A stretch of DNA of 64,000 nt from an uncultured Curtobacterium sp. (GTDB lineage Bacteria; Actinomycetota; Actinomycetes; Actinomycetales; Microbacteriaceae): NCBI GenBank assembly GCA_913778205.1, contig CAJYUW010000024.1:62001-126000 (forward strand), given 5' to 3'. The position numbers and the translations under genes were made by a program. Position 1 is the first letter of the stretch; each line of letters starts with the position of its first letter. A model generated the notes under the pieces. The model was not told the DNA's origin, searched no databases, and saw nothing but the letters and a program-made list of their open reading frames with translations. Shown piece by piece: positions 1 to 64,000 of the stretch.

Positions 1-2159
1 TCGAGGCTCGTGCCGGGCTTCAGGTCCTGCGTCACGGTGAAGGTGTTCTGGCCGGAGTCGCCGAGGTAGTTGGTCTTGACGAACGGCACGGCGAACCCGG
101 TGCCCACGAGCACGAGGAACGCGAGGCCGAGGACGATCCAGGGCCGGCGCATGGTCCAGCCGATGACCGGGCGGTAGCCCCGCTGCAGTCGGTCGCGGCG
201 GCCGGCGTCGTGCAGGTCGGCTGCGGAGGCGAGGGCGCCCGTCGCAGCCGAAGCGCCGACGGGCTGCACGCCAGCGGGCTGCACGCCAGCGGGCTGCACG
301 CCGGCGGGCTGGGCGCCTGCGGGCTGTGCCTCGACGGGGTGCCCCGCGGCGTCGACGACCGGCGCGGCCGCGACCTCGTCGCCCTCGGCAGCCAGGTCGG
401 CGGCGGCCTCGGCGTGCCGGTGCGCCTTCGGCGGCCGCAGGAACCAGTACGCGAGCACCGGGACGATCGTCAGGGACACCAGCAGCGACGCCACGAGCGC
501 CATCGTCACGGTGAGCGCGAACGGCCGGAACAGCTCGCCGACGAGCTCCGCGACGAACGCCACGGGCAGGAACACCGCGACGGTCGTGAGCGTGGACGCG
601 GTGACGGCGCCCGCGACCTCGCGGACGGCGTCGAGCACCGCCCGGGACCGGTCGACCCCGGGTTGCATGTGCCGCTTGATGTTCTCGATGACGACGATCG
701 AGTCGTCGACCACGCGGCCGATCGCGATCGTCAGCGCCGCGAGGGTGATGATGTTCAGCGTGTACCCGGCGGCGCGCATGCCGATCGCCGCGAGGAGCAC
801 CGACGTCGGGATCGAGATCGCGGTGACGAGGGTGGACCGCACCGACAGCAGGAACACCAGGATCACGAGGACCGCGAACCCGAGCCCGAGCAGGCCCTCC
901 TCGGCCAGGGAGTCGATCGACTGCTGGATGTAGGGCGCCTGGTCGAACACCACCGTGAACTTCGGGCCGCCGGCGACCTTGGACTCGATGCCCGGCAGCG
1001 CCTGCTTGACCGTCTCGGAGACGTCGACGGTGTTCGCCTCCTGTGTCTTCGTGATCGCGATCGTCAGCGCGGTCTTGCCGTCGACGCGGCTGATCGACGT
1101 GCGCGGGGACTCCTCGATCGCGACCTTCGCGACGTCGCCGAGCTTCGTGGGCGTGGTGCTGGTCGTCGACGTGCCGGTCGCACCGGTGGTCGCACCGGAG
1201 GCGCTGCTCCCGCCCGCCGCTCCGGTCCCGGCCGTCGTGCTGTTCTCACCGGACGTTCCGGCCGCAGCCGACCCGCCGGTCGCGGACTGCCCGGTCGCGG
1301 ACTGCCCCGTCGCGGACTGCCCGGTCGCGGACTGCCCGGTGGTGGCTTGGCCGCTCGTCGACCCGCCGGTACCGGCGCTCGACCCGCTCGAGCTGCCACC
1401 GGACCCGGACGAGCTCCCGCTCGAGGACGCCGTCAGCGGCAGCGCCTCGATGTCCTTGAGCGATGCGATCCGCTCGCCCGTCTGCACCGAGAGCGTCGTG
1501 CCGTCCTGGGTGATCGTGCCGCCGGGAAGGAGCGTGCCGTTGTCGCCGAGGGCGTCGGAGATCGACTGCGAGGTGAGGCCCTTCGCGGCGAGCTCGTCCT
1601 CGTCCGGGGTGATCACGACGCGGCGTCCGGGGTTGCCGAAGACATCGGCCTGGCGGACGCCGTCGAGCTTCTCGAGGTCCGGGACGGCGGACGCGTTCAG
1701 CCGGTCGACGAGCTGCTCCTGGTTCCCACCCGCGGTGACGGCGAGCTGGAGCACGGGCAGGTCGTCGAACGACCCGGTGACGATCTGCGTCTGCACGGTG
1801 TCCGGCAGGGACAGGGCGTTGACGGCTGTCTGGATCTTGTCCTCGGCGCTGGCGAGGTTCGAGCCGTACTGGAACGAGGCCGAGACGACGCTCTGCCCGG
1901 TCGACGACGTCGCACTGGTCGACTCGAGGTTCGGCACCACCTGGATCGCCTGCTCGATCTTCGTCGAGACGTCGTTCGACACGACCTCGGGCGTCGCGCC
2001 GGGGTAGGCGCTGACGATCGCCACCTGCGGGAACTCGACGCTCGGGATCAGCTCCTGCTTCAGGCTCGTCAACGAGATGCCGCCGAACACCGCGACGACG
2101 ATGGTGACGAGTGCGATGAGCGAACGGTTCCTGATGCTGAAGACCGAGAGGAGGTGCAC
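1..2159 (-). CDS. RND-family efflux transporter permease, 3' part outside window
   Basis: About 719 residues are visible from the N-terminus. The protein belongs to the AcrB/SwrC-like RND family of proton-driven efflux pumps in the cytoplasmic membrane. It starts with GTG at 2159, preceded by an AGGA; no ATG fits. A first membrane segment follows (residues about 9-28), then porter-domain sequence, a cluster of membrane helices from about residue 415, and the motif GRVVDDSIVVIENI near residue 480, which carries the paired Asp of the proton relay. The second half begins with MRRPWIVLGLAFLVLVGTG near the left edge. Two low-complexity insertions are odd: a Ser/Gly/Thr-rich stretch (about residues 243-333) with ATGQS repeats, and an Ala/Gln/Pro-rich stretch (about 610-640) with repeated QPAGV. 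It lies 34 bases after the DUF6518 gene and may be cotranscribed. The substrate is unknown. Confidence 0.9.
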   Translation of the reverse strand, partial: MHLLSVFSIRNRSLIALVTIVVAVFGGISLTSLKQELIPSVEFPQVAIVSAYPGATPEVVSNDVSTKIEQAIQVVPNLESTSATSSTGQSVVSASFQYGSNLASAEDKIQTAVNALSLPDTVQTQIVTGSFDDLPVLQLAVTAGGNQEQLVDRLNASAVPDLEKLDGVRQADVFGNPGRRVVITPDEDELAAKGLTSQSISDALGDNGTLLPGGTITQDGTTLSVQTGERIASLKDIEALPLTASSSGSSSGSGGSSSGSSAGTGGSTSGQATTGQSATGQSATGQSATGQSATGGSAAAGTSGENSTTAGTGAAGGSSASGATTGATGTSTTSTTPTKLGDVAKVAIEESPRTSISRVDGKTALTIAITKTQEANTVDVSETVKQALPGIESKVAGGPKFTVVFDQAPYIQQSIDSLAEEGLLGLGFAVLVILVFLLSVRSTLVTAISIPTSVLLAAIGMRAAGYTLNIITLAALTIAIGRVVDDSIVVIENIKRHMQPGVDRSRAVLDAVREVAGAVTASTLTTVAVFLPVAFVAELVGELFRPFALTVTMALVASLLVSLTIVPVLAYWFLRPPKAHRHAEAAADLAAEGDEVAAAPVVDAAGHPVEAQPAGAQPAGVQPAGVQPAGVQPVGASAATGALASAADLHDAGRRDRLQRGYRPVIGWTMRRPWIVLGLAFLVLVGTGFAVPFVKTNYLGDSGQNTFTVTQDLKPGTSL
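261..320. repeat. 15-base tandem repeat inside the RND gene (4 units)
   Basis: Four consecutive 15-base units based on gggctgcacgccagc, the last degenerate. On the coding strand they give repeated QPAGV/QPAGA pentapeptides in the loop between the two halves of the RND transporter. The unit is a multiple of three, so changes in copy number keep the frame. Confidence 0.85.
1276..1335. repeat. 15-base tandem repeat inside the RND gene (4 units)
   Basis: Four units of ccggtcgcggactgc with a single substitution in unit three. On the coding strand they read as ATGQS pentapeptides in a Ser/Gly/Thr-rich insertion within the first extracytoplasmic domain of the transporter. It is a second, unrelated in-frame repeat in the same gene. 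Confidence 0.85.
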
Positions 2160-2193
2160 GGTCCGATCCTCGCAGGTCCGGCGGCTCCGAAGC

Positions 2194-2850
2194 TCAGCCG
2201 AGCGCCAGGTAGACGACGAGGACGCCGAGCGCGCCGAGCACGCCGCTGCCGAGCGCGATGACCCGGGCGAGCGGCGTCCGCGCGGTCACCACGCCGGCGG
2301 CGACGAGCACCGCGCCGACGGCGATCTCGATCGTCCAGGAGGTCGTGCCGGTGGTCGCGGCGACCTGGAGCAGCGCACGGACGCCCTCGCCGACGAGCAC
2401 CGCTCCGGAGACGCCCCACGCGGCGGCACGCCACCGGCCGGGGCCGGAGCGGAGGGCCCAAACGACGGCGCCCGCGAGGACCCCGGCCGGCACGCCCATG
2501 ACGACCCAGGAGTTGGTGACGGCGAGGACGTCCGGGTAGCCGCGCAGGTTCGTCGCCGCCCAGTACCCGACGTGCATGAGCTCGAGGAAGACGACCCCGA
2601 GCAGCATCGGGAGCACCGGGCGACGGTGCACCCGGGCCAGCAGGACGAGGAGTCCCGCCACGACGAACCAGGGACCGGCGGAGTTCGCGAGCACGCCGAG
2701 TCCGGGGACGGCCTGCCCGTACGAGCACAGCATGCCCGCGAGCAGGGCGAGCCCGGTCGCGGTGCCGATGCGCGCGGCCACGGGCATCTGCGGTCGGTCG
2801 GTCTGCCGGTCCGGGGTCCCGGTCGGGCCGGGGCGCACACTGGTCTCCAT
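2194..2850 (-). CDS. DUF6518-like integral membrane protein
   Basis: A 218-residue hydrophobic protein with about six predicted membrane helices and no enzymatic motif that I can see. The fold and spacing resemble the DUF6518 family of uncharacterised actinobacterial and Firmicute membrane proteins; this is recognition by memory, not a search. The ATG at 2850 was chosen because the reading frame further upstream turns into Arg-rich sequence typical of antisense reading, and because CATCGT on the coding strand lies 6 bases before it, fitting a leaderless start. It sits between the MocR regulator (upstream, same strand) and the RND pump (34 bases downstream). Confidence 0.7.
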   Translation of the reverse strand: METSVRPGPTGTPDRQTDRPQMPVAARIGTATGLALLAGMLCSYGQAVPGLGVLANSAGPWFVVAGLLVLLARVHRRPVLPMLLGVVFLELMHVGYWAATNLRGYPDVLAVTNSWVVMGVPAGVLAGAVVWALRSGPGRWRAAAWGVSGAVLVGEGVRALLQVAATTGTTSWTIEIAVGAVLVAAGVVTARTPLARVIALGSGVLGALGVLVVYLALG

Positions 2851-2933
2851 GCCACCGACGATGCCGCGCCACCGCGCACGGGTCGTCACCCGCGGGGACG
2901 CACCGCCTCCGCCGACAGGATGATCCGCGCCGG

Positions 2934-4376
2934 TCAGACGACGGCGGCGAGCGACCCGCTCGGACCGGCGGACTCCCCACCGACGCGGTCCCACGCGCGC
3001 GCCAGGACGGCGACCATCCGCTCCCGGTCGGCCGCCGGCATCGTGAACGGCACCCGGAGGAAGCGCTCGAACCCGCCGTCCGGCCCGAACACCCCGCCGG
3101 ACGCGAGCACCACGCCCTCGGACCGTGCGGCGAGCACGAGCGCGCTCGACACGGGCCGCCCGAGCCCGACCCACGTCGTCAACCCGCCGGCCGGCGACGG
3201 GACGTCCCACTCCGGGAGGCGCGTGCGCAACGCTCCCACCACGCCGTCCCGGGCCTCCGCCAGGTACGCGCGCCGTTCCTCCAGGACGGTCCCGGTCCGC
3301 GGGACCAGCTCACGGGCGACGAGCTGGTCGAGCACGGGCGTGCCGAGGTCGCCCGTCGGCCGGGCGAGCAGGAGCCGCTGCAGCAGCGCGGGGCGGGCCC
3401 GGATCCAGCCGATGCGGAGGCCGCCCCAGAAGACCTTGTCGGCGGAGCCGATCATGACGACGTCGTCGGACGCCGCGGCGAGCGGCGTCGCGGCCGGACC
3501 GTCGATGCGGAGCTCGCCCATGGTCTCGTCGGCGACGACCGTCGTGCCGACCGCTGCCGCGACCGACACGAGGAGGTCGCGGGCGTCCGGCGTCATGGTC
3601 GCGCCGGTCGGGTTGTGGAGCGCGGGCATGACGTAGGCCACCGACGGCGTGGTCCGACGGAGCGTGTGCTCGAGCACGGTCGTGTCCCAGCCCGTCCGGG
3701 CGTCCACCGGGACCCCGACGAGCCGGCCGCCGGCCTCCCGGAACGCCTCGTGCGCGTGTGGGTAGGTCGGGGACTCGACGAGGACCGCGTCGCCCCGACG
3801 GACGAGCACGCGCGCCAGCAGGGCGATGGCGTGTTGCGCCCCGATCGTGACGACGACCTGGGACGGCTCGGTGGGCAGGCCGCGCGCCGTGTACCGGTCG
3901 GCGATGGCCTGACGGAGCCCCGGGTCACCGACCGTGTCGTAGCCGATGCCGGCCAGCGCGGCGGGCACGTGCCGCACCGCGCGTTCGACGGCCTCGGCGA
4001 TGCCCGGCGCCGCGTGCAGGGCCGCCTTGCGGAGGTCGAGCACGTCGCCGCCGACCACACCGCCGAGCCGTTCGGGGTCCGGTCGTCCGACGAGGTCCCG
4101 CGGCAGACGCACGATGCTCCCCGAGCCGCGGAGGGAGACGAGGAACCCGTCCTCGCGGAGTCGTGCGTACGCGTTCGCGACCGTGGTGCGGGAGACGCCG
4201 AGCGCCTCGGCGAGCCCGCGCTCGGCCGGGAGCCGGACACCCTGCGGGATGCGCCCGTCGATCGCGAGGACCCGCAGCGCGTCGGCGAGCGCCTCGTAGG
4301 CCGCGGCGTCGGCGCCGGAGCGCCAGTCGGTGAGGAGGAGCGCGGCGGACCGGGCGCTGAGGAGGACGGGAGGCAC
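2934..4376 (-). CDS. MocR/PdxR-type regulator (GntR helix-turn-helix fused to aminotransferase fold), YczR-like
   Basis: 480 residues, the usual MocR length. The N-terminal winged helix (about residues 20-90) contains LGVSRTTVANAYARLREDGF. The rest is a class I aminotransferase domain with the PLP-lysine region GSADKVFWGGLRIGW (Lys near residue 314). MocR proteins bind PLP and act as transcription regulators, sometimes with residual aminotransferase activity. The gene is divergent from a YczE-type membrane protein; this YczR-YczE pairing is a described genomic association, so YczE is the likely target. The start is GTG at 4376, with TAGCGT 6 bases upstream on the coding strand, consistent with a leaderless transcript. 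A dyad lies between the two genes. Confidence 0.9.
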   Translation of the reverse strand: MPPVLLSARSAALLLTDWRSGADAAAYEALADALRVLAIDGRIPQGVRLPAERGLAEALGVSRTTVANAYARLREDGFLVSLRGSGSIVRLPRDLVGRPDPERLGGVVGGDVLDLRKAALHAAPGIAEAVERAVRHVPAALAGIGYDTVGDPGLRQAIADRYTARGLPTEPSQVVVTIGAQHAIALLARVLVRRGDAVLVESPTYPHAHEAFREAGGRLVGVPVDARTGWDTTVLEHTLRRTTPSVAYVMPALHNPTGATMTPDARDLLVSVAAAVGTTVVADETMGELRIDGPAATPLAAASDDVVMIGSADKVFWGGLRIGWIRARPALLQRLLLARPTGDLGTPVLDQLVARELVPRTGTVLEERRAYLAEARDGVVGALRTRLPEWDVPSPAGGLTTWVGLGRPVSSALVLAARSEGVVLASGGVFGPDGGFERFLRVPFTMPAADRERMVAVLARAWDRVGGESAGPSGSLAAVV

Positions 4377-4393
4377 GGATCCACGCTAGCGCG

Positions 4394-4418
4394 ATTGGCC
4401 CTCGACCAGCAGGCCAAT
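4394..4418. promoter_or_regulatory. Candidate MocR operator in the divergent intergenic region
   Basis: A perfect inverted repeat, ATTGGCC and GGCCAAT, separated by 11 bases. A second, overlapping dyad (AGCAG / CTGCT) frames the right arm. It lies between the -10-like hexamers of the two divergent genes (TAGCGT reading left, CACGAT reading right), so a bound regulator could act on both. MocR sites in other bacteria are often direct repeats, so the assignment is inferred from position. Confidence 0.5.
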
Positions 4419-4437
4419 CTGCTCCACGATCGTGAGC

Positions 4438-5103
4438 ATGCCCCGCACCCCCGCGCTCACCCTCCGCTTCCTGCAGCTCGCGGTCGGCCTGTTCCTCTAC
4501 GGCGCCTCGACCGCGCTCCAGGTCCGAGCGGTCGTGGGCGTCGCCTCGTGGACGGTCCTCACCGAGGGGCTCGAGCACGTCGTGCCGTGGTCGTTCGGGG
4601 TCATCACGGTCGTGTCGAGCGGGGTGATCCTGCTGCTCTGGATCCCGCTCCGGCAGAAGCCCGGCGTCGGAACGCTCCTCAACGCCCTCGCGATCGGACC
4701 GTCCGCGGACCTGGTGCTCTGGCTCGTCCCGGCACCGGACGGTCTGCTCCCCCGGGTGGGGCTGTTCGTCGCCGGGCTGCTGCTCCTCGCCGTGGCGACG
4801 GCGTGCTACATCGGCGCCGGGTTCGGGACGGGGGCGCGCGACGGGCTGATGGTCGGTGTCGCACAGCGCTTCGGGTGGCCGATCTGGATCGCCCGCACGG
4901 TGATCGAGGTCAGCGTCGTGGTCGCCGGCTGGCTGCTCGGCGGGGACGTCGGGGTGGGCACCGTGATCGCGGCGTTCGCGATCGGTCCGATGGTGCAGCC
5001 GCTCATGCCGGTCTTCCGCCGGTTCCCCTGGAGTCCGGAGCGCACGCGGCTTGCCGCCGCTGCGGCACCCACGCCCGGCCTGGAGGCACGGGTCGCCCCC
5101 TGA
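4438..5103 (+). CDS. YczE/YitT-family integral membrane protein
   Basis: 221 residues with about five membrane helices (for example FLQLAVGLFLYGASTALQV at the N-terminus). Conserved YczE features include a glycine-rich loop reading ACYIGAGFGTGARDGLMVG and the C-terminal FAIGPMVQPLMP. The transport role of the family is not established. ATG 4438 is preferred over GTG 4432 because CACGAT ends 7 bases before it. Gene order with the divergent MocR gene suggests regulation by that protein and a possible link to a PLP- or amine-related metabolite. Confidence 0.85.
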   Translation: MPRTPALTLRFLQLAVGLFLYGASTALQVRAVVGVASWTVLTEGLEHVVPWSFGVITVVSSGVILLLWIPLRQKPGVGTLLNALAIGPSADLVLWLVPAPDGLLPRVGLFVAGLLLLAVATACYIGAGFGTGARDGLMVGVAQRFGWPIWIARTVIEVSVVVAGWLLGGDVGVGTVIAAFAIGPMVQPLMPVFRRFPWSPERTRLAAAAAPTPGLEARVAP

Positions 5104-5125
5104 AGACCCCCTTGCCGCACGCGCG

Positions 5126-5170
5126 ACTCGCGATGTATCGTGTTGCCACCACACGCGATACATCGCGAGT
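5126..5170. promoter_or_regulatory. Perfect inverted repeat, candidate PadR operator
   Basis: Two 15-base arms, actcgcgatgtatcg and its exact complement, are separated by 15 bases and end 13 bases before the start codon of the DUF4097 gene. Each arm contains the ATGTAT/ATACAT core typical of PadR-family sites and is itself nearly palindromic. The PadR gene is the second gene of the operon, so autoregulation is likely. Confidence 0.75.
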
Positions 5171-5183
5171 TCGAGGAGGCAAC

Positions 5184-6032
5184 ATGGCTCAGGAGAAGTG
5201 GCTCGTCGAGGAGCCCAAGGTCATCGACACCGGCATCGTCCGCCGTCTGCGCGTCGGGCTCGTCGGTGGTCAGGTCGACGTCGTCGCGCACGACGAACCG
5301 ACCGCTCGGGTGGAGGTCCACAGCGTGTCCGGCAAGCCGCTCCTGATCGAGGTCGACGGCGACACCCTCACGGTCGACCACCCGCAGGTCCGGTGGGACG
5401 ACCCGATCGGGTTCCTCAAGTCGTTCCGCGGCCGGGCGCAGGCGGACGTCAGCATCCTCGTGCCGCGCGACGCCCCCGTCACGCTCGGGGTGGTGTCGGC
5501 CGGCTCCCTGCTCTCGGGCACCAACCGGGGCGCGACGCTCCACACCGTGTCGGGCGACGTCGTGGTGGACGGCGTCGCGGGCGACGTCACGGTCAACGCC
5601 GTGTCGGGCACCACGACGGTCCGGGAACTCGACGGTGCCCTCACCGTGCACACCGTGTCCGGCGACGTCGCGGCGACCGGGGCGATCCCCCGCTTCCAGG
5701 CGGACGGGGTCAACGCCGACGTCGTGCTCGACCTGCACGGCACACCCGACTCCGCCCGGGTCAACACCGTGTCGGGCTCGGTCAGCGTCCGGCTCGAGGA
5801 CGGCGTGCCGTACCGCTGCACGGTGTCCACCGCCTCGGGCAAGCTGCAGTTCGACGACTCGGAGATCCGCGGCGTGCGCGGCTCCTACGTCAAGCAGGGC
5901 GGCGAGCTGTCCGGTCAGTGGCTCGACCTCAAGGTGAACTCGGTCTCCGGCGACATCGCGGTGCTGCACGCGCCGCCCGTCGCCGACGGGTCCGCCGCCA
6001 CCCCGACGACCGACGGCGAGGTGCCCGCATGA
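5184..6032 (+). CDS. DUF4097 family beta-strand repeat protein
   Basis: 282 residues. The body is a right-handed-helix-like series of short beta repeats built around the motif TVSGDV/SVSG, spaced by about 17-20 residues, as in DUF4097 (often labelled putative adhesin). No signal peptide or membrane helix is visible, so the protein looks cytoplasmic here. ATG 5184 has a clear GAGGAGG ribosome site. Its stop overlaps the start of the PadR gene (ATGA). DUF4097-PadR operons are common in Actinobacteria; the role of the first gene is unknown. Confidence 0.85.
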   Translation: MAQEKWLVEEPKVIDTGIVRRLRVGLVGGQVDVVAHDEPTARVEVHSVSGKPLLIEVDGDTLTVDHPQVRWDDPIGFLKSFRGRAQADVSILVPRDAPVTLGVVSAGSLLSGTNRGATLHTVSGDVVVDGVAGDVTVNAVSGTTTVRELDGALTVHTVSGDVAATGAIPRFQADGVNADVVLDLHGTPDSARVNTVSGSVSVRLEDGVPYRCTVSTASGKLQFDDSEIRGVRGSYVKQGGELSGQWLDLKVNSVSGDIAVLHAPPVADGSAATPTTDGEVPA

Positions 6033-6610
6033 GCCCCGTCTTCGCGCACGGCCACCTGCGCCTCTACCTGCTCGTCCTGCTGGCCGACCACCCGATGCAC
6101 GGGTACGAGGTCATCACCGCGCTCGGCGACCGCTTCGGCGGCACCTACGTCCCGAGCGCCGGCACCGTCTACCCGAGGCTCGCGAAGCTCCAGGAGGAGG
6201 GTCTCGTGACCGGGACGCCCGACGGCCGGAAGACCGTCTACGCCATCACCGATGCCGGTCGTGCCGAGCTCGACGCCCGGGCAGCCGAGGTCGCCGCGCT
6301 CGAGGACGGCGTGACCGACTCGGTGAAGTCCCTCGCCGACGGCGTCCGTGCCTCGGTGGGCGAGGCGATGCGGTCGCTCCGCGCCGACCTCGCGGCGAGC
6401 ACCCAGGCCCCGCGCGGCCAGACGGCCGACGAGCCGGTCGACGTCCCGACCGCCGGTGCCAGCGCCCTCCGCGAGGTCGAGATGGTCCTGTCGTCGTTCC
6501 GGCAGCAGGTCCGTGCGGACCTCCGCCGCCAGGCGACGCGGGGCACGCTCACGAGCGGCACCGTGTCGCGCCTGCGCGACGGCCTCGAGGCGCTGCGCAA
6601 GTCGCTCTGA
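6029..6610 (+). CDS. PadR family transcriptional regulator
   Basis: 193 residues. An N-terminal winged helix (residues about 5-85) contains HPMHGYEVITALGDRFGG and PSAGTVYPRLAKLQEEGLV, both hallmarks of PadR proteins, followed by an Ala/Arg-rich helical C-terminus. The ATG overlaps the stop of the DUF4097 gene by four bases. The operator-like palindrome upstream of the operon suggests that it represses its own transcription. Confidence 0.9.
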   Translation: MSPVFAHGHLRLYLLVLLADHPMHGYEVITALGDRFGGTYVPSAGTVYPRLAKLQEEGLVTGTPDGRKTVYAITDAGRAELDARAAEVAALEDGVTDSVKSLADGVRASVGEAMRSLRADLAASTQAPRGQTADEPVDVPTAGASALREVEMVLSSFRQQVRADLRRQATRGTLTSGTVSRLRDGLEALRKSL

Positions 6611-6668
6611 ACCGAGCGCGGCGGTGCGGGCGCACGCCGTGCCTCCCGATCGGCCGGTGGTCCCCGCC

Positions 6669-6736
6669 CCGGAACCTGGTTCCGGACACCGCACCGTGCT
6701 TGTTCGCGGTGTCGTGTCCGGAACCTGGTTCCGGAC
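6669..6736. repeat. Two copies of a 19-base palindromic repeat
   Basis: The sequence ccggaacctggttccggac occurs at 6669-6687 and again at 6718-6736. Its core GGAACCTGGTTCC is a perfect odd palindrome. Both copies lie in the convergent space between the PadR and MerR genes; the second abuts a terminator-like hairpin. The role is unknown. Confidence 0.7.
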
Positions 6737-6774
6737 GGGAGGCACGGGGCACGACCGCCCCGTGCCTCCCGTCC
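6733..6774. terminator. Bidirectional terminator-like hairpin with conserved core
   Basis: A perfect 17-base-pair stem with arms 6733-6749 and 6758-6774 and an 8-base loop. The left arm reads ggacgggaggcacgggg. It sits between convergent genes (PadR and MerR) and shares its core with hairpins at 16885, 36954 and 63395. There is no T-tract, which is common in high-GC Actinobacteria. Confidence 0.75.
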
Positions 6775-6775
6775 G

Positions 6776-7582
6776 TCACACGGTCGCCGACGGGTCGACC
6801 CCACCCGTGTCGGCGAGCGCGTGCATCGCGTCGCGGAGCGCTCGCGACGCCCCCGGTCCCGCCCACTCGTAGGCGTGCGTGAAGCGCTCGTCCTGCACGT
6901 ACATGTCGGCGAGCGTCCGGAAGCGGTCGGCGTCGATCCCCGGCCCGGGGGCCTGCCGGAGCCAGGCCAGCTGCCGTCGGGCGAGGGCCGCGCCCGCCGC
7001 TGAGCCCGGACCGTCGCCGGACGCGGCGAGTGCGGCGGCGTCACGTGCGACGGCACGCTGCTCCTCCTGGAAGGCGGTCTGCGCGGCGACGTCCTGCGAC
7101 GACCACCAGTCCTGGCCGCGCTGCCAGGCGTCGGCACCCCAGCGCTCCTCGACCTCCTGCCGGAAGCGGGTCTGGTCGAACCCGTCGAAGGTGTCCTGTG
7201 CGTTCATGTCGTCTCCTCGTCCGATCCTCGTGATGGTGGTGCGTACGGCCGCGAGTTGCCGCGCGATGCGGTCGCGCTCGCCCTCGAGCCACTCGACGTG
7301 CGCGGTGAGGGCGGCGACGTCGTCCTGCTCCCCGTCGAGCACCCGACCGATCTGCCCGAGTCCGAGCCCGAGTCCGCGGAGCAGCAGGATGCGCTGGAGC
7401 CGCACGAGCGCGCGATCGTCGTAGCGACGGAGCCCGCCGGCACCGGTCGCCGTGGCCGGCAGCAGTCCGACCGCGTCGTAGTGACGGAGCGTGCGGCTGC
7501 TCACCCCGGCGGCGCGCGCGACGTCGGCGATCGTGTGCGGCGCTTTCGCAGCCGCGTCCGGCGAGTCTGTCCAGTCCCTCAT
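6776..7582 (-). CDS. MerR family regulator with TipAS-like effector domain
   Basis: 268 residues. The N-terminal MerR winged helix (about residues 17-85) includes TIADVARAAGVSSRTLRHYDAVGLL; a coiled linker follows and then a C-terminal helical domain with RWGADAWQRGQDWW, resembling the antibiotic-sensing TipAS domain. Proteins of this type activate promoters with an unusually long spacer after binding a drug or other ligand. ATG 7582 is preferred to the upstream ATG at 7618 because the promoter elements occupy the sequence between them. No adjacent target gene on the same strand is seen, so autoregulation is the simplest reading. Confidence 0.88.
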   Translation of the reverse strand: MRDWTDSPDAAAKAPHTIADVARAAGVSSRTLRHYDAVGLLPATATGAGGLRRYDDRALVRLQRILLLRGLGLGLGQIGRVLDGEQDDVAALTAHVEWLEGERDRIARQLAAVRTTITRIGRGDDMNAQDTFDGFDQTRFRQEVEERWGADAWQRGQDWWSSQDVAAQTAFQEEQRAVARDAAALAASGDGPGSAAGAALARRQLAWLRQAPGPGIDADRFRTLADMYVQDERFTHAYEWAGPGASRALRDAMHALADTGGVDPSATV

Positions 7583-7589
7583 GCAGGCC

Positions 7590-7620
7590 ACGGTAGAGCT
7601 TGACGTGGCGTCAACCACAA
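7590..7620 (-). promoter_or_regulatory. MerR-type promoter with 19-base spacer and internal dyad
   Basis: On the minus strand TTGTGG (7615-7620) and TACCGT (7590-7595) are separated by 19 bases, the spacing expected for MerR-controlled promoters. The spacer holds the perfect dyad TTGACGccaCGTCAA (7600-7614). The -10 box ends 7 bases before ATG 7582, so the mRNA would be leaderless. Confidence 0.6.
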
Positions 7621-7685
7621 GCCCTCTCGGGGGTGACGTTCGGCAGTACCGCGCCGAGTCGGGAATGCGTGCGCGGCGGCCCGTG

Positions 7686-7713
7686 TTGACTCCGGGTCCG
7701 TTTCGAGTAGGTT
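7686..7713 (+). promoter_or_regulatory. Promoter of the KimA-like permease gene
   Basis: TTGACT (7686-7691), a 16-base spacer and TAGGTT (7708-7713). The -10 box ends 8 bases before GTG 7722, implying a leaderless transcript and leaving no room for a riboswitch. Confidence 0.6.
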
Positions 7714-7721
7714 TGCCGGTC

Positions 7722-9968
7722 GTGACGAACGAGATCCGGTCGCTGAAGTCGCGACTGATCGGGGATCCCCTCCCCTCCGAGAAGCTCGAGGGACAGCTCC
7801 TCCCGAAGCACCTGGCACTGCCGATCTTCGCGAGTGACCCGCTGTCCTCCGTGGCCTACGCGCCGCAGGAGCTGCTCATGATCCTGCTGCTCGGCGGCAT
7901 GGCCTTCCTGACGTTCGCGCCGTGGGTCGCCGCCCTCGTCGTGCTCCTGCTCGTCGTGGTCGTCGCGTCGTACCGGCAGCTCATCAAGGCCTACCCGTCC
8001 GGAGGCGGCGACTACGAGGTGGCCCACCGGAACCTCGGCGAGAAGGCGGGCCTCGTCGTCGCGAGCGCGCTGCTCGTCGACTACGTCATGACCGTGGCCG
8101 TGTCGGTCGCGTCCGGGGTGGACAACATCATCTCGGCGCTGCCGGTCCTCAACGAGTTCCGCGTCGAGCTCGCACTGCTCTTCGTCGTGCTGCTCGCGGC
8201 AGTGAACCTCCGCGGCGTGCGCGAGTCGAGCAAGGCCTTCGCGATCCCGACCTACCTGTTCGTCGCGTCCGTGTTCGTGATGGTCGTCACCGGCCTCGTC
8301 CGCGTCGCCGCCGGGAACGCCCCCGTGGCCGAGTCCGCGGCGTACACGGTGCAGAACGTCGAGCACACCACGCAGGCCGCCTTCGTGCTGCTGCTCCTCC
8401 GCGCCTTCGCGTCCGGCTGCTCCGCGCTCACCGGCGTCGAGGCGATCGCGAACGGCGTGCAGGCCTTCCGCCGCCCGAAGGTCCAGAACGCCCAGAAGAC
8501 CCTCGTCGCGATGGGCGGCATCGCGATCGTCCTGTTCGTCGGGCTGATCACGCTCGCCCTCGTCGCCCGCGTGCACTACGCGGAGTCCGCGTGCGACCTG
8601 CAGGGCTTCGCGAACTGCACCACGACCCCGCAGCGTTCGCTCATCGCCCAGATCGCCGCCGCGACCTTCGGCAACGACTCGATCCTGTTCTTCGTCGTGC
8701 AGGCGTGCACGGCGGCGGTCCTCCTCCTCGCCGCGAACACCGCGTTCAACGGCTTCCCCCTGCTCGGCTCGATCCTCGCCCGCGACTCCTACGCACCGAA
8801 GGCCCTGTCCACCCGTGGTGACCGCCTCATCTACTCGAACGGCGTCATCGTGCTCGCCCTCGTCGCGGCCGCGCTGCTCGTGGTCTACCGGGCGAACGTC
8901 ACGAGCCTCATCCAGCTGTACATCATCGGCGTGTTCGTGTCGTTCACGCTCGGTCAGACGGGCATGGTCGTGCACTGGACCCGACTGCTGCGCCAGGACC
9001 GTGCCGGCACGGCCGACGAGCCGGTGCACCGCGGGCAGGTCGTCCGCTCCCGGCTCATCAACACGGTGGGCGCGAGCTTCACGTTCGTCGTCCTCGTCAT
9101 CGTGACCATCACGAAGTTCACGCACGGAGCCTGGCTCGTGTTCGTGATCATGCCGGTGCTGTTCGTGCTCATGCTCGGCGTGAACCGCTACTACCGCGAC
9201 GTCTCGCACGAGATCGAGGCGGACGAGGAGACCCAGTTCGGCGCGACCGGCGACCACGCCGTCGTGCTCGTGAACAAGCTGCAGAAGCCGGTGCTCAAGG
9301 CGCTGGACTACGCCATCGCCGCGAAGCACGCGAGCTTCGAGGCGGTGCACGTCGCGATCGACGACGCCGAGGCCGACCGGCTCCGGACGCAGTGGGCGGA
9401 GCACGGCATCGAGGTCCCGCTCACCATCGTGCCGAGCCCGTACCGCGACATCTCGATGCCCCTCATCAAGTACATCAAGGCCCACCGCGCGGAGCACGGC
9501 TCGGAGGTGGTGACGGTCTACACACCGGTGTTCGTCGTCGGCCACTGGTGGGAGAACCTCCTCCACAACCACCGCGGCCGCCGCATCCGGAAGAAGCTCC
9601 TGCTCGTGCACGGCGTCACCGTCGCCCTCGTGCCCTGGCTGCTCGACTCCTCCGAGCTCCTCTACGGTCGGCGCTCGCGTCCGCTGCCGGGACAGGAGCG
9701 CCGGGGCGAACCCGTCCGGCCGCCGCTCCGCCGCTCCCCGCACGGCGTCTTCCGTCCCGAGTCCGCGGAGCAGGACCGCCTCCTGCGCTCCGACCAACGC
9801 AACAGCCTCGCCCCGCGGGGTGCTGCGGCACGCCGGCGGGCGACCCGGCCAGCCGGCCCGGCCGAGGGCGTCGACCCGGCACGCTGCACGGGCGAGCTCC
9901 GGACGATGGTCGCGTCCCCGCCCGTCGTGCGCACGCCGGCCTCGCCGTCCGGCACGGACCGCTCGTGA
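7722..9968 (+). CDS. APC-superfamily permease with C-terminal USP-like domain, KimA-like
   Basis: 748 residues. The first two thirds form about twelve membrane helices of the APC superfamily, starting after LPKHLALPIFASDPLSSVAY, a signature of the KimA/YdaO group. A cytoplasmic domain from about residue 505 (DHAVVLVNKLQKPVLKALDY) resembles the universal stress protein-like dimer domain of KimA. KimA of Bacillus imports potassium and responds to c-di-AMP; whether this protein moves potassium or an amino acid is not proved by sequence. The last 90 residues are Arg/Pro-rich and look poorly ordered. GTG 7722 fits the promoter upstream; longer in-frame starts overlap the MerR promoter. Confidence 0.85.
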   Translation: MTNEIRSLKSRLIGDPLPSEKLEGQLLPKHLALPIFASDPLSSVAYAPQELLMILLLGGMAFLTFAPWVAALVVLLLVVVVASYRQLIKAYPSGGGDYEVAHRNLGEKAGLVVASALLVDYVMTVAVSVASGVDNIISALPVLNEFRVELALLFVVLLAAVNLRGVRESSKAFAIPTYLFVASVFVMVVTGLVRVAAGNAPVAESAAYTVQNVEHTTQAAFVLLLLRAFASGCSALTGVEAIANGVQAFRRPKVQNAQKTLVAMGGIAIVLFVGLITLALVARVHYAESACDLQGFANCTTTPQRSLIAQIAAATFGNDSILFFVVQACTAAVLLLAANTAFNGFPLLGSILARDSYAPKALSTRGDRLIYSNGVIVLALVAAALLVVYRANVTSLIQLYIIGVFVSFTLGQTGMVVHWTRLLRQDRAGTADEPVHRGQVVRSRLINTVGASFTFVVLVIVTITKFTHGAWLVFVIMPVLFVLMLGVNRYYRDVSHEIEADEETQFGATGDHAVVLVNKLQKPVLKALDYAIAAKHASFEAVHVAIDDAEADRLRTQWAEHGIEVPLTIVPSPYRDISMPLIKYIKAHRAEHGSEVVTVYTPVFVVGHWWENLLHNHRGRRIRKKLLLVHGVTVALVPWLLDSSELLYGRRSRPLPGQERRGEPVRPPLRRSPHGVFRPESAEQDRLLRSDQRNSLAPRGAAARRRATRPAGPAEGVDPARCTGELRTMVASPPVVRTPASPSGTDRS

Positions 9969-10018
9969 GCCGTGGCCGTGACTCCGCGTGACGGTGCACG
10001 GTCGTACGATGTGACGCC

Positions 10019-10774
10019 ATGACCCCGACCGACCTCCGCGCCTTCGCCACGTTCGACGCGCACGGCGGCAAGGTGTCCAAGCGCGTCGAGGTGCTCGACC
10101 ACGAGCCGCCGGTCGGCAGCGCGCTGGAGGGCCTCGTCGCGGTGCGGGGCGAGCACCCCCTCGGCGCCGTCGAGGAGCGCGCCGCCGACGCCTCGTCCGC
10201 GCTCTCGCGCGGCGAGCCCGCCATCGGGTGGGTCGACCCCGCCACGCTCCGCGACTGGTACCGCCCGGACCGCGTCGTGATCTCCCGACTCGAGGCACGC
10301 CGGTCCGGCATCGTCCCCGGCACGTACGCCGACTCGCGTGGACGCGGACGGGTGCGCATCGACAGCCGGGAGGCACTGCTCGCCCCCGACGGTCGGCCCG
10401 CGTTCCGCGCGCTGGCCGGCCCCGACGACGCCCCGGTGGTCGACGTGCCGCTGCCGAAGGACCAGGCGGTCCGGCTCGTCACGGTGTCGGAGGTCCCGGA
10501 CGGGTTCGAGATCGTCACGACCCCGGTGTCCCCCTTCCTGTCCCCGGGCCACCACCGGGCGTTCGCGGCCGATGTCCCCGGCCTGCCACCCCGCCCGACG
10601 ACCGGGAGCGTCCGGGTCACGGCGTCGGTGCTGCTCGACGGCGCGCTGCACGAGGTCGACCGGATCGACGAGCGTGCCGCGACGATGTGGATCCGGCGCG
10701 GGGACGCGGTGGTGCCGGTCGCGACGAGCGGCATCGGGCCGGACCTCGTGCGGTACGCCGTCGCGACCGACTGA
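10019..10774 (+). CDS. Hypothetical protein, 251 residues
   Basis: I do not recognise the family. The protein is soluble-looking, Asp/Arg-rich and has no signal peptide, membrane helix or evident catalytic motif. Codon use matches the neighbouring genes and all three reading-frame positions behave as coding, so the gene is probably real. TACGAT ends 8 bases before ATG 10019, which suggests a leaderless transcript independent of the upstream permease. Confidence 0.7.
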   Translation: MTPTDLRAFATFDAHGGKVSKRVEVLDHEPPVGSALEGLVAVRGEHPLGAVEERAADASSALSRGEPAIGWVDPATLRDWYRPDRVVISRLEARRSGIVPGTYADSRGRGRVRIDSREALLAPDGRPAFRALAGPDDAPVVDVPLPKDQAVRLVTVSEVPDGFEIVTTPVSPFLSPGHHRAFAADVPGLPPRPTTGSVRVTASVLLDGALHEVDRIDERAATMWIRRGDAVVPVATSGIGPDLVRYAVATD

Positions 10775-11019
10775 GCGGGCCCGCCGGCGACGGTGACCTC
10801 CCGGCTCGCGGCCGGGGACGCCGCGCCGGGTGGCCGGCCGGCGCTTCGTCGTGCGCTGCCCGACGGACGCCGTGCTGCCCGACGGGCCCCGCTTCGCCCG
10901 GCGGACGCCGCTGCCCGACGGACCCCGCACCTGGGCAGCCCGGTCGGCGGGGTCGCGCGCGCTGTCCGGGGGACGTCGCGCTGGGGTGCTCGCCGGTGAC
11001 CCCGCGTAGCGTCCGCGGC
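10775..11019. other. Gene-free spacer with short GC-rich repeats
   Basis: No convincing gene. The unit gctgcccgacgga and close variants occur three times between about 10855 and 10925. The right end carries TAGCGT (11007-11012), the probable -10 box of the DUF3072 gene. Confidence 0.5.
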
Positions 11020-11280
11020 ATGAGCGATGCAGACCAGTCCGACCACACCGGCGAGACCCTCGGCGGACCCCGCCCCGACCCGTCGACCACCGCGAGCAAG
11101 GACCCGGAGGACTGGGTCACCGGCGACGAGCCGATGACCGGTCCGCAGCGGAGCTACCTCGACACCCTCGCCCGTGAGGCCGGCGAGGAACTGCCCGCCG
11201 ACCTCACGAAGGCCGAGGCCTCCGAGCACATCGATCGCCTGCAGGCGCAGACCGGACGCGGTGCCGACACCGCTTCCTGA
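11020..11280 (+). CDS. DUF3072 family small protein
   Basis: 86 residues, acidic. The C-terminal half (DEPMTGPQRSYLDTLAREAG and KAEASEHIDRLQAQTG) is the DUF3072 signature of small actinobacterial proteins of unknown function. ATG 11020 lies 7 bases after TAGCGT, fitting a leaderless mRNA. A strong hairpin follows the stop codon, so it is probably monocistronic. Confidence 0.88.
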   Translation: MSDADQSDHTGETLGGPRPDPSTTASKDPEDWVTGDEPMTGPQRSYLDTLAREAGEELPADLTKAEASEHIDRLQAQTGRGADTAS

Positions 11281-11282
11281 GC

Positions 11283-11306
11283 GCGGTCCGCCGAACGGCG
11301 GACCGC
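11283..11306 (+). terminator. Terminator hairpin after the DUF3072 gene
   Basis: A perfect 10-base-pair stem, gcggtccgcc and ggcggaccgc, with the loop gaac, followed by tctct. It begins 2 bases after the stop codon. Confidence 0.8.
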
Positions 11307-11315
11307 TCTCTGGGC

Positions 11316-11840
11316 ATGTCCTGGCGAAGCACTGGCGAAGTCCGTCGAGGCCCCCGTCCGAGGGTCCTCGATGACGCGTCACCGGCTACCGTCTCGGGCA
11401 GGCGAACGACATCGACCTCGATCGGCCTCACCGTGCTCCGCGTCGTCCTCGGCGTGGTGTTCATCGCCCACGGCGCGCAGAAGTTCGCGCAGGGCATCCC
11501 GAACGTCAGCCGGGGCTTCGCGGGCATGGGCGTCCCGCTCGCGGAGCTCGCCGCACCGCTCGTCGCGGGGCTCGAGCTCGTCGGCGGGGCGTTCCTCGTC
11601 CTCGGGATCGCCACCCGGGTCGTCGGTGCACTCCTCGCGGTCAACATGGTCGTCGCGGGGCTGCTCGCCCACGCGACGGCCGGGTTCTTCGCGCAGCAGG
11701 GTGGCTTCGAGTACGTCCTCGTGCTCGCGGTCGGGTCCCTGGCCGTGGCACTCACCGGCCCGGGTCGGCTCTCGCTCGACGCGCTCCTGCTGCGCACGGT
11801 CCGACGTCGGCGCGGCGTCGACGAGCCGCTGCCCGCCTGA
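11316..11840 (+). CDS. DoxX family membrane protein
   Basis: Up to 174 residues. The recognisable DoxX domain starts near GLTVLRVVLGVVFIAHGAQK and contains four membrane helices, with the typical AHGAQKF near the first helix. DoxX proteins are small redox-associated membrane proteins of varied role. The start is uncertain: ATG 11316 gives an Arg-rich extension of about 35 residues directly after a terminator, whereas GTG 11433 begins inside the first helix. No good start codon lies between them in this frame, so a small sequence or frame problem at the 5' end cannot be excluded. Confidence 0.8.
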   Translation: MSWRSTGEVRRGPRPRVLDDASPATVSGRRTTSTSIGLTVLRVVLGVVFIAHGAQKFAQGIPNVSRGFAGMGVPLAELAAPLVAGLELVGGAFLVLGIATRVVGALLAVNMVVAGLLAHATAGFFAQQGGFEYVLVLAVGSLAVALTGPGRLSLDALLLRTVRRRRGVDEPLPA

Positions 11841-11879
11841 GTCCGCACCCCGGCGCAACCAGTCGACGGCGGGGAGAAC

Positions 11880-12200
11880 GGTGCGGTGCCCGTCCCGCGC
11901 CGAGCCTGCCGACGCAACCAGCCGACGGTCGGACGGCTCGGCGCCCTGCCGCACCGCACCTCCCGCACGACCACCTGGCGATCGTGCGGCCCGGCGCCCT
12001 GCCGTGCCTCCCGACGCCACCACCCGACGGCCGGGAGGCCCGGCGCCCTGCCGCGCCGCGCCTCCCGGCCGTCGTCTGCGTGTCCAGCCGACGGTCGGAC
12101 GGCTCGGCGACCCGCCGCTCCCGACACGACCATCCGGCGATCGTGCGGCCGGCGCCCTGCCGTGCCGCGCCTCCCGGCCGTCGTCTGCGTGTCCAACCGG
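11880..12200. repeat. Gene-free mosaic of interspersed GC-rich repeats
   Basis: The 480-base space between the convergent DoxX and flavoprotein genes has no gene. A 32-base block is repeated exactly at 12055-12086 and 12164-12195, a 24-base block at about 11920 and 12085, and a roughly 39-base block at about 11970 and 12128. Many copies carry the words cggcgccctgcc and cctcccggccgtc. Several words match the core of the terminator-like hairpin family, and 12026-12074 can fold into a long stem. Confidence 0.75.
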
Positions 12201-12322
12201 CGGAACCGGCCGCCACCGGTGCACGTCTGGGCCAGGCCGTGCCGACGCGGCCCGTGTCGTCGTGGGCGGGGCCGACGCGGGACCGGCGCGTCGTGGCGGC
12301 GCGCTCCCGGCGGAACCCGCCG

Positions 12323-13444
12323 TCAGGCCTCGGCGGCCAGCACGTCGACCACCTGGCGGGCGATGCGGCGTCCGGCGCGGTTGGCGCCGATCGTCGAGGC
12401 CTGCGGCCCGTAGCCGGCGAGGAACAACCGTGGCTCGTCGTCGGACCGCCCGTCGGCCACGGCGACGCCGCCGGCCGCGGTCCGCAGCCGCAGCGGCGCG
12501 AGGTGCCGGAGGTCGGCGCGGAACCCCGTCGCCCAGATCACGGCGTCGGCGTGCACGTGCTCCCCCGCGACCGTGACGACCCCGGTGGCGTCGAGCCGGC
12601 TGAACATCGGGGACGCCACCAGCGTGCCGCGGTCGATGCCGGCCCGGATGCGCCGGGTCACCGGCACGCCCGTCCCGCTGACGATGCTCGGCAGGACCCG
12701 TCCGGCACGGGCGGCGCGGTCCTGCTCGTCGACGGCGGCGACCGCGGACTCGAGGTCGAGCGAGGCGGTGTCCGACCAGACGACCGGACGTCGGGTGAAC
12801 CACCGTGTGGACCGGGCGACACCGTCGAGCTCGAGCAGGAAGCCGATCGCGCTCGTGCCGCCGCCGACCACCACGACGTCCTGCCCGGCGAACTCCGTGG
12901 CGCTCCGGTACTCGGTCGTGTCGAGCTGGCGCCCCGCGAACACGTCACGGCCCGGGTACCACGGCACGAACGGGGTGCCCCAGGTGCCGGAGGCGTTCAC
13001 GACGACCTCCGCGGCGATCCGGCCCGTCCGACCCTCCGGTGTCTGCAGGGTCGTACAGAGTCGGTCCGCACCCTCGACTCGGGTGACGGAGGTCACGGCG
13101 ACCGGGCGGCGGACCCGCAGGTCGTAGTGCACCTCGAAGCGCCGGTAGTACTCGGAGACGACGTCCCGGGCGGGTCGAGCGCGGTCCGCGTCCTCGAACG
13201 ACAGTCCCATCGCGCGCATGCCCGGGAGGTCGTGCACGCGGTGCGCCGCGCCGAGCCGCAGGGCCTCCCACCGGTCCTGCCACGCGCCGCCGGAACCGGG
13301 GCCGCGATCGAGCACGACGAGGTCGGAGCCCGCCACGAGTCCGAGCCGACGGAGGTGGTAGGCGACCGAGAGGCCCGCCTGCCCGGCGCCGATCACGACG
13401 ACACGCGCGTGCTGCTCCGGGACGGGGTTCGTGGCGTCGCTCAT
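12323..13444 (-). CDS. FAD-dependent oxidoreductase, flavin monooxygenase-like
   Basis: 373 residues. Two Rossmann motifs are present: VVVIGAGQAGLSVAYHL near residue 15 for FAD and VVVVGGGTSAIGFLLEL near residue 180 for NADPH. The late WATGFRADL matches the ATG motif of flavin-containing monooxygenase and CzcO-like proteins. The substrate is unknown. ATG 13444 lies 7 bases after CAGAAT on the coding strand, so upstream extension is unlikely. The gene diverges from DUF3073 and ends in the repeat-rich spacer. Confidence 0.88.
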   Translation of the reverse strand: MSDATNPVPEQHARVVVIGAGQAGLSVAYHLRRLGLVAGSDLVVLDRGPGSGGAWQDRWEALRLGAAHRVHDLPGMRAMGLSFEDADRARPARDVVSEYYRRFEVHYDLRVRRPVAVTSVTRVEGADRLCTTLQTPEGRTGRIAAEVVVNASGTWGTPFVPWYPGRDVFAGRQLDTTEYRSATEFAGQDVVVVGGGTSAIGFLLELDGVARSTRWFTRRPVVWSDTASLDLESAVAAVDEQDRAARAGRVLPSIVSGTGVPVTRRIRAGIDRGTLVASPMFSRLDATGVVTVAGEHVHADAVIWATGFRADLRHLAPLRLRTAAGGVAVADGRSDDEPRLFLAGYGPQASTIGANRAGRRIARQVVDVLAAEA

Positions 13445-13604
13445 CACATCCGATTCTGCTGTGTCCGCCGTGCTCGGGGCGACGTCCAGATCGGGGTACA
13501 TGGTAGAGTGGTCGGCAGATTTCAAACCACGAACCGTCCGATTCCCCGGGTGTCCAATCGCACCCGCCAGGATCGGACCAGAGCCGATCACGAGGGGGTC
13601 ACGC

Positions 13605-13820
13605 ATGGGGCGCGGCCGTCAGAAGGCAAAGCACACCAAGGTCGCCCGGGAGCTGAAGTACTTCAGCCCGGAGACCAACTACGGTGCGCTCGAGCGCGAG
13701 CTCTCCGCCGGGCAACACTCGGACGAGAACTCCTACGTCGACCGCTGGGCTGACCAGTACGGTGACGACGAGGACGACCTCGAGCTCGAGCAACACGAGG
13801 ACCAGAACAAGTCCGCCTGA
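13605..13820 (+). CDS. DUF3073 family small protein
   Basis: 71 residues. A basic N-terminus (MGRGRQKAKHTKVARELKYF) and an acidic tail are characteristic of DUF3073. In mycobacteria the homologue lies beside purF and purM, as it does here, so the linkage is old; the function is unknown. GAGGGGG stands before ATG 13605. A -10-like TAGAGT near 13504 implies an untranslated leader of about 90 bases, unlike the leaderless genes around it. Confidence 0.9.
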   Translation: MGRGRQKAKHTKVARELKYFSPETNYGALERELSAGQHSDENSYVDRWADQYGDDEDDLELEQHEDQNKSA

Positions 13821-13895
13821 GTCCCACTCTCGTGTGACACGCCGCTCACCCTCGGGTGCGCGGCGTTTCCGCGTGGGCGGAGGGTGATCTCGTTC

Positions 13896-14180
13896 GGTCG
13901 CACAACATGCCGGGCGCGAGGCACCGTGGTCGCAGAAGTCGTCGCAGCCCGTGCCCAATGACGGCAGGTCGCGCGACCGACCCGGTCGGCGGGCGGCAGG
14001 TCGTGCGACGAACCACCCGTTGGCGCGGCCGCGCGGTTGGTCGCAGAACATGCCGCGCGCGAGTCGCCGTGGTCGCAGGAGTCGTCGCAGCCCGTGGCCG
14101 CTGACGACACGTCGTGCGACCAACTCGGTCGGCGGGCGGCAGGTCGTGCGACCAACCCGAGCGTGCCTCGGCCGACGGGG
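13896..14180. repeat. Imperfect tandem duplication with a 143-144 base period
   Basis: Two successive units between DUF3073 and purM. The word ggtcgca(c/g)aacatgccg starts at 13896 and 14039; ggtcggcgggcggcaggtcg starts at 13983 and 14127. The self-complementary GTCGTGCGAC-type words recur. No coding frame is convincing in this 400-base space. Confidence 0.75.
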
Positions 14181-14226
14181 GCGAGTCGTGCGACCCGCCG
14201 CCGTGCCCGGGTACCACCCGCGCGCG

Positions 14227-15330
14227 TCAGGCGGCGTACGACCCCACGAGCCGGACGGCCCCGCCGTCGACGCCCTTCGCGCCCTGCTCGAACCCGGCGA
14301 GGTCCGAACGCGCCGCGGTCGAGATCGTCCCGACCGACCACGACGGCAGCCCCGCGGCCCCGAGCGACGCGATCACGTCCGACGCGGCCGCGGCCGAGAC
14401 CACGGCGAACATCCCGATGCCGAGGTTCCACGTGGCCTCGGTGTCCTCGAGCGACGTCCGCGACATGTCGGCGAGCACCCGGAACACCGGCAGCGGCGAC
14501 CAGGTCGAGCGGTCCACCTCGACCCAGGAGCCGACCGGCAGCACGCGGGCCAGGTTCGCGGCGATGCCGCCACCCGTGACGTGCGACAGCGAGTGCACGG
14601 CGCCGCGGTGCGAGGCCAGCAGGGAGAGCAGCGGGGTCGTGTAGAGCCGCGTGGGCTCGAGGAGCGCCTCGCCGACGGAGACGCCCGCGCCGAACTCCGG
14701 CAGCTGGTCGGTGTACTGGACGCCGGCCGTCGACAGGATGTGCCGGACGAGCGAGTACCCGTTCGAGTGCAGGCCCGAGGACGCGATCGCCACCACGACG
14801 TCGCCGTCCTCGACCAGGTGCGCGCCGAGCTGCTCGCCGGCCTCGACCACGCCCGTCGCCGCTCCGGCCACGTCGTAGTCGTCCGGGCCGAGGAGCCCCG
14901 GGTGCTCCGCGGTCTCTCCACCCACGAGGGCCGTGCCCGTCGCCGAGCAGCCTCGGGCGATGCCGGCCACGATGTCCGCGATCCGGTTCGGCACGACGCG
15001 GCCGCAGGCGATGTAGTCGGTCATGAACAGCGGGCGGGCGCCGACCACGACGATGTCGTCGACGACCATGCCGACGAGGTCCTGCCCGATCGTGTCGTGC
15101 TTGTCGATCGCTTGCGCGATGGCGACCTTCGTGCCGACGCCGTCGGTCGAGGTCGCGAGCAGCGGGCGTTCGAAGTCCTTCAGGAACGAGACGTCGTAGA
15201 GCCCCGCGAACCCGCCGACACCGCCCGTCACCGAGGCGTTGTGCGTGGCCGAGACCGCCGACTTCATGAGCTCGACCGCGAGGTCACCCGCGGCGGTGTC
15301 GACGCCGGCTTCGGCGTAGGGGTTCGTCAT
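14227..15330 (-). CDS. purM: Phosphoribosylformylglycinamidine cyclo-ligase
   Basis: 367 residues, full length for PurM (AIR synthetase), which closes the imidazole ring of AIR using ATP in the fifth step of purine synthesis. Visible signatures are STDGVGTKVAIAQAIDKHDTIGQDLVGMVVDD (shown here as two adjoining motifs, STDGVGTKV and GQDLVGMVVDD), VGGETAEHPGLL and SHVTGGGIAANLARVLP. ATG 15330 follows a GCGGAGGA ribosome site. It is divergent from purF; TAGAAT on the coding strand (15375-15380) is a probable -10 box, overlapping the purF promoter. Confidence 0.97.
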   Translation of the reverse strand: MTNPYAEAGVDTAAGDLAVELMKSAVSATHNASVTGGVGGFAGLYDVSFLKDFERPLLATSTDGVGTKVAIAQAIDKHDTIGQDLVGMVVDDIVVVGARPLFMTDYIACGRVVPNRIADIVAGIARGCSATGTALVGGETAEHPGLLGPDDYDVAGAATGVVEAGEQLGAHLVEDGDVVVAIASSGLHSNGYSLVRHILSTAGVQYTDQLPEFGAGVSVGEALLEPTRLYTTPLLSLLASHRGAVHSLSHVTGGGIAANLARVLPVGSWVEVDRSTWSPLPVFRVLADMSRTSLEDTEATWNLGIGMFAVVSAAAASDVIASLGAAGLPSWSVGTISTAARSDLAGFEQGAKGVDGGAVRLVGSYAA

Positions 15331-15355
15331 GCTTCGTCCTCCGCGGGGCATGGCA

Positions 15356-15390
15356 GACTTGTTCGGTCCCCCCGATTCTACGGTCTGGAG
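15356..15390. promoter_or_regulatory. Overlapping divergent purM / purF promoter region
   Basis: In the 70-base space, the minus strand carries TAGAAT (15375-15380) for purM and the plus strand TACGGT (15379-15384) for purF, with GACTTG 17 bases upstream. The two -10 boxes overlap, so the promoters should compete. A GGAG for purF lies at 15387-15390. I see no clear repressor palindrome. Confidence 0.45.
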
Positions 15391-15400
15391 CACACCGCGA

Positions 15401-16858
15401 ATGTGCGGCATCGTCGGGCTCGTCGCCCAGAGTCCTGCCAACCAATCCATCTACGACGCTCTGCTCCTCCTGCAGCACCGAGGACAGGACTCGACCGGCA
15501 TCGCCACGGTCGAGGGTCACATCCACCACATGCACAAGACGCGTGGGCACGTGCGGGAGGCCTTCCGCACGCGTGACATGCGGTCCCTGCTCGGCACCAT
15601 GGGCCTCGGCCACGTGCGGTACGCCACGAAGGGCGCCGCGAGCAACGAGGAAGAGGCCCAGCCGTTCTACGTGAACGCGCCGTACGGCATCGTCCTCGTG
15701 CACAACGGCAACCTCACGAACACGCGGGAGCTCACCCGCGAGCTGTTCGACGTCGACCGTCGTCACCTCAACACGAGTTCCGACACCGAGCTGCTCGTGA
15801 ACGTCCTGGCGCACGAGCTCCAGGGCCAGGTGCGGGGCGCGGACCTCGACCCCGGGCAGGTGTTCGACGCGGTCGAGCGCGTGCACGAGCGCGTCGAGGG
15901 CTCCTACGCCGCGATCGCGACCATCGCCGGTCACGGTCTGCTCGCCTTCCGGGACCCGTTCGGCATCCGCCCGCTCATCCTCGGCCACAAGTTCGACGAG
16001 GCCGGCAAGCCGGAGTGGGTCGTCGCGTCGGAGTCGCTCGTGCTCGAGTCCGGCGGGTACGAGATCGTCCGCGACATCGCACCCGGCGAGGCCGTCTTCA
16101 TCGAGATGGACGGGCAGATGCACGCCCGCCAGTGTGCGAAGGACCCGCGGCTGGTGCCGTGCTCGTTCGAGTACGTCTACCTCGCCCGCCCGGACTCGGT
16201 CATGAACGGCATCTCGGTGTACGACGCCCGACTCCGCCTCGGCAACCGCCTGGCCGACACGATCGAGCGGTACGCCCCCACGGGCGACATCGACGTCGTC
16301 ATGCCGATCCCGGACTCGTCACGGCCGGCGGCGATGCAGGTCGCGCAGAAGCTCGGCATCGAGTACCGCGAGGGGTTCTACAAGAACCGCTACGTCGGCC
16401 GGACCTTCATCATGCCCGGGCAGGCGGAGCGCAAGCGCTCCGTCCGGCAGAAGCTCAACGCGATGTCGTCCGAGTTCAAGGGCAAGAACATCCTCATCGT
16501 CGACGACTCGATCGTGCGCGGCACCACCAGCCGCGAGATCGTCGAGATGGCCCGCGCCGCCGGTGCGAACGAGGTCACCTTCACGAGCGCCGCACCGCCG
16601 GTCCGGTTCCCGCACGTCTACGGCATCAACATGCCCACCCGCGCGGAGCTCATCGCGCACGACCGGAAGATCCCCGAGATCAACCGCGTGCTCGGCAGCG
16701 ACCACCTGATCTACCAGGAGATCGCCGACATGCGCGACGCGATCATCGAGGGGTCCGACGTGACGGACCTCGAGATGAGCTGCTTCACCGGCGAGTACGT
16801 CACCGGCACCGTCAGCCCGGAGTACCTCTCCTGGGTCGAGGCGAACCAGCTCAGCTAG
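15401..16858 (+). CDS. purF: Amidophosphoribosyltransferase
   Basis: 485 residues. PurF transfers the amide nitrogen of glutamine to PRPP, the first committed purine step. ATG 15401 places Cys2 (MCGIVGL) as the N-terminal glutaminase nucleophile without a propeptide. The phosphoribosyltransferase half has the PRPP loop ILIVDDSIVRGTTSREIVEM. The apparent 24-residue N-terminal extension from an upstream ATG is rejected because it would bury the catalytic Cys. A strong hairpin follows the stop. Confidence 0.97.
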   Translation: MCGIVGLVAQSPANQSIYDALLLLQHRGQDSTGIATVEGHIHHMHKTRGHVREAFRTRDMRSLLGTMGLGHVRYATKGAASNEEEAQPFYVNAPYGIVLVHNGNLTNTRELTRELFDVDRRHLNTSSDTELLVNVLAHELQGQVRGADLDPGQVFDAVERVHERVEGSYAAIATIAGHGLLAFRDPFGIRPLILGHKFDEAGKPEWVVASESLVLESGGYEIVRDIAPGEAVFIEMDGQMHARQCAKDPRLVPCSFEYVYLARPDSVMNGISVYDARLRLGNRLADTIERYAPTGDIDVVMPIPDSSRPAAMQVAQKLGIEYREGFYKNRYVGRTFIMPGQAERKRSVRQKLNAMSSEFKGKNILIVDDSIVRGTTSREIVEMARAAGANEVTFTSAAPPVRFPHVYGINMPTRAELIAHDRKIPEINRVLGSDHLIYQEIADMRDAIIEGSDVTDLEMSCFTGEYVTGTVSPEYLSWVEANQLS

Positions 16859-16884
16859 GGCGGGTCGCCCAGGGCGACCAGCAG

Positions 16885-16930
16885 ACGGACGGGAGGCCCG
16901 TGGCGACACCGCCACGGGCCTCCCGTCCGT
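16885..16930. terminator. Bidirectional terminator-like hairpin with conserved core
   Basis: A perfect 20-base-pair stem, arms 16885-16904 and 16911-16930, loop gacacc. The left arm is acggacgggaggcccgtggc. It lies between the convergent purF and small membrane-protein genes and belongs to the shared-core hairpin family. Confidence 0.85.
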
Positions 16931-16942
16931 CCAGGGGTCGCG

Positions 16943-17338
16943 TCAGCGACCGGCGACGTCGTCGCCGTGCTCCTCGACCTCGCCGTCGACCGTCTCCGGT
17001 GCGGGTTCGACGTCCACGCGCTCGGCGGTCAGCGCCGCCGCGCGGCGCGCGAACACACGGTCGAGCATGACGGCGACCACCGCGCCGACGAAGGCGCCGA
17101 GGGTCACGCCCCAGAGCGAGAAGTAGCCGACGAGCGAGCCGAAGCTCGCGGTCTCCTGCTGGTCGCCGCGGTCGATGTCCATGGTGGCGGACACGACCAC
17201 GAGGGTCACGAGGAACCCGACGACCGCGCCGCCGAGGATGAAGACGCCGAACTTCGGCGCACGTCGGATGGTGACCTCGTCGGAGGTGGAGACGGCGTTC
17301 GGGGCCGGTCGTCGTTCGGATCCGTCGGTGGTGCTCAC
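16943..17338 (-). CDS. Small membrane protein, two predicted helices
   Basis: 131 residues. I do not recognise a named family. Two membrane helices are evident: FGVFILGGAVVGFLVTLVVV and YFSLWGVTLGAFVGAVVAVM; the N- and C-terminal tails are polar and acidic. Start choice lies between adjacent GTG codons at 17341 and 17338. Codons upstream of them read as Arg/Pro-rich non-coding sequence. It converges on purF and diverges from the LuxR-type regulator. Confidence 0.75.
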   Translation of the reverse strand: MSTTDGSERRPAPNAVSTSDEVTIRRAPKFGVFILGGAVVGFLVTLVVVSATMDIDRGDQQETASFGSLVGYFSLWGVTLGAFVGAVVAVMLDRVFARRAAALTAERVDVEPAPETVDGEVEEHGDDVAGR

Positions 17339-17360
17339 CACCCCATTGTCCCCCACTGTG

Positions 17361-17370
17361 GGACATGTCC
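17361..17370. promoter_or_regulatory. Perfect 10-base palindrome in a divergent promoter region
   Basis: GGACATGTCC lies between the divergent membrane-protein and LuxR-type genes, next to another small dyad (TGTCCC / GGGACA). Position suggests a regulator site, but nothing ties it to a specific protein. Confidence 0.3.
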
Positions 17371-17460
17371 GGGCCTGCACCGTGGACGCGATCCGGTGCA
17401 GGATGGTCCCCACCGGTCGGCACCCTGACGACGGGTGGGGAGGAGACGGAGGTGACGCGC

Positions 17461-20046
17461 ATGCGCGGACGCACCGAGCGCGCTCCCCGATCCGCTCCTC
17501 ACCGACGACCACCGGCGCGCATCGCCTGGCCGATCGCCCGCCGGCGCGAGGAGGACCGCGCCGTCGACGTGGTCGCGGGGCACCGGTGGAGCGTCGCGCT
17601 CGTGGGTGCCCCCGGACTCGGGAAGACGACCGCCGCGGCGCGCGTCACCGACCGCGTCGTGGGTCGGGAACCGTCCGGACGGACGTTCGTCGTCCCGATC
17701 ACGGCGGTCGCCGCGGGCCGTGCGATGCCGTTCAGTGCGGTTTCCGGACACTTCGGGGAGCTGCCGACGACGCTCGCCGAACTCGCCGACGAGCAGCAGG
17801 CCGCCGAACGGCTCCGGGCACTGGGCGGCGCCGACCGGGACCTCCTGCTCCGGGTCGACGACGCCGATCACCTCGACGCCATCTCGGCCCGCTACGTCGC
17901 CTGGCTCGTCCGGCAGCAGGGCGCCCGACTGGTGCTGACGTGCCGCGACTTCACCGCGCTGCCCGAACCGCTCCGCGCACTCTGGCAGGACGACCTGCTC
18001 GAGCGCATCGACCTCGAACCGCTCGACCTGCGTGAGACGTCGGACCTCATCGCCGCGGCACTCGGGGCGCAGCTCGAGAACGCCTCCGCCGAGCGCGTGC
18101 ACCGTGCCACCGCCGGGAACCCGCTGTACGTCCGGGAGGTCGTCCGGTCGGCACTCGCGTCCGGCGCGCTCGAGCAGACCGCGTCCGGCTGGTACTGGCG
18201 CGGCCGGGTCACCGCCTCGAACAGCCTCGCGGACATGTACCGCACCGAGCTCGGTGCGCTGCCGGAGGACCTCCGCGACGTCGTCGACATCGTCGCGCTC
18301 GCCGACCCCATCCCGCTGACCCGGTTGCTCGCGCTCGTGGCCGGCGGGGACCTCGACCGGGTGGCGGCGCTCGGTCTCGTGCGCATGGACCCCTCCGAGG
18401 ACGGCACCGTCGTCGTCCGTCCGTCGCACCCCCTGGTCGGCGAGGTCGTCCGCGCCCTCGTGCCGGTCGCGCGACGCACGATGCTGTTCGCGCGCGCCAA
18501 CGCCTTCCGGACCGACCGTCCGGAGGGCGCACCGCCCGCCGCGCGACTCCGGGCAGCACTGTGGTCGCTCGAGTGCGGCGTCCTGCCCGCGACCGAGGCG
18601 CTCCTCGACGCCGCACAGGTGGCCGTCCGGCTGCAGGAGCTCGACAGCGCGGTCGCACTGACCTCCGCCGCGCTCCGGACGCAGCTGTCGTGCTCGGAAC
18701 GGATCGCAGCGCACGTCACACGGTCCCTGGCGCACTCGTACAGCGCGGGCCGGGAGGCCGGCCGCGCCGACGCCGAGGCCGCGTGGGCGATCGCGCGCGC
18801 GTCGGACGACGTCGACGACGCCGCGGTGGTGGAGGCCTGCGAGACCCTCGCGAACATCCGTCAGTTCCACGACGACGACGTCGACGCCGCGGTCGTCCTC
18901 GCCGAGGAGGCCGGCTCGCTCGTCGGACCGGGGGCCGCGGAGCGCCTGCGTCTGCTCCGGCTCGCGCACCTCGGTTGGGGCGGACGCTTCGCCGAGGTCC
19001 GCGCCGAGGTCGACGCGTCCGGGATCGTGCGCGCGCCGACGGTACCGTTCGGCTTCCTCTGCCTCGCCCCGTGCGCCGTGATGGGACTCGCCACCGCGGG
19101 ACGCCTCGACGACGCCGCGGCGCTCGGGCGCAAGGCACTGCAGACAGCTGTGGTGAACCTCGAGGACGCGCCGTGGAGCGTCGGGGAGATCGTCTCCGTG
19201 CTCCACCAGGTGCAGGTGTGGCGCGGGGACATCGCCGAGCTGCTCACCGAGGTCCCGGTGCGACGCTCGAACCCGTACCTCATGTACGACTTCACGCTCG
19301 AGCTGATCGGCGACGGCAACCACGCGATCGGGCAACGCCGGTGGGACGACGCGATCGCGGCGTTCTCGGCGGCGTGCGAGCGGTACGACGTCGCCGACCA
19401 CGGTGGGTTCGCCGCCTACCCGTGGGCGCGGCTCGCGATGGCCTGCGCCTACGCCGGACGACTCGAGGACGCCGCGGCCGCCCTCGACCGCGCACGGACG
19501 ACGCCCCTCCGCGCGATGCGGATCACGGGCGAACAGGTCGCGGTGTCGATCGCCTGGACGGAGTGGCTGCTCGGCAACCCGGAGGGGCTGCGCCACATGG
19601 ACGAGGTGATCGCCCGCTCGACGGCCGCGGGCTCCTGGACGCACGTGATGTACGGCCAGACCCTGCACTACGCCAACGACCTCCAGGCCGGACGCGAGGA
19701 CGGAGCGTCGCTCGACCGGCTGCGGACCGCCGCACAGCGCGTCGACGGGCCGCTCGCCGGCGCGATCGTCGAGTACGCGGACGCGATCCGTGCGCGCGAC
19801 CGCACCGGGGTGATCGCGGCGCAGGGCGTGCTCGCCTCCCACGGGATGTCGGTGACGGCCGGCAACACGAAGCCGCCGCTGACGAACCGCGAGTACGAGG
19901 TCGCCAAGCTCGCCGCGGAGGGGCTCAGCAACCGGCGGATCGCGGAGACGCTCGGGCTGTCCGTCCGGACGATCGACGCGCACCTGTCGCGGGTGTTCCA
20001 GAAGTGGGAACTGCACGCTCGGACCGAGCTCGCCGACCTGCTCTGA
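17461..20046 (+). CDS. Large ATP-binding LuxR-family regulator (LAL/MalT type)
   Basis: 861 residues. An N-terminal AAA/STAND ATPase has the Walker A motif VGAPGLGKTTAAARV (about residue 45) and the Walker B-like LLLRVDDADHLD (about residue 120). A long helical, TPR-like middle follows, and the last 60 residues form a LuxR helix-turn-helix with LTNREYEVAKLAAEGLSNRR and GLSVRTIDAHLSRVF. Such proteins are usually ligand-activated transcription activators. ATG 17461 follows GGAGACGGAGG; GTG 17452 is an alternative. No obvious target operon adjoins it. Confidence 0.9.
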   Translation: MRGRTERAPRSAPHRRPPARIAWPIARRREEDRAVDVVAGHRWSVALVGAPGLGKTTAAARVTDRVVGREPSGRTFVVPITAVAAGRAMPFSAVSGHFGELPTTLAELADEQQAAERLRALGGADRDLLLRVDDADHLDAISARYVAWLVRQQGARLVLTCRDFTALPEPLRALWQDDLLERIDLEPLDLRETSDLIAAALGAQLENASAERVHRATAGNPLYVREVVRSALASGALEQTASGWYWRGRVTASNSLADMYRTELGALPEDLRDVVDIVALADPIPLTRLLALVAGGDLDRVAALGLVRMDPSEDGTVVVRPSHPLVGEVVRALVPVARRTMLFARANAFRTDRPEGAPPAARLRAALWSLECGVLPATEALLDAAQVAVRLQELDSAVALTSAALRTQLSCSERIAAHVTRSLAHSYSAGREAGRADAEAAWAIARASDDVDDAAVVEACETLANIRQFHDDDVDAAVVLAEEAGSLVGPGAAERLRLLRLAHLGWGGRFAEVRAEVDASGIVRAPTVPFGFLCLAPCAVMGLATAGRLDDAAALGRKALQTAVVNLEDAPWSVGEIVSVLHQVQVWRGDIAELLTEVPVRRSNPYLMYDFTLELIGDGNHAIGQRRWDDAIAAFSAACERYDVADHGGFAAYPWARLAMACAYAGRLEDAAAALDRARTTPLRAMRITGEQVAVSIAWTEWLLGNPEGLRHMDEVIARSTAAGSWTHVMYGQTLHYANDLQAGREDGASLDRLRTAAQRVDGPLAGAIVEYADAIRARDRTGVIAAQGVLASHGMSVTAGNTKPPLTNREYEVAKLAAEGLSNRRIAETLGLSVRTIDAHLSRVFQKWELHARTELADLL

Positions 20047-20134
20047 ACGGGCCCCGGAACGGCGATGCGGGTCGTTCGGAGCGCGTTGGAGACCGCAAGT
20101 CCTGTTGCGGGTTGCAGCACGACGCGCCGGATGG

Positions 20135-20165
20135 TTGACACAGGAGGCCGGAAATCGCGTAGCGT
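20135..20165 (+). promoter_or_regulatory. Promoter-like sequence in a convergent spacer
   Basis: A consensus TTGACA (20135-20140) is followed after 19 bases by TAGCGT (20160-20165). No gene begins downstream on this strand; the predicted start point falls at the base of a large hairpin. The 19-base spacer is long, so this may be chance. Confidence 0.3.
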
Positions 20166-20171
20166 GTGGGT

Positions 20172-20217
20172 GTCGCCGGGTTCGGACCCGTTCGGGTCGG
20201 GTCCGAATCCCGGCGAC
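20172..20217. terminator. Large imperfect hairpin in the convergent spacer
   Basis: Two stacked stems, gtcgccggg with cccggcgac (9 pairs) and ttcggacccg with cgggtccgaa (10 pairs), are separated by one bulged T, with a 7-base loop. It lies in the 270-base space between the convergent LuxR and SCP genes, so a bidirectional terminator is the simplest role. A second dyad, GGTAGG-A-CCTACC, lies near 20256. I see no gene in 20047-20319. Confidence 0.55.
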
Positions 20218-20319
20218 TTCCACGATAGGGAACCGGTTGCGTGGGGCGCATCGGTAGGACCTACCTAATTCGCTCGGTCGGACGAGCAGTCGTCGAGCGC
20301 GCGGTCGTCGCGCGAGCGA

Positions 20320-20682
20320 TCAGGCCGGCAGCCGCACCGGGAGGACCGCGGTCAGGTCGGCCCGCGAACCGGACGCGCTCACCCGCGCGTCCGCGACCGC
20401 GTCGTCCCAGCGCAGCGTCCCCGTGGCGAGGGCGATCCACGTCGCAGCGTCCGTCTCGACCACGTTCGGCGGGGTCCCCCGCGTGTGCCGGGGCCCGGGG
20501 ATCGCCTGCACGGCCGCGAACGGCGGGACCCGCACCTCGACGCTGTTGCCGGGCACCTCCTCGGCCAGGCGCTGCAGGGTCCAGCGGACCGCGGTCGCGA
20601 CGTCGGTCCGCGCGGTGCCGCCCGCGACGACCGCCGCGAGCGCGCGGCGTCCGTCCTCGTCGTCGATCGTCCTCCGGGCCAC
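20320..20682 (-). CDS. Sterol-carrier-like protein (bacterial SCP orthologue)
   Basis: 120 residues. The pattern of an N-terminal helix ([28 protein letters not shown]), then [30 protein letters not shown], matches the bacterial SCP-2-like family common beside purine genes in Actinobacteria. The family is predicted to bind lipids, but the role is unknown. GTG 20682 lies 6 bases after TAGCCT on the coding strand, indicating a leaderless mRNA. It is divergent from purD. Confidence 0.85.
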
Positions 20683-20740
20683 TCCCCCAGGCTAGCGACG
20701 CCGATCGCAACGCGGGAGCGCGGCTCGGTAGGCTGGTCGG

Positions 20741-22009
20741 GTGCGAATCCTCGTCCTCGGTTCCGGTGCCCGCGAGCACGCCATCGTCACGGCCCTCCTC
20801 GCGGAGCAGGCGGGACACGTCATCACGGTCGCGCCCGGCAACGCCGGCATCGCGGCGGACGTCGAGACCGTCTCGATCGATCCGACGAACGGAGCGCTCG
20901 TCGCCGACTACGCGATCGAGAACGGCGTCGAGCTGGTCGTCGTCGGGCCCGAGGCCCCGCTGATCGCCGGCGTCGCGGACCCCGTGCGCACCCGGGGCAT
21001 CCCGGTGTTCGGACCCGGCAAGGCCGCCGCACAGCTCGAGGGGTCGAAGGCGTTCGCGAAGCGCGTCATGTCCGAGGCCGGGGTGCCGACCGGGCGCCCG
21101 GTGTACGCCGGCACGGTCGACGAGGCCGTCGCCGCGCTCGACGAGCTCGGCGCCCCGTACGTCGTCAAGGCCGACGGGCTCGCGGCCGGCAAGGGCGTGC
21201 TCGTGACCGAGGACCGGCAGGCCGCCCTCGACCACGCGACGTACTGGCTCCAGCACGGCCGCGTCGTGGTCGAGGAGTTCCTCGACGGGGAAGAGGTCTC
21301 GCTGTTCTTCCTGAGCGACGGGCACGACGTCCGGGCGCTCAGCCCCGCCCAGGACCACAAGCGCCTCGGCGACGGGGACACCGGTCCGAACACCGGCGGC
21401 ATGGGTGCCTACTCGCCGCTGCCCTGGCTCGCCGACCGCTGGGCCTCCGAGGACGCCTTCGTCGCCGAGGTCACCGACCTCGTGGCGCTGCCGACGGTCC
21501 GCCGGCTCGAGCACGAGGGCACGCCGTTCGTCGGGCTCCTCTACTGCGGCCTCATCGTCACCGAGCAGGGCGTCCGGGTGATCGAGTTCAACGCACGGTT
21601 CGGCGACCCGGAGACCCAGGTCGTCCTGCCCCGCCTGGTCACCCCGCTGAGCGGCCTCATGCTCGCCGCGGCGACCGGCCGTCTCGGCTCCGTGCCCGCG
21701 CCGGCCTTCCGTCCGGACGCCGCCGTGACCGTGGTGCTCGCGAGCGAGGGCTACCCGGAGAACCCCCGCACCGGTCGACGCATCACCGGCATCGACGCGG
21801 CGAACGCACGCGAGGGCGTCTCCGTGGCCCACGCCGCCACCGGGTTGCTCGACGGCGAGCTCGTCGCGACCGGTGGCCGGGTGCTCAGCGTCGTCGCGAC
21901 GGGCGCCGACTTCGCCGAGGCCCGCGACCGCGCCTACGCCGGCCTGCACGACATCGCGCTCGAGGGCGGGCAGTACCGCACCGACATCGCCGCGAAGGTC
22001 GCCCGGTGA
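20741..22009 (+). CDS. purD: Phosphoribosylamine-glycine ligase
   Basis: 422 residues, the usual GARS length. PurD joins glycine to phosphoribosylamine with ATP, the second purine step. ATP-grasp signatures include MRILVLGSGAREHAIVTALL at the N-terminus, VKADGLAAGKGVLV, and NTGGMGAYSPLPWL, then EFNARFGDPETQVVLPRL. The GTG start at 20741 lies 6 bases after TAGGCT (20729-20734), so the transcript is probably leaderless. The stop overlaps the purC GTG (GTGA). Confidence 0.97.
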   Translation: MRILVLGSGAREHAIVTALLAEQAGHVITVAPGNAGIAADVETVSIDPTNGALVADYAIENGVELVVVGPEAPLIAGVADPVRTRGIPVFGPGKAAAQLEGSKAFAKRVMSEAGVPTGRPVYAGTVDEAVAALDELGAPYVVKADGLAAGKGVLVTEDRQAALDHATYWLQHGRVVVEEFLDGEEVSLFFLSDGHDVRALSPAQDHKRLGDGDTGPNTGGMGAYSPLPWLADRWASEDAFVAEVTDLVALPTVRRLEHEGTPFVGLLYCGLIVTEQGVRVIEFNARFGDPETQVVLPRLVTPLSGLMLAAATGRLGSVPAPAFRPDAAVTVVLASEGYPENPRTGRRITGIDAANAREGVSVAHAATGLLDGELVATGGRVLSVVATGADFAEARDRAYAGLHDIALEGGQYRTDIAAKVAR

Positions 22010-22872
22010 GCGCCCCGGTCGTCGAGGGCTGGCGGCACGTCTCCTCGGGCAAGGTCCGCGAGCTCTACGTCCCGGACGGCACCGCGGACACCGCCGACGC
22101 GACCGAGCTGCTGCTGGTGGCGTCCGACCGCGTCAGCGCGTACGACTTCGCGCTCGAGCCGCCGATCCCGGGCAAGGGCGAGCTGCTCACCCGGCTCTCC
22201 CGGTTCTGGTTCGACCGGCTGGCCGACGTCCCGAACCACCTCCTGCCGCCGTCCGCCGGAGGGACCCCGGTGCCCGCCGCGGTCGAGTCGCGGTCCATGC
22301 ACGTGATGCCCCTGACGATGTTCCCCGTGGAGTGCGTGGTCCGCGGGTGGCTGGTCGGCAGCGGCTGGGCCGAGTACCAGGAGTCCGGCAGCGTCTGCGG
22401 CGTCCCGCTCCCCGCCGGCCTGTCGAACGGCGACCGTCTGCCGGAGCCGATCTACACGCCCGCGTACAAGGCGCCGCAGGGCGAGCACGACGAGAACATC
22501 TCGTTCGAGCAGACCGTCGAGCTCGTCGGTGGGCAGGACGCCGAGACGCTGCGCGACCTCTCGCTCCGCGTGTACGCCGAGGCGGCCGCGATCGCCCTCG
22601 AGCACGGCGTGGTCATCGCCGACACGAAGTTCGAGTTCGGGCGCGGTGCCGACGGCGTCGTCCGGATCGCCGACGAGGTCCTGACGAGCGACTCCAGCCG
22701 CTACTGGGACGCCCGCGGGGCGAACCGGACGGAGTCCTTCGACAAGCAGATCGTGCGCGACTGGCTCAGCGCGAACTGGGACCGGCAGGGCACGCCGCCC
22801 GTGCTCCCCGCCGAGGTCGTCGACCGGACCGCGGCCCGCTACCGCGAGCTGATCGAACGGCTCGGCGCCTGA
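22006..22872 (+). CDS. purC: Phosphoribosylaminoimidazole-succinocarboxamide synthase
   Basis: 288 residues. SAICAR synthase couples aspartate to CAIR with ATP. Characteristic segments are SSGKVRELYV, VASDRVSAYDFALEPPIPGKG (given here as VASDRVSAYDF and PPIPGKG), ECVVRGWLVGSGWAEY and IADTKFEFG, then ADEVLTSDSSRYWD. The GTG overlaps the purD stop by four bases, indicating translational coupling; no separate promoter is needed. A short hairpin follows. Confidence 0.97.
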   Translation: MSAPVVEGWRHVSSGKVRELYVPDGTADTADATELLLVASDRVSAYDFALEPPIPGKGELLTRLSRFWFDRLADVPNHLLPPSAGGTPVPAAVESRSMHVMPLTMFPVECVVRGWLVGSGWAEYQESGSVCGVPLPAGLSNGDRLPEPIYTPAYKAPQGEHDENISFEQTVELVGGQDAETLRDLSLRVYAEAAAIALEHGVVIADTKFEFGRGADGVVRIADEVLTSDSSRYWDARGANRTESFDKQIVRDWLSANWDRQGTPPVLPAEVVDRTAARYRELIERLGA

Positions 22873-22879
22873 TCCGCGG

Positions 22880-22901
22880 CGGTCGTCACGCGCGACGACC
22901 G
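22880..22901. terminator. Short bidirectional terminator-like hairpin
   Basis: Stem cggtcgtc (22880-22887) with gacgaccg (22894-22901), 6-base loop, in the 36-base convergent gap between purC and the phosphatase gene. Confidence 0.55.
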
Positions 22902-22908
22902 AGCCGTG

Positions 22909-24108
22909 TCAGGCGTCGCGGGCGACGACCACGACCGTGAGGTCGTCGCCGGGGTCGTGCTCGGCCGCCCGGGCGCGGACCCGTCCGAGGAAGTCGTCGA
23001 TGTCCGCGCACCCGCGGTAGAGCGCACCGAGCCGTGACAGCGACCCGAGCGTCGAGTCCCAGAGCTCGAGCGCGCCGTCGCTGACGAGGACGAGGACGTC
23101 CCCGACGCCGAGGTCGAGCGCCCCCGCCGTCCGGCCGAGCCCGACCGGGTGCAGCCCGAGCGGGAGGTCGAACGACCGGAGCACGTCCTCAGAGCCGTCC
23201 GCCCGCAGGTGCAGCACGAGCCCGTGCCCCGCGTCGGCGAAGTCGAGGTGACCGGTCGCCGGTGCGAGCCTCCCGTGGAACAGCGTCGCGAAGGACTCCG
23301 CGCGGCTGAGCTCGGGGCCGACCTGGGCCTCGAGCGCGGCGACCGCGTCCGCGGGACGGTCGTCACCGCGGGCGAGGAGGGCGCCCCGGATGTTCGCTGC
23401 GAGGAGGCCGGCGGACATGCCCTTGCCCATGACGTCGGCGAGGGTCAGGACGAGGTCGTCCCCCGAGCGGTGCCACTCGTGCAGGTCACCGGACACGACA
23501 CCGTGCGGCACGCTCATGCCGCCGATCCGGTAGCCGGGCAGCGTCACCGGGACCGGCTCGAGTCCGGCGAGCACGGCCCGGAGCCGTTCCTCGTCCGCGC
23601 CGGCCGCGAGTTCGCGCTCGGCCCAGACCCCCAGCTCCTCGAGGAGTGCCAGGTCGTCGTCGTCGAGCATCCGCGGGGTCGGGTCGACCAGGCAGAGCGT
23701 GCCGACCTTGAGGTCGTCGTCGCCGAGTCGGAGCGGGACCCCCGCGTAGAAGCGCACGTTCGGGTCGTCGACCACCATCGGCATGTCCGCGTAGCGGACG
23801 TCGGCCGTGGCGTCCTCGACGACGACCGGACCGACCTCGCCGAGGGTGCGACCACAGAAGGTGTCCTGCAACGGGACCGTCGGACCGAACGCACGGTCGC
23901 TCTGCTGCGACTTGATCGTCAGTTCCGACTCGCCCGCGAGGTTCAGGAACGACCCGCTCACGCCGAAGGCCTCCCGAGCGATCCGCGTGATCCGCCCGAA
24001 CCGTTCCTCCGGCCCACCGTCGACGACGTCGAGCGCCGCGAGCAGCGCCGCCCGCCGGACGGCCTCCGGCGCGGCAGCTGCGGACGTCGACGAGGTGGTG
24101 AGGCTCAT
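22909..24108 (-). CDS. GAF domain and SpoIIE-type PP2C phosphatase
   Basis: 399 residues. Residues about 30-170 form a GAF sensor domain (FCGRTLGEVGPVVVEDA and FYAGVPLRLGDDDLKVGTLC). Residues about 185-398 form a SpoIIE/RsbU-like serine phosphatase, with metal-binding Asp residues in GVVSGDLHEWH, TLADVMGKGMSAGL and LVLVSDGALELWD, and DPGDDLTVVVVARDA at the end. Such proteins dephosphorylate anti-sigma antagonists in general stress signalling; no partner kinase or antagonist is adjacent. ATG 24108 lies 7 bases after TACCGT, so longer in-frame extensions into repetitive upstream sequence are rejected. Confidence 0.9.
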   Translation of the reverse strand: MSLTTSSTSAAAAPEAVRRAALLAALDVVDGGPEERFGRITRIAREAFGVSGSFLNLAGESELTIKSQQSDRAFGPTVPLQDTFCGRTLGEVGPVVVEDATADVRYADMPMVVDDPNVRFYAGVPLRLGDDDLKVGTLCLVDPTPRMLDDDDLALLEELGVWAERELAAGADEERLRAVLAGLEPVPVTLPGYRIGGMSVPHGVVSGDLHEWHRSGDDLVLTLADVMGKGMSAGLLAANIRGALLARGDDRPADAVAALEAQVGPELSRAESFATLFHGRLAPATGHLDFADAGHGLVLHLRADGSEDVLRSFDLPLGLHPVGLGRTAGALDLGVGDVLVLVSDGALELWDSTLGSLSRLGALYRGCADIDDFLGRVRARAAEHDPGDDLTVVVVARDA

Positions 24109-24164
24109 GCCGTCCACGGTAACGCGCTCCGCGACCGGTCGGTCGTCCCCACAACGGAGGACAC

Positions 24165-24225
24165 CGAACCGGCGGCCACCGGACCCGCGGACGCCGAACC
24201 GGCGGACGTCGAACCGGCGGACCGA
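24165..24225. repeat. Short direct repeats in the divergent spacer
   Basis: The word ccgaaccggcgg or tcgaaccggcgg occurs three times between the phosphatase and ABC transporter genes. The spacer (24109-24358) otherwise holds only promoter elements and the dyad at 24286. Confidence 0.5.
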
Positions 24226-24285
24226 GTGCCGCTGGACCCTGCGCCGCAGGCCCGGGGCCGCAGGACCGGAGCCGCGCTGGTCCAT

Positions 24286-24301
24286 CGTGACGAATGTCAC
24301 G
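24286..24301. promoter_or_regulatory. Perfect palindrome upstream of the ABC-kinase-regulator operon
   Basis: CGTGAC-GAAT-GTCACG is a perfect 16-base dyad, followed by a half site cgtgacg about 17 bases later. It lies 58 bases before the ABC transporter start. A NarL-type response regulator is encoded in the same cluster, and the DesR/LiaR-like class binds dyads of this size, so it is the likely ligand. Confidence 0.6.
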
Positions 24302-24358
24302 GTGCAGTCGTGACGGACCGCAGTCGGACCGGGGTCGCTCGGACGCGACAGTGGAGCC

Positions 24359-25282
24359 ATGAACAGCACAGGACACCCGGACGACGCGGTCATCGCACTG
24401 CGCGGTCTCCACAAGCGCTTCGGCGCCGTGCACGCCGTCGACGGCGTGGACCTCACCATCCGGCGCGGCGAGGTCGTCGCCCTGCTCGGCCCGAACGGCG
24501 CCGGCAAGACCACCACGGTCGACCTGGCCCTCGGGCTCGCGTCGCCCACCACGGGGGACGTCCTCCTGTTCGGCGGCGACCCCCGGAGCGCCGTCGTCGA
24601 CGGTCGCGTCGGCGCCATGCTCCAGGGCGGAGCGCTCCTGCCCGACATGACGGTCCGGGACGTGGTCGCCCTCGTCGGCGCCGCGCACCGTGCCCCGATG
24701 CCGGTCGACGAGGCCCTCCGCCGGGCGCGCTGCACCGAGATCGCCGGACGCCGCGTTGCCAAGCTCTCCGGCGGGCAACTGCAGCGGGCACGGTTCGCGG
24801 TCGCCGTCGTCTCGGACCCGGAGCTCCTCGTGCTCGACGAACCGACCGCGGCGATGGACGTCGAGGCCCGACACGTGTTCTGGTCGTCGATGCACGAGTT
24901 CACCGACGCCGGCCGCACGGTGGTCTTCGCCACCCACTACCTCGACGAGGCCGACACCTTCGCCGACCGCATCGTCATCATGCGCGCCGGTCGCGTCGTC
25001 GCCGACGGCACCCCGACCGAGATCAAGGCCGCCGCGTCGAGTCGGACGGTCCGCTTCGTCGGCGTCGGCCTCGACGCGCACGTCGCACTGCGCGCCCTGC
25101 CGGGCGTCACCGGCCTGGAGGCACGGCACGACTCCGTCACGCTCCGCACCGACCGCAGCGACGAGACGCTGCGGGCGCTCCTCACCACGTTCCCGGAGGC
25201 GCACGACGTCCAGGTGGTCGCCTCGACCATGGACGACGCCTTCCTCGCCCTCACCGCCGACCCGCAGGAGGTCTCCGCATGA
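24359..25282 (+). CDS. ABC transporter ATP-binding protein (YvfR-like)
   Basis: 307 residues. Walker A GPNGAGKTTT near residue 45, the signature LSGGQLQRARFAVAV near 136, Walker B LLVLDEPTAAMD near 158 and the H-loop FATHYLDEADTF. A C-terminal regulatory extension of about 90 residues is typical of ABC-2 drug or lipid exporters. It heads a four-gene cluster with permease, histidine kinase and response regulator, like yvfRSTU of Bacillus subtilis. Its stop overlaps the permease start (ATGA). Confidence 0.93.
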   Translation: MNSTGHPDDAVIALRGLHKRFGAVHAVDGVDLTIRRGEVVALLGPNGAGKTTTVDLALGLASPTTGDVLLFGGDPRSAVVDGRVGAMLQGGALLPDMTVRDVVALVGAAHRAPMPVDEALRRARCTEIAGRRVAKLSGGQLQRARFAVAVVSDPELLVLDEPTAAMDVEARHVFWSSMHEFTDAGRTVVFATHYLDEADTFADRIVIMRAGRVVADGTPTEIKAAASSRTVRFVGVGLDAHVALRALPGVTGLEARHDSVTLRTDRSDETLRALLTTFPEAHDVQVVASTMDDAFLALTADPQEVSA

Positions 25283-26097
25283 CCAGCTCGACCGCGACCA
25301 CCGTCGTCGCCCCCGCCGTCCGTCCCGTCACCCGCTCCACCGTCAGGGGCCGCCTGCCGATCCGCTACGTCGCCCTGGAGACCGCCCGCCAGCTGCGCAA
25401 CGTCAAGGCCATGGTGTTCACCTTCGCGATCCCCGTGGTCATGCTCCTGGTCTTCGGCGCCGCCTACGGGTCGCAGCTCGACCAGTCCACCGGCCTGCGC
25501 TACCTGACCGTCACCACGCTGCAGATGGCGTCGTACGGCGCGATGATGGCCGCGCTCAGCCAGGCCTTCGCCATCGTCAACGAACGTTCGATCGGCTGGA
25601 ACCGCCAGCTCCGCGTCACGCCGCTGTCCGGGTGGGGCTTCATGGTGTCGAAGGTCATCGCCGCGATGGCGTTCGCGGCGCTCTCGATCGGCATCACCAT
25701 CGCGGTCTCGGTCATCGCCCTGCACGCGTCCCTCGCCCCCGGGCACTGGCTCGCCGCAGCGTTCGGCATCTGGTGCGGCGTCGTGCCGTTCGCGCTCATC
25801 GCGATCCTCATCGGGCAGTTCGCGAAGCCGTCCTTCGCGCAGCCGCTCTTCATGGTCGTCTTCATGGGGCTCGCGATCCTCGGCGGCCTCTGGGTCCCGC
25901 TGTCGGTGATGCCGAGCTGGATGGGCGGCGTCGCCCACCTGCTGCCGTCGTACTGGCTGAACCGCATCGGCCAGATGGGGGCCGGGGCGACCGGGACCGC
26001 GGGCATGGCCGAACCGGCGCTCGTGCTCACCGGCTGGGCGATCGCCCTGGCCGCCGTGATCGTCTGGCGCTACCGCCGCGACGCGGCGCGGCAGTGA
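25279..26097 (+). CDS. ABC-2 type permease (YvfS-like)
   Basis: 272 residues with six predicted membrane helices, beginning with a polar N-terminus and KAMVFTFAIPVVMLLVFGAA. The segment FMGLAILGGLWVPLSVMP is characteristic of ABC-2 exporters. It is translationally coupled to the ATPase gene by a 4-base overlap. Together they should form a homodimeric exporter; the substrate is unknown. Confidence 0.92.
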   Translation: MTSSTATTVVAPAVRPVTRSTVRGRLPIRYVALETARQLRNVKAMVFTFAIPVVMLLVFGAAYGSQLDQSTGLRYLTVTTLQMASYGAMMAALSQAFAIVNERSIGWNRQLRVTPLSGWGFMVSKVIAAMAFAALSIGITIAVSVIALHASLAPGHWLAAAFGIWCGVVPFALIAILIGQFAKPSFAQPLFMVVFMGLAILGGLWVPLSVMPSWMGGVAHLLPSYWLNRIGQMGAGATGTAGMAEPALVLTGWAIALAAVIVWRYRRDAARQ

Positions 26098-26135
26098 ACC
26101 GGGCCCGGCCGGCCGCTGGCCCTACGCTGACCGAC

Positions 26136-27362
26136 ATGACCGAGTCGCCCGCCCGCCCCGTCGCCGTGAGCGACGGGGCGGAGGCGCGCCGTGCCTCCCG
26201 GCCGTCGCCCCGTTCGTTCCCGTGGGCCGTCCCGCCGGGGGCGACCGAGGAGGTCATCCGGGTCGGCCGGCGCCGCTGGTACGGCGGCGCGGTCTTCGCG
26301 CTGCTCTGGCAGGTGCTCGAACTCGTCGCCGTGTGGAACGACGGCCGTTCCCTCGGGGCGCACGTCTGGTCCACCCTCGCGCTGGCCGTCCTCTACGCGG
26401 CGTACCTCTTCGCGCCGGAGCTGATGTGGCGCAGCGGCATGCGGACCCGGGTCCTGGTGCTCGCCGGGATCGCGACCCTCGCCGGCCTGCTGCTGCTCGT
26501 CGTCGGGCCGCTCGCGGTCTGGACGTGGCTCCTCGTCGCCGCCCTCACCGGCTTCGTCGCCGAGCGGTTCTGGATCGCCGGGGTGGGGATCCTGACCGTC
26601 ATCGCGGCACAGGTCGCGGTCGCCGGGTCGCTCGGGTGGGACGGCGCCGTGTCCAGCGGACTGCTGTTCGCGCCGGTGGTCACGGTCTCGGTCGGTGCGT
26701 CGATGCTGTTCTTCGGCCGACAGCGCGAGGCGGAGGACCGGCTCGACGTCGCGCAGGACGAACTCACCCGCCTCGCCGTCGTCGAGGAACGCACCCGGTT
26801 CTCGCGGGACCTGCACGACGTGCTCGGGCACTCGCTCACCGTCGTCGCGATGAAGTCCGAGCTCGCCGGTCGACTCGTCGACGTCGACCCCACCCGCGCC
26901 AGGGCCGAGATGCAGGACGTCGAGCGGCTCGCCCGCGAGGCACTGCACGGCCTGCGACGGGCGGTCAGCGGGTACCGCGAGGCCGACCTGGACGCCGAGC
27001 TCGTCTCCGCGCGGGCGGCGCTGGCGGCCGCGGAGGTCGAGGCGGACCTTCCCGCGGACGGCACCGCCGCGGGGCAGGACGTCCGCAGCCTGTTCGCGTG
27101 GGTGCTCCGGGAGGGCGTGACGAACGTCCTCCGGCACGCTGCGGCGACCCGGGTCCGGGTGACGCTGACGCGCACGGCGCTGACGGTCGAGGACGACGGG
27201 ACCGGGCCCGTCCCGGACGCCGGGACGCCACCGGCCGAGGGCGGGGGCAACGGACTGCGGGGGCTGCGCGAGCGCGCCGACGCGGTGGGCGCGACCGTCA
27301 CCACGGGGACGAGCGGCCTCGGCGGCTTCCTGCTGCGCGTCGAACGGAGGGGCCGTCGGTGA
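26136..27362 (+). CDS. Sensor histidine kinase, NarL/DesK class
   Basis: 408 residues. After a 35-residue N-terminal tail come five or six membrane helices (about residues 45-195), then the dimerisation domain with the phospho-accepting His in FSRDLHDVLGHSLTVVAMK (about residue 227) and an HATPase domain ending in GGGNGLRGLRERADAVGATV. ATG 26136 is 7 bases after TACGCT, so the gene may have its own leaderless promoter besides read-through from the ABC genes. Part of the N-terminal tail is encoded by sequence resembling the genome's hairpin repeat. The stop overlaps the response-regulator GTG. Confidence 0.92.
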   Translation: MTESPARPVAVSDGAEARRASRPSPRSFPWAVPPGATEEVIRVGRRRWYGGAVFALLWQVLELVAVWNDGRSLGAHVWSTLALAVLYAAYLFAPELMWRSGMRTRVLVLAGIATLAGLLLLVVGPLAVWTWLLVAALTGFVAERFWIAGVGILTVIAAQVAVAGSLGWDGAVSSGLLFAPVVTVSVGASMLFFGRQREAEDRLDVAQDELTRLAVVEERTRFSRDLHDVLGHSLTVVAMKSELAGRLVDVDPTRARAEMQDVERLAREALHGLRRAVSGYREADLDAELVSARAALAAAEVEADLPADGTAAGQDVRSLFAWVLREGVTNVLRHAAATRVRVTLTRTALTVEDDGTGPVPDAGTPPAEGGGNGLRGLRERADAVGATVTTGTSGLGGFLLRVERRGRR

Positions 27363-27985
27363 CCGACACGATCCGGGTACTGCTCGCCGACGACCAGGCG
27401 CTCGTCCGGGGCGCCCTCGCCTCGCTGCTCTCCCTGGAGCGGGACATCGAGGTCGTCGCCCAGGTCGCCCGGGGCGACGAGGTCGTCGACGCGGCGCGGG
27501 CGTCCGGCGCCACTGTCGCCCTCCTCGACGTCGAGATGCCCGGGGCCGACGGGCTCACCGCCGCCGCAGCACTCGCGCGCGAGCTGCCCGGCTGCCGGTC
27601 GCTCATCGTCACGACCTTCGGGCGCCCGGGCTACCTCCGTCGCGCCCTCGAGTCCGGCGCCGCCGGCTTCGTCGTCAAGGACACGCCCGCCGAGCAGCTC
27701 GCGGACGCCGTCCGACGCGTCGCCGGCGGGTTCCGCGTGGTCGACCCCGTGCTCGCAGCCGAGTCGCTCGCCGCCGGCCCCTCCCCGCTCACACGGCGCG
27801 AGACCGACGTGCTCATCGCGTTCCGGACGAACCCCACCGTCGCCGGGGTCGCCGGTGCGCTCCACTTGTCCGAGGGCACCGTCCGCAACCACCTGTCCGC
27901 CGCCATCGGCAAGACCACCGCCAGGAACGCCACGGAGGCGCTCCGCGTGGCGGCCGACAACGGGTGGCTCCTCGGCACGGCGTAG
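27359..27985 (+). CDS. NarL-type response regulator
   Basis: 208 residues. The receiver domain has the acidic pair in LLADDQALVRG, the phospho-Asp in VALLDVEMPGADGL (about residue 56) and Lys in AAGFVVKDTPAEQL. The C-terminal LuxR-type helix-turn-helix reads LTRRETDVLIAF with LHLSEGTVRNHLSAAIGK. GTGA overlap with the kinase stop indicates a coupled pair. The likely target is the palindrome upstream of the ABC genes. Confidence 0.95.
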   Translation: MTDTIRVLLADDQALVRGALASLLSLERDIEVVAQVARGDEVVDAARASGATVALLDVEMPGADGLTAAAALARELPGCRSLIVTTFGRPGYLRRALESGAAGFVVKDTPAEQLADAVRRVAGGFRVVDPVLAAESLAAGPSPLTRRETDVLIAFRTNPTVAGVAGALHLSEGTVRNHLSAAIGKTTARNATEALRVAADNGWLLGTA

Positions 27986-27994
27986 CCTGGTCGG

Positions 27995-28339
27995 GTGCTC
28001 CACCGTCCCGCCCCTCGTGCCCTCCGCCGTGGTGCCACGGCGCTCCTCCTCGGGGTCGTCGCGTCCGTGACGATGGCCGGCTGCGGCGCGCACGACTCGA
28101 CCGGGCAGATCGCCGTCACCGTGTCCGGGAACGCCGCGCAGCGTCCGTACGAGGTGGAGGTCTTCGCGGCGACGGGCAAGCTCTCCGAGCACCAGCGGGT
28201 GTTCCCCGGTGGGACGGCCGCGTTCGCGGGGGTCCCGCTCGGTGACGTGACCGTGCGGGCTGCGGACCTCTGCCCGGAGCACGCGACGGTCGCGGACGGA
28301 ACGGTGGCGACGGTCACGCTGACGACGACCGGGTGCTGA
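27995..28339 (+). CDS. Small putative lipoprotein
   Basis: 114 residues. An Arg-rich start, a hydrophobic stretch and the lipobox VTMAGC (Cys near residue 30) predict a lipoprotein anchored outside the membrane. The mature part (about 85 residues) looks like a small beta domain with two further Cys (LCPEH and the terminal GC). The function is not recognised. GTG 27995 lies 6 bases after TAGCCT, which overlaps the response-regulator stop, so it has its own likely leaderless promoter. Confidence 0.75.
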   Translation: MLHRPAPRALRRGATALLLGVVASVTMAGCGAHDSTGQIAVTVSGNAAQRPYEVEVFAATGKLSEHQRVFPGGTAAFAGVPLGDVTVRAADLCPEHATVADGTVATVTLTTTGC

Positions 28340-28369
28340 CGCGGCCCGGGACGCCGACGGGGTCCGTGA

Positions 28370-28460
28370 GGCCCCGGGGCCGCGCGGGGCGGCCGCGCGG
28401 GGCGGCCGCGCGGGGTCCGAGTCGCCAGGTCAGTGTCGCCCCGGCTGCGCGGGGCGGCCA
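28370..28460. repeat. Short GC-rich tandem repeat, 13-base unit
   Basis: Three or more copies of gcggccgcgcggg in the convergent spacer between the lipoprotein and AraC genes. No terminator-like stem stands out apart from these self-complementary words. Confidence 0.5.
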
Positions 28461-28467
28461 TGCGGGC

Positions 28468-29283
28468 TCAGCGCCGCAGTCCGGACGTCCTGGCGATCGT
28501 CTCGTGCGGGCTCTCCCCGAACCGGGCGCGGTAGTGCGCGGCGAAGCGGCCGAGGTGGGCGAACTGCCAGCGGTGCGCGACGTCCCGGACCGTGACGATG
28601 CGCCGGCCCCGGGACGTCAACTCGAGGTGCGCACGGTCGAGCCGGGCCTCGCGGAGGTAGCGCATCGGCGTCACCGCGAGCCGTCGCCGGAAGACGTCCT
28701 GGAGACCCCGCTCGCTCAGCCCGCAGGCGTCGGCGATGTCCGCGACCGTGATCGGGTCGGCGGCGTGCTCGTGCACGAACGCGATCGCCCGGCGCATCCG
28801 CTGCTCGACGTCCGACCGGGCACGGGTGAAGGTCGAGAGGACGACCGTCGCCACCCGCTGCTCGAGTGCTCGCCGCTCGGCGTCCGGGAGGTCGGGATCG
28901 AGCACGCGGTCGACGACGTCCCGCAGCAGCGCGCGGAGGGGTTCGGTGCGGTTGTCGGTCGGATCCGGCTGCACGAAGCGCGACGGCTCGTCCGCCTCGC
29001 CGAGCAACGACGGTGCGATGAACAGCAGGGTCATCCGTGTCGCGTCGGTCTCGAACGCGTAGGCCACGGGTGCCGCGAGCACGACCGGCAGCCCCGGGCG
29101 GACCTCGCAGCGTCGTCCGTCGTCGGCGGTGAGCACCGCGTGGCCGTCGGCGAGCCAGAACACCACGTGGTCGGGACGGGGTCCGATCGTCCCGCTCTGC
29201 GGACCGTTCGTCCGGATGCGCTGCACGGAGAGCTGGTCGCCGCCGCCGGTCTGGTACTCGAACGTCACGTCGTCCGTCGGCAT
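28468..29283 (-). CDS. AraC family transcriptional regulator
   Basis: 271 residues. A cupin-like N-terminal sensing domain (AraC-binding-like, residues about 20-150) precedes the C-terminal double helix-turn-helix, with ITVADIADACGLSERGLQDVF and the second motif ending in RFAAHYRARFGESPHE. ATG 29283 lies 6 bases after TAGCGT on the coding strand. The ligand and target are unknown; no operon partner is adjacent on the same strand. Confidence 0.9.
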   Translation of the reverse strand: MPTDDVTFEYQTGGGDQLSVQRIRTNGPQSGTIGPRPDHVVFWLADGHAVLTADDGRRCEVRPGLPVVLAAPVAYAFETDATRMTLLFIAPSLLGEADEPSRFVQPDPTDNRTEPLRALLRDVVDRVLDPDLPDAERRALEQRVATVVLSTFTRARSDVEQRMRRAIAFVHEHAADPITVADIADACGLSERGLQDVFRRRLAVTPMRYLREARLDRAHLELTSRGRRIVTVRDVAHRWQFAHLGRFAAHYRARFGESPHETIARTSGLRR

Positions 29284-29324
29284 GCCTCGACGCTACCGGT
29301 CGACTGACCCGGGCGCGACAGACG

Positions 29325-29954
29325 CTACCCCTTGCCGGGCTCCGGCACGCGGTCCCACGCTTCGCTGTGGCGGGAGAGCACGGTCCACCGCGACACCGGC
29401 CACGTCGTGATGAAGGCGCGCCCGACGACGTCGTCCACGGGGACGGAACCGTGCGCCCGACTGTCCGCCGATTCGTAGCGGTTGTCGCCCATCACCCAGA
29501 TGTGGTTCTTCGGCACCGTCACGTCGAAGTCGTTCGCGGCCACCCGGTCCGAGCCCGCCGCCAGGACGACGTACGACTCGTCGACCTCCTGGCCGTTGAC
29601 CGAGAGCCTGCCGTCCGAACCGCAGCACGAGACGCGGTCCCCCGGCAGCCCGATCACCCGCTTGATGAGGTCGTCCCCCTGCCCGGTGCCGAGCCACCCG
29701 CCCGGGTCCGTGAAGACCACGACGTCGCCGCGCTGCAACGGCACGGCACCGGGCACGAGTTCGTTCACGAGGACCCGGTCACCGATCAGGAGGGTGTTCT
29801 CCATCGACCCGGACGGGATGTAGAACGAGCGGACGAGGAACGTCTTCACCAGGAACGACGCGATCAGCGCCACCACGACGATGATCGCGAGGTCGCGGAG
29901 GAACCGCCACCCGCCCCGCTGCTTCGGTCCGCTCTCGGACGTCGTCTTGCTCAA
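29325..29954 (-). CDS. lepB: Signal peptidase I
   Basis: 209 residues. One N-terminal membrane anchor (FLRDLAIIVVVALIASFLV) is followed by the catalytic Ser motif FYIPSGSMENTLL and the Lys of DDLIKRVIGLPGDRV; GDNRYESADSRAHG is the conserved box E region. The protein cleaves signal peptides outside the membrane. The chosen start is TTG at 29954, whose bases overlap the stop of the upstream membrane-protein gene (TTGA); no ATG or GTG fits before the conserved region. Coupled translation with the upstream gene is likely. Confidence 0.93.
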   Translation of the reverse strand: MSKTTSESGPKQRGGWRFLRDLAIIVVVALIASFLVKTFLVRSFYIPSGSMENTLLIGDRVLVNELVPGAVPLQRGDVVVFTDPGGWLGTGQGDDLIKRVIGLPGDRVSCCGSDGRLSVNGQEVDESYVVLAAGSDRVAANDFDVTVPKNHIWVMGDNRYESADSRAHGSVPVDDVVGRAFITTWPVSRWTVLSRHSEAWDRVPEPGKG

Positions 29955-30475
29955 TGCGTCAGCACCACCTTCACCAGTCCGATCACGAACGCGACCGCGG
30001 CGAGCACGATGCCGCCCCAGAGCCCCAGGAACGTCGGACGCGTCCCCGAGAACCGCTGCATGAAGACGCCGACGAGCCCGACGCGGACGACCAGGATCAC
30101 GACCGCGGCGAGCTGCGCCCCCTCCGCCGGCAGCCAGCCGATCCACGCCGCGGCGTAGAGCACCGCCGGGATCATGCCGGAGGTGGCGATCGGGTTGGCG
30201 TTCCGCGCGATGACCGCCGCGGTCTCCCGGCGCGCATCGTCGTCCGCGTCCCGGTCGGCGCCGATGCCGTGGGCGACCAGGTGTGCCAGGACGTGCGCGA
30301 GGTAGGTGAGCACGGCGGTGGCGAGGACCGTCAGCACCGCTGCACCGTGCTCGATCTCGGCCGGCCCCACGGCGATGGCGGCGCTCAGGACGGTGATGTT
30401 GCCGTAGATGTACGACGACATGCGGTCGCGCACGTGGTCGAGGGGCAGGTCCCTCGGGCTCCGGCGTCGTGGCAT
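29951..30475 (-). CDS. Hypothetical membrane protein
   Basis: 174 residues with about four membrane helices and an N-terminal basic tail. The second helix is followed by AHVLAHLVAHGIGADRDADDD, a His-rich segment. I do not recognise a family. ATG 30475 was chosen because upstream codons enter the palindrome of the divergent VOC gene. It overlaps signal peptidase I by four bases and may share its expression. Confidence 0.75.
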   Translation of the reverse strand: MPRRRSPRDLPLDHVRDRMSSYIYGNITVLSAAIAVGPAEIEHGAAVLTVLATAVLTYLAHVLAHLVAHGIGADRDADDDARRETAAVIARNANPIATSGMIPAVLYAAAWIGWLPAEGAQLAAVVILVVRVGLVGVFMQRFSGTRPTFLGLWGGIVLAAVAFVIGLVKVVLTH

Positions 30476-30536
30476 CCGTCCATCATGGCCCCCGGAGGCC
30501 GCACGCCGCCGACAAGACACCGGGTGCGATGGCACA

Positions 30537-30570
30537 CTCCCATTTGGTTGACGCGTCAACCAAATGGGAG
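30537..30570. promoter_or_regulatory. Perfect 34-base palindrome, probable operator
   Basis: The half-site ctcccatttggttgacg is followed directly by its exact complement, giving 17-base arms with no spacer. It overlaps a possible TTGACG -35 element and ends 12 bases before the VOC dioxygenase start. Its AT content is higher than the surroundings. Such a site suits a dimeric MarR- or TetR-type repressor, but no such gene is adjacent. Confidence 0.75.
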
Positions 30571-30582
30571 GACACTGGGCGC

Positions 30583-31452
30583 ATGCAGACCCAGGACCTC
30601 CTCGCCGCCGACACCGGGATGGGTGCCGTGACCCTCCGGGTCGCCGACCTCGACCGGACTGCGGCGTTCTACACGGACGGTGTCCGGCTCAGCGTCCTGG
30701 CGTCGACGCCGGGGCGAGTCGTGCTCGGCCGCGGTGCCGTCCCGATCGTCGTGCTCGAGCACGCGCCGGAACTGCGGCACGCGGGCGCGCACGAGGCCGG
30801 CCTCTTCCACACCGCGGTCCTGTTCGACACCCGCGCAGACCTCGCCGCCGCGCTCTACTCCGTCGCGACGCGGTACCCGCAGTCGTTCACCGGCAGCGCA
30901 GACCACCTGGTGAGCAACGCCTTCTACTGCACCGATCCCGAGGGCAACGGCGTCGAGCTCTACTGGGACCGCGACCGCAGCGAGTGGTCCTGGACGCACG
31001 GCACCGTCGAGATGGCCACGATCTTCCTCGACCCGAACGCGTTCCTCCGCGAGCACCTGACGGAGGCGGCGCTCGACGACGCCGCCGGGCGCCCCGGACG
31101 CGTCGGCCACGTGCACCTGTCGGTCGGGGACCTCCCCAGCGCGAAGGCGTTCTACGTCGACCAGCTCGGCTTCGCGACCACCGCAGGGTGGGGCGAGGCG
31201 CTGTTCGTCTCGGCGGGCGGCTACCACCACCACATGGCGATGAACACCTGGAACTCCCGCGGTGCCGGACGTCGGCAGCTCGCCCTCGGCCTCGGCCTCG
31301 TCCGGATCGAGGTGCCGGGCGCAGACGACCTCGGCGCGATCACCGAGCGGATGCGCGACCACGGGCTGCAGCTCGCGGACGACGGTCGGACCGTCGCGTT
31401 CGAGGATCCGTGGGCGAACCGCATCGAGGTCACGGCGCCGGGTCGCGGCTGA
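30583..31452 (+). CDS. Two-domain VOC family protein, catechol-2,3-dioxygenase-like
   Basis: 289 residues made of two vicinal-oxygen-chelate modules (about 10-130 and 165-285). Metal-ligand candidates are His in VGHVHLSVGD, His in the run YHHHMAMNTW and Glu in NRIEVTAPG, as in extradiol dioxygenases and CatE-like proteins of Bacillus. The likely reaction is ring cleavage of a catechol or quinone-type substrate with iron; which one is unknown. ATG 30583 follows GGGAGGAC. The palindrome upstream suggests induction by an aromatic or electrophilic compound. Confidence 0.87.
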   Translation: MQTQDLLAADTGMGAVTLRVADLDRTAAFYTDGVRLSVLASTPGRVVLGRGAVPIVVLEHAPELRHAGAHEAGLFHTAVLFDTRADLAAALYSVATRYPQSFTGSADHLVSNAFYCTDPEGNGVELYWDRDRSEWSWTHGTVEMATIFLDPNAFLREHLTEAALDDAAGRPGRVGHVHLSVGDLPSAKAFYVDQLGFATTAGWGEALFVSAGGYHHHMAMNTWNSRGAGRRQLALGLGLVRIEVPGADDLGAITERMRDHGLQLADDGRTVAFEDPWANRIEVTAPGRG

Positions 31453-31462
31453 CCCCGCCACC

Positions 31463-32566
31463 TCAGCGAGTCCGGAAGTAGCGGTGCAGCGCCCGTTCAC
31501 GAACGGTCCCGGCCGCCGCCGCGCCACCCGCCAGCGTGGCGACGAACCCGACGACTGCGACCCCGCACGCCCCGACGACCATCGGGAACGCGTCGGGAGG
31601 CGCCAGGCCCCGCGTCATCACCACGCTGACGGACACCGGGACCAGGACCGCCACCCCGCCCCACATCGCGTGTTGCACCAGCACCCCGAGCACCTGCGCG
31701 CTGCGCGGCACCCCGACGTGCAAGTCCGCGGCCGACGCCAGACGCCGACGCAGCACCGCGGCTCCCCCGACCGCGAAGCCGATGACCGCCGCGGCACCGA
31801 GCGGGACACCGACCGGCGGAGCCCCGGACGGTGTGAACACCGCTCCCGGACGGGCGTTGAGCTGGCCGACGGTCGGTCGGTCTTCGTCCTCGGCGCCGGT
31901 CGGAGCGAGCACCGTGCGGCGCAGCACCTGGACGGTGTCGTCGCGCTGCGGCCACACGGTCACCCAGCAGGCGTCGTAGGGGTGTCCGTCGTCGATCGCC
32001 GGTGCCAGCAACGCGTGGTCGAGGTCCGGGTCCCGGCCGTCGTCCGGGTAGGCGAACGCACCCGACACGGGCGCGGTCGTGTCGTCGGCCAGGACGAGGT
32101 CTGACCCCGGGCTCGTCCCGAGGACGTCCCGGACGGAGGGGGAGAGCAGGACGCCCGTCCTCCCGACGCTCGCACCGACTCCGAGGACACGGAGCATCCC
32201 GGGCGTCACCTCGTAGGTCGGGATCGCCGAACCGGGCAGTGACGCCACCACCGTCCCGTGCTCGAGCCGTCGGAGGGCGCCGGCGGCCACGACGCCCTCC
32301 GACGATCCGAGTGCGTCGCACGCACGGCCGTCGATGCGATCCTCGGCTCGCTGCACCATGGTCGCGGCACCGCTCGCGACGTACGCCGCAGCCGACCGGA
32401 CGTCCCCGACGAGCGCTGCGGTCCTGAGTCCCACGACGGCCGTCAGGAGCACGCCGCACACCACCGCCCACGTGCCGGCCCACGACGCTCCGGACGCGAC
32501 GTCACGCCAGGCCTCCCGGCAGACCTCCCGGACACGCATCCGTCCTGCGCCGAGCCGGGAGCTCAC
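31463..32566 (-). CDS. ABC transporter permease, FtsX/MacB-like
   Basis: 367 residues: one N-terminal membrane helix (about 28-50), a large extracytoplasmic domain (about 50-250) and three C-terminal helices, the layout of MacB/FtsX-type permeases. These do not move substrate through a channel but transmit ATP hydrolysis across the membrane. GTG 32566 overlaps the ATPase stop (GTGA). It is the last gene of the five-gene unit beginning with a secreted peptide and would work with the ATPase and the peptidoglycan-binding adaptor. Sequence match to the family is weak, so the call rests largely on topology and context. Confidence 0.72.
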   Translation of the reverse strand: MSSRLGAGRMRVREVCREAWRDVASGASWAGTWAVVCGVLLTAVVGLRTAALVGDVRSAAAYVASGAATMVQRAEDRIDGRACDALGSSEGVVAAGALRRLEHGTVVASLPGSAIPTYEVTPGMLRVLGVGASVGRTGVLLSPSVRDVLGTSPGSDLVLADDTTAPVSGAFAYPDDGRDPDLDHALLAPAIDDGHPYDACWVTVWPQRDDTVQVLRRTVLAPTGAEDEDRPTVGQLNARPGAVFTPSGAPPVGVPLGAAAVIGFAVGGAAVLRRRLASAADLHVGVPRSAQVLGVLVQHAMWGGVAVLVPVSVSVVMTRGLAPPDAFPMVVGACGVAVVGFVATLAGGAAAAGTVRERALHRYFRTR

Positions 32567-33159
32567 CGATGGCTCCCGAGGTCGAGCACGTCGTCGCAGG
32601 CGGCCCTCGTGTCGTCGTCGTGCGTCGCGACGACCACGGCGGCCCCGGCACCGGCGAGCGCACCGATCGCCTCGTTCACCTCGGCAGCGGTCGCCCGGTC
32701 GAGCTGCGCGGTCGGCTCGTCCACGAGCATGAGACCCGGAGCGCTCGCGATCCCGCGCGAGAGCATGAGCCGCTGCGCCTCACCACCCGAGAGCTCCGCG
32801 AACCGCGCATCGACCCGATGGCCCAGCCCGAAGCGTTCGAGCACGTCGCAGGCGTGCACGTCCGCTGTCCGCCGATCGCAGCCACGGGCGACGAACGACA
32901 GCGCCACGTGGTCCAGCACACGACGCCGAGCGACGCCGTGCGGGTTCTGGAACACCCACAGCGGACGACACCCCGGTGGGCGGTGCACGGTGCCGTCGGT
33001 CGGTCGGAGCATCCCCGCGATGATGGCCAGCAGCGTCGACTTGCCCGAGCCGCTGGGCCCGACCAGCGCGGTGACCGTGCCCTCGGCGAAGGTCCGGTCC
33101 ACGCCACCGAACAGTCGGACCCCGTTCGACCAGACGTGTCCGACGTCCTCGAGCCTCAC
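32563..33159 (-). CDS. ABC transporter ATP-binding protein
   Basis: 198 residues, a compact ATPase of the LolD/MacB class. Walker A GPSGSGKSTLLAII near residue 33, signature LSGGEAQRLMLSRGI near 120, Walker B LMLVDEPTAQLD near 142, then VVVATHDDDTR. GTG 33159 overlaps the adaptor stop (GTGA), and its own stop overlaps the permease start, so all three are translationally coupled. It should power export or immunity for the peptides encoded upstream. Confidence 0.93.
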   Translation of the reverse strand: MRLEDVGHVWSNGVRLFGGVDRTFAEGTVTALVGPSGSGKSTLLAIIAGMLRPTDGTVHRPPGCRPLWVFQNPHGVARRRVLDHVALSFVARGCDRRTADVHACDVLERFGLGHRVDARFAELSGGEAQRLMLSRGIASAPGLMLVDEPTAQLDRATAAEVNEAIGALAGAGAAVVVATHDDDTRAACDDVLDLGSHR

Positions 33160-34199
33160 CGGCACGGACGTCTCCGGTCCGGCAGCGCTCGTACCCGGTC
33201 GAGCGACGCACCGTTCCGCACACGGACGAAGGACTGCCCGAGCTCGGACCCGAGCACCTCGACGTGGACCGGCGCGCCGCGGGTCGGCTGCACGCACGCG
33301 GTCGCCCCACGCAGGTCGTACAACGCCGTGGGTGGCAGGACCTGCACGGTCCGCGGCTGCCGCAACGACCACGTCGCGGAGATCACCGGCACACCGTCCG
33401 ACGAGGCCACGGTGGCTGCGTACTCCGGGAGGGCGGCGATCGCGGCGAGGGAGGCGGCCGACCTGACCACACCGCCATCGTCGACCTCGACCGTGGTCCC
33501 GCCGATGCGGAGGTCGCGCGGTCCGGGCACGGGGTCGATCGGCAACGAATCCAGCCGCGCGCCGCGCAGTTCGGCCGGGAGCTCCGCGAGCACGCCGTCC
33601 GCGCCGACCGCCGCGCCGACGATCGCCGTGCAGGACCGGACTGTCTGCTCAGCCGCGGGCACCCAGCTGAACGGCGCCCGGGGCAGGGCGTCCTCCCGTT
33701 CCCCGGGTCGCACCCCACGCTCGGCGAGGAAGCGGAACGCCGACCGGAGCGTGCCCCGCCCCAGGATGCCGTCCTCACTGAGTCCGGCTCCACCGACGTT
33801 GAGCGCACGCTGCAGCCCGCGCACGTCGTCGCCGCGGTCGTCCAGCTCCAGGTCCCGCCACAACGGGACGTCGGTGGCCAGCGCGATCACCGGCTCTCCG
33901 TCGACGGTCGCCAGGACGTCGCCGCTGCGCAGCACGGCCCCCGTGGAGCACGTGGACGACGTGACCGTGCCCGTCCGCGAGGTCACCACCGCTCGCGGTG
34001 CCCCGGCGTCGAGTGCGACCTGGACCTGCCGCTCGTCGGCGTCCTCGCGTTCGGTGACGAGGACGGTCGCGGCAGGCGTGGCGGTCCGCAGCGACGACGG
34101 CGGCTCCGCGGGGAACGCCAGGACGACGGCCGCGGCGGTCCCCGCGGCGACGACCATCGCGACGAGTCCGACGACCGTGGCGGAGGGCAGTCGCGTCAC
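33156..34199 (-). CDS. Membrane-anchored adaptor with peptidoglycan-binding domain
   Basis: 347 residues. One N-terminal membrane segment (ATVVGLVAMVVAAGTAAAVV) leads to an extracytoplasmic chain with a PG_binding_1-like domain (about residues 110-165: LDDRGDDVRGLQRALN and DGILGRGTLRSAFRFL) embedded in beta-rich, HlyD/MacA-like sequence. In monoderm bacteria such proteins pair with MacB-like ABC transporters and may link them to the wall. GTG 34199 overlaps the lipoprotein stop (GTGA). The first bases of this gene are also present in the duplicated segment upstream as a remnant. Confidence 0.82.
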   Translation of the reverse strand: MTRLPSATVVGLVAMVVAAGTAAAVVLAFPAEPPSSLRTATPAATVLVTEREDADERQVQVALDAGAPRAVVTSRTGTVTSSTCSTGAVLRSGDVLATVDGEPVIALATDVPLWRDLELDDRGDDVRGLQRALNVGGAGLSEDGILGRGTLRSAFRFLAERGVRPGEREDALPRAPFSWVPAAEQTVRSCTAIVGAAVGADGVLAELPAELRGARLDSLPIDPVPGPRDLRIGGTTVEVDDGGVVRSAASLAAIAALPEYAATVASSDGVPVISATWSLRQPRTVQVLPPTALYDLRGATACVQPTRGAPVHVEVLGSELGQSFVRVRNGASLDRVRALPDRRRPCR

Positions 34200-34819
34200 G
34201 GCGTGCGCCAGAGGCCCAACGGATCGAGCCGGCACTGCACCGCCGCCTCGGTGGTGTCGTCGAACGGGAACGATCCGGCGTCGTAGTCGGCTCGCCATCG
34301 TTCCTCGCTGTAGTCGCTTCCCACGAGGCCCGCGTCACGGAGGCAGGGCACCGTGATCGTCGCGTCGTCCAGCCGATCAGGATTCCGACGGGTCTCGGCG
34401 AAGAGGTAGGTGACGTACTCGTCCGACTCCCGCTCACAGGCTCTGAGGACAGGATCGGACCGCTCGAAGAAGTCGTCCGGGTACCGATCGTCGAGGGAGC
34501 TCAACTCGAACCCGCCGTCGGGGTCGTAATCGATCCCGAAGCCGGAGTCTGCGAGGCAGCGTCCGACACGTTCGTGCGCCGCCTCGAGTTCCTCCGTGGA
34601 CACCGTGCCGTCAGCAAGGATCCGCGCCTCGAAGGGCGAGACGTCGTCGGCGAGTGCCGCCCGGAAGTCATCGGCCCACGGCCCGGCTGACTCCAGCGCC
34701 GCCTTCGGCACCTGGCTGGGGTCGCTGGCCGTCGTACCTGCGCAGCCCGAGGCGACGAGCACCGCGGCACACGCAGCCGCGATGCCGAGTGGGCCGCGAC
34801 CGCTCGAACGGCGATCCAC
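34196..34819 (-). CDS. Lipoprotein paired with secreted peptide 1
   Basis: 207 residues. The N-terminus has a basic start, a hydrophobic stretch and the lipobox LVASGC, predicting an outer-face lipoprotein. The mature protein is acidic, with four Cys shared with the paralogue encoded from 35834 (in GRCLAD, RACERE, VPCLRD and VQCRLD). Shared blocks also include VTYLF and RRNPD. The family is not recognised. GTG 34819 follows the peptide-1 stop with no gap, and the stop overlaps the adaptor start. One lipoprotein per peptide suggests immunity or a chaperone role, by inference. Confidence 0.8.
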   Translation of the reverse strand: MDRRSSGRGPLGIAAACAAVLVASGCAGTTASDPSQVPKAALESAGPWADDFRAALADDVSPFEARILADGTVSTEELEAAHERVGRCLADSGFGIDYDPDGGFELSSLDDRYPDDFFERSDPVLRACERESDEYVTYLFAETRRNPDRLDDATITVPCLRDAGLVGSDYSEERWRADYDAGSFPFDDTTEAAVQCRLDPLGLWRTP

Positions 34820-35098
34820 CTATCGTGCCGTCATGCCGTAGGAGACCACGTTGGCCCAGCAGAGTTTCTGCCGAGAGATCTTCCCCTTGCCCACCCAGTC
34901 GCCGTACTTCGAGGGCGCGTTCTTGATCGCGTTCCAGTGCCGGGCGCTGGAACAGGTGTTGTTCTTGCCCTGCATGAGCGTCACGGATCCGTAGCAGGCA
35001 GCCTTCGCCTCCGGCGCAGCGGCAGCGTCGACCGCGACCCCTCCGACGACGACGGTCCCGAGCACGGTGGCCCCGAGCAACATGTTCTTGATCGACAT
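34820..35098 (-). CDS. Secreted cysteine-containing peptide 1, bacteriocin-like
   Basis: 92 residues. A typical signal peptide (MSIKNMLLGATVLGTVVVGG, then PEAKA) leaves a mature peptide of about 59 residues, basic, with three Cys (ACYG, NTCSS, LCWAN). It aligns with peptide 2 only at spaced positions: C-aromatic-G, GKN, C, ARH-aromatic-N, K-aromatic-G, CW-small-N and YGM. The family is not recognised; it is not an obvious lactococcin 972 or lantibiotic. It heads an operon with a lipoprotein and an ABC-type export or immunity cassette, which is the basis for the bacteriocin-like call. GGGGAG precedes ATG 35098. Confidence 0.8.
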   Translation of the reverse strand: MSIKNMLLGATVLGTVVVGGVAVDAAAAPEAKAACYGSVTLMQGKNNTCSSARHWNAIKNAPSKYGDWVGKGKISRQKLCWANVVSYGMTAR

Positions 35099-35129
35099 CG
35101 ATCTCCCCTTCTGAACTGATGTTTCACCG

Positions 35130-35834
35130 TCAACGTATCGCCGGATCGACGATGCCGCAACCCCGCCCGGTCCGTCCGGCAGACTGGCCCCGTGACTGAC
35201 GACCGAGTGCGACGACCGTGGCGGAGGGCGGTCGCGTCACGGCGCGCGCCAGAGGCCCAACGGATCGAGCCGGGCACTGCACCGCCGCCGGATCCCACTC
35301 GGAGAACGGGGGCCGGCCGTCGTCCGTGTCCTCGCGCCAGTCCTGCTCCGTGTAGGAGTCGTCGACGAGCGCGGCAGACCGGAGACACGCGACGGCGATC
35401 CGGGCTTCGTCCAGCTTGTCCGGGTTCCGTCGCACCTCACCGAAGAGGTACGTGACGTCCGAGCTGAACGCACCGGTGCATCGCGCCATCGCGTCGTTGA
35501 CGTCGTCGGCACTGGCGTCCCGAAGTGCGTCCTCGACCGGCGCCGCCTCGGCCGTTCCGTCGTCGCGGGTGGTGTAGCGGTAGCCGAGGTCCAGCATGCA
35601 GGCCGCCGTCCGAGCCTCTGCCTCCCGGAGTTCGGACACCGTGATCGATCCGTCCCGGAGCACCGCCCGCTGGTACTCGCTCGTCGACGAGAACGCATCA
35701 GCGAAGGCCGCGGCCCACGGACCCGCTGCCCGGAACTCGGTGGTGGGCGCTGGTGCCCCGGGCTCGGACGCACACCCGACGAGGCCGACGATCGGCACCG
35801 ACAGCCAGGCAGCTGCCAGGACCCTCCCACGCAC
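35130..35834 (-). CDS. Lipoprotein paired with secreted peptide 2, C-terminus frameshifted
   Basis: 234 residues as read. The lipobox IVGLVGC follows a hydrophobic start; the mature part aligns with the lipoprotein at 34196 (AGPWA, DVTYLF, VRRNPDKLDEA, CLR, AAVQC). After AAVQC one extra C in the run at about 35271 shifts the frame. Without it the protein would end in RLDPLGLWRAP at 35237, exactly like its paralogue; instead it runs on for about 50 unrelated residues through the duplication junction. GTG 35834 begins one base after the peptide-2 stop. The core may still fold; a sequencing error is an alternative. Confidence 0.72.
   Translation of the reverse strand: MRGRVLAAAWLSVPIVGLVGCASEPGAPAPTTEFRAAGPWAAAFADAFSSTSEYQRAVLRDGSITVSELREAEARTAACMLDLGYRYTTRDDGTAEAAPVEDALRDASADDVNDAMARCTGAFSSDVTYLFGEVRRNPDKLDEARIAVACLRSAALVDDSYTEQDWREDTDDGRPPFSEWDPAAVQCPARSVGPLARAVTRPPSATVVALGRQSRGQSAGRTGRGCGIVDPAIR
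35132..35160 (-). promoter_or_regulatory. Promoter of peptide 1 operon
   Basis: On the minus strand TTGCGG (35155-35160), 17 bases, TACGTT (35132-35137). The same element precedes peptide 2. The predicted leader is about 28 bases and carries GAAGGGGAG before the ATG. Confidence 0.65.
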
Positions 35835-35835
35835 G

Positions 35836-36120
35836 TCAGGCCCGCACCATGCCGTACTGCGCGATGTTCGACCAGCATGCCTGCTCGTAGGACCACGCGT
35901 GGTCACTCGCCACCGACCCCCACTTCATGGTCCCGCTGGCGAGTCGGTTGAAGTGCCTGGCCCTGCCGCACCCGGTGTAGTTCTTGCCCTTGCTCGCCGT
36001 GATCTGCCCCCAACAGGCCGTGGCCTTCGCCTCCGGCGCAGCGGCAGTGTCGACCGCGACCCCTCCGACGACGACGGTCCCGAGCACGGTGGCCCCGAGC
36101 AACACGTTCTTGATCGACAT
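35836..36120 (-). CDS. Secreted cysteine-containing peptide 2, bacteriocin-like
   Basis: 94 residues. The signal peptide differs from that of peptide 1 by only two residues up to PEAKA (MSIKNVLLGATVLGTVVVGG), yet the mature part is largely different: three Cys in ACWG, TGCGR and ACWSN, the shared GKN, ARHFN and YGM positions, and otherwise free variation. The mature peptide is about 60 residues and basic. It is followed by its own lipoprotein gene but not by its own ABC genes, so it would depend on the cassette downstream of peptide 1. GGGGAG precedes ATG 36120. Confidence 0.8.
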   Translation of the reverse strand: MSIKNVLLGATVLGTVVVGGVAVDTAAAPEAKATACWGQITASKGKNYTGCGRARHFNRLASGTMKWGSVASDHAWSYEQACWSNIAQYGMVRA

Positions 36121-36153
36121 CGATCTCCCCTTCTGAACTGATGTTTCACCGTC

Positions 36154-36182
36154 AACGTATCGGTGGATCGACGACGCTGCAA
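36154..36182 (-). promoter_or_regulatory. Promoter of peptide 2
   Basis: On the minus strand TTGCAG (36177-36182), 17 bases, TACGTT (36154-36159), a duplicate of the peptide-1 promoter. It is divergent from, and partly overlaps the upstream region of, the acetyltransferase gene. Confidence 0.65.
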
Positions 36183-36213
36183 CCTCGCCCGGTCCGTCCG
36201 GCAGACTGGCCCC

Positions 36214-36783
36214 GTGACTGACGACCCCCGCTGGGAGGTGCTCGAGGAGAGCGCCCTGACCCTCGCCGACCACGAAGCGATCACGGCACTGCTCGCGCAG
36301 GCGTTCCCGGACTGGTCGCACTGGTTCCTGGGCAGCCGCAGCTGGAGCGGCATGCAGCCCGAACGGCGCGTCCTCGCACGCGACGCGGACGGCGTCGTCC
36401 TGGCGCACGTCGGCATCCGCCGTATCTTCATCACGGTCGGCGACCGCGACCTCCTCGTCGGGGACACCGGGCTGGTCGCGGTGGCGCCCCGGCTGCAGGG
36501 CACGGGGATGGGCCGCGAGCTCATGGAGCGCGCACGAGGCGTCCTCGAGGGCCTGGCCGTTCCGTTCGGCTTCCTCGGCACCGGCGAGGACCGCGTGCCG
36601 TTCTACGCCCGGCTCGGCTGGGAGACCCTCGGCGACGACGTCGTCACCGACTACACCGCCTTCACCGCGGAGGGCGCCGGCATGCCGATGACCGAGCAGG
36701 GTGGCTGGATGGTCCTGCCCGTGACGTCGGCGCGCGAGGACTGGCCGACGGGGTCGGTCCGCCTGAACGCCCAGCAGGTGTGA
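36214..36783 (+). CDS. GNAT family acyltransferase, NodA-like
   Basis: 189 residues. The central part resembles NodA and related GNAT acyltransferases: ERRVLARDADGVVLAHVGIR, then VGDRDLLVGDTGLVAVAP, the acyl-CoA binding PRLQGTGMGRELMERARG and FLGTGEDRVPFYARLGW. The substrate is unknown; NodA itself N-acylates chitooligosaccharides, but nothing here implies that reaction. GTG 36214 lies 6 bases after CAGACT, fitting a leaderless mRNA. The gene is divergent from peptide 2, and its first codons were copied in the tandem duplication. Confidence 0.8.
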   Translation: MTDDPRWEVLEESALTLADHEAITALLAQAFPDWSHWFLGSRSWSGMQPERRVLARDADGVVLAHVGIRRIFITVGDRDLLVGDTGLVAVAPRLQGTGMGRELMERARGVLEGLAVPFGFLGTGEDRVPFYARLGWETLGDDVVTDYTAFTAEGAGMPMTEQGGWMVLPVTSAREDWPTGSVRLNAQQV

Positions 36784-36817
36784 CGGGCTCGGCACCCGAC
36801 GCCCGCTCGGGTCGGAC

Positions 36818-36937
36818 GGAACGCGCGCGTCACGACCCGACGCGCACCGATCGACGCGCGGTCCGCCGGAACGCGCGCGTCACGACCCGACGCGCACCGA
36901 TCGACGCGCGGTCCGTCGGAACGCGCGCGTTCCGCGG
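36818..36937. repeat. 50-base tandem repeat, about 2.4 copies
   Basis: The word ggaacgcgcgcgt recurs at 36818, 36868 and 36918. The first two units are identical apart from one base at the end; the third is truncated. It lies after the acetyltransferase stop in the convergent spacer. Confidence 0.85.
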
Positions 36938-36953
36938 ACCCACCCGCGCCCAT

Positions 36954-37001
36954 GACGGACGGGAGGCACGGTGCCAGCCGGCACCGTGCCTCCCGTCCGT
37001 C
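36954..37001. terminator. Bidirectional terminator-like hairpin with conserved core
   Basis: A perfect 22-base-pair stem, arms 36954-36975 and 36980-37001, loop agcc. The core cggacgggaggcacgg is shared with the hairpins at 6733, 16885 and 63395. It lies between the convergent acetyltransferase and catalase genes. Confidence 0.85.
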
Positions 37002-37016
37002 GTCGGCGTACCGGGC

Positions 37017-38534
37017 CTACGCCTCGACCGCGACCTTCTCCGGGTCCTCGTTCGAACCGGGCGCGCTCGGCGCGACGGCCGCGCGCACGCGCGCGCCGAG
37101 GTCGGCGTCGACGTTCGCCCAGTAGGCGAACACCCGCTCGCGGAGGTCGTCGCGGGTCACCTTCGACACGTGCCCGGCGATGTTGCCGACCAGGCGCTCG
37201 CGCGCCGCGTCGTCGAGGACGTCACGGTAGAGCGTGCCTGCCTGGCCGAAGTCGTCGTCCTCCGGGTGCAGGGTCGCGGCGGAACGCTGCAGCGCACCGT
37301 CCGACTCCCAGCCCGGCGCGTCGTCCGTGGCACCCTCGGCGGCGTGCGCGCCACCGAGCGAGTTCGGCGCGTACACCGGCACCTCGGCCTTCTGGAAGTC
37401 GAAGCGCATCGCGCCGTCCTTCGAGTACGAGTGCACCTCGTTCTTCGGGGCGTTCACCGGCAGCTGCGCGTGGTTCGTGCCGACGCGGTAGCGGTGCGCG
37501 TCCGCGTAGCTGAAGATGCGCGCGAGGAGCATCTTGTCCGGGCTCGCCGCGATGCCGGGGACGAAGTTCGACGGCGCGAACGTGGCCTGCTCGATCTGGG
37601 CGAAGTAGTTCTCCGGGTTGCGGTTCAGCTCGAGCTCGCCGACCTCGATGAGCGGGTAGTCGCCCTTCGGCCACACCTTCGTCAGGTCGAACGGGTTGAA
37701 CCGGTACGACTCGGCGTCGGCGTACGGCATGACCTGCACCTTGAGCGTCCACTTCGGGTGGTCACCGCGCTCGATCGCCGCGTACAGGTCGCGGATGTGG
37801 AAGTCGGCGTCCTCCCCGGCGATGCGGTCGGCGTCCTCCTGCGTGAGCGTGCGGTGGCCCTGCTGGGTGATGAAGTGGTACTTGACCCAGAAGCGCTCAC
37901 CGGCGGCGTTGATCCACTGGTAGGTGTGCGAGCCGAAGCCGTCCATCTCCCGCCAGCTCGCCGGGAGGCCGCGGTCGCCCATGAGCCACGTGACCTGGTG
38001 CGCCGACTCGGGCGAGAGCGTCCAGAAGTCCCACTGCATGTCGTGGTCGCGCAGGTGCGAGCCCGGCAGGCGCTTCTGCGAGCGGATGAAGTCCGGGAAC
38101 TTGATGCCGTCGCGGAGGAAGAACACCGGGGTGTTGTTGCCGACGAGGTCGTAGTTGCCCTCCTCGGTGTAGAACTTCAGCGCGAAGCCGCGGGGGTCGC
38201 GCCAGGTGTCCGGGGAGCCCTGCTCGCCGGCGACGGACGAGAAGCGGACGAGCGTCTCGGTCTGCTTGCCCGGCTGGAGGAACGCGGCACGGGTGTACTG
38301 CGACACGTCGTGGGTGACCGTGAAGGTACCGAAGGCGCCACCGCCCTTGGCGTGGACGACCCGCTCCGGGACGCGCTCGCGGTTGAACTGGGCGAGCTTC
38401 TCCACGAGGTAGTGGTCGTGCAGGGCGAGCGGGCCGTCGGCACCGACCCCGAGGGAGTGCTGGTCGCTGGAGACGGGGGCTCCGCTGTTGGTCGTCGTGA
38501 CGGGGGTGCCGGTGGGCGTGTTCTGGTCGGACAC
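37017..38534 (-). CDS. katA: Monofunctional haem catalase
   Basis: 505 residues, a small-subunit clade catalase that dismutates hydrogen peroxide. The distal His lies in [15 protein letters not shown], Asn in [17 protein letters not shown] and the proximal haem-ligand Tyr in [21 protein letters not shown] 38534 follows GAGGAGGAACC, a strong ribosome site; longer frames are Arg-rich. It lies downstream of a Fur-family gene on the same strand, an arrangement like furA-katG in other Actinobacteria, so peroxide or iron control is likely. Confidence 0.95.
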
Positions 38535-38638
38535 GGTTCCTCCTCGGAACGTTGGTTCGGTCAGGGATGCTCGGGTTGCTCGTGGTCCCGGTTCGGAGCC
38601 GGGAGGGCAGATCGACTGCGGCGGGCGTCGTCCGCGCG

Positions 38639-39142
38639 TCAGGCGGTCGGCTGCCGGGGAGAGGGCTGCGGGTGCGCCGGCTGCCGGGCCGCCGACGGCC
38701 CGGCCGGGACGTCCGCACTCTCGACGTCGACGTCGACGTCGGCGCAGCGCTCGCAGATGCCCCAGTACGTGACCTCGGCGGTGGTCACGGCGAAGCCGTG
38801 CGTCTCCGCGGGTGTGAGGCAGGGCGCGTGACCGACGGCGCAGTCGACGTCCGCCACCGCACCGCACACGGTGCAGACGACGTGGTGGTGGTTGTCCCCG
38901 GTGCGGCGTTCGTACCGTGCGGGACTGCCCGCCGGCTCGATGCGCCGCACGAGACCGGCGCCGGTCAGGGCGGCGAGGACACCGTAGACCGCCTGGTGGC
39001 TCGTCGTCGGGAGCTCCGGGGCGACCGCCGTGAGCAGGTCGTCCGCGGTGGCGTGCGGCATCTCGGCCGAGGCCCGGAGGACGGCCAGCCGGGGTGCCGT
39101 GACCCGGAGGCCCACGGTCCGGAGCAGCTCGGCGTCGTCCAT
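38639..39142 (-). CDS. Fur family regulator (FurA/PerR-like)
   Basis: 167 residues. A winged helix (residues about 1-80) is followed by the His-rich metal site [15 protein letters not shown] and the second Cys pair in [13 protein letters not shown], so a structural zinc site of two CxxC is present. The Pro-rich tail is probably unordered. Together with catalase it suggests a peroxide-responsive regulator, but iron-type Fur cannot be excluded from sequence alone. A strong GAGGAGG precedes ATG 39142. Confidence 0.9.
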
Positions 39143-39167
39143 GCGTCTCCTCCTCGCGGCGCTTCTC

Positions 39168-39185
39168 TTGCACGGATCAATTCAA
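39168..39185. promoter_or_regulatory. Candidate Fur/PerR-type box before the fur-like gene
   Basis: The AT-rich 18-base element ttgcacggatcaattcaa has symmetrical ends (TTG...CAA) and stands out from the GC-rich context. It lies between the Fur-family gene and the divergent aquaporin gene, so it could control both. Confidence 0.45.
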
Positions 39186-39237
39186 CGAGGCAACCGTAGC
39201 ACCAGTCCTGGCCCCGCTCCGGAACGAACGGTCGGTC

Positions 39238-39999
39238 ATGACGAACGCAACACGAGTCACACCTGCGCCGACACCGGCGACGCCGCCGCTCACCCGCCGC
39301 CTCGCCGCCGAGGCCGCCGGGACGCTCCTCCTGGTCTTCGCCCTCGTCGGCGCGGCGAGCTACACCGCCGTCTTCCCGGACGCGGGGAACGCGATCGGGG
39401 TCGGCCTCCTCGGCGTGGCCCTGACGCTCGGCCTCACCCTGATGGTCGCGGCGAGCACCTTCGGGCCGATCAGCGGCGGGCACTTCAACCCGGCGGTCAC
39501 CGTCGGTCTCGCCGTGGCGGGGCGGCACCGGTGGGCTGAGGTGGTGCCGTACGCCGTCGCCCAGACGATCGGCGGTGTGCTCGGCGCCGGAGCCCTCCTG
39601 CTCATCGCTGGCCAGGGCGACCGCGACTTCCTCGCCGCGACCCTCGACTCCGGCTTCGCCTCGAACGGGTTCGGCCCGATGAGCCCCGGCGGGTTCTCGC
39701 TGCTCGGCGTCGCGGTGGCCGAGACCCTCGCGACCGCCCTGTTCGTGACGGTGATCCTCCGCGTGACGGGCGGGGACGGCAGCCCGGTCCCGCCGCCGAT
39801 CGCGATCGGGGCGACCCTGACGATCCTGCTCCTGACCCTGATCCCGGTGTCGAACGCATCGCTCAACCCGGCCCGCTCGCTCGCGACCGCGCTGTACGCC
39901 GGCCCCGGCTGGCTCGCGCAGTGGTGGGCGTTCCTGGTGTTCCCGGTCCTCGGGGCGGTCCTCGCCGGGCTCGGCGCGCGCGTGCTGCGGCGCGGGTAG
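39238..39999 (+). CDS. aqpZ: Aquaporin, MIP family
   Basis: 253 residues, six membrane helices and two half-helices with the NPA boxes in SGGHFNPAVTVGLAV and SNASLNPARSLATAL. The Arg after the second NPA forms the selectivity filter. AqpZ-like water channels can also pass hydrogen peroxide, and the neighbouring catalase/Fur pair is suggestive, but this is inference. ATG 39238 follows GGTC; the true ribosome site is weak. Confidence 0.92.
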   Translation: MTNATRVTPAPTPATPPLTRRLAAEAAGTLLLVFALVGAASYTAVFPDAGNAIGVGLLGVALTLGLTLMVAASTFGPISGGHFNPAVTVGLAVAGRHRWAEVVPYAVAQTIGGVLGAGALLLIAGQGDRDFLAATLDSGFASNGFGPMSPGGFSLLGVAVAETLATALFVTVILRVTGGDGSPVPPPIAIGATLTILLLTLIPVSNASLNPARSLATALYAGPGWLAQWWAFLVFPVLGAVLAGLGARVLRRG

Positions 40000-40038
40000 G
40001 GCGCGAACCCGTCAGCCACCCACCGTCTGCCCCGAGGA

Positions 40039-40080
40039 CGTGACCCGTCACATGCCGATCGCGGCATGTGACGGGTCACG
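40039..40080. terminator. Strong 19-base-pair hairpin
   Basis: Arms cgtgacccgtcacatgccg (40039-40057) and its exact complement (40062-40080) with the loop atcg, shortly after the aquaporin stop. A terminator is likely. The arms contain internal GTGAC/GTCAC words, so a protein site is an alternative. Confidence 0.7.
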
Positions 40081-40141
40081 ATCCGGACGCGATCAGCTGG
40101 ACCGGAGCTGTGGACGGCGTCGACGGCGGTAGCGTCCGAGC

Positions 40142-41449
40142 ATGTCCTCGCAGCAGAGCGTGCCGGAACGGGCACACACCGCACAGGACGCCCGGGGGCT
40201 CATCGCACAGCGCGACCTGGTCGTCGACCTCATCCGGACCGCGTGCGTGGTCCTCGTCGTCTTCGTGCACGTCACGATGGTCGGGGTCGGCACGCCGGCC
40301 GCCGGCATCGCGGTCACCAGCCCGCTCCAGGAGCTCGACCTGTACGTCGCCGCGACCTGGGTGGGCCAGGTCATGCCGCTGTTCTTCGTCGTCGGCGGCT
40401 TCGCGAGCATCGTCGGCTGGCGGAGCACCGTCGCCCGGGGCGGCGGTGCCCGCGACTGGTGGGCGACGCGGCTCGTCCGGCTCTACCGCCCAGCGGTGCC
40501 GCTCTTCGTCGTGCTCGCGGTCGGACTCGGCATCGCCACCGCCGCCAGCACGCCCGCAGACCTCCTGGCCGAGGTCGCCTTCGGCATCGGCTCGCCCCTG
40601 TGGTTCCTCGCGGCGTACGGCATCACCCAGTGCTGTGTGCCGCTCATGGCCCGCCTGCACGAACGCGCCCCGTGGCGGACCCTCGCCGCGCTCCTCGTGC
40701 TCGCGGCAGCGGTCGACGCCGTCCGCCTCGGGACCGGGGTCGCCGAGGTCGGCCTGCTCAACCTCGGCCCGGTGTGGCTGTTCGCCCAGCAGCTCGGGTT
40801 CCTCTGGGCGGACGGCTGGTTCGCCCGTCGGTCGCGCGTGCTGCTCGTCCTCGTCGCCGCGGGCGCGTACCTGGTCCTCGTGCCGATGACGTCGGTCGGG
40901 CTGTGGGCTCCCGACATGCTCCAGGACCTCAACCCGCCGATGCTGCCGCTCGCGTTCCTCGCGATCGCCCAGGCGTGCCTCGCCCACCTCGTCCACGGAC
41001 CGCTCACGCGCGTGATGCGGACCCGCGCCGCGCAGGCTGCGGTGTTCGTCGTCGGGCGGGACGGCATGGCGATCTACCTGTGGCACCTGCCCCTGTTCAT
41101 CGCGCTGAACGGCGTGGCCCTGCTCGTCGGTGTGCCCTTCCCCGAGCCGGGCGGCTCCGTCTGGTGGGCGACCCGACCCGTCGCACTCGTCCTCCTGCTC
41201 GGGGTCGCGATCGGGGTCGCCCGGGCCCTCCGGCGGTTCGACCGGCCGCTCCCCCGACTCGTGCCCGGGACCGATCGGCCGGCGTGGCCGGTCCTCGTGG
41301 TCGCCGCGGCGTGCACCGTGGGCCCGGCCTTCGCCGTCATGCAGCTGCACCTCTCGTTCCCGGTGGCCCTCGTCGGCGCACTCCTCGTGCCGCTCGGGGT
41401 CTGGCTGCTCACGCGGACCACCCCGGCGGCGGGCGTCACCCGGATCTGA
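40142..41449 (+). CDS. Acyltransferase 3 family membrane protein
   Basis: 435 residues with about ten membrane helices. The first helix region reads QRDLVVDLIRTACVVLVVF and the typical His-containing segment GRDGMAIYLWHLPLF lies near residue 308. This family transfers acyl groups to sugars, lipids or peptides at the membrane. ATG 40142 lies 6 bases after TAGCGT, implying a leaderless transcript. The acceptor is unknown. Confidence 0.88.
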   Translation: MSSQQSVPERAHTAQDARGLIAQRDLVVDLIRTACVVLVVFVHVTMVGVGTPAAGIAVTSPLQELDLYVAATWVGQVMPLFFVVGGFASIVGWRSTVARGGGARDWWATRLVRLYRPAVPLFVVLAVGLGIATAASTPADLLAEVAFGIGSPLWFLAAYGITQCCVPLMARLHERAPWRTLAALLVLAAAVDAVRLGTGVAEVGLLNLGPVWLFAQQLGFLWADGWFARRSRVLLVLVAAGAYLVLVPMTSVGLWAPDMLQDLNPPMLPLAFLAIAQACLAHLVHGPLTRVMRTRAAQAAVFVVGRDGMAIYLWHLPLFIALNGVALLVGVPFPEPGGSVWWATRPVALVLLLGVAIGVARALRRFDRPLPRLVPGTDRPAWPVLVVAAACTVGPAFAVMQLHLSFPVALVGALLVPLGVWLLTRTTPAAGVTRI

Positions 41450-41509
41450 ACCGCTTCTCACCCCCGGGGAGGCCGCGAGGGAGCTCGCACGCGCACACCG
41501 GGGCGGAGG

Positions 41510-42420
41510 ATGGCTCCGGCAGCACGACCCGCAGGAGGCACCCCACGCCGTCGACACCCGAGTTCTGGTCCACGTGGCGGTTCGACCCGCTCGCGGCCGT
41601 GATGATCTGCGCCGGCGCGGTCGCGTACGGCTGGTGGCTGGTCGGCGCCGTCCGCCGCGGGTCCCGTTGGCCGTGGTGGCGGACCGCCGCGTTCGTCGTC
41701 GCGCTCGCGCTGTTCGGGGTCGCGCAGTTCGGTATCGTCGGCGTCTTCGCCGAACAGCTCCGGTGGGCCTTCGTGCTCCGGCTGGCGGTGCTGTTCTTCG
41801 CGGTCCCGACCTTCGCCGCCGTGGCCGCGCCCGTCTCGCTGCTCCGCACGGGAGGCCCGGATCGCCTCGCGCAGGCGACCACGGCTGCTCTCCGGTCGCG
41901 TCCGGTCCGGGTCCTCGGCAACGCGATCGTCTCGCCGCTGGTCGCCCTCGCGGTGTTCTGCGTGCTGTTGACCCCGCTGTCTGCCGCGATCCGGACGTCG
42001 CCGGTGTGGGCGGTGGCGATCACCGTGCTCGTGCCCGTGCTCGGGTTCGGGTTGCTCGCGCCGCTGTCGGAGCCCGGGATCCTGCGGTCCTCGACGTTCG
42101 TGACCGTGGAGTTCCTGCTGGCCTTCGTGGAGCTCATGCTCGACGCGATCCCGGGCATCGTGCTGCGGATCACGAACCACGTGCTGGACGGTGCGACCAC
42201 GGTGCTCGTCGGGAAGGCCTGGTACCCATCGCCGCTGCAGGACCAGCACCTCGCCGGGGACCTGCTGTGGTTCATCGCCGAGGTCGCCGACATCCCGGTC
42301 CTCGTCTCGCTCTTCGTCCGGTGGCAGCGGACCGATCGCCGCGAGGCCCGCGCCGTCGACGACCTCACCGACGACGAGATGGCCGAGCTCACCCGCGCAC
42401 ACCTCGAGCGGCGCGGGTAG
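41510..42420 (+). CDS. CtaG-like cytochrome oxidase assembly protein, apparent 5' frameshift
   Basis: The main frame from about 41545 to 42420 gives roughly 290 residues with seven or so membrane helices (FDPLAAVMICAGAVAYGWWL, then ITNHVLDG and SPLQDQHLAGDLLWFIAEV), as in the caa3_CtaG family. This frame has no ATG, GTG or TTG near the expected N-terminus. ATG 41510, after GGGCGGAG, is in another frame; one extra C in the run at 41541-41544 would join it cleanly to TPEFWSTWRFDPL. So either a single base was lost (mutation or sequencing error) or a non-standard start is used. Confidence 0.75.
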
Positions 42421-42549
42421 TCGCCCGATGACGAACGACACCGCCGATGTCGTCCGACAACGGCGGCGTCGTTCAACAGCGGCGGCGTCGGTCAACTGCG
42501 GCGGCGACTGCGTTCGTCACCGGTCGGGACACGCCTCGGCCGGCCCGGA
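42421..42549. other. Convergent spacer with 18-base repeats
   Basis: Three near-copies of caac-n-gcggcggcg with an 18-base period lie around 42460-42510, between the CtaG-like and MFS genes. No clear long terminator hairpin is seen. Confidence 0.4.
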
Positions 42550-44217
42550 CTACGCCTCGGCGTGCCGCCCGTGGTGGTCGGTCGCGGCGAGCTCTGCCTC
42601 CGGCGTCTCCGGGGCGGGCGCAGCAGCGTGCACGCCGTGCCGCTCCGACCCGGCGTCGGCCGACGGGGACTCGGCACCGCGAGCCGGTGCGGGCTGGGTC
42701 GCCACCGAGCCCGTCTGGTGCCAGGCCACGGTCTGCTTCGGCTTCGCGAGGAACAGCGCCGCGACGATGCCGACGACGAGCACCAGCGCCGGGAGGGCGA
42801 GCGACTGCCCCATCGCCGTCGCGAAGGGCTGCTGCAGGAAGCCCGGGAGCGCCCCGACCTGCTGCTCGGCGCCGCCGGCGGACGAGCTGGTCGGGCCGGA
42901 CGGGAAGTTCGCCGTGATCCGCGCCTCGATCAGCGCCGCGATGCCGGCCGAGCCGAGGACCGCGCCGATCTGCCGGGTCGTGTTGTAGACCCCGGAGCCG
43001 GCGCCGGCGAGCTTCGGCGGGAGGTTCCGCGTCGCCGAGACGGACAGCGGCCCCCACATGCAGGCGTTCGCGAGGCCGAGGAGCGTCGACGGCAGGAGCA
43101 CCCACCCCCACGCGGCGCCCGAGGTCAGCAGCATCCCGAACCAGAGCAGCGCGCCGGAGAAGCAGGCGAGGCCGAACGCGGCGACCCAGCGGAGGCTCCA
43201 CCGGTTGAGGTTCTTGCCGACGAGCGGTGCGAGGCCCGCGGACAGCACGGCCTGCGGGACGAGCAGGAGCGCCGCCTGGGTCGGCGTGAAGCGCAGCACG
43301 TCCTGCGCCCACAGCATGATCGGGAGCGCGAAGGACGAGATCGCGACACCGACGGAGGTGATGGCGATGTTCGCGAGCGTGAAGTTGCGGTCCCGGAAGA
43401 GCCCGAGCGGCAGCAGCGGCTCACCCTTCTGCACGCCCTGCCACACCACGAAGAGGGCGAGGACGACGATGCCGGCGATGATCAGCGACCAGACCGAGAT
43501 CGGCCCGGTGATGGTGCCCCAGTCGTAGGTCTCGCCCTCCTGGATGCCGAACACCAGCAGGAACATGCCGACTGCGCTGAGCACGATGCCGAGGGTGTCG
43601 AACCGGTGCCCGTGCCGCTCGAACGACGGGACGAAGCGCTGCGCGAGCACGAACGCGACGACGCCGACGGGGACGTTCACGAAGAAGATCCACTCCCAGC
43701 CGAAGCCGTCGACGAGCAGGCCACCGACGATCGGGCCGACGAGCGAGGCGACACCGGCGACGGCGCCCCAGAGCCCCATCGCGGCGCCGCGGTTCTGCGG
43801 CGGGAAGATGCGCGTGATGACCGCCATCGTCTGCGGGGTCATCATCGCGGCGCCGAGGCCCTGCACGACGCGGGCGAGGATGAGCACCTCGATCGACCCG
43901 GCGAGGCCGCACCACAGGCTCGACAGCGTGAACACCACGAGTCCGGTCTGGTACAGCACCTTCGGGCCGAAGCGGTCGCCGAGCCGTCCGGTGATGAGCA
44001 GCGGCACGGCGTAGGCGAGCAGGTACGCGCTCGTCACCCAGAAGACGGAGTTGATGTCGGCGTTCAGCTTCGCGGCGATGGTGGGGGTGGCGACCGACAC
44101 GATGGTCGAGTCGACGAGGATCATGAAGAACCCGACGACGAGCGCCCAGAGGGCGGGCCACGGCTTCTTCTCGGTACCCGCGTTCCGGGTGGTCGGCGTC
44201 GCGCCGGTGGTGGTCAT
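42550..44217 (-). CDS. MFS drug exporter, DHA2 (EmrB/QacA) family
   Basis: 555 residues with 14 predicted membrane helices. Diagnostic segments are VDSTIVSVATPTIA in helix 1, LLITGRLGDRFGPKVLYQTG (motif A) and LARVVQGLGAAMMTPQTM (motif B), then the motif C region GPIVGGLLVDGFGWEWIFF. The C-terminal tail is polar and low complexity. It exports hydrophobic or cationic compounds with protons. ATG 44217 overlaps the PadR stop (ATGA), so the pair forms a classic regulator-exporter operon. Confidence 0.93.
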   Translation of the reverse strand: MTTTGATPTTRNAGTEKKPWPALWALVVGFFMILVDSTIVSVATPTIAAKLNADINSVFWVTSAYLLAYAVPLLITGRLGDRFGPKVLYQTGLVVFTLSSLWCGLAGSIEVLILARVVQGLGAAMMTPQTMAVITRIFPPQNRGAAMGLWGAVAGVASLVGPIVGGLLVDGFGWEWIFFVNVPVGVVAFVLAQRFVPSFERHGHRFDTLGIVLSAVGMFLLVFGIQEGETYDWGTITGPISVWSLIIAGIVVLALFVVWQGVQKGEPLLPLGLFRDRNFTLANIAITSVGVAISSFALPIMLWAQDVLRFTPTQAALLLVPQAVLSAGLAPLVGKNLNRWSLRWVAAFGLACFSGALLWFGMLLTSGAAWGWVLLPSTLLGLANACMWGPLSVSATRNLPPKLAGAGSGVYNTTRQIGAVLGSAGIAALIEARITANFPSGPTSSSAGGAEQQVGALPGFLQQPFATAMGQSLALPALVLVVGIVAALFLAKPKQTVAWHQTGSVATQPAPARGAESPSADAGSERHGVHAAAPAPETPEAELAATDHHGRHAEA

Positions 44218-44822
44218 CGAGTGCGTTCCTTCGTCTCGTCGTCTGCTGTGGTGGGGACGGCCGGGCCGTCCCAGGGGAGCTCGCCGCGCTCGATGCGGTC
44301 GGCCGTCGCCGAGATCCACTCGATCTGCGCGGTGAGCATGGCACGGACGTACGACACGTCCAGCCAGAAGCGTTCGGCCAGGCGCTTGGCCTGGAGGCCC
44401 GTCGCGGCCTCGTCGTACTCCGCGCGTTCCGCACGGAGCGCGTCGGCGCGGGCGCGGAGGGCGGTCACCGCGTCCGTCACGGTCAGGTTGTCGACGTGGG
44501 ACACCGCGAGCGGGAACTCCGGGTACTCGTCGGCTGGCTCGGCGATCATCCGTCGGAGGCCGTCCTCGAGCGCAGCACGGCCGTGGTCGGTGATCGCGTA
44601 CGTCGTCCGCTCGGGTCGGTTGCCCTCCCGCGCGGTGCCGAGCGCCTCGGCGAACCCGAGCTCCACGAGTCGGCCGATCTGGTGGTAGAGCGTGCTCGGC
44701 CGGACCTTGACGTTCTGGTCCTCGCGACGCTGGAGCATCGTCTGGAACATCTCGTAGGGGTGCATGGGCGCCTCGGCGAGGAGGCCCAGCGCGGAGAACG
44801 CGAGCGGGGTGAGCGACGCCAT
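44214..44822 (-). CDS. PadR family regulator of the adjacent exporter
   Basis: 202 residues. The winged helix (HPYEMFQTMLQRREDQNVKV and STLYHQIGRLVELGF) and the C-terminal helical Vir_act_alpha_C-like domain place it in PadR subfamily 1. It precedes and overlaps the MFS exporter gene, so repression of the operon relieved by an exported compound is the likely circuit. A strong AT-rich promoter with dyads lies just upstream. Confidence 0.92.
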   Translation of the reverse strand: MASLTPLAFSALGLLAEAPMHPYEMFQTMLQRREDQNVKVRPSTLYHQIGRLVELGFAEALGTAREGNRPERTTYAITDHGRAALEDGLRRMIAEPADEYPEFPLAVSHVDNLTVTDAVTALRARADALRAERAEYDEAATGLQAKRLAERFWLDVSYVRAMLTAQIEWISATADRIERGELPWDGPAVPTTADDETKERTR

Positions 44823-44840
44823 CCGTGCCTCCAGTCTGCT

Positions 44841-44894
44841 ACTCCAACGCGACTATTCGACTTGGAATATACGCTTTGGAGTGCTTTTCCACAA
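44841..44894 (-). promoter_or_regulatory. Promoter and operator of the PadR-MFS operon
   Basis: On the minus strand TTGTGG (44889-44894), 17 bases and TATATT (44866-44871). An inverted repeat, ACTCCAAcGCG (44841-44851) and CGCtTTGGAGT (44872-44882), encloses the -10 region; an inner TATTC/GAATA dyad lies within. The arrangement is what an autoregulating PadR repressor would need. Confidence 0.65.
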
Positions 44895-44967
44895 CCGGTC
44901 GGGCGCGCCGCGCCCGCCGCCTAGACTGTTCCCGTCCCACCCATCCCCGAAGTGCTGGAGTGAACAC

Positions 44968-45219
44968 GTGCCAACGATCGTCGTCGAGGTCATGCCCAAG
45001 GCCGAGATCCTCGACCCGCAGGGCAAGGCGGTGGGCAACGCGCTCGCCCGCCTCGGCAAGTCCGACCTGACCAACGTCCGCATCGGCAAGCGCTTCGAGG
45101 TGACCGTCGACGGTCCGGTCGACGACGCGAAACTGGCCGAGGTCCGCGAGATCGCGGCCGACGTCTTCTCGAACGCCGTGATCGAGGACGTCGTGTCCGT
45201 GACGGTCGAGGGCGCGTGA
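44968..45219 (+). CDS. purS: Phosphoribosylformylglycinamidine synthase subunit PurS
   Basis: 83 residues, full length. Its form [20 protein letters not shown] is typical of PurS, the small subunit that bridges PurQ and PurL in the FGAM synthase complex. GTG 44968 follows CTGGAG. TAGACT at 44922-44927 is a probable -10 box, leaving a leader of about 34 bases. The stop overlaps the purQ start (GTGA). Confidence 0.96.
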
Positions 45220-45920
45220 CCCCGATGCGGATCGGCGTCATCACCTTCCCGGGCTCGCTCGACGACCGCGACGCCCAGCGCGCCGTCCGTCTCGCCGGTG
45301 CCGACCCCGTCGCGCTCTGGCACGGCGACCACGACCTGCAGGGCGTCGACGCGATCGTCCTCCCCGGCGGGTTCTCCTACGGCGACTACCTCCGCGCCGG
45401 AGCGATCGCCGCGAAGGCCCCGATCATGGCCGAGGTCATCGACGCCGCCGGCAAGGGCATGCCCGTGCTCGGCATCTGCAACGGGTTCCAGATGCTCGCC
45501 GAGGCCCGGCTCGTGCCCGGCGCGCACACCCGCAACGCGCACCAGCAGTTCATCCGGCGCGACCAGAAGCTCCGCGTCGAGACCACCGCGACGGCGTGGA
45601 CGAGCGGCTTCACGGCCCAGCAGGAGATCACCATCCCGCTGAAGAACGCTGACGGCCGGTTCGTCGCGGACGCCGACGAGATCAAGCGCATCGAGGACAA
45701 CGGCCAGGTGGTCTTCCGCTACGTCGGCGTGAACCCGAACGGGTCGATCGACGACATCGCGGGCGTCTCGAACGAGCGCGGCAACGTCGTCGGGCTGATG
45801 CCGCACCCCGAGCACGCGACGGAGCCCGGGTTCGGCCCGGACACCCCCGCGGCGATGGCCTCCGGCACGGACGGCCTCACCTTCTTCACCTCCGTGATCG
45901 AGTCGACGCTCGTCAAGTGA
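45216..45920 (+). CDS. purQ: Phosphoribosylformylglycinamidine synthase subunit PurQ
   Basis: 234 residues. A class I glutaminase: [19 protein letters not shown], the nucleophile Cys in [12 protein letters not shown] and the catalytic His/Glu in [12 protein letters not shown]. It supplies ammonia to PurL. GTG 45216 overlaps the purS stop; ATG 45225 ([10 protein letters not shown]) is an alternative that matches many annotated homologues. The stop overlaps the purL GTG. Confidence 0.96.
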
Positions 45921-48355
45921 CCGGCACCACGACTCCAGCGCACACCACCCCAGTGACAGGGAACGACACCACCGTGACGAATACCGTTCGCCCGAAGCCC
46001 GACACCGTGCAGGACGCCGCCGCGACGCCCGACAAGGAGCAGCCCTACGAGGCGCTCGGGCTCAAGGCCGACGAGTACGCGCGCATCAAGGAGATCCTCG
46101 GTCGCCGCCCCACCTCGGGCGAGCTCGCCATGTACTCCGTGATGTGGTCGGAGCACTGCTCGTACAAGTCGAGCAAGAACTACCTCCGGCAGTTCGGTAA
46201 GAAGGTCACGCCGGAGATGACGAAGAACCTCATGGTCGGCATGGGCGAGAACGCCGGTGTGGTCGACATCGGCAACGGGTGGGCGGTGACCTTCAAGGTC
46301 GAGTCGCACAACCACCCGTCCTACGTCGAGCCGTACCAGGGTGCCGCGACCGGCGTCGGCGGCATCGTCCGCGACATCATCTCGATGGGTGCCCGCCCGG
46401 TCGCCGTGATGGATCAGCTCCGCTTCGGCGCGATCGACCACGAGGACACCCAGCGCGTCGTGCACGGGGTCGTCGGCGGCATCTCGTTCTACGGCAACTG
46501 CCTCGGCCTGCCGAACATCGGCGGTGAGACCTACTTCGACCCGGTGTACCAGGGCAACCCGCTCGTCAACGCCCTCGCGGTCGGTGTCCTCCGGCACGAG
46601 GACCTGCACCTCGCGAACGCCTCGGGCGCCGGCAACAAGGTCGTGCTCTTCGGTGCCCGCACGGGCGGCGACGGCATCGGCGGCGCCTCGATCCTCGCCT
46701 CCGACACCTTCACCGAGGGCGGTCCGACCAAGCGCCCGGCCGTGCAGGTCGGCGACCCCTTCGCCGAGAAGGTCCTCATCGAGTGCTGCCTCGAGCTCTT
46801 CCAGGAGGAGCTCGTCGAGGGCATCCAGGACCTCGGCGCCGCGGGCATCTCCTGCGCGACCTCCGAGCTCGCGTCGAACGGCGACGGCGGCATGCACATC
46901 TCGCTCGACGACGTGCTGCTGCGCGACCCCACGCTCACGGCGGAAGAGATCCTCATGTCGGAGAGCCAGGAGCGCATGATGGCGGTCGTCCGCCCCGAGA
47001 AGCTCGACGCGTTCCTCGCGGTCGTCCGCAAGTGGGAGGTCGAGACGAGCGTCCTCGGCGAGGTCACCGGTACCGGCCGCCTCGTCATCGACTGGCAGGG
47101 CCAGGAGATCGTCAACGTCGACCCGCGCACGGTCGCGGTCGACGGCCCGGTGTACGACCGCCCGGTCGCGTACCCGACGTGGATCGACGGCCTGCAGGCG
47201 GACAGCGCGGCCGCGCTCGACCGTCCGGCGGACGGCCCCGCGCTCAAGGCCCAGTTCCTGCAGCTCCTCGGCTCGCCGAACCTCGCGTCGAAGAACTGGG
47301 TGACGAACCAGTACGACACCTACGTGCTCGGCAACACCGCGCTCTCCTTCCCCGACGACGGCGGCATGATCCGCGTCGACGAGGAGACCGGGCTCGGCGT
47401 GACGATCGCGACCGACGCCAACGGACGGTACTGCCAGCTCGACCCGAAGCAGGGTGCGCGTCTGGCGCTGGCGGAGGCGTACCGGAACGTCGCGGTCACG
47501 GGCGCGGTCCCGGCCGCGGTCACCGACTGCCTGAACTTCGGGTCGCCGGAGAACCCCGAGGTCATGTGGCAGTTCTCCGAGGCCGTCGAGGGCCTCGCCG
47601 ACGGCTGCATGGAACTCGGGATCCCGGTCACCGGCGGCAACGTGTCCTTCTACAACCAGACCGGCACGACCCCGATCCACCCGACCCCCGTGGTCGGTGT
47701 CCTCGGGATCATCGACGACGTCGCACTGCGCATCCCGTCCGGCTGGCAGGACGACGGCCACAACGTGTACCTCCTCGGCACGACCTCGCTCGAGCTCGAC
47801 GGATCGGCATGGGCCGGCACCGTGCACGGGCACCTCGGCGGTCGTCCGCCGGCGGTGGACCTCGCACGGGAGAAGGCCCTGGCGGACCTCCTGCACGCGG
47901 CGGCGAACGAGCAGCTCCTGACGAGCGCGCACGACCTCGCGGACGGTGGCCTCGGCCAGTCGCTCGCCGAGTCGGTCCTGCGCTTCGGCATCGGCGCGCG
48001 CGTCGTCCTCGACGAGCTCGAGACGCGCGACGGCGTCGACACCGCGACGGCGCTGTTCTCGGAGTCCACGGGCCGGGTGATCGTGACCGTCCGCCGCGAG
48101 GACGACGTCCGCTTCCAGGGCCTCTGCGAGGGCCGGGGCTTCCCGGTGCTCCGCATCGGCGTGACGGACGCGACGAGCGGCTCGCTCGAGGTGCAGGGTG
48201 CCTTCGAGGCGACGATCGACGAGCTCCGCGGCACGCACGCGGCGACGCTCCCGGCCGTCTTCGGCGACGTGATCACCGAGGACGTCACCGAGGGCTACGT
48301 CGGTCGCGGCCCGCTCGACGACCACGGGTCGTTCTCGCCGCGGGCCGACTCCTGA
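45917..48355 (+). CDS. purL: Phosphoribosylformylglycinamidine synthase subunit PurL
   Basis: 812 residues, somewhat longer than the typical 740-760 of small PurL because of a polar N-terminal extension of about 40 residues. Signatures include [38 protein letters not shown] and [19 protein letters not shown]. It forms FGAM from FGAR, ATP and ammonia with PurS and PurQ. GTG 45917 overlaps the purQ stop; the in-frame GTG at 45974 ([12 protein letters not shown]) is a possible shorter start. Confidence 0.96.
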
Positions 48356-48395
48356 GCCGGCCGGACCGCGTCGTGGTGACGGCGGGCGTCTGCTG

Positions 48396-49316
48396 ATGCC
48401 CGTCGTCACCCTGCCGTTCCAGGAGCTCGCCGACCGCTTCGGCCCGGTGCCGGACGGTGTCGAGCTCGCCGTGTGGGACGTCGAGCAGCCGTTCGCGCGG
48501 CCGGACGAGGTCGCGATCACGCTCCTGCCGTTCTACTTCGCCGGGCGGCACCGCTGGCAGTTCGTCCACGACCTGCCGAACCTCGAGCTGTTGCAGCTGC
48601 CGAGCGCCGGGTACGAGCACGCCCTCCCCCACGTCCCCGGGCACGCGCGCCTCGCGAACGGGCGCGGGATCCACGACGACGAGACCGCTGAGCTCGCCGT
48701 CGGCCTGGCGCTGACCAGCCTCCGGGAGCTCGGCGCGTTCCAGGCCGACCGGGCGAACGGCGTGTGGGACGCTCGCACGACGCGGTCCCTGGCGGACCGG
48801 CGGGTGACGGTCGTCGGCTACGGCGCGATCGGGTCCGCGATCGCCACCCGGTTCGAGGCCTTCCGCACGACGGTCACGGTCGTGGCGCGGACGGCCCGCG
48901 AGCAGGACGGCCGCCACGTGCACGGCTTCGACGAGCTGCCCACCCTGGCGGCGACGACCGACGTGCTCGTGCTCATCACCCCGCTGACGGACGAGACCGA
49001 GCGGCTGGTCGATCGGGAGCTCCTCGCGGCGTTGCCGGACGGCGCGCTCGTGGTGAACGTCGCGCGCGGCAGGGTCGTCGACACCGACGCCCTCGTCGCC
49101 GAGCTGGCCTCCGGCCGACTGTCCGCGGCGCTCGACGTCACGGACCCGGAACCGCTGCCGTCGGGCCACCCGCTCTGGACGACGCCGAACACGGTGCTCA
49201 CGCCGCACGTCGGCGGGAACACCGACCTCAGCGTGCCGCGGTCGATCGAGCTGATGCGTCGGCAGGTGGCCGCGCTCGTCGAGGACCGACCGTTCGAGAA
49301 CGTGATCGGACGCTGA
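48396..49316 (+). CDS. D-isomer specific 2-hydroxyacid dehydrogenase family protein
   Basis: 306 residues. The NAD fold has VTVVGYGAIGSAIATRF (about residue 137); the catalytic Arg-Glu-His set is visible in VNVARGRVVDTDAL, DVTDPEPLP and TPHVGGNT. It would reduce or oxidise a 2-keto/2-hydroxy acid with NAD(P). The substrate is unknown. It follows purL by 40 bases and may be expressed by read-through; the ribosome site before ATG 48396 is weak. Confidence 0.9.
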   Translation: MPVVTLPFQELADRFGPVPDGVELAVWDVEQPFARPDEVAITLLPFYFAGRHRWQFVHDLPNLELLQLPSAGYEHALPHVPGHARLANGRGIHDDETAELAVGLALTSLRELGAFQADRANGVWDARTTRSLADRRVTVVGYGAIGSAIATRFEAFRTTVTVVARTAREQDGRHVHGFDELPTLAATTDVLVLITPLTDETERLVDRELLAALPDGALVVNVARGRVVDTDALVAELASGRLSAALDVTDPEPLPSGHPLWTTPNTVLTPHVGGNTDLSVPRSIELMRRQVAALVEDRPFENVIGR

Positions 49317-49365
49317 CGGCGGGGAGCCCGCCTGGTGCGATCGAACGACGGCCGCGCCGCCACCA

Positions 49366-49779
49366 TCAGTCGATGGGCAGCGCCATCCCGAGGCTCGGGG
49401 CGACGTCCTCGAACCCGAGCGACCGGTAGAGCCGTTGCCCGGGCGGGTCCCCGACGAGGGTGACGTACGCCCCCTCGGGAGCCCGCGAACGGATGTCGGC
49501 CACGATCCACTCCACGACCGCGCGGCCGATCCCGCGCCGCTGGTGCGCCGGGTCGGTGGCGATGTCGGCGACGTGGAAGTACCAGCCCCCGTCGCCGATG
49601 GCACGGCCCATCGCGACCACGGCGCCGTCGGCGTCGACCACGTGGCAGGCGGTCCAGCTCCCTGCGATCGCTCCGGCGCCCTGCTCGGCGGACTTGGGCG
49701 TGAGCCCGGAGTCGCGCCGCAGGCGGAGGTAGTCCGGCAGCGGTGGCGGACCGACGACGATGGTGTAGGACGTGTCCAT
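49366..49779 (-). CDS. GNAT family N-acetyltransferase
   Basis: 137 residues, a single GNAT domain. The acetyl-CoA loop DIATDPAHQRRGIGRAVVEW is followed by YRSLGFEDVAPSLGM. The substrate is unknown. ATG 49779 lies 6 bases after CAGACT on the coding strand, suggesting a leaderless transcript. It converges on the dehydrogenase gene. Confidence 0.9.
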   Translation of the reverse strand: MDTSYTIVVGPPPLPDYLRLRRDSGLTPKSAEQGAGAIAGSWTACHVVDADGAVVAMGRAIGDGGWYFHVADIATDPAHQRRGIGRAVVEWIVADIRSRAPEGAYVTLVGDPPGQRLYRSLGFEDVAPSLGMALPID

Positions 49780-49790
49780 GCGCCCAGTCT

Positions 49791-49854
49791 GGCCGGACCC
49801 TGCGACACGTGCCGCGCCTCCCGGCCGGACCCTGCGACTCGTGTCGCGCCTCCC
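49791..49854. repeat. 32-base tandem repeat, two copies
   Basis: Two adjacent 32-base units starting ggccggaccctgcgac and ending cgcgcctccc differ at two positions. They lie between the acetyltransferase start and the lactonase stop and carry the cctccc word of the hairpin family. Confidence 0.75.
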
Positions 49855-49891
49855 GACGGGTCCGACGCGCGGTCCGCGCGCCGGCAGCCGC

Positions 49892-50974
49892 TCAGACCGG
49901 GATGATGCAGGCGGGCGTGCCCACCGGGATCTGCGCGACCGCAGCGCCGGGGACGCCGTCGGCGCCGAGCGGCAGGACGGCGATCGCGTCCGACATCTGG
50001 TTGGCGACGAGGAGGTGGCCCGGCACCCGGGCGAAGTGGCGCGGCCAGGTCCCGCCGGCCGACGCCGACCCCACCGTCCTCAGTCCGCCGTCCGACGCGT
50101 CGAGGACCACGATCAGATCGCGCCCCCGGACGGCGACGTGGACGCGTCCGGCGTCGTCGACCTCGACGTGGCTGAGGAGCGACTCGCCCACCGCGCCGTC
50201 GAACGTCGGCTCGGACGCCACGACGACGAAGGACCCGGAGGCGTCGCGTCGGAGCCGGTGGACCCGGCCGTCGAGCTCCCCCGCGACGATGAGGTCGCCG
50301 TCGTACCAGGCCATGTGGCGGGGGCCGACGCCCGGAGCGACGTGGTGGACCCGGACCCGCTCGATCGTGGGCTCGGCGGTGATGCGGAACTCGTGCAGGG
50401 CGTCGCCACCGAGGTCGGCGACGAGCACGGTGCCGTCCGGTGTCGCGACGGACTGGTGGGCGTGCGGGCCCTCCTGACGGTCCTCGTCCGGTCCGGTGAC
50501 GTCCGGCAGGACCTCGGTGACCACGGCGCCCTCGGGCACCACGACCCGGTCGGCCGTGCCGTGCGCGCCGACGACGCCGTCGCTGGCCTGCACCGACGCC
50601 GCGTGGGACTCGGCCCGTTCGAGCGACACCGCCGTGACGGTGCCGGAGGTGTAGTTCGTGACGACGAGCGCACCGGACGGGTCGACCCGGACGTGGCAGG
50701 GTGCGTCGCCGCCCGCGGAGGCGTCCCAGAGGTGCTCGAGGCCGGCAGCCGTCCGGCGGAAGGCCGAGACACCGCCGTCAGCGGTCTCGGAGACCGCGTA
50801 GACCCGGTCGCCGGAGACGGCCAGGAACGACGGGTCGTCCATCACCGCGAGCGTGGTGGCGACGCCGTCGTGCACGAGCGAGATGCCGGTCGCGGTCCCG
50901 CCGCCGGTCGCCGTGTAGGAACCGACGAGCAGGTCCGGCAGCTGCGGCGCCGCGGTGCCGCCGGACGCGGTCAC
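49892..50974 (-). CDS. Lactonase family beta-propeller, 6-phosphogluconolactonase-like
   Basis: 360 residues forming a seven-bladed propeller of the YbhE/lactonase family: LLVGSYTATGGGTATGISLV at the start, GGDAPCHVRVDPSGALVVTNY, and GPRHMAWYDGD, then GGTWPRHFARVPGHLLVANQ. Related enzymes open sugar lactones such as 6-phosphogluconolactone. GTG 50974 overlaps the chorismate mutase stop (GTGA), so it is coupled to that gene, although a metabolic link is not obvious. Confidence 0.88.
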   Translation of the reverse strand: MTASGGTAAPQLPDLLVGSYTATGGGTATGISLVHDGVATTLAVMDDPSFLAVSGDRVYAVSETADGGVSAFRRTAAGLEHLWDASAGGDAPCHVRVDPSGALVVTNYTSGTVTAVSLERAESHAASVQASDGVVGAHGTADRVVVPEGAVVTEVLPDVTGPDEDRQEGPHAHQSVATPDGTVLVADLGGDALHEFRITAEPTIERVRVHHVAPGVGPRHMAWYDGDLIVAGELDGRVHRLRRDASGSFVVVASEPTFDGAVGESLLSHVEVDDAGRVHVAVRGRDLIVVLDASDGGLRTVGSASAGGTWPRHFARVPGHLLVANQMSDAIAVLPLGADGVPGAAVAQIPVGTPACIIPV

Positions 50975-51291
50975 TCGGCGCCGCCCGCGATGCGCTCGTG
51001 GTGGTGGATGACCTCCGCGACGATGAAGTTCAGGAACTTCTCCGCGAACGCGGGGTCGAGGTGCGACTCGACCGCGAGGTCGCGCAGCCGCGACACCTGG
51101 ATCTGCTCGCGGGACGGGTCGGCTGCCGGCATCCCGGCGGAGGCCTTGAGGTAGCCGACGCGCTGCGTGTACTTGAAGCGCTCGGCGAGCATGTGGATGA
51201 CGGCGGCGTCGATGTTGTCGATGCTCTGCCGGATGCTCTGCAGTTCGGCGACCGCAGCCTGGTCGTACGCGGGCGTGTCCTGGTCGCTCAT
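50971..51291 (-). CDS. Chorismate mutase, AroQ class
   Basis: 106 residues of all-helical AroQ type: IRQSIDNIDAAVIHMLAERF, then RVGYLKASAGMPAADPSREQ and FLNFIVAEVIHHHE. Arg, Lys and Glu positions of the active site are present. It converts chorismate to prephenate for Phe and Tyr synthesis. ATG 51291 lies 6 bases after TAGGCT. It forms a two-gene unit with the lactonase. Confidence 0.93.
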   Translation of the reverse strand: MSDQDTPAYDQAAVAELQSIRQSIDNIDAAVIHMLAERFKYTQRVGYLKASAGMPAADPSREQIQVSRLRDLAVESHLDPAFAEKFLNFIVAEVIHHHERIAGGAE

Positions 51292-51354
51292 GGCACGAGC
51301 CTACTGGCCGGGGGCGCCGTCTCCGAGTCCGTCGCGGGCTGCCAGAATGGGAGG

Positions 51355-51759
51355 ATGACGGCTTTCCTGGTGATCTCGGGTGTCTGCGCGGTCCTCGCGG
51401 GACTGGTGCACGTGTACATCTTCTTCCTCGAGTCGATCGCCTGGACGAGCCCGCGCGTCCGTCGCATCTTCAGCGTCGAGACCGAGTCCGACGCGCTGGC
51501 CACCCGGTCGCTGGCCTTCAACCAGGGCTTCTACAACCTGTTCCTGGCCATCGGGGCGATCCTCGGCGTGGTCCTCGTCGTCGCGGGCAACGGCTCCGTG
51601 GGCTGGCCGGTCACGGTGTTCGCGACGGCGTCGATGCTCGGCGCCGCGGTCGTCCTGCTCGGCACCGGTCGCCGGTACCTCCGCGCGGCGCTGGCGCAGG
51701 GGACGTTGCCGTTCCTCGCACTGCTGGCCGCCCTGCTCGGGTCCACGTTCGGCGCCTGA
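51355..51759 (+). CDS. DUF1304 family membrane protein
   Basis: 134 residues with four membrane helices: LVISGVCAVLAGLVHVYIFF, then FNQGFYNLFLAIGAILGVVL, and two more. The FNQGFYNLFL motif is typical of DUF1304. The function is unknown. ATG 51355 lies 6 bases after CAGAAT. It is divergent from chorismate mutase. Confidence 0.9.
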   Translation: MTAFLVISGVCAVLAGLVHVYIFFLESIAWTSPRVRRIFSVETESDALATRSLAFNQGFYNLFLAIGAILGVVLVVAGNGSVGWPVTVFATASMLGAAVVLLGTGRRYLRAALAQGTLPFLALLAALLGSTFGA

Positions 51760-51921
51760 CGCCTCCGGCGCCCTGCCCCACGACGCCTGCGGCGCCCCAC
51801 TCGCACGAAACCGCGCACGCGGCGTCTCGCACACGCGTCCGCGCGGCGCGCACCCCCACACACCACGCCCCGCGCGGTGGAGCGCACGCGCGGTGGAGCG
51901 CACGCGCGGTTTCCCGAACGC
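51760..51921. other. Gene-free spacer with short repeats
   Basis: Repeats of gcgcggtggagcgcac (two adjacent copies and a partial third near 51885-51910) and of cgcctgcggcgcc occur. No gene is seen. Confidence 0.5.
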
Positions 51922-51957
51922 ACGACGCCCCCGCCGGTGATCCGGCGGGGGCGTCGT
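51922..51957. terminator. Terminator hairpin, 16-base-pair stem
   Basis: Arms acgacgcccccgccgg and ccggcgggggcgtcgt with the loop tgat, located just beyond the stop of the siderophore-binding protein gene. It can serve the convergent DUF1304 gene as well. Confidence 0.85.
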
Positions 51958-51972
51958 CGCAGTGGTCGACCG

Positions 51973-52983
51973 TCAGCCGAGCTTCTCCGCGAACTGCGAC
52001 GGCAGCTTGTCGAGCGCCCACTCGATCGCGGCCGTGGTGCCGAGCGAGAACGCGTTCGAGACGTCCGGGTCGTCGAACACGATGTCGTGCCCGGCCTCGA
52101 CCGAGGGCACCTTGCGGAACAGCTCGTTCGAGGTGACCTTCGACGCGTCGACGAAGATCGGCAGCACGAGCGTCAGGTCGGCGTCGAGCAGGTCGAGGTT
52201 CTCGTCGGACAGGCTGACCGAGAACTGCTCGCCGGCCTGCTGGTCGATCGCCTTCGGGATCGTGAAGCCGAGGTTCGTCATGAACTGCGACCGGCTGTCC
52301 GACGACGCGTACGCGCCGAACCCCTCGGACGAGTACGAGCCGACGACCGCGGTCTTGCCCGCGAACTCCGGGTGCGCCGTGCGGGCGGCGGCGTAGGCGT
52401 CGTCGAGGCCGGACAGGAGCTTCTTGCCCTCCGACTCCTTGCCGAGCGCCTTCGCGACCATCTCGACCTGCTGCTTCGTGGTCGTGAGGTAGTTCGCTGC
52501 GCCCTTCGGGACGGCGACGGTCGGCGCGATCGCCGAGAGCTTGGCGTAGCGGTCCTCGTCCCCGGAGCTCTTGGTGTCGAGGATGACGTCCGGCTTGAGC
52601 TTGATGATGTCCTCGTAGCTCGGCTCGAGCGTCTGGATGATCTTCGGCGACGTCGTGTACGCATCCTTCAGCCAGGGGCCGACCCCGTCGCCGCCGAACC
52701 CGAGCCAGTCGCTGGCACCGACGGGCTGCACGCCGAGCTCGAGCGCCGTCTCGGCGTCGCCCCACCCGAGCGCGACGACGCGCTTCGGCTGCGAGTCGAT
52801 CGTCGTGGTGCCGAGCGCGGTGGTGATGGACACCGGGAACTGGCCGTCGGCCTTCGTCGACGACGTGGCGCCGTCGGACGAGGAACCGGAACCGGACGCG
52901 CAGCCGGCGAGGACGAGGGATGCTGCGACGACGGCGCCCGCGGCTGCGAGCGCGCGGCGGAGTCGGGAGGAAGAGCGGATCAC
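51973..52983 (-). CDS. Iron-siderophore ABC transporter substrate-binding lipoprotein
   Basis: 336 residues. The signal ends in the lipobox SLVLAGC (Cys near residue 28), followed by a Ser/Gly linker and a FepB/FhuD-like periplasmic-binding fold (RVVALGWGDAETALELGV, LEPSYEDIIKLKPDVILDT). It would capture ferric siderophores for an importer encoded elsewhere; no permease is adjacent. An iron box just before the ATG predicts repression by an IdeR/DtxR protein in iron-rich cells. Confidence 0.93.
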   Translation of the reverse strand: MIRSSSRLRRALAAAGAVVAASLVLAGCASGSGSSSDGATSSTKADGQFPVSITTALGTTTIDSQPKRVVALGWGDAETALELGVQPVGASDWLGFGGDGVGPWLKDAYTTSPKIIQTLEPSYEDIIKLKPDVILDTKSSGDEDRYAKLSAIAPTVAVPKGAANYLTTTKQQVEMVAKALGKESEGKKLLSGLDDAYAAARTAHPEFAGKTAVVGSYSSEGFGAYASSDSRSQFMTNLGFTIPKAIDQQAGEQFSVSLSDENLDLLDADLTLVLPIFVDASKVTSNELFRKVPSVEAGHDIVFDDPDVSNAFSLGTTAAIEWALDKLPSQFAEKLG

Positions 52984-52984
52984 G

Positions 52985-53002
52985 TAGGTAAGGCTACCCT
53001 AA
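52985..53002. promoter_or_regulatory. IdeR/DtxR-type iron box
   Basis: taggtaaggctaccctaa (minus strand TTAGGGTAGCCTTACCTA) closely matches the 19-base DtxR/IdeR consensus with its TTAGG/CCTAA ends. It lies immediately upstream of the siderophore-binding protein start and about 35 bases from the divergent aroE start. Confidence 0.85.
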
Positions 53003-53037
53003 GACTTCCGGTCAGGGTGCGTCGGTACGCTGACCGG

Positions 53038-53907
53038 GTGCAGTACTCCGAACCGCGCCGTTCCCACCTCGCGGTGCTCGGCTCCCCCATCGCGCACTCG
53101 CTCTCGCCCACGCTGCACGCAGCGGCCTACGACGTCCTCGGCGTGCCCTTCACGTACGGGAGGCACGAGGTCGCGTCCGGCGGGCTCGCCGCGTTCGTCG
53201 CGGCGCTCGGCCCGGAGTGGCGTGGACTCAGCCTGACGATGCCGCTCAAGCGCGAGGTGCTGCCGCTCCTCGACCGGACGACCCCGCTCGTCGACGAGCT
53301 CGGGGTCGCCAACACGGTCGCGTTCCGCGCGGTGGGCGGCCGGGTCGAGCGGCTCGGCGCGAACACCGACGTCGCGGGGCTGGTCCGCCCCGTGGAGGCG
53401 CTCGGTCACCTCCCCGGGGAGGCCTCGGTCCTCGGCGGCGGGGCCACCGCGGCGAGCGCCGTCACCGCCGCGGTCCGCCTGGGGGCGCGACTGGTGCGGG
53501 TGTTCCTGCGCGATCCGGCCAAGTCCCGGAAGCTCGTGGACCTCGCGGTCCGGCTCGGGGTCCCGCTCGAGGTGCACCCGTTGACGGACCTGCCGGGCAC
53601 ACACCACGGCTTCGTCCTCTCGACGCTGCCCGGCGGGGCCGCGGACGACCTCGCGCTCAGGCCGTCCGACCCCGACGCCGTGCTCTTCGACGTGGCCTAC
53701 GAGCCGTGGCCCACCGCGGCCGCCACACGCTGGGCGGACGCCGGCGGCCGGGTGCTGAACGGCCTGGACATGCTCACCGAGCAGGCGATCGGGCAGATCC
53801 GGTTCTTCCTGACCGGGGACCAGGACCTGCTGCTCCCCGACGAGGCGGCGGTGCGTCGTGCGATGCGGTCCGCGGTCGGTCTGGAACCGTCGATCAGCCC
53901 GCGCTGA
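53038..53907 (+). CDS. aroE: Shikimate dehydrogenase
   Basis: 289 residues. N-terminal substrate domain with LAVLGSPIAHSLSPTLHAAA, and Lys in LSLTMPLKREVLPLLD; the NADP domain has LGGGATAASAVTAAVRLGA; the end has NGLDMLTEQAIGQIRFF. It reduces 3-dehydroshikimate in the aromatic pathway. GTG 53038 lies 6 bases after TACGCT (53026-53031), implying a leaderless mRNA. The last 14 bases overlap the convergent YchJ gene. Confidence 0.94.
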   Translation: MQYSEPRRSHLAVLGSPIAHSLSPTLHAAAYDVLGVPFTYGRHEVASGGLAAFVAALGPEWRGLSLTMPLKREVLPLLDRTTPLVDELGVANTVAFRAVGGRVERLGANTDVAGLVRPVEALGHLPGEASVLGGGATAASAVTAAVRLGARLVRVFLRDPAKSRKLVDLAVRLGVPLEVHPLTDLPGTHHGFVLSTLPGGAADDLALRPSDPDAVLFDVAYEPWPTAAATRWADAGGRVLNGLDMLTEQAIGQIRFFLTGDQDLLLPDEAAVRRAMRSAVGLEPSISPR

Positions 53908-54286
53908 CCACGCCGTCGACGTAGAGCCACCGACCGTCCTCGCGCACGAAGTCGCTCGCCTCCTCGAGGACGCCGCGTTCGCCGTCGGCACGCCAGAACG
54001 CACGGAAGGCCACGGCGCCGGCGGTGTCGAACGGTCCGCCGGCGCGGGTGCCCACGATGTCGAGCCGGGTCCACCGCTGGGCGTCGTCGAGCTCGAGCGT
54101 CGCCGGGCGGGTGCTCGGGTGCCAGGTTTCGAGGAGGTACTCCGGGAGGCCGAGCGCGAACGCGGTGAACCGGGAGCGCATGAGGCGTTCGGCGGTCGGG
54201 GCGGGAGCGCCGGCGTGCAGGGGACCGCAGCACTCGCCGTAGGGGTTGCCGCTCAGGCACGGGCAGCGGTCGGTGTCGGCGATCAC
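53894..54286 (-). CDS. YchJ family (SEC-C / NTF2-like) protein
   Basis: 130 residues. The N-terminal zinc motif CPCLSGNPYGECCGPLH is characteristic of YchJ proteins (UPF0225), followed by an NTF2-like domain (LMRSRFTAFALGLPEYLLET, RWLYVDGVV). The function is not established. GTG 54286 lies 6 bases after TACCGT on the coding strand. It overlaps aroE tail to tail by 14 bases. Confidence 0.92.
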   Translation of the reverse strand: MIADTDRCPCLSGNPYGECCGPLHAGAPAPTAERLMRSRFTAFALGLPEYLLETWHPSTRPATLELDDAQRWTRLDIVGTRAGGPFDTAGAVAFRAFWRADGERGVLEEASDFVREDGRWLYVDGVVSAG

Positions 54287-54317
54287 CGGACGACGGTAGC
54301 GCGTGGAGGCAGGAGCG

Positions 54318-54984
54318 GTGTTCCGACTCGGCTGGCAGGTGTTCCGCGCTCGGCTGCCCGAGCTCGTCTCCGATCGTGATCGACGGCGGCTCGTGGTGGT
54401 GGCGTCGATCGTCGCGCCCGTGGTGTTCGTCGCGCTGGTCGTCGTGGTCGTGCTGACCGATGACGTCTCGGTCGCGTCGGTGGCCGCGTCGGCGGCGTAC
54501 GCGGCCGCGGCGGGCGCCTTCTCGATGCTGTTCTGCCGGTTGGGCCCGAAGGGCTGGTCGATCCCGGCGGTGCCCTCGATCGGCTGGCGGACACAGGATG
54601 CCGTGGCGCGGTACTACCGGCGCAGCGCAGCCGGTCGCTCCGGAGCACCGTGACGCCGTGCTCGCGGGGATGGACGACGCACGTGACCGGATCGTCCGGA
54701 CGACGTTCCAGAGTTCGTTCCTCCTGGCCTCCTGGCTGCTGGCAGTGGTCGCCGCGGTCCTGGTGGCCGTCTCCGGATCGAGTGTGCACGGTCCGGTCTT
54801 CCTGTGGGCTCCGCTGTGGCCGCTGCTCGCCGGCAGTTCCGGCGGTGTCGGAATCTGGACGCTCGGCCGACAGGAGCAGCTGCGCGTCGAGGCGTCGGCG
54901 CTCACACCCGTCCCGCCGGCAGCGCCGAAGCGCGGACGACCCGGTGGCCCGAGCGGGAGCAAGCTCGCGCTGCCGGGTGAGTGA
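54318..54984 (+). pseudogene. Frameshifted membrane-protein gene, paralogue of the convergent gene
   Basis: The first frame (GTG 54318 to the stop at 54651-54653) gives FRLGWQVFRARLPELVSDRD, two membrane helices and DAVARYYRRSAAG; the second half continues in the next frame with APEHRDAVLAGMDDARDRIV and two more helices to 54984. Joined, the two halves match the layout of the convergent 204-residue paralogue (FRLGC at the start, SDRDAVLADAV in the middle). One extra base around 54625-54645 explains the break. It could be a real mutation or a sequencing error. The family is not recognised. Confidence 0.7.
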
Positions 54985-54986
54985 GG

Positions 54987-55601
54987 TCAGTCCGTCGTCG
55001 CTGGCTCCGGCAGCGCGCGTGCCGCGAGCCGGGCGCGCTCGGTCCGGCCGAGGTCGGCGACGTACCCGACCAGCGAGCACCCGTACAGCACCACCCAGAA
55101 CACCGGGAGCCAGTACTCGAACCCCGCGGAGCGGAACCCGACCACGGCGAAGGCGAGTGCACCGAGGAGCGGGGCCGCGCGGCCGATCAGTCCGGTGAGG
55201 CCGCGTCGGAGGAGCACGGCGTCGGCGAGCACGGCGTCGCGGTCGGACGGGTCAACGGGGACGGCCCGCCAGCCGAAGTACCGCTTCGTGGCTGGCCGGG
55301 AGGCGAGTCGCCAGTCGATCCGGACCTGTCGGCCGTTGATCGTCGCGGCCGGGTCGAGCGGGCGACGGGTCGGGACGCACCCGAGGACGAAGAGCCCGAC
55401 GCCGAGCGCGAGCAGTGCGATCGCGACCACGCTGCGGACCGGACCGGTGTGGGTCCAGCCGAGCCGTGCCTCCAGGCCGACCATCGCGACCACGCTGATC
55501 ACGACGGCCGCCGCGGCGATGCCGACCGCGCGCCGGACCCGCGCGGGGTCGAAGACGTCGCCCGCGTGGCGACGGAGGACGGAGCAGCCGAGTCGGAACA
55601 C
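54987..55601 (-). CDS. Hypothetical membrane protein, paralogue of the convergent frameshifted gene
   Basis: 204 residues with four predicted membrane helices in two pairs around a polar middle (RPATKRYFGWRAVPVDPSDR). I do not recognise the family. GTG 55601 has GAGGA a few bases upstream. Its stop lies two bases from the end of the convergent paralogue, so the two face tail to tail with no terminator between them. Confidence 0.75.
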   Translation of the reverse strand: MFRLGCSVLRRHAGDVFDPARVRRAVGIAAAAVVISVVAMVGLEARLGWTHTGPVRSVVAIALLALGVGLFVLGCVPTRRPLDPAATINGRQVRIDWRLASRPATKRYFGWRAVPVDPSDRDAVLADAVLLRRGLTGLIGRAAPLLGALAFAVVGFRSAGFEYWLPVFWVVLYGCSLVGYVADLGRTERARLAARALPEPATTD

Positions 55602-55692
55602 TCCTCACGTTCTACCGGATGTCACCCGATCCCGCCATGAGGGGTACAGCGCTGTTCGAAGTCCACATGGCGCGGCGCGTAGGAACGGACGC

Positions 55693-57081
55693 ATGCCCGC
55701 CACCGCGTTCTGCCTCCACGCCCTCGGCTCGAGTTCCGAGGAGTTCGCGCTGCTGCACGACCGTCTGGAGGGCACGCTCGACCTCGTGGGCATCGACCTG
55801 CCCGGCTTCGGGACGAGCCCGGCCACCTCCGGGAGGACCGTCGAGGACATGGTCGAACTCGTCGAGCGGGCCATCGGACGCAGCGGGGCCACCGAGTGGG
55901 CGCTCGTCGGCCACTCGATGGGCGGCAAGGTCGCGGCGATCGTCGCCGACCGGACGGTGTCGGGCGCGAACGGCCTGTTCGGCCTCCGGGGCGTCGTCTT
56001 GCTCGCCGCATCGCCGCGCTCCCCCGAGCCGATGGGCGAGGACCGTCGTCAGGCGATGCTCGACTGGACCGCTGCGGGACACATCGACACCGACCACGCG
56101 GGCGAGTTCGTCGACGCGAACACCGCCGCGCCGCTGCCGCACGACCGTCTCCGCTCCGCCCTGTACGACGTCGAACGCGCCGACCCGGAGGCCTGGCGCG
56201 CCTGGCTGGAACGCGGGAGCCGCGAGGACTGGTCCGACGACACCACGAACCCCGTGCCCGCCCTCGTGCTCGCCGGCGCGGAGGACGGCGACCTCGGGCC
56301 GTCGGCGCAGCAGGAACTCGTGCTGACGCACTGGTCGAACGGGGCGTTCGCGATCGTGCCGGGGGCCGCGCACCTGCTCCCCTGGGAGCAGCCCGACGAC
56401 GTCGCGGAGCGCATCCGCGACTTCTGGGTCCGTCGTGCCACGAACGGGCCGGTCGTACCGGCCGAGCACGCCCGGGTCATCGCCTCGCCGCGGGTGAGCG
56501 CGACGACGCGCGGCGCACTCGCCGTCCGCGCACTCGCCGACGACCCGGACGCCGAGCCGCGCGTCCTCTCCCGCGCGCAGCTCGACACCCTCCGCGCCGT
56601 CGCGGACGTCGTGGTGCCGCAGTCCGGTGACCGCACCGTCGACGTGGCCCTCCGGGTGGACGCGCAGCTCGCTGACGGCGCGGGCGACGGCTGGCGACCG
56701 GACGGGCTGCCGTCGGACCTGGAGGCGTACCGGGCAGCGCTCGACGAGCTCGCGGCTGCCGGTGCGGTGGACGGCGCACTCGCAGCGATCGAGGACGGTT
56801 CCCACCAGCCGCGCGGGTCGCTGACCGTCGACCAGCTCGCCGCGTGGGCCGAGGACGCCGCCGTGGACCTCGCGAAGCAGTGGCTCGCGCACCCGGCGAC
56901 GATGGCGGCGATCGACTACGACGGCTACGCGAACGGCGGTGACGGCGTCCGGAAGCATGGCTTCCAGCTGCTCGGGGCCGGACAGCGCGAGGCCTGGGAG
57001 GCCGGGGCACCGGCTCCCGCCCCGGGAGCGGCACCGTCCGCCTCCGCGGGGACGGACACGGACACGGAGGCGGCACGATGA
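55693..57081 (+). CDS. Alpha/beta hydrolase fused to a gluconate 2-dehydrogenase subunit 3-like domain
   Basis: 462 residues. Residues about 1-245 are an alpha/beta hydrolase with the nucleophile elbow VGHSMGGKVAA (Ser near 77) and a late His in VPGAAHLLPWEQ. Residues about 290-440 resemble the small subunit of gluconate 2-dehydrogenase/FAD-glucose dehydrogenase (LSRAQLDTLRAVADVVVPQ, then AAIDYDGYANGGDGVRKHGF). That subunit usually assists folding of a GMC-type catalytic subunit, and just such a gene follows with a 4-base overlap. The fusion to a hydrolase is unusual. ATG 55693 lies 7 bases after TAGGAA. Confidence 0.85.
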   Translation: MPATAFCLHALGSSSEEFALLHDRLEGTLDLVGIDLPGFGTSPATSGRTVEDMVELVERAIGRSGATEWALVGHSMGGKVAAIVADRTVSGANGLFGLRGVVLLAASPRSPEPMGEDRRQAMLDWTAAGHIDTDHAGEFVDANTAAPLPHDRLRSALYDVERADPEAWRAWLERGSREDWSDDTTNPVPALVLAGAEDGDLGPSAQQELVLTHWSNGAFAIVPGAAHLLPWEQPDDVAERIRDFWVRRATNGPVVPAEHARVIASPRVSATTRGALAVRALADDPDAEPRVLSRAQLDTLRAVADVVVPQSGDRTVDVALRVDAQLADGAGDGWRPDGLPSDLEAYRAALDELAAAGAVDGALAAIEDGSHQPRGSLTVDQLAAWAEDAAVDLAKQWLAHPATMAAIDYDGYANGGDGVRKHGFQLLGAGQREAWEAGAPAPAPGAAPSASAGTDTDTEAAR

Positions 57082-58670
57082 GGCTCGACGGACAGCGGCA
57101 CTGGGACGAGGACGAGGTCGTCGACGTGGTCGTCGTCGGGACGGGCGCGGGAGGTGCGCCGCTCACGGCGTCCCTCGCCCGCCGCGGCCTCTCGGTCGTC
57201 GCGATCGAGGCCGGCCGCAACACCGAGCCGGGCGACCACACCGCCGACGAGGTGCTCGCCCCCGCGGACGTCAACTGGATGGACGAGCGGATCAGCGGCG
57301 GCTCCGCCCCGACCGCGTTCGGCCAGAACAACAGCGGCACCGGTGTGGGCGGATCGACGCTGCACTGGGGCGCGTTCACGCCGCGCCCGAGCCGCCACGA
57401 CCTCCGGCTGCGGACCGAGTCCGGCGTCGGCGAGGACTGGCCGATCGACCACGACGAGCTGACCGGTTGGATCGAGCAGGTCGAGCACGACGTCGGCGTC
57501 GCCGGTCCCGAGCACTACCCGTGGGACCCGGCCCGGCGCTACCGGATGCGGCCGCCGGCACGGAACGCGTCCTCCGACATGATGATGCGTGGCACCGCCG
57601 CACTCGGCATCACCGCCACCGACGCCCCCGTCGGGCTGACCACCGAGGACCGTCACCAGGAGCACCACGGGCTCCGGCAGGCATGCGTCTCGTGCGGGTC
57701 CTGCCACCAGGGCTGCCGGAACGGTGCGAAGGTGTCGATGGACACGACGTACCTGCCCGCTGCGGTCGCGTTCGGCGCCGAGATCCGGCCGGAGGCGTTC
57801 GTGCACGGGATCGAGCTCGACGCGCGAGGTCACGTCGAGGCCGTCGTGTACGTCCAGGACGGCCGGGAGCACCGACAGCGGTGCCGGTCGCTCGTGCTCG
57901 CCGCGGGCGGGGTCGAGACTCCACGGCTGCTGCTGCACACGGGTCTGGCGAACTCCAGCGGACAGGTCGGCCGGAACTTCACCGCCCACGGCGCGACCCA
58001 GGTCTGGGCCACGTTCGACGAGTCGATGCGGTCCTACCGCGGGTACCCGTCGTCGATCATCACCGAGGACTTCGTGCGGCCGGCGGACGCCGACTTCGCG
58101 GGCGGGTACCTCATCCAGAGCCTCGGCGTGCAGCCGCTGACCTTCGCCACCACCCTCGTGCGCGGTGGTGGCCTCCGCGGCCGGGCGCTCGTCGACGCGA
58201 TGCGGGACTACCCGCGGATGGCCGGGGTCGGCATCAACGCCGAGTGCCTGCCAGCGGAGGGCAACCGCCTCGAGCTGACCGACGAGCTCGACGTGTACGG
58301 GGTCCCGAAGGCCCGGGTCACGTTCAGCCCTGGTGAGAACGAGGACGCGATCGGGCGGCACGCCGTCCGGACGATGACCGCGATCGTGGAGGCCGCGGGC
58401 GGGCACGACGTCCGCGTGCTCGAACGCACCGCGCACACGATCGGGACCGTCAGGATGGGCACGGACGCATCGTCGTCCGTCGTCGACCCGGACGGCCGGT
58501 CGTGGGACGTCCCGAACCTCTGGGTGTGCGACAACTCGGTGTTCCCGAGCTCGGTCATCGCGAACCCGGCGCTGACGATCATGGCGCTGTCGCTGCGGAC
58601 GGCGGACCGGATGCTGGCCGGAGCGCCCGACGGCGGCACGGCGAGGAAGACCGCGGCCGCACGCTCCTGA
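57078..58670 (+). CDS. GMC-type oxidoreductase (FAD), gluconate/glucose dehydrogenase-like
   Basis: 530 residues. FAD motif VVVVGTGAGGAPLTASLARR, the GMC loop TGVGGSTLHWGAF, a Cys cluster CVSCGSCHQGC that may hold an iron-sulphur centre as in FAD-glucose dehydrogenases, and the C-terminal HTIGTVRMG and DNSVFPSSVIANPALTIMAL with active-site His/Asn. It would oxidise a sugar or alcohol. No twin-arginine signal is seen, so a cytoplasmic enzyme is likely. ATGA overlap with the upstream fusion gene indicates a coupled pair. Confidence 0.92.
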   Translation: MRLDGQRHWDEDEVVDVVVVGTGAGGAPLTASLARRGLSVVAIEAGRNTEPGDHTADEVLAPADVNWMDERISGGSAPTAFGQNNSGTGVGGSTLHWGAFTPRPSRHDLRLRTESGVGEDWPIDHDELTGWIEQVEHDVGVAGPEHYPWDPARRYRMRPPARNASSDMMMRGTAALGITATDAPVGLTTEDRHQEHHGLRQACVSCGSCHQGCRNGAKVSMDTTYLPAAVAFGAEIRPEAFVHGIELDARGHVEAVVYVQDGREHRQRCRSLVLAAGGVETPRLLLHTGLANSSGQVGRNFTAHGATQVWATFDESMRSYRGYPSSIITEDFVRPADADFAGGYLIQSLGVQPLTFATTLVRGGGLRGRALVDAMRDYPRMAGVGINAECLPAEGNRLELTDELDVYGVPKARVTFSPGENEDAIGRHAVRTMTAIVEAAGGHDVRVLERTAHTIGTVRMGTDASSSVVDPDGRSWDVPNLWVCDNSVFPSSVIANPALTIMALSLRTADRMLAGAPDGGTARKTAAARS

Positions 58671-58671
58671 C

Positions 58672-58709
58672 GCGGGCGTCCGGCACGCTCGCGGGCGTCC
58701 GGCACGCTC
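58672..58709. repeat. 19-base direct repeat, two adjacent copies
   Basis: gcgggcgtccggcacgctc occurs at 58672-58690 and 58691-58709, directly after the oxidoreductase stop and before the SRAP promoter. Confidence 0.8.
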
Positions 58710-58746
58710 GCGGGCGGCTGTCGGCGGCCGGGAGCAGACTGGCCGC

Positions 58747-59478
58747 ATGTGTGGAAGGTTCGTCGTCTCCGACACCACCGCTGACCTCCTGCCCGAGCTC
58801 GTCGGCGAGCTCGCCGAGCGCACGGAGCACGTCGACGCGGACACGGGCGAGGTCCGTCCGGGTCTCGCCCCGAGCTGGAACGTCGCACCGACCGACCCCG
58901 TGTACGCGGTGCGTCAGCGCGGTGGTCAGCGCGAACTCCCCCGGATCAGCTGGGGCTTCGTCCCGAGCTGGGCGAAGGACTTCCAGAAGCAGCGGCCGAA
59001 GCCGATCAACGCGCGGATCGAGACCGTCGCGACGAGCGGGATGTTCAGGCGGGCGTTCGCGACGAACCGGTGCATCGTGCCCGCGCAGGGCTACTACGAG
59101 TGGGTCGTTCGTGAGGACGGCAAGGAGCCGCACTTCGTCCACGAGCCCGGCGGCGCGCTCGCCATGGCCGGCATCGTGAGCGCCTGGCCGGACCCGACGA
59201 GACCCGAGGACGACCCGGACAAGTGGCGGCTGTCGCTCGCGATCATCACCCGCGACGCGCACGTCGCCCCGGGTGAGGTGCACGACCGGATGCCGGCGTT
59301 CCTCACCCCGGGCGGGTACGACGACTGGCTCGACGGCGGGCTCGGGACGGACGACCTGCTCGCCCTGCTCGACCGCGAGTCGCTCGAGGTCGCCGCCGGG
59401 CTGGAGCAGTACGAGGTGTCGCGTGCGGTGAACAGCGTCCGCAACCAGGGTCCTCGTCTCATCGACCCAGTCGTGTGA
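58747..59478 (+). CDS. SRAP domain protein (YedK/HMCES-like)
   Basis: 243 residues, full length. Cys2 (MCGRFVVSD) is the residue that crosslinks abasic sites in single-stranded DNA; Asn in RPKPINARIETV, Glu in AQGYYEWV and His in PGEVHDRMPAFL complete the conserved set. SRAP proteins protect abasic sites during replication. ATG 58747 lies 6 bases after CAGACT, fitting a leaderless mRNA and placing Cys at position 2 after Met removal. Confidence 0.95.
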   Translation: MCGRFVVSDTTADLLPELVGELAERTEHVDADTGEVRPGLAPSWNVAPTDPVYAVRQRGGQRELPRISWGFVPSWAKDFQKQRPKPINARIETVATSGMFRRAFATNRCIVPAQGYYEWVVREDGKEPHFVHEPGGALAMAGIVSAWPDPTRPEDDPDKWRLSLAIITRDAHVAPGEVHDRMPAFLTPGGYDDWLDGGLGTDDLLALLDRESLEVAAGLEQYEVSRAVNSVRNQGPRLIDPVV

Positions 59479-59520
59479 CGTCCGGCGCAGCGCGCGGGCC
59501 GTCGACGGCGAGCGCTGCGA

Positions 59521-59580
59521 CTGCCGCTGCCGCTGCCGCTGCCGCTGTGGCACCGTCTGGTGCTGCGGCTGCGGCTGCGG
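59521..59580. repeat. Hexanucleotide microsatellites
   Basis: Four and a half copies of ctgccg (59521-59547) are followed by about three copies of ctgcgg (59563-59580). They lie after the SRAP stop, outside any convincing gene. Confidence 0.8.
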
Positions 59581-59622
59581 CGATCGTGCGCACTCCGAGA
59601 CGGGCTGTCCCGCGAACGACGA

Positions 59623-59646
59623 CGACCCCGCCGGGGAGCGGGGTCG
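59623..59646. terminator. Bidirectional terminator-like hairpin
   Basis: Stem cgaccccg (59623-59630) with cggggtcg (59639-59646), in the convergent space between SRAP and the 109-residue protein. Confidence 0.6.
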
Positions 59647-59664
59647 ATCGGGCGTCTTCTGGGT

Positions 59665-59994
59665 TCAGTCGAGCGTGCGTCGGACGTCCGGCAGCAGCGT
59701 GTGCAGGCGCTCGGCCAGACGGTCCTGCGCTTCCTCGAGTGTCCGGAAGTCACCCACGTACTGGCCGAAGGTGTCGGACACGAAGAAGTGCGCACCCTGC
59801 TGGTCGACCACGCCGCCGTAGTAGCCGCCGTAGTTCGCGGCCCAGAGTCCGGTGTCTGCCTCAGACCACACGACGAGCCCGCGTGCGGGGGCGCCGGGCG
59901 CCACGATGCCGTCGCCGATCCCGGTGATCAGCTCGATGGTCGCCGTGTCGACGGCCACCTCGGTGCGCTGGGCGGTGACGACGGGCGTGCTCAT
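59665..59994 (-). CDS. Hypothetical 109-residue protein, tandem paralogue B
   Basis: I do not recognise the family. It shares length and a conserved half with the gene just upstream: WAANYGGYYGGVVD, SDTFGQYVGDFRTLEEAQDR and LHTLLPDV. It has no signal peptide or membrane helix. The shared Tyr/Gly core suggests a small beta-alpha fold. ATG 59994 follows a region of tgctggtgctg repeats with no strong promoter, so it may be transcribed with paralogue A across 116 bases. Confidence 0.75.
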   Translation of the reverse strand: MSTPVVTAQRTEVAVDTATIELITGIGDGIVAPGAPARGLVVWSEADTGLWAANYGGYYGGVVDQQGAHFFVSDTFGQYVGDFRTLEEAQDRLAERLHTLLPDVRRTLD

Positions 59995-60110
59995 TGTGGT
60001 GCTCCTGGTGCTGGTGCTGCGGTGTGGTGTGGTGCTGTGCGCTGCGGTGTCGAGCGGTGCGGTCGTGTCGGGTGCCCCGTCCGGCGACGGGCGCGTATGG
60101 TCGCCCGGCA

Positions 60111-60440
60111 CTACGCGACCGGCCGGATGACGGCCGGGAGCATGACGTGCAGCTGGTCGGCGAGCCGACCCTGCGCCTCCTCGAGCGAACGGAAGTCGCC
60201 GACGACGAGTCCGAAGGTGTCCGAGGCGACGTAGCGGCCGTCGCGCTTGTCCACGGCGCCGCCGTAGTAGCCGCCGTAGTTGGCGACCCATTCGTCGTCG
60301 TCCTCCTGCGTCCAGGTGAGCTTGGCGCGGGTGGCACGTCCGTGGACGGCGGCGTCCGCCTCGAGGATCGCGATCGTGTCGACGGTGTCGGTGTCGAGCG
60401 TGACCTCGGCTCGCGGGTCGGTCTGGACGGTCGTGCTCAT
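60111..60440 (-). CDS. Hypothetical 109-residue protein, tandem paralogue A
   Basis: Same length as paralogue B. Conserved segments: MSTTVQTDPRAEVTLDTDTV at the start (MSTPVVTAQRTEVAVDTATI in B), WVANYGGYYGGAVDK, and SDTFGLVVGDFRSLEEAQGR. The function is unknown. AAGGAG precedes ATG 60440, and TAGCGT lies about 50 bases upstream on the coding strand as a possible -10 box. The pair arose by tandem duplication; both copies look intact and retained. Confidence 0.8.
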   Translation of the reverse strand: MSTTVQTDPRAEVTLDTDTVDTIAILEADAAVHGRATRAKLTWTQEDDDEWVANYGGYYGGAVDKRDGRYVASDTFGLVVGDFRSLEEAQGRLADQLHVMLPAVIRPVA

Positions 60441-61117
60441 GTCGTGCTCCTTCGCGTTCCGGGGTACATCTGCTGACACGAGAACGCTACGGGGAGCGAC
60501 GAGCCAATCGCCACCCAGCCCCGTCGATTCACGGGTTGCGTCAATGGTCCACATTCCCGAGGCCCGGATTTCCGGGGGGCGAGGCTTGCCGTTCGGGGTA
60601 CACGTCCCCCACCGGGGTACTCGCTCCGCGGATGATCCGCGTCAGTGCAGCGCGCACCGCCCCGAGCACCGCACAGCGCACACCACTCCGCGTGCCGCAC
60701 CAGCACGCCGTGCACTGCGGACGGTCTCACGCACCGAGCCGGCACCCCGTGCGCCGCTCACAGCCTCACGCACCGCGCCGACACCCCGTGCACTGCACAC
60801 AGCCTCACGCACCGAGCCGGCACCCCGTGCACTGCACACAGCCTCACGCACCGCGCCGACACCCCGTGCGCCGCACACAGCCTCACGCACCGCGCCGACA
60901 CCCCGTGCGCCGCAACCGCGCCGCGTGCCGCGCCAGCGCCGGGCACCGGGCACGGAGCGCCGGGCGCCCTACCCGACGCGCACCGCACGGCAACGCAACG
61001 TCAGCACTCCCCGCGCCGTCAGCGCCATGCGGGCCCACGCTCCGTCGATGCACCGCGAGCCGCACGCCCACGCTCCATCAGCGCACCGCGAGGCGCACGC
61101 CGCGTGCCCACGCTCCG
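60441..61117. other. Gene-free, repeat-rich region of about 680 bases
   Basis: No credible gene. It contains the 39-base minisatellite (60726-60915) and, further right (about 61030-61130), three near-copies of cacgctccgtcagcgcaccg. Frames through it are open only because the repeat unit is a multiple of three and rich in His, Arg and Cys codons. Confidence 0.65.
60726..60915. repeat. Minisatellite, 39-base unit, about five copies
   Basis: The word ctcacgcaccg starts at 60726, 60765, 60804, 60843 and 60882, exactly 39 bases apart. Units differ mainly by a c/a and a g/a exchange in gccgacaccccgtgc versus gccggcaccccgtgc. There are no spacers, so it is not a CRISPR array. Confidence 0.9.
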
Positions 61118-61693
61118 TCAGCGCACCGCGCGCAGGGCGTCCGCGATCGTCGCCACGGCGGCGGCGATCTCGTCCGCCACCCGGGCGTGCGTGGCCTCGG
61201 ACCGCCGGTAGGGGTCGTCGACGTCGTCCTCCCCCGGGCGGACCCCGGGCGCGCGCACCCCTCGCATCGACGCCGAGCCGCGCAGCCGGGCGACACGCTC
61301 GACGAGGTCTGAGACGGACGCCACCCCGTCGAGGTCCGCGGGTTCGAGCTCGTCGAGCACCCGCGCGAACTCCCGGATCGTGAACGCTCGCTTCGTGGCA
61401 CGCGGGGCGAGCGAGGCCACGGCTGCCCGGTGCGCTCGCTCGGCCGTGAGCACGAGGTCGGCACCACCGGCGATCTCGGGGGTCAGGTACCGGGACCGGT
61501 GCGCGTCCGGTGAGCCACCGAGACGGCGCGACTGTGCGGCGGCGGCAGCGTCCATCGCGGCACCGTCCTGGGCGATGGTGCCGGCCGACTCGACCGTGAA
61601 CGCCGGAGCGTCACGGCCGAGCCGCGCCGTCAGGACCTGTGCGCCGAGCGGTGAACGGCAGATGTTGCCGCTGCAGACGAACAGGACCCGCAC
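61118..61693 (-). CDS. Low-molecular-weight protein tyrosine phosphatase-like
   Basis: 191 residues. The P-loop CSGNICRSPLG at residue 7 fits CX5RS; the general-acid Asp is probably in DDVDDPYRRS. The protein is longer than typical enzymes (about 150) through Ala/Arg-rich segments. In Actinobacteria such phosphatases act on tyrosine-phosphorylated proteins, for instance in polysaccharide synthesis, or resemble arsenate reductases. GTG 61693 begins two bases after the purA stop, so it is cotranscribed with purA. Confidence 0.9.
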   Translation of the reverse strand: MRVLFVCSGNICRSPLGAQVLTARLGRDAPAFTVESAGTIAQDGAAMDAAAAAQSRRLGGSPDAHRSRYLTPEIAGGADLVLTAERAHRAAVASLAPRATKRAFTIREFARVLDELEPADLDGVASVSDLVERVARLRGSASMRGVRAPGVRPGEDDVDDPYRRSEATHARVADEIAAAVATIADALRAVR

Positions 61694-61695
61694 GG

Positions 61696-63054
<1,359 letters not shown>

Positions 63055-63160
63055 CTATCGGCTGGACACCTGCACGCCACCGTCCGGACGGCTCCTGTGT
63101 GGACGACGACCACGACGGAGCACGCTGTGGAGGACGAACGACCCCACGAGAGGAAGAACC

Positions 63161-63319
63161 ATGGCTGACCCCCTGGACGACCCGGCCCGCGCGCAGGACG
63201 TCGAGCAGGCCGAGGAACTGACCGACGGCGGCATCGGTTCGGTCGAGCACGCACCGTCCGACGTCATGCCCCAGACCGACCGCGGCCGCGAGGCGGCAGA
63301 CGAGCGCCCGGACGCCTGA
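63161..63319 (+). CDS. Small acidic hypothetical protein, 52 residues
   Basis: Reads MADPLDDPARAQDVEQAEEL, a Gly-rich turn and DVMPQTDRGREAADERPDA. Acidic, soluble and without Cys. The family is not recognised. GAGAGGAAG before ATG 63161 is a good ribosome site and codon use is typical, which supports a real gene. It is divergent from purA and ends before a strong hairpin. Confidence 0.65.
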   Translation: MADPLDDPARAQDVEQAEELTDGGIGSVEHAPSDVMPQTDRGREAADERPDA

Positions 63320-63394
63320 CGCGGCACCGGCGCCGGCGCATCGGCCGCAGCAGCGCGGCCGTACACCGGCCGCAGATACCCACCGACAGACGGA

Positions 63395-63430
63395 CGGGAG
63401 GCACGGTGCCAGCTGGCACCGTGCCTCCCG
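63395..63430. terminator. Bidirectional terminator-like hairpin with conserved core
   Basis: A perfect 16-base-pair stem, arms cgggaggcacggtgcc (63395-63410) and its complement (63415-63430), loop agct; the outer flanks pair further with one mismatch. It is the fourth member of the shared-core family and lies between two small convergent genes. Confidence 0.85.
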
Positions 63431-63473
63431 TGCGTTGCTCGGCCGCGTCCCGGACGCGACCGCCGTCACAGCG

Positions 63474-63644
63474 TCAGCTGCGGAAGAAGTCCGCGTAGGC
63501 GGGATCCCCGACCGGCTGACTGTGGCCCGGCTCACGGAGCCGTTCCTCGACCATCGCCTGGATCACGTCCGGCGGGGTGAGACCACGTCGACGCCACTCC
63601 ATCGGGTTCGCCCGGAGCTGCGTGATGTCGTTGTGCTGTCGCAT
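63474..63644 (-). CDS. Small protein, 56 residues
   Basis: Reads MRQHNDITQLRANPMEWRRR, then LTPPDVIQAMVEERLREPG and ends DPAYADFFRS. It is basic at the N-terminus and helical in the middle. The family is not recognised. GGAAAGGTG before ATG 63644 is a good ribosome site, and an AT-rich promoter region with a dyad lies upstream. These signals, more than length, support the call. Confidence 0.65.
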   Translation of the reverse strand: MRQHNDITQLRANPMEWRRRGLTPPDVIQAMVEERLREPGHSQPVGDPAYADFFRS

Positions 63645-63668
63645 GCGATCACCTTTCCACGGAACAAC

Positions 63669-63683
63669 TAGTTTGTCTAACTA
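63669..63683. promoter_or_regulatory. AT-rich dyad upstream of the 56-residue gene
   Basis: TAGTT-tgtct-AACTA is a perfect dyad in a conspicuously AT-rich island. Sites of this form (TTAGTTAGAC...) are typical of MarR-type regulators in Actinobacteria. It may also contain the promoter of the small gene. Confidence 0.5.
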
Positions 63684-63720
63684 CCTGTCCCACTAGCGCA
63701 CTCCGGGCGAACCGTGGGGA

Positions 63721-64000
63721 CTACTTCGTGACCTTCGCGGTCTCCTTGGTGACGGCCTGACCGTCGAGGTACCCGGACGCCTTCGCGACCACCTTGGCCT
63801 TGAGCCGCTTCCCCAGGTCGGCCGAGGTGACCGTGTAGGTCGCGCCGGTCGCCTTCGAGATGGCCTTGCCGTCCCGGTACCACTGGTAGGCGTAGGTCAC
63901 CTTCGCGGTGCCCGCGTCCCACTCGCCGTGGACCGCGGTCAGCGTCTTGCCGACCTTGGCCGTGCCGCTGACCGACACCGAGCTGCCCGCCTTGAGCGCG
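63721..64000 (-). CDS. Repeat-domain surface protein, 5' part outside window
   Basis: The last 92 or so residues are visible. They form one Ig-like repeat: VSGTAKVGKTLTAVHGEWDA, then YAYQWYRDGKAI, ATGATYTVTSADLGKRLKAK and VVAKASGY. Such repeats stand in tandem at the C-termini of secreted actinobacterial hydrolases and adhesins, so an extracellular protein is likely. The catalytic or binding part, if any, lies beyond the right edge. Confidence 0.85.
   Translation of the reverse strand, partial: ALKAGSSVSVSGTAKVGKTLTAVHGEWDAGTAKVTYAYQWYRDGKAISKATGATYTVTSADLGKRLKAKVVAKASGYLDGQAVTKETAKVTK

What the first reader, a model, noticed from the sequence alone, without database searches (positions are those of the whole stretch)
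31463..36225. Candidate bacteriocin-like locus: two secreted Cys-peptides, two paired lipoproteins, one ABC/adaptor cassette
Sequence shows a promoter-peptide-lipoprotein unit, duplicated, feeding one translationally coupled adaptor-ATPase-permease set. Peptides have Sec-type signals and mature parts of about 60 residues with three Cys. Known precedent: lipoprotein immunity proteins and dedicated ABC exporters or immunity pumps beside bacteriocins. Inference: each lipoprotein is the immunity partner of its peptide and the MacB-like cassette exports or expels them. I recognise no described bacteriocin family for the peptides.
Basis: partly seen in the sequence, partly recalled or inferred. Interest (0 to 1): 0.87.

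Follow-up and report, generated by a model that had tools for sequence, protein, structure and literature searches.

The report
Swappable bacteriocin-like peptide and immunity cassette
A Curtobacterium bacterium carries what looks like an exchangeable weapon module: small secreted peptides, each paired with its own membrane-anchored lipoprotein that probably protects the producer, in front of one shared ATP-driven pump.

Summary
In detail: on the minus strand of a Curtobacterium genome lie two peptides with Sec-like signals and three Cys, two lipoproteins and one overlapping adaptor-ATPase-permease set. No Pfam or NCBIfam family covers peptides or lipoproteins.

Comparative evidence supports bacteriocin plus immunity. 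The peptide occurs in 26 of 66 genus genomes, with the lipoprotein in 26 of 26 and the adaptor in 25 of 26, mostly at one site that is empty in other genomes. Peptides form two types, A and B. Lipoproteins split the same way with a single change on their tree (99/96 support); adaptor and permease do not. Loci with closely related ABC genes carry opposite types. Eight of 40 lipoproteins lack a peptide, three of them in loci without a peptide of their type: orphan immunity.

The lipoprotein-ABC set is widespread in the order, with other candidate peptides in the slot; in two genera that peptide is a Pfam Lactococcin_972 bacteriocin. The mature peptide is predicted all-beta; two lactococcin-972-family structures are among its best but weak structural neighbours, and sequence profiles show no link.

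Killing and immunity are inferred, not shown. A new variant of a known kind.

The parts
35836..36120 (-). Peptide 1 (type A), 94-aa precursor, mature about 60 aa with three Cys
35130..35834 (-). Lipoprotein 1 (A-side), cognate of peptide 1; C-terminal frame shifted compared with relatives
34820..35098 (-). Peptide 2 (type B), 92-aa precursor, mature 59 aa with three Cys; predicted all-beta
34196..34819 (-). Lipoprotein 2 (B-side), cognate of peptide 2
33156..34199 (-). Adaptor; relatives show weak peptidoglycan-binding domain matches
32563..33165 (-). ABC ATPase (start approximate)
31463..32566 (-). ABC permease; MacB_PCD seen in 1 of 13 relatives
36023..36226 (-). Repeat D1, copy before and within peptide 1: leader plus signal-peptide region
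   Evidence: 97% identical to the other copy
35001..35204 (-). Repeat D1, copy before and within peptide 2
35204..35273 (-). Repeat D2, copy after lipoprotein 1: lipoprotein 3' end plus remnant of adaptor start
   Evidence: 96% identical to the other copy
34163..34232 (-). Repeat D2, copy at the end of lipoprotein 2 and start of the adaptor
30583..31452 (+). Flanking glyoxalase-like gene (label recalled; start approximate); marks one side of the site
36214..36783 (+). Flanking GNAT acetyltransferase-like gene (label recalled; start approximate); marks the other side

Best explanation
A polymorphic, Sec-secreted bacteriocin system with cognate lipoprotein immunity. Each peptide leaves by the Sec pathway and is cleaved to a 59-60-residue, Cys-containing, all-beta protein that acts outside the cell on close relatives, probably at the envelope as lactococcin 972 does. 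Each lipoprotein, anchored on the outer face of the membrane, recognises its own peptide type. It protects the producer together with the shared adaptor-ATPase-permease complex, which uses ATP to push bound peptide away from the membrane (comparable to NisI with NisFEG). The mature peptide plus its lipoprotein is a swappable module between homologous arms; the pump is the constant part. Shown here: gene content, pairing, modular switching, lipoproteins without peptide, empty sites, and a Lactococcin_972 peptide in homologous cassettes. Inferred: export, killing, target, immunity and the ABC mechanism.
Confidence: 0.73

Rival explanations
1. Export system: the lipoprotein captures its own peptide after Sec transfer and hands it to the adaptor-ATPase-permease complex, which carries it through the cell wall. 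The peptide may still be antibacterial, but lipoprotein and pump serve secretion, not immunity.
For: Cognate pairing and an adaptor with peptidoglycan-binding matches fit a hand-over through the wall; the ATPase also matches a model named 'putative bacteriocin export ABC transporter' (TIGR03608, 99 bits, below its cut-off of 254.85).
Against: Eight of 40 lipoproteins have no peptide directly upstream, three of them in loci without any peptide of their type; a dedicated export partner would be useless there. [quoted passage not shown]
Confidence: 0.14
2. The peptides are secreted signals, toxins against other organisms, or enzyme inhibitors of the tendamistat kind, and the lipoprotein is their receptor or guard.
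Against: Weaker than the lactococcin-972-family matches; does not explain presence/absence at one site, switching of pairs, or PF09683 peptides in the same slot.
Confidence: 0.08
3. Pairing is an accident of linkage: peptide and lipoprotein are inherited together because they are adjacent, and the lipoprotein has an unrelated role, for example sensing envelope stress for the ABC pump.
For: Adjacent genes share histories without functional contact; the lipoprotein-ABC set occurs widely (35 of 40 chosen loci have the lipoprotein on the adaptor's strand) with many different peptides.
Against: Recombination has replaced the mature part while keeping the signal region and the ABC genes, yet no A peptide was found directly upstream of a B-side lipoprotein or the reverse among the 32 pairs.
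Confidence: 0.05

Closest known systems
Lactococcin 972 family bacteriocins (Lcn972, streptococcin B, mediterrocin; Pfam PF09683)
   Same: Sec-type precursor, small mature protein, ABC genes next door; in two other genera a PF09683 peptide occupies the same slot before a homologous lipoprotein-adaptor-ATPase-permease set. A member with only 18% identity to Lcn972 but a similar predicted fold is in print (mediterrocin, PMC12345188, passages read).
   Different: No sequence match; three Cys; partner genes are lipoprotein, adaptor, ATPase and permease, whereas Lcn972-type clusters often have a seven-transmembrane DUF1430 protein plus ATPase (PMC12345188, PMC11796350, passages read).
NisI/SpaI lipoproteins with NisFEG/SpaFEG pumps (lantibiotic immunity)
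   Same: A membrane-anchored lipoprotein that binds the peptide plus an ABC transporter that expels it (PMC8538875, passages read) is the mechanism proposed here.
   Different: Lipoprotein without a clear match among solved structures; no modification gene recognised in the cassette; adaptor with peptidoglycan-binding matches; several lipoproteins share one pump.
MacAB / LolCDE-type ABC systems
   Same: ATPase near FtsE, LolD and MacB models, though below their cut-offs, and MacB_PCD in 1 of 13 permeases, with an adaptor gene.
   Different: Actinobacterial host; adaptor recognised only by weak peptidoglycan-binding matches (PF09374 in 10 of 13, PF01471 in 6 of 13); a lipoprotein partner.
Polymorphic toxin-immunity loci with strings of immunity genes (for example staphylococcal EsaG, PMC9484751, search listing only)
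   Same: Exchangeable toxin-immunity pairs and extra immunity-like genes lacking a toxin.
   Different: Whole small bacteriocin-like peptides; immunity-like genes are lipoproteins with a shared pump.

Membership tests
Lactococcin 972 family (PF09683 / TIGR01653) | Sequence match to the family model | tested here: not met
   No PF09683 or TIGR01653 hit for peptides 1 and 2 at E up to 1; profile-profile probability 1.5%
Lactococcin 972 family (PF09683 / TIGR01653) | Sec signal and short mature protein | tested here: met
   Signal-like N termini and 59-60-aa mature parts; judged from the sequence, no predictor run
Lactococcin 972 family (PF09683 / TIGR01653) | Lcn972-type beta-sandwich fold | tested here: inconclusive
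Lactococcin 972 family (PF09683 / TIGR01653) | Seven-transmembrane DUF1430 protein plus ATPase next door | tested here: inconclusive
   Permease and its relatives give no DUF1430 match, but neither does the membrane frame beside the genome's own Lactococcin_972 gene, so the test is weak
Lactococcin 972 family (PF09683 / TIGR01653) | Lipid II binding, inhibition of septum formation | not testable with these tools
   -
Lantibiotic immunity LanI + LanFEG | Lipoprotein with lipobox Cys beside an ABC transporter | tested here: met
   Cys invariant in 24 of 24 aligned rows; ABC genes
Lantibiotic immunity LanI + LanFEG | Lipoprotein related to NisI/SpaI | tested here: inconclusive
   No solved-structure match at E<=0.001 by profile or Foldseek; second look inconclusive
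Lantibiotic immunity LanI + LanFEG | Lanthionine-modified peptide with modification enzymes | tested here: inconclusive
   The seven genes fill the stretch between the flanking genes; the rest of the genome was not searched for such enzymes
MacAB-type tripartite ABC system | MacB/LolD-class ATPase | tested here: inconclusive
   FtsE, LolD and MacB models among the 25 best hits, all below their cut-offs
MacAB-type tripartite ABC system | MacB-type permease | tested here: inconclusive
   MacB_PCD in 1 of 13 members at 3.6e-5
MacAB-type tripartite ABC system | HlyD/MacA-type adaptor | tested here: inconclusive
   Peptidoglycan-binding domains matched, no HlyD model
Polymorphic toxin-immunity loci | Pairs exchanged as units, with immunity-like genes lacking a toxin | tested here: met
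Polymorphic toxin-immunity loci | Toxic activity neutralised by the partner | not testable with these tools

The most novel reading that the evidence does not exclude
An order-wide actinobacterial bacteriocin platform: one conserved lipoprotein-adaptor-ATPase-permease immunity machine that serves many unrelated or unrecognisably diverged small secreted peptides, of which lactococcin 972 homologues are one kind and the Curtobacterium Cys-peptides another. The mature peptide with its lipoprotein is exchanged as a module between homologous arms (signal-peptide region and adaptor start), and lipoproteins are collected in arrays as protection against rivals.
Probability: 0.56. Interest if true: 0.76.

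Novelty: new variant of a known kind. Interest (0 to 1): 0.65.

Why it matters
If true, it gives actinobacteria a recognisable handle (the lipoprotein-adaptor pair) for finding secreted bacteriocins that sequence families miss, and it suggests how unmodified Sec-type bacteriocins obtain specific immunity; the streptococcin B paper says that the function of the immunity and transport genes has not been verified in any lactococcin 972 locus (PMC11796350, passages read). Bacteriocin production among plant-associated coryneform bacteria, Curtobacterium included, has been assayed (PMC12628682, passages read; it cites a 1979 study of bacteriocins of phytopathogenic Corynebacterium, not read); this locus is a candidate gene set for such activity.

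Tried and rejected

Limits and rows dropped. The genome search scores a capped number of candidates per genome (5, 48, 32), so absences are lower bounds. G251 (E=0.01) and a second weak hit in G290 dropped as chance. Lipoprotein trees: left out were L041 and L042 (broken frames), one broken lipoprotein in L049, a fragment in L050, L062 (near-copy of L063), L070, L071, L105 and L110; one search also left out L063 and L064 and cut signals and the shifted tail of lipoprotein 1. L051's A partner is a truncated peptide remnant. Adaptor tree: L059 and L061 not included; permease tree: L061 not included. Peptide comparison: L050's second A peptide left out, L063 and L064 left out of the identity means; L105 and L110 not included. 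pN/pS: 8 B and 10 A sequences of equal length only. The 40 loci L116-L155 were picked by hand from the adaptor hits, mostly strong ones. The other slot peptides (18 of 40 loci) were picked by signal-like N terminus, start-site and composition rules or by a profile hit, so they are candidates.
Full report
What is there. The window lies in a 3.43-Mb genome; named genomes with the nearest relatives of the peptide are Curtobacterium. Between two plus-strand genes, acetyltransferase-like ('GNAT') and glyoxalase-like (labels recalled), seven genes run on the minus strand: peptide 1, lipoprotein 1, peptide 2, lipoprotein 2, adaptor, ATPase, permease. Lipoprotein 2, adaptor, ATPase and permease overlap end to start. 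The two peptides share their signal region (identity 0.88) but only 0.37 of the mature part. The DNA shows why: a 204-nt repeat (97%) spans leader and signal region, and a 70-nt repeat (96%) spans lipoprotein 3' end and adaptor start, so a variable core (mature peptide plus most of the lipoprotein) sits between homologous arms. Lipoprotein 1 has a shifted C-terminal frame compared with relatives. No sigma-70-type promoter was found by consensus.

Families. Peptides, lipoproteins, adaptor and permease of the window match no Pfam or NCBIfam family at useful scores; the ATPase is an ABC ATPase whose 25 best NCBIfam models (AztA, CydD, FtsE, LolD, a lactococcin-972-associated ABC model and others) are all below cut-off. 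Among 13 aligned adaptors, 10 match PF09374 and 6 match PF01471, both peptidoglycan-binding; 1 of 13 permeases matches MacB_PCD.

Distribution in the genus. Peptide 2 finds relatives in 27 of 66 genus genomes; one (E=0.01, inside an 829-aa frame) is a chance hit, leaving 26. The lipoprotein profile matches strongly (E<=1e-29) in those 26 and in two more, G267 and G269. The adaptor matches at E<=1e-30 in 25 of the 26 and in G267; the missing one, G285 (L061), has a decayed cassette with only a permease remnant. In 24 of the 26 genomes the cassette lies beside the GNAT gene, in 23 with the glyoxalase-like gene also found on the other side; in G272 and G273 it lies elsewhere. In cassette-less copies of the site the flanking genes are neighbours: 16 of 16 and 15 of 16, together 23 of 24 distinct genomes (37-382 bp between matches; G288 had no glyoxalase match; G273 carries its cassette elsewhere). 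This is a presence/absence island at one site. Full sets also occur in a Frigoribacterium and an unnamed Microbacteriaceae and in G150 of another genus.

Pairing and switching. Peptides fall into type A (CWGQ or CWRQ start) and type B (CYGS start in most). I labelled each lipoprotein by the type of the peptide immediately upstream. On a tree of 40 lipoproteins from 24 loci (15 A, 17 B, 8 without a peptide directly upstream) the A/B label changes once; for A against the rest and B against the rest, 0 of 500 shuffles were as low. A careful tree of 38 mature parts gives the A side, peptide-less members included, 99/96 support and presence in all of 200 bootstrap trees. The adaptor tree needs 4 and the permease tree 5 A/B changes. 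There A and B are not clustered (134 and 191 of 500 shuffles as low for B and A on the adaptor tree, 226 and 237 on the permease tree), but loci with both types are (7 and 3 of 500). L058 (A) and L044 (B) are sisters in adaptor and permease at 100 support, L039 (A) and L043 (B) at 94 and 90; the flank tree joins the same pairs but weakly (24 and 77). Their signal peptides are 0.91 and 0.88 identical, their mature parts 0.41 and 0.43. Over 371 pairs signal identity follows permease identity (Spearman 0.38) while mature identity does not (0.06) and follows type (0.86). So mature peptide and lipoprotein move together as a module in front of a constant ABC set.

Lipoproteins without a peptide. Of the eight, those in L039 and L060 (only A peptides) are on the B side and the one in L046 (only a B peptide) is on the A side. 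In L051, L053 and L054 they are A-side in loci with both types; in L052 and L055 B-side in loci with B peptides. This is the pattern expected of immunity genes kept against rivals, and hard to explain if the lipoprotein only helped export.

Beyond the genus. The adaptor profile matches in 174 of 396 genomes of the order at E<=1e-5 (five candidates scored per genome), though weaker hits are probably generic adaptors. In 40 loci chosen by hand from these, mostly strong ones, a lipoprotein-profile match is on the adaptor's strand in 35, on the other strand only in 3 and absent in 2. The mature Cys-peptide profile finds only the window's genome among the 396. Instead, 18 of the 40 loci have another small signal-bearing candidate peptide before the lipoprotein. 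In G513 (L140) and G559 (L135) that peptide is a Pfam Lactococcin_972 member (33.7 and 35.9 bits, cut-off 22) followed by lipoprotein, adaptor, ATPase and permease. Against this: the G513 peptide is below the NCBIfam cut-off (22.4 of 32.1 bits), nine other slot peptides scanned gave no Lactococcin_972 hit, and these are 2 of 25 Lactococcin_972 hits, found in 22 of 396 genomes, so most such genes have other neighbours. A gene falling that close to such a cassette by chance is still very unlikely (my estimate: about 2 kb in 3.5 Mb). The window's own genome has a Lactococcin_972 gene elsewhere.

Mechanism. Shown: gene content, pairing, modular exchange, peptide-less lipoproteins, empty site, slot shared with lactococcin-972 peptides. 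Inferred: Sec export and cleavage, killing of relatives, binding of the lipoprotein to its own peptide, and ATP-driven removal by the adaptor-ATPase-permease complex. The lipoprotein-plus-pump logic is documented for nisin (NisI binds nisin, NisFEG expels it; PMC8538875, passages read). Lactococcin-972-like proteins are thought to be Sec-secreted, form a beta-sandwich and bind lipid II, with presumed but unverified immunity and transport genes (PMC11796350, passages read). Against: no activity data, weak fold match, purifying selection within types, and linkage alone could keep pairs together.

Verdict. The Curtobacterium peptide is not filed as a lactococcin 972 member, because the sequence criterion was tested and not met; it probably works like one.

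Noticed in passing
G000:C30:11364-11546 (L163, L166), outside the window: The same genome carries a separate gene with a good Lactococcin_972 match (51.7 bits), with a large membrane-protein-like frame beside it that has no Pfam hit.
   Followed up: partly
window 35130-35300: Lipoprotein 1 has a shifted C-terminal reading frame relative to relatives and runs into a remnant of the adaptor start; real mutation or sequencing error is unknown.
   Followed up: partly
L041, L042, L059, L061: Lipoprotein or ABC genes of this cassette are interrupted in some strains that still have a peptide gene; sequencing error is not excluded.
   Followed up: no
L050 (G266; contig length as in Curtobacterium salicis WW7): Four peptides and four lipoproteins plus a lipoprotein fragment stand in one array before a single ABC set.
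   Followed up: partly
L071 (G269:C2) 8354-9040: A short lipoprotein of this family stands alone, with no adaptor found in the 16-kb stretch and no peptide hit in that genome.
   Followed up: no
A5 rows L057 and L061; L125, L136, L065: The first Cys is lost in L057 and the third in L061, while slot peptides L125, L136 and L065 have only the first two; which Cys pair is unsettled.
   Followed up: no
L131, L152, L167: In other genera several lipoprotein-profile matches cluster around one adaptor, suggesting immunity arrays there too.
   Followed up: no
window 27995-28339 (+): A 114-aa lipoprotein-like open frame follows a response-regulator-like frame (labels recalled).
   Followed up: no
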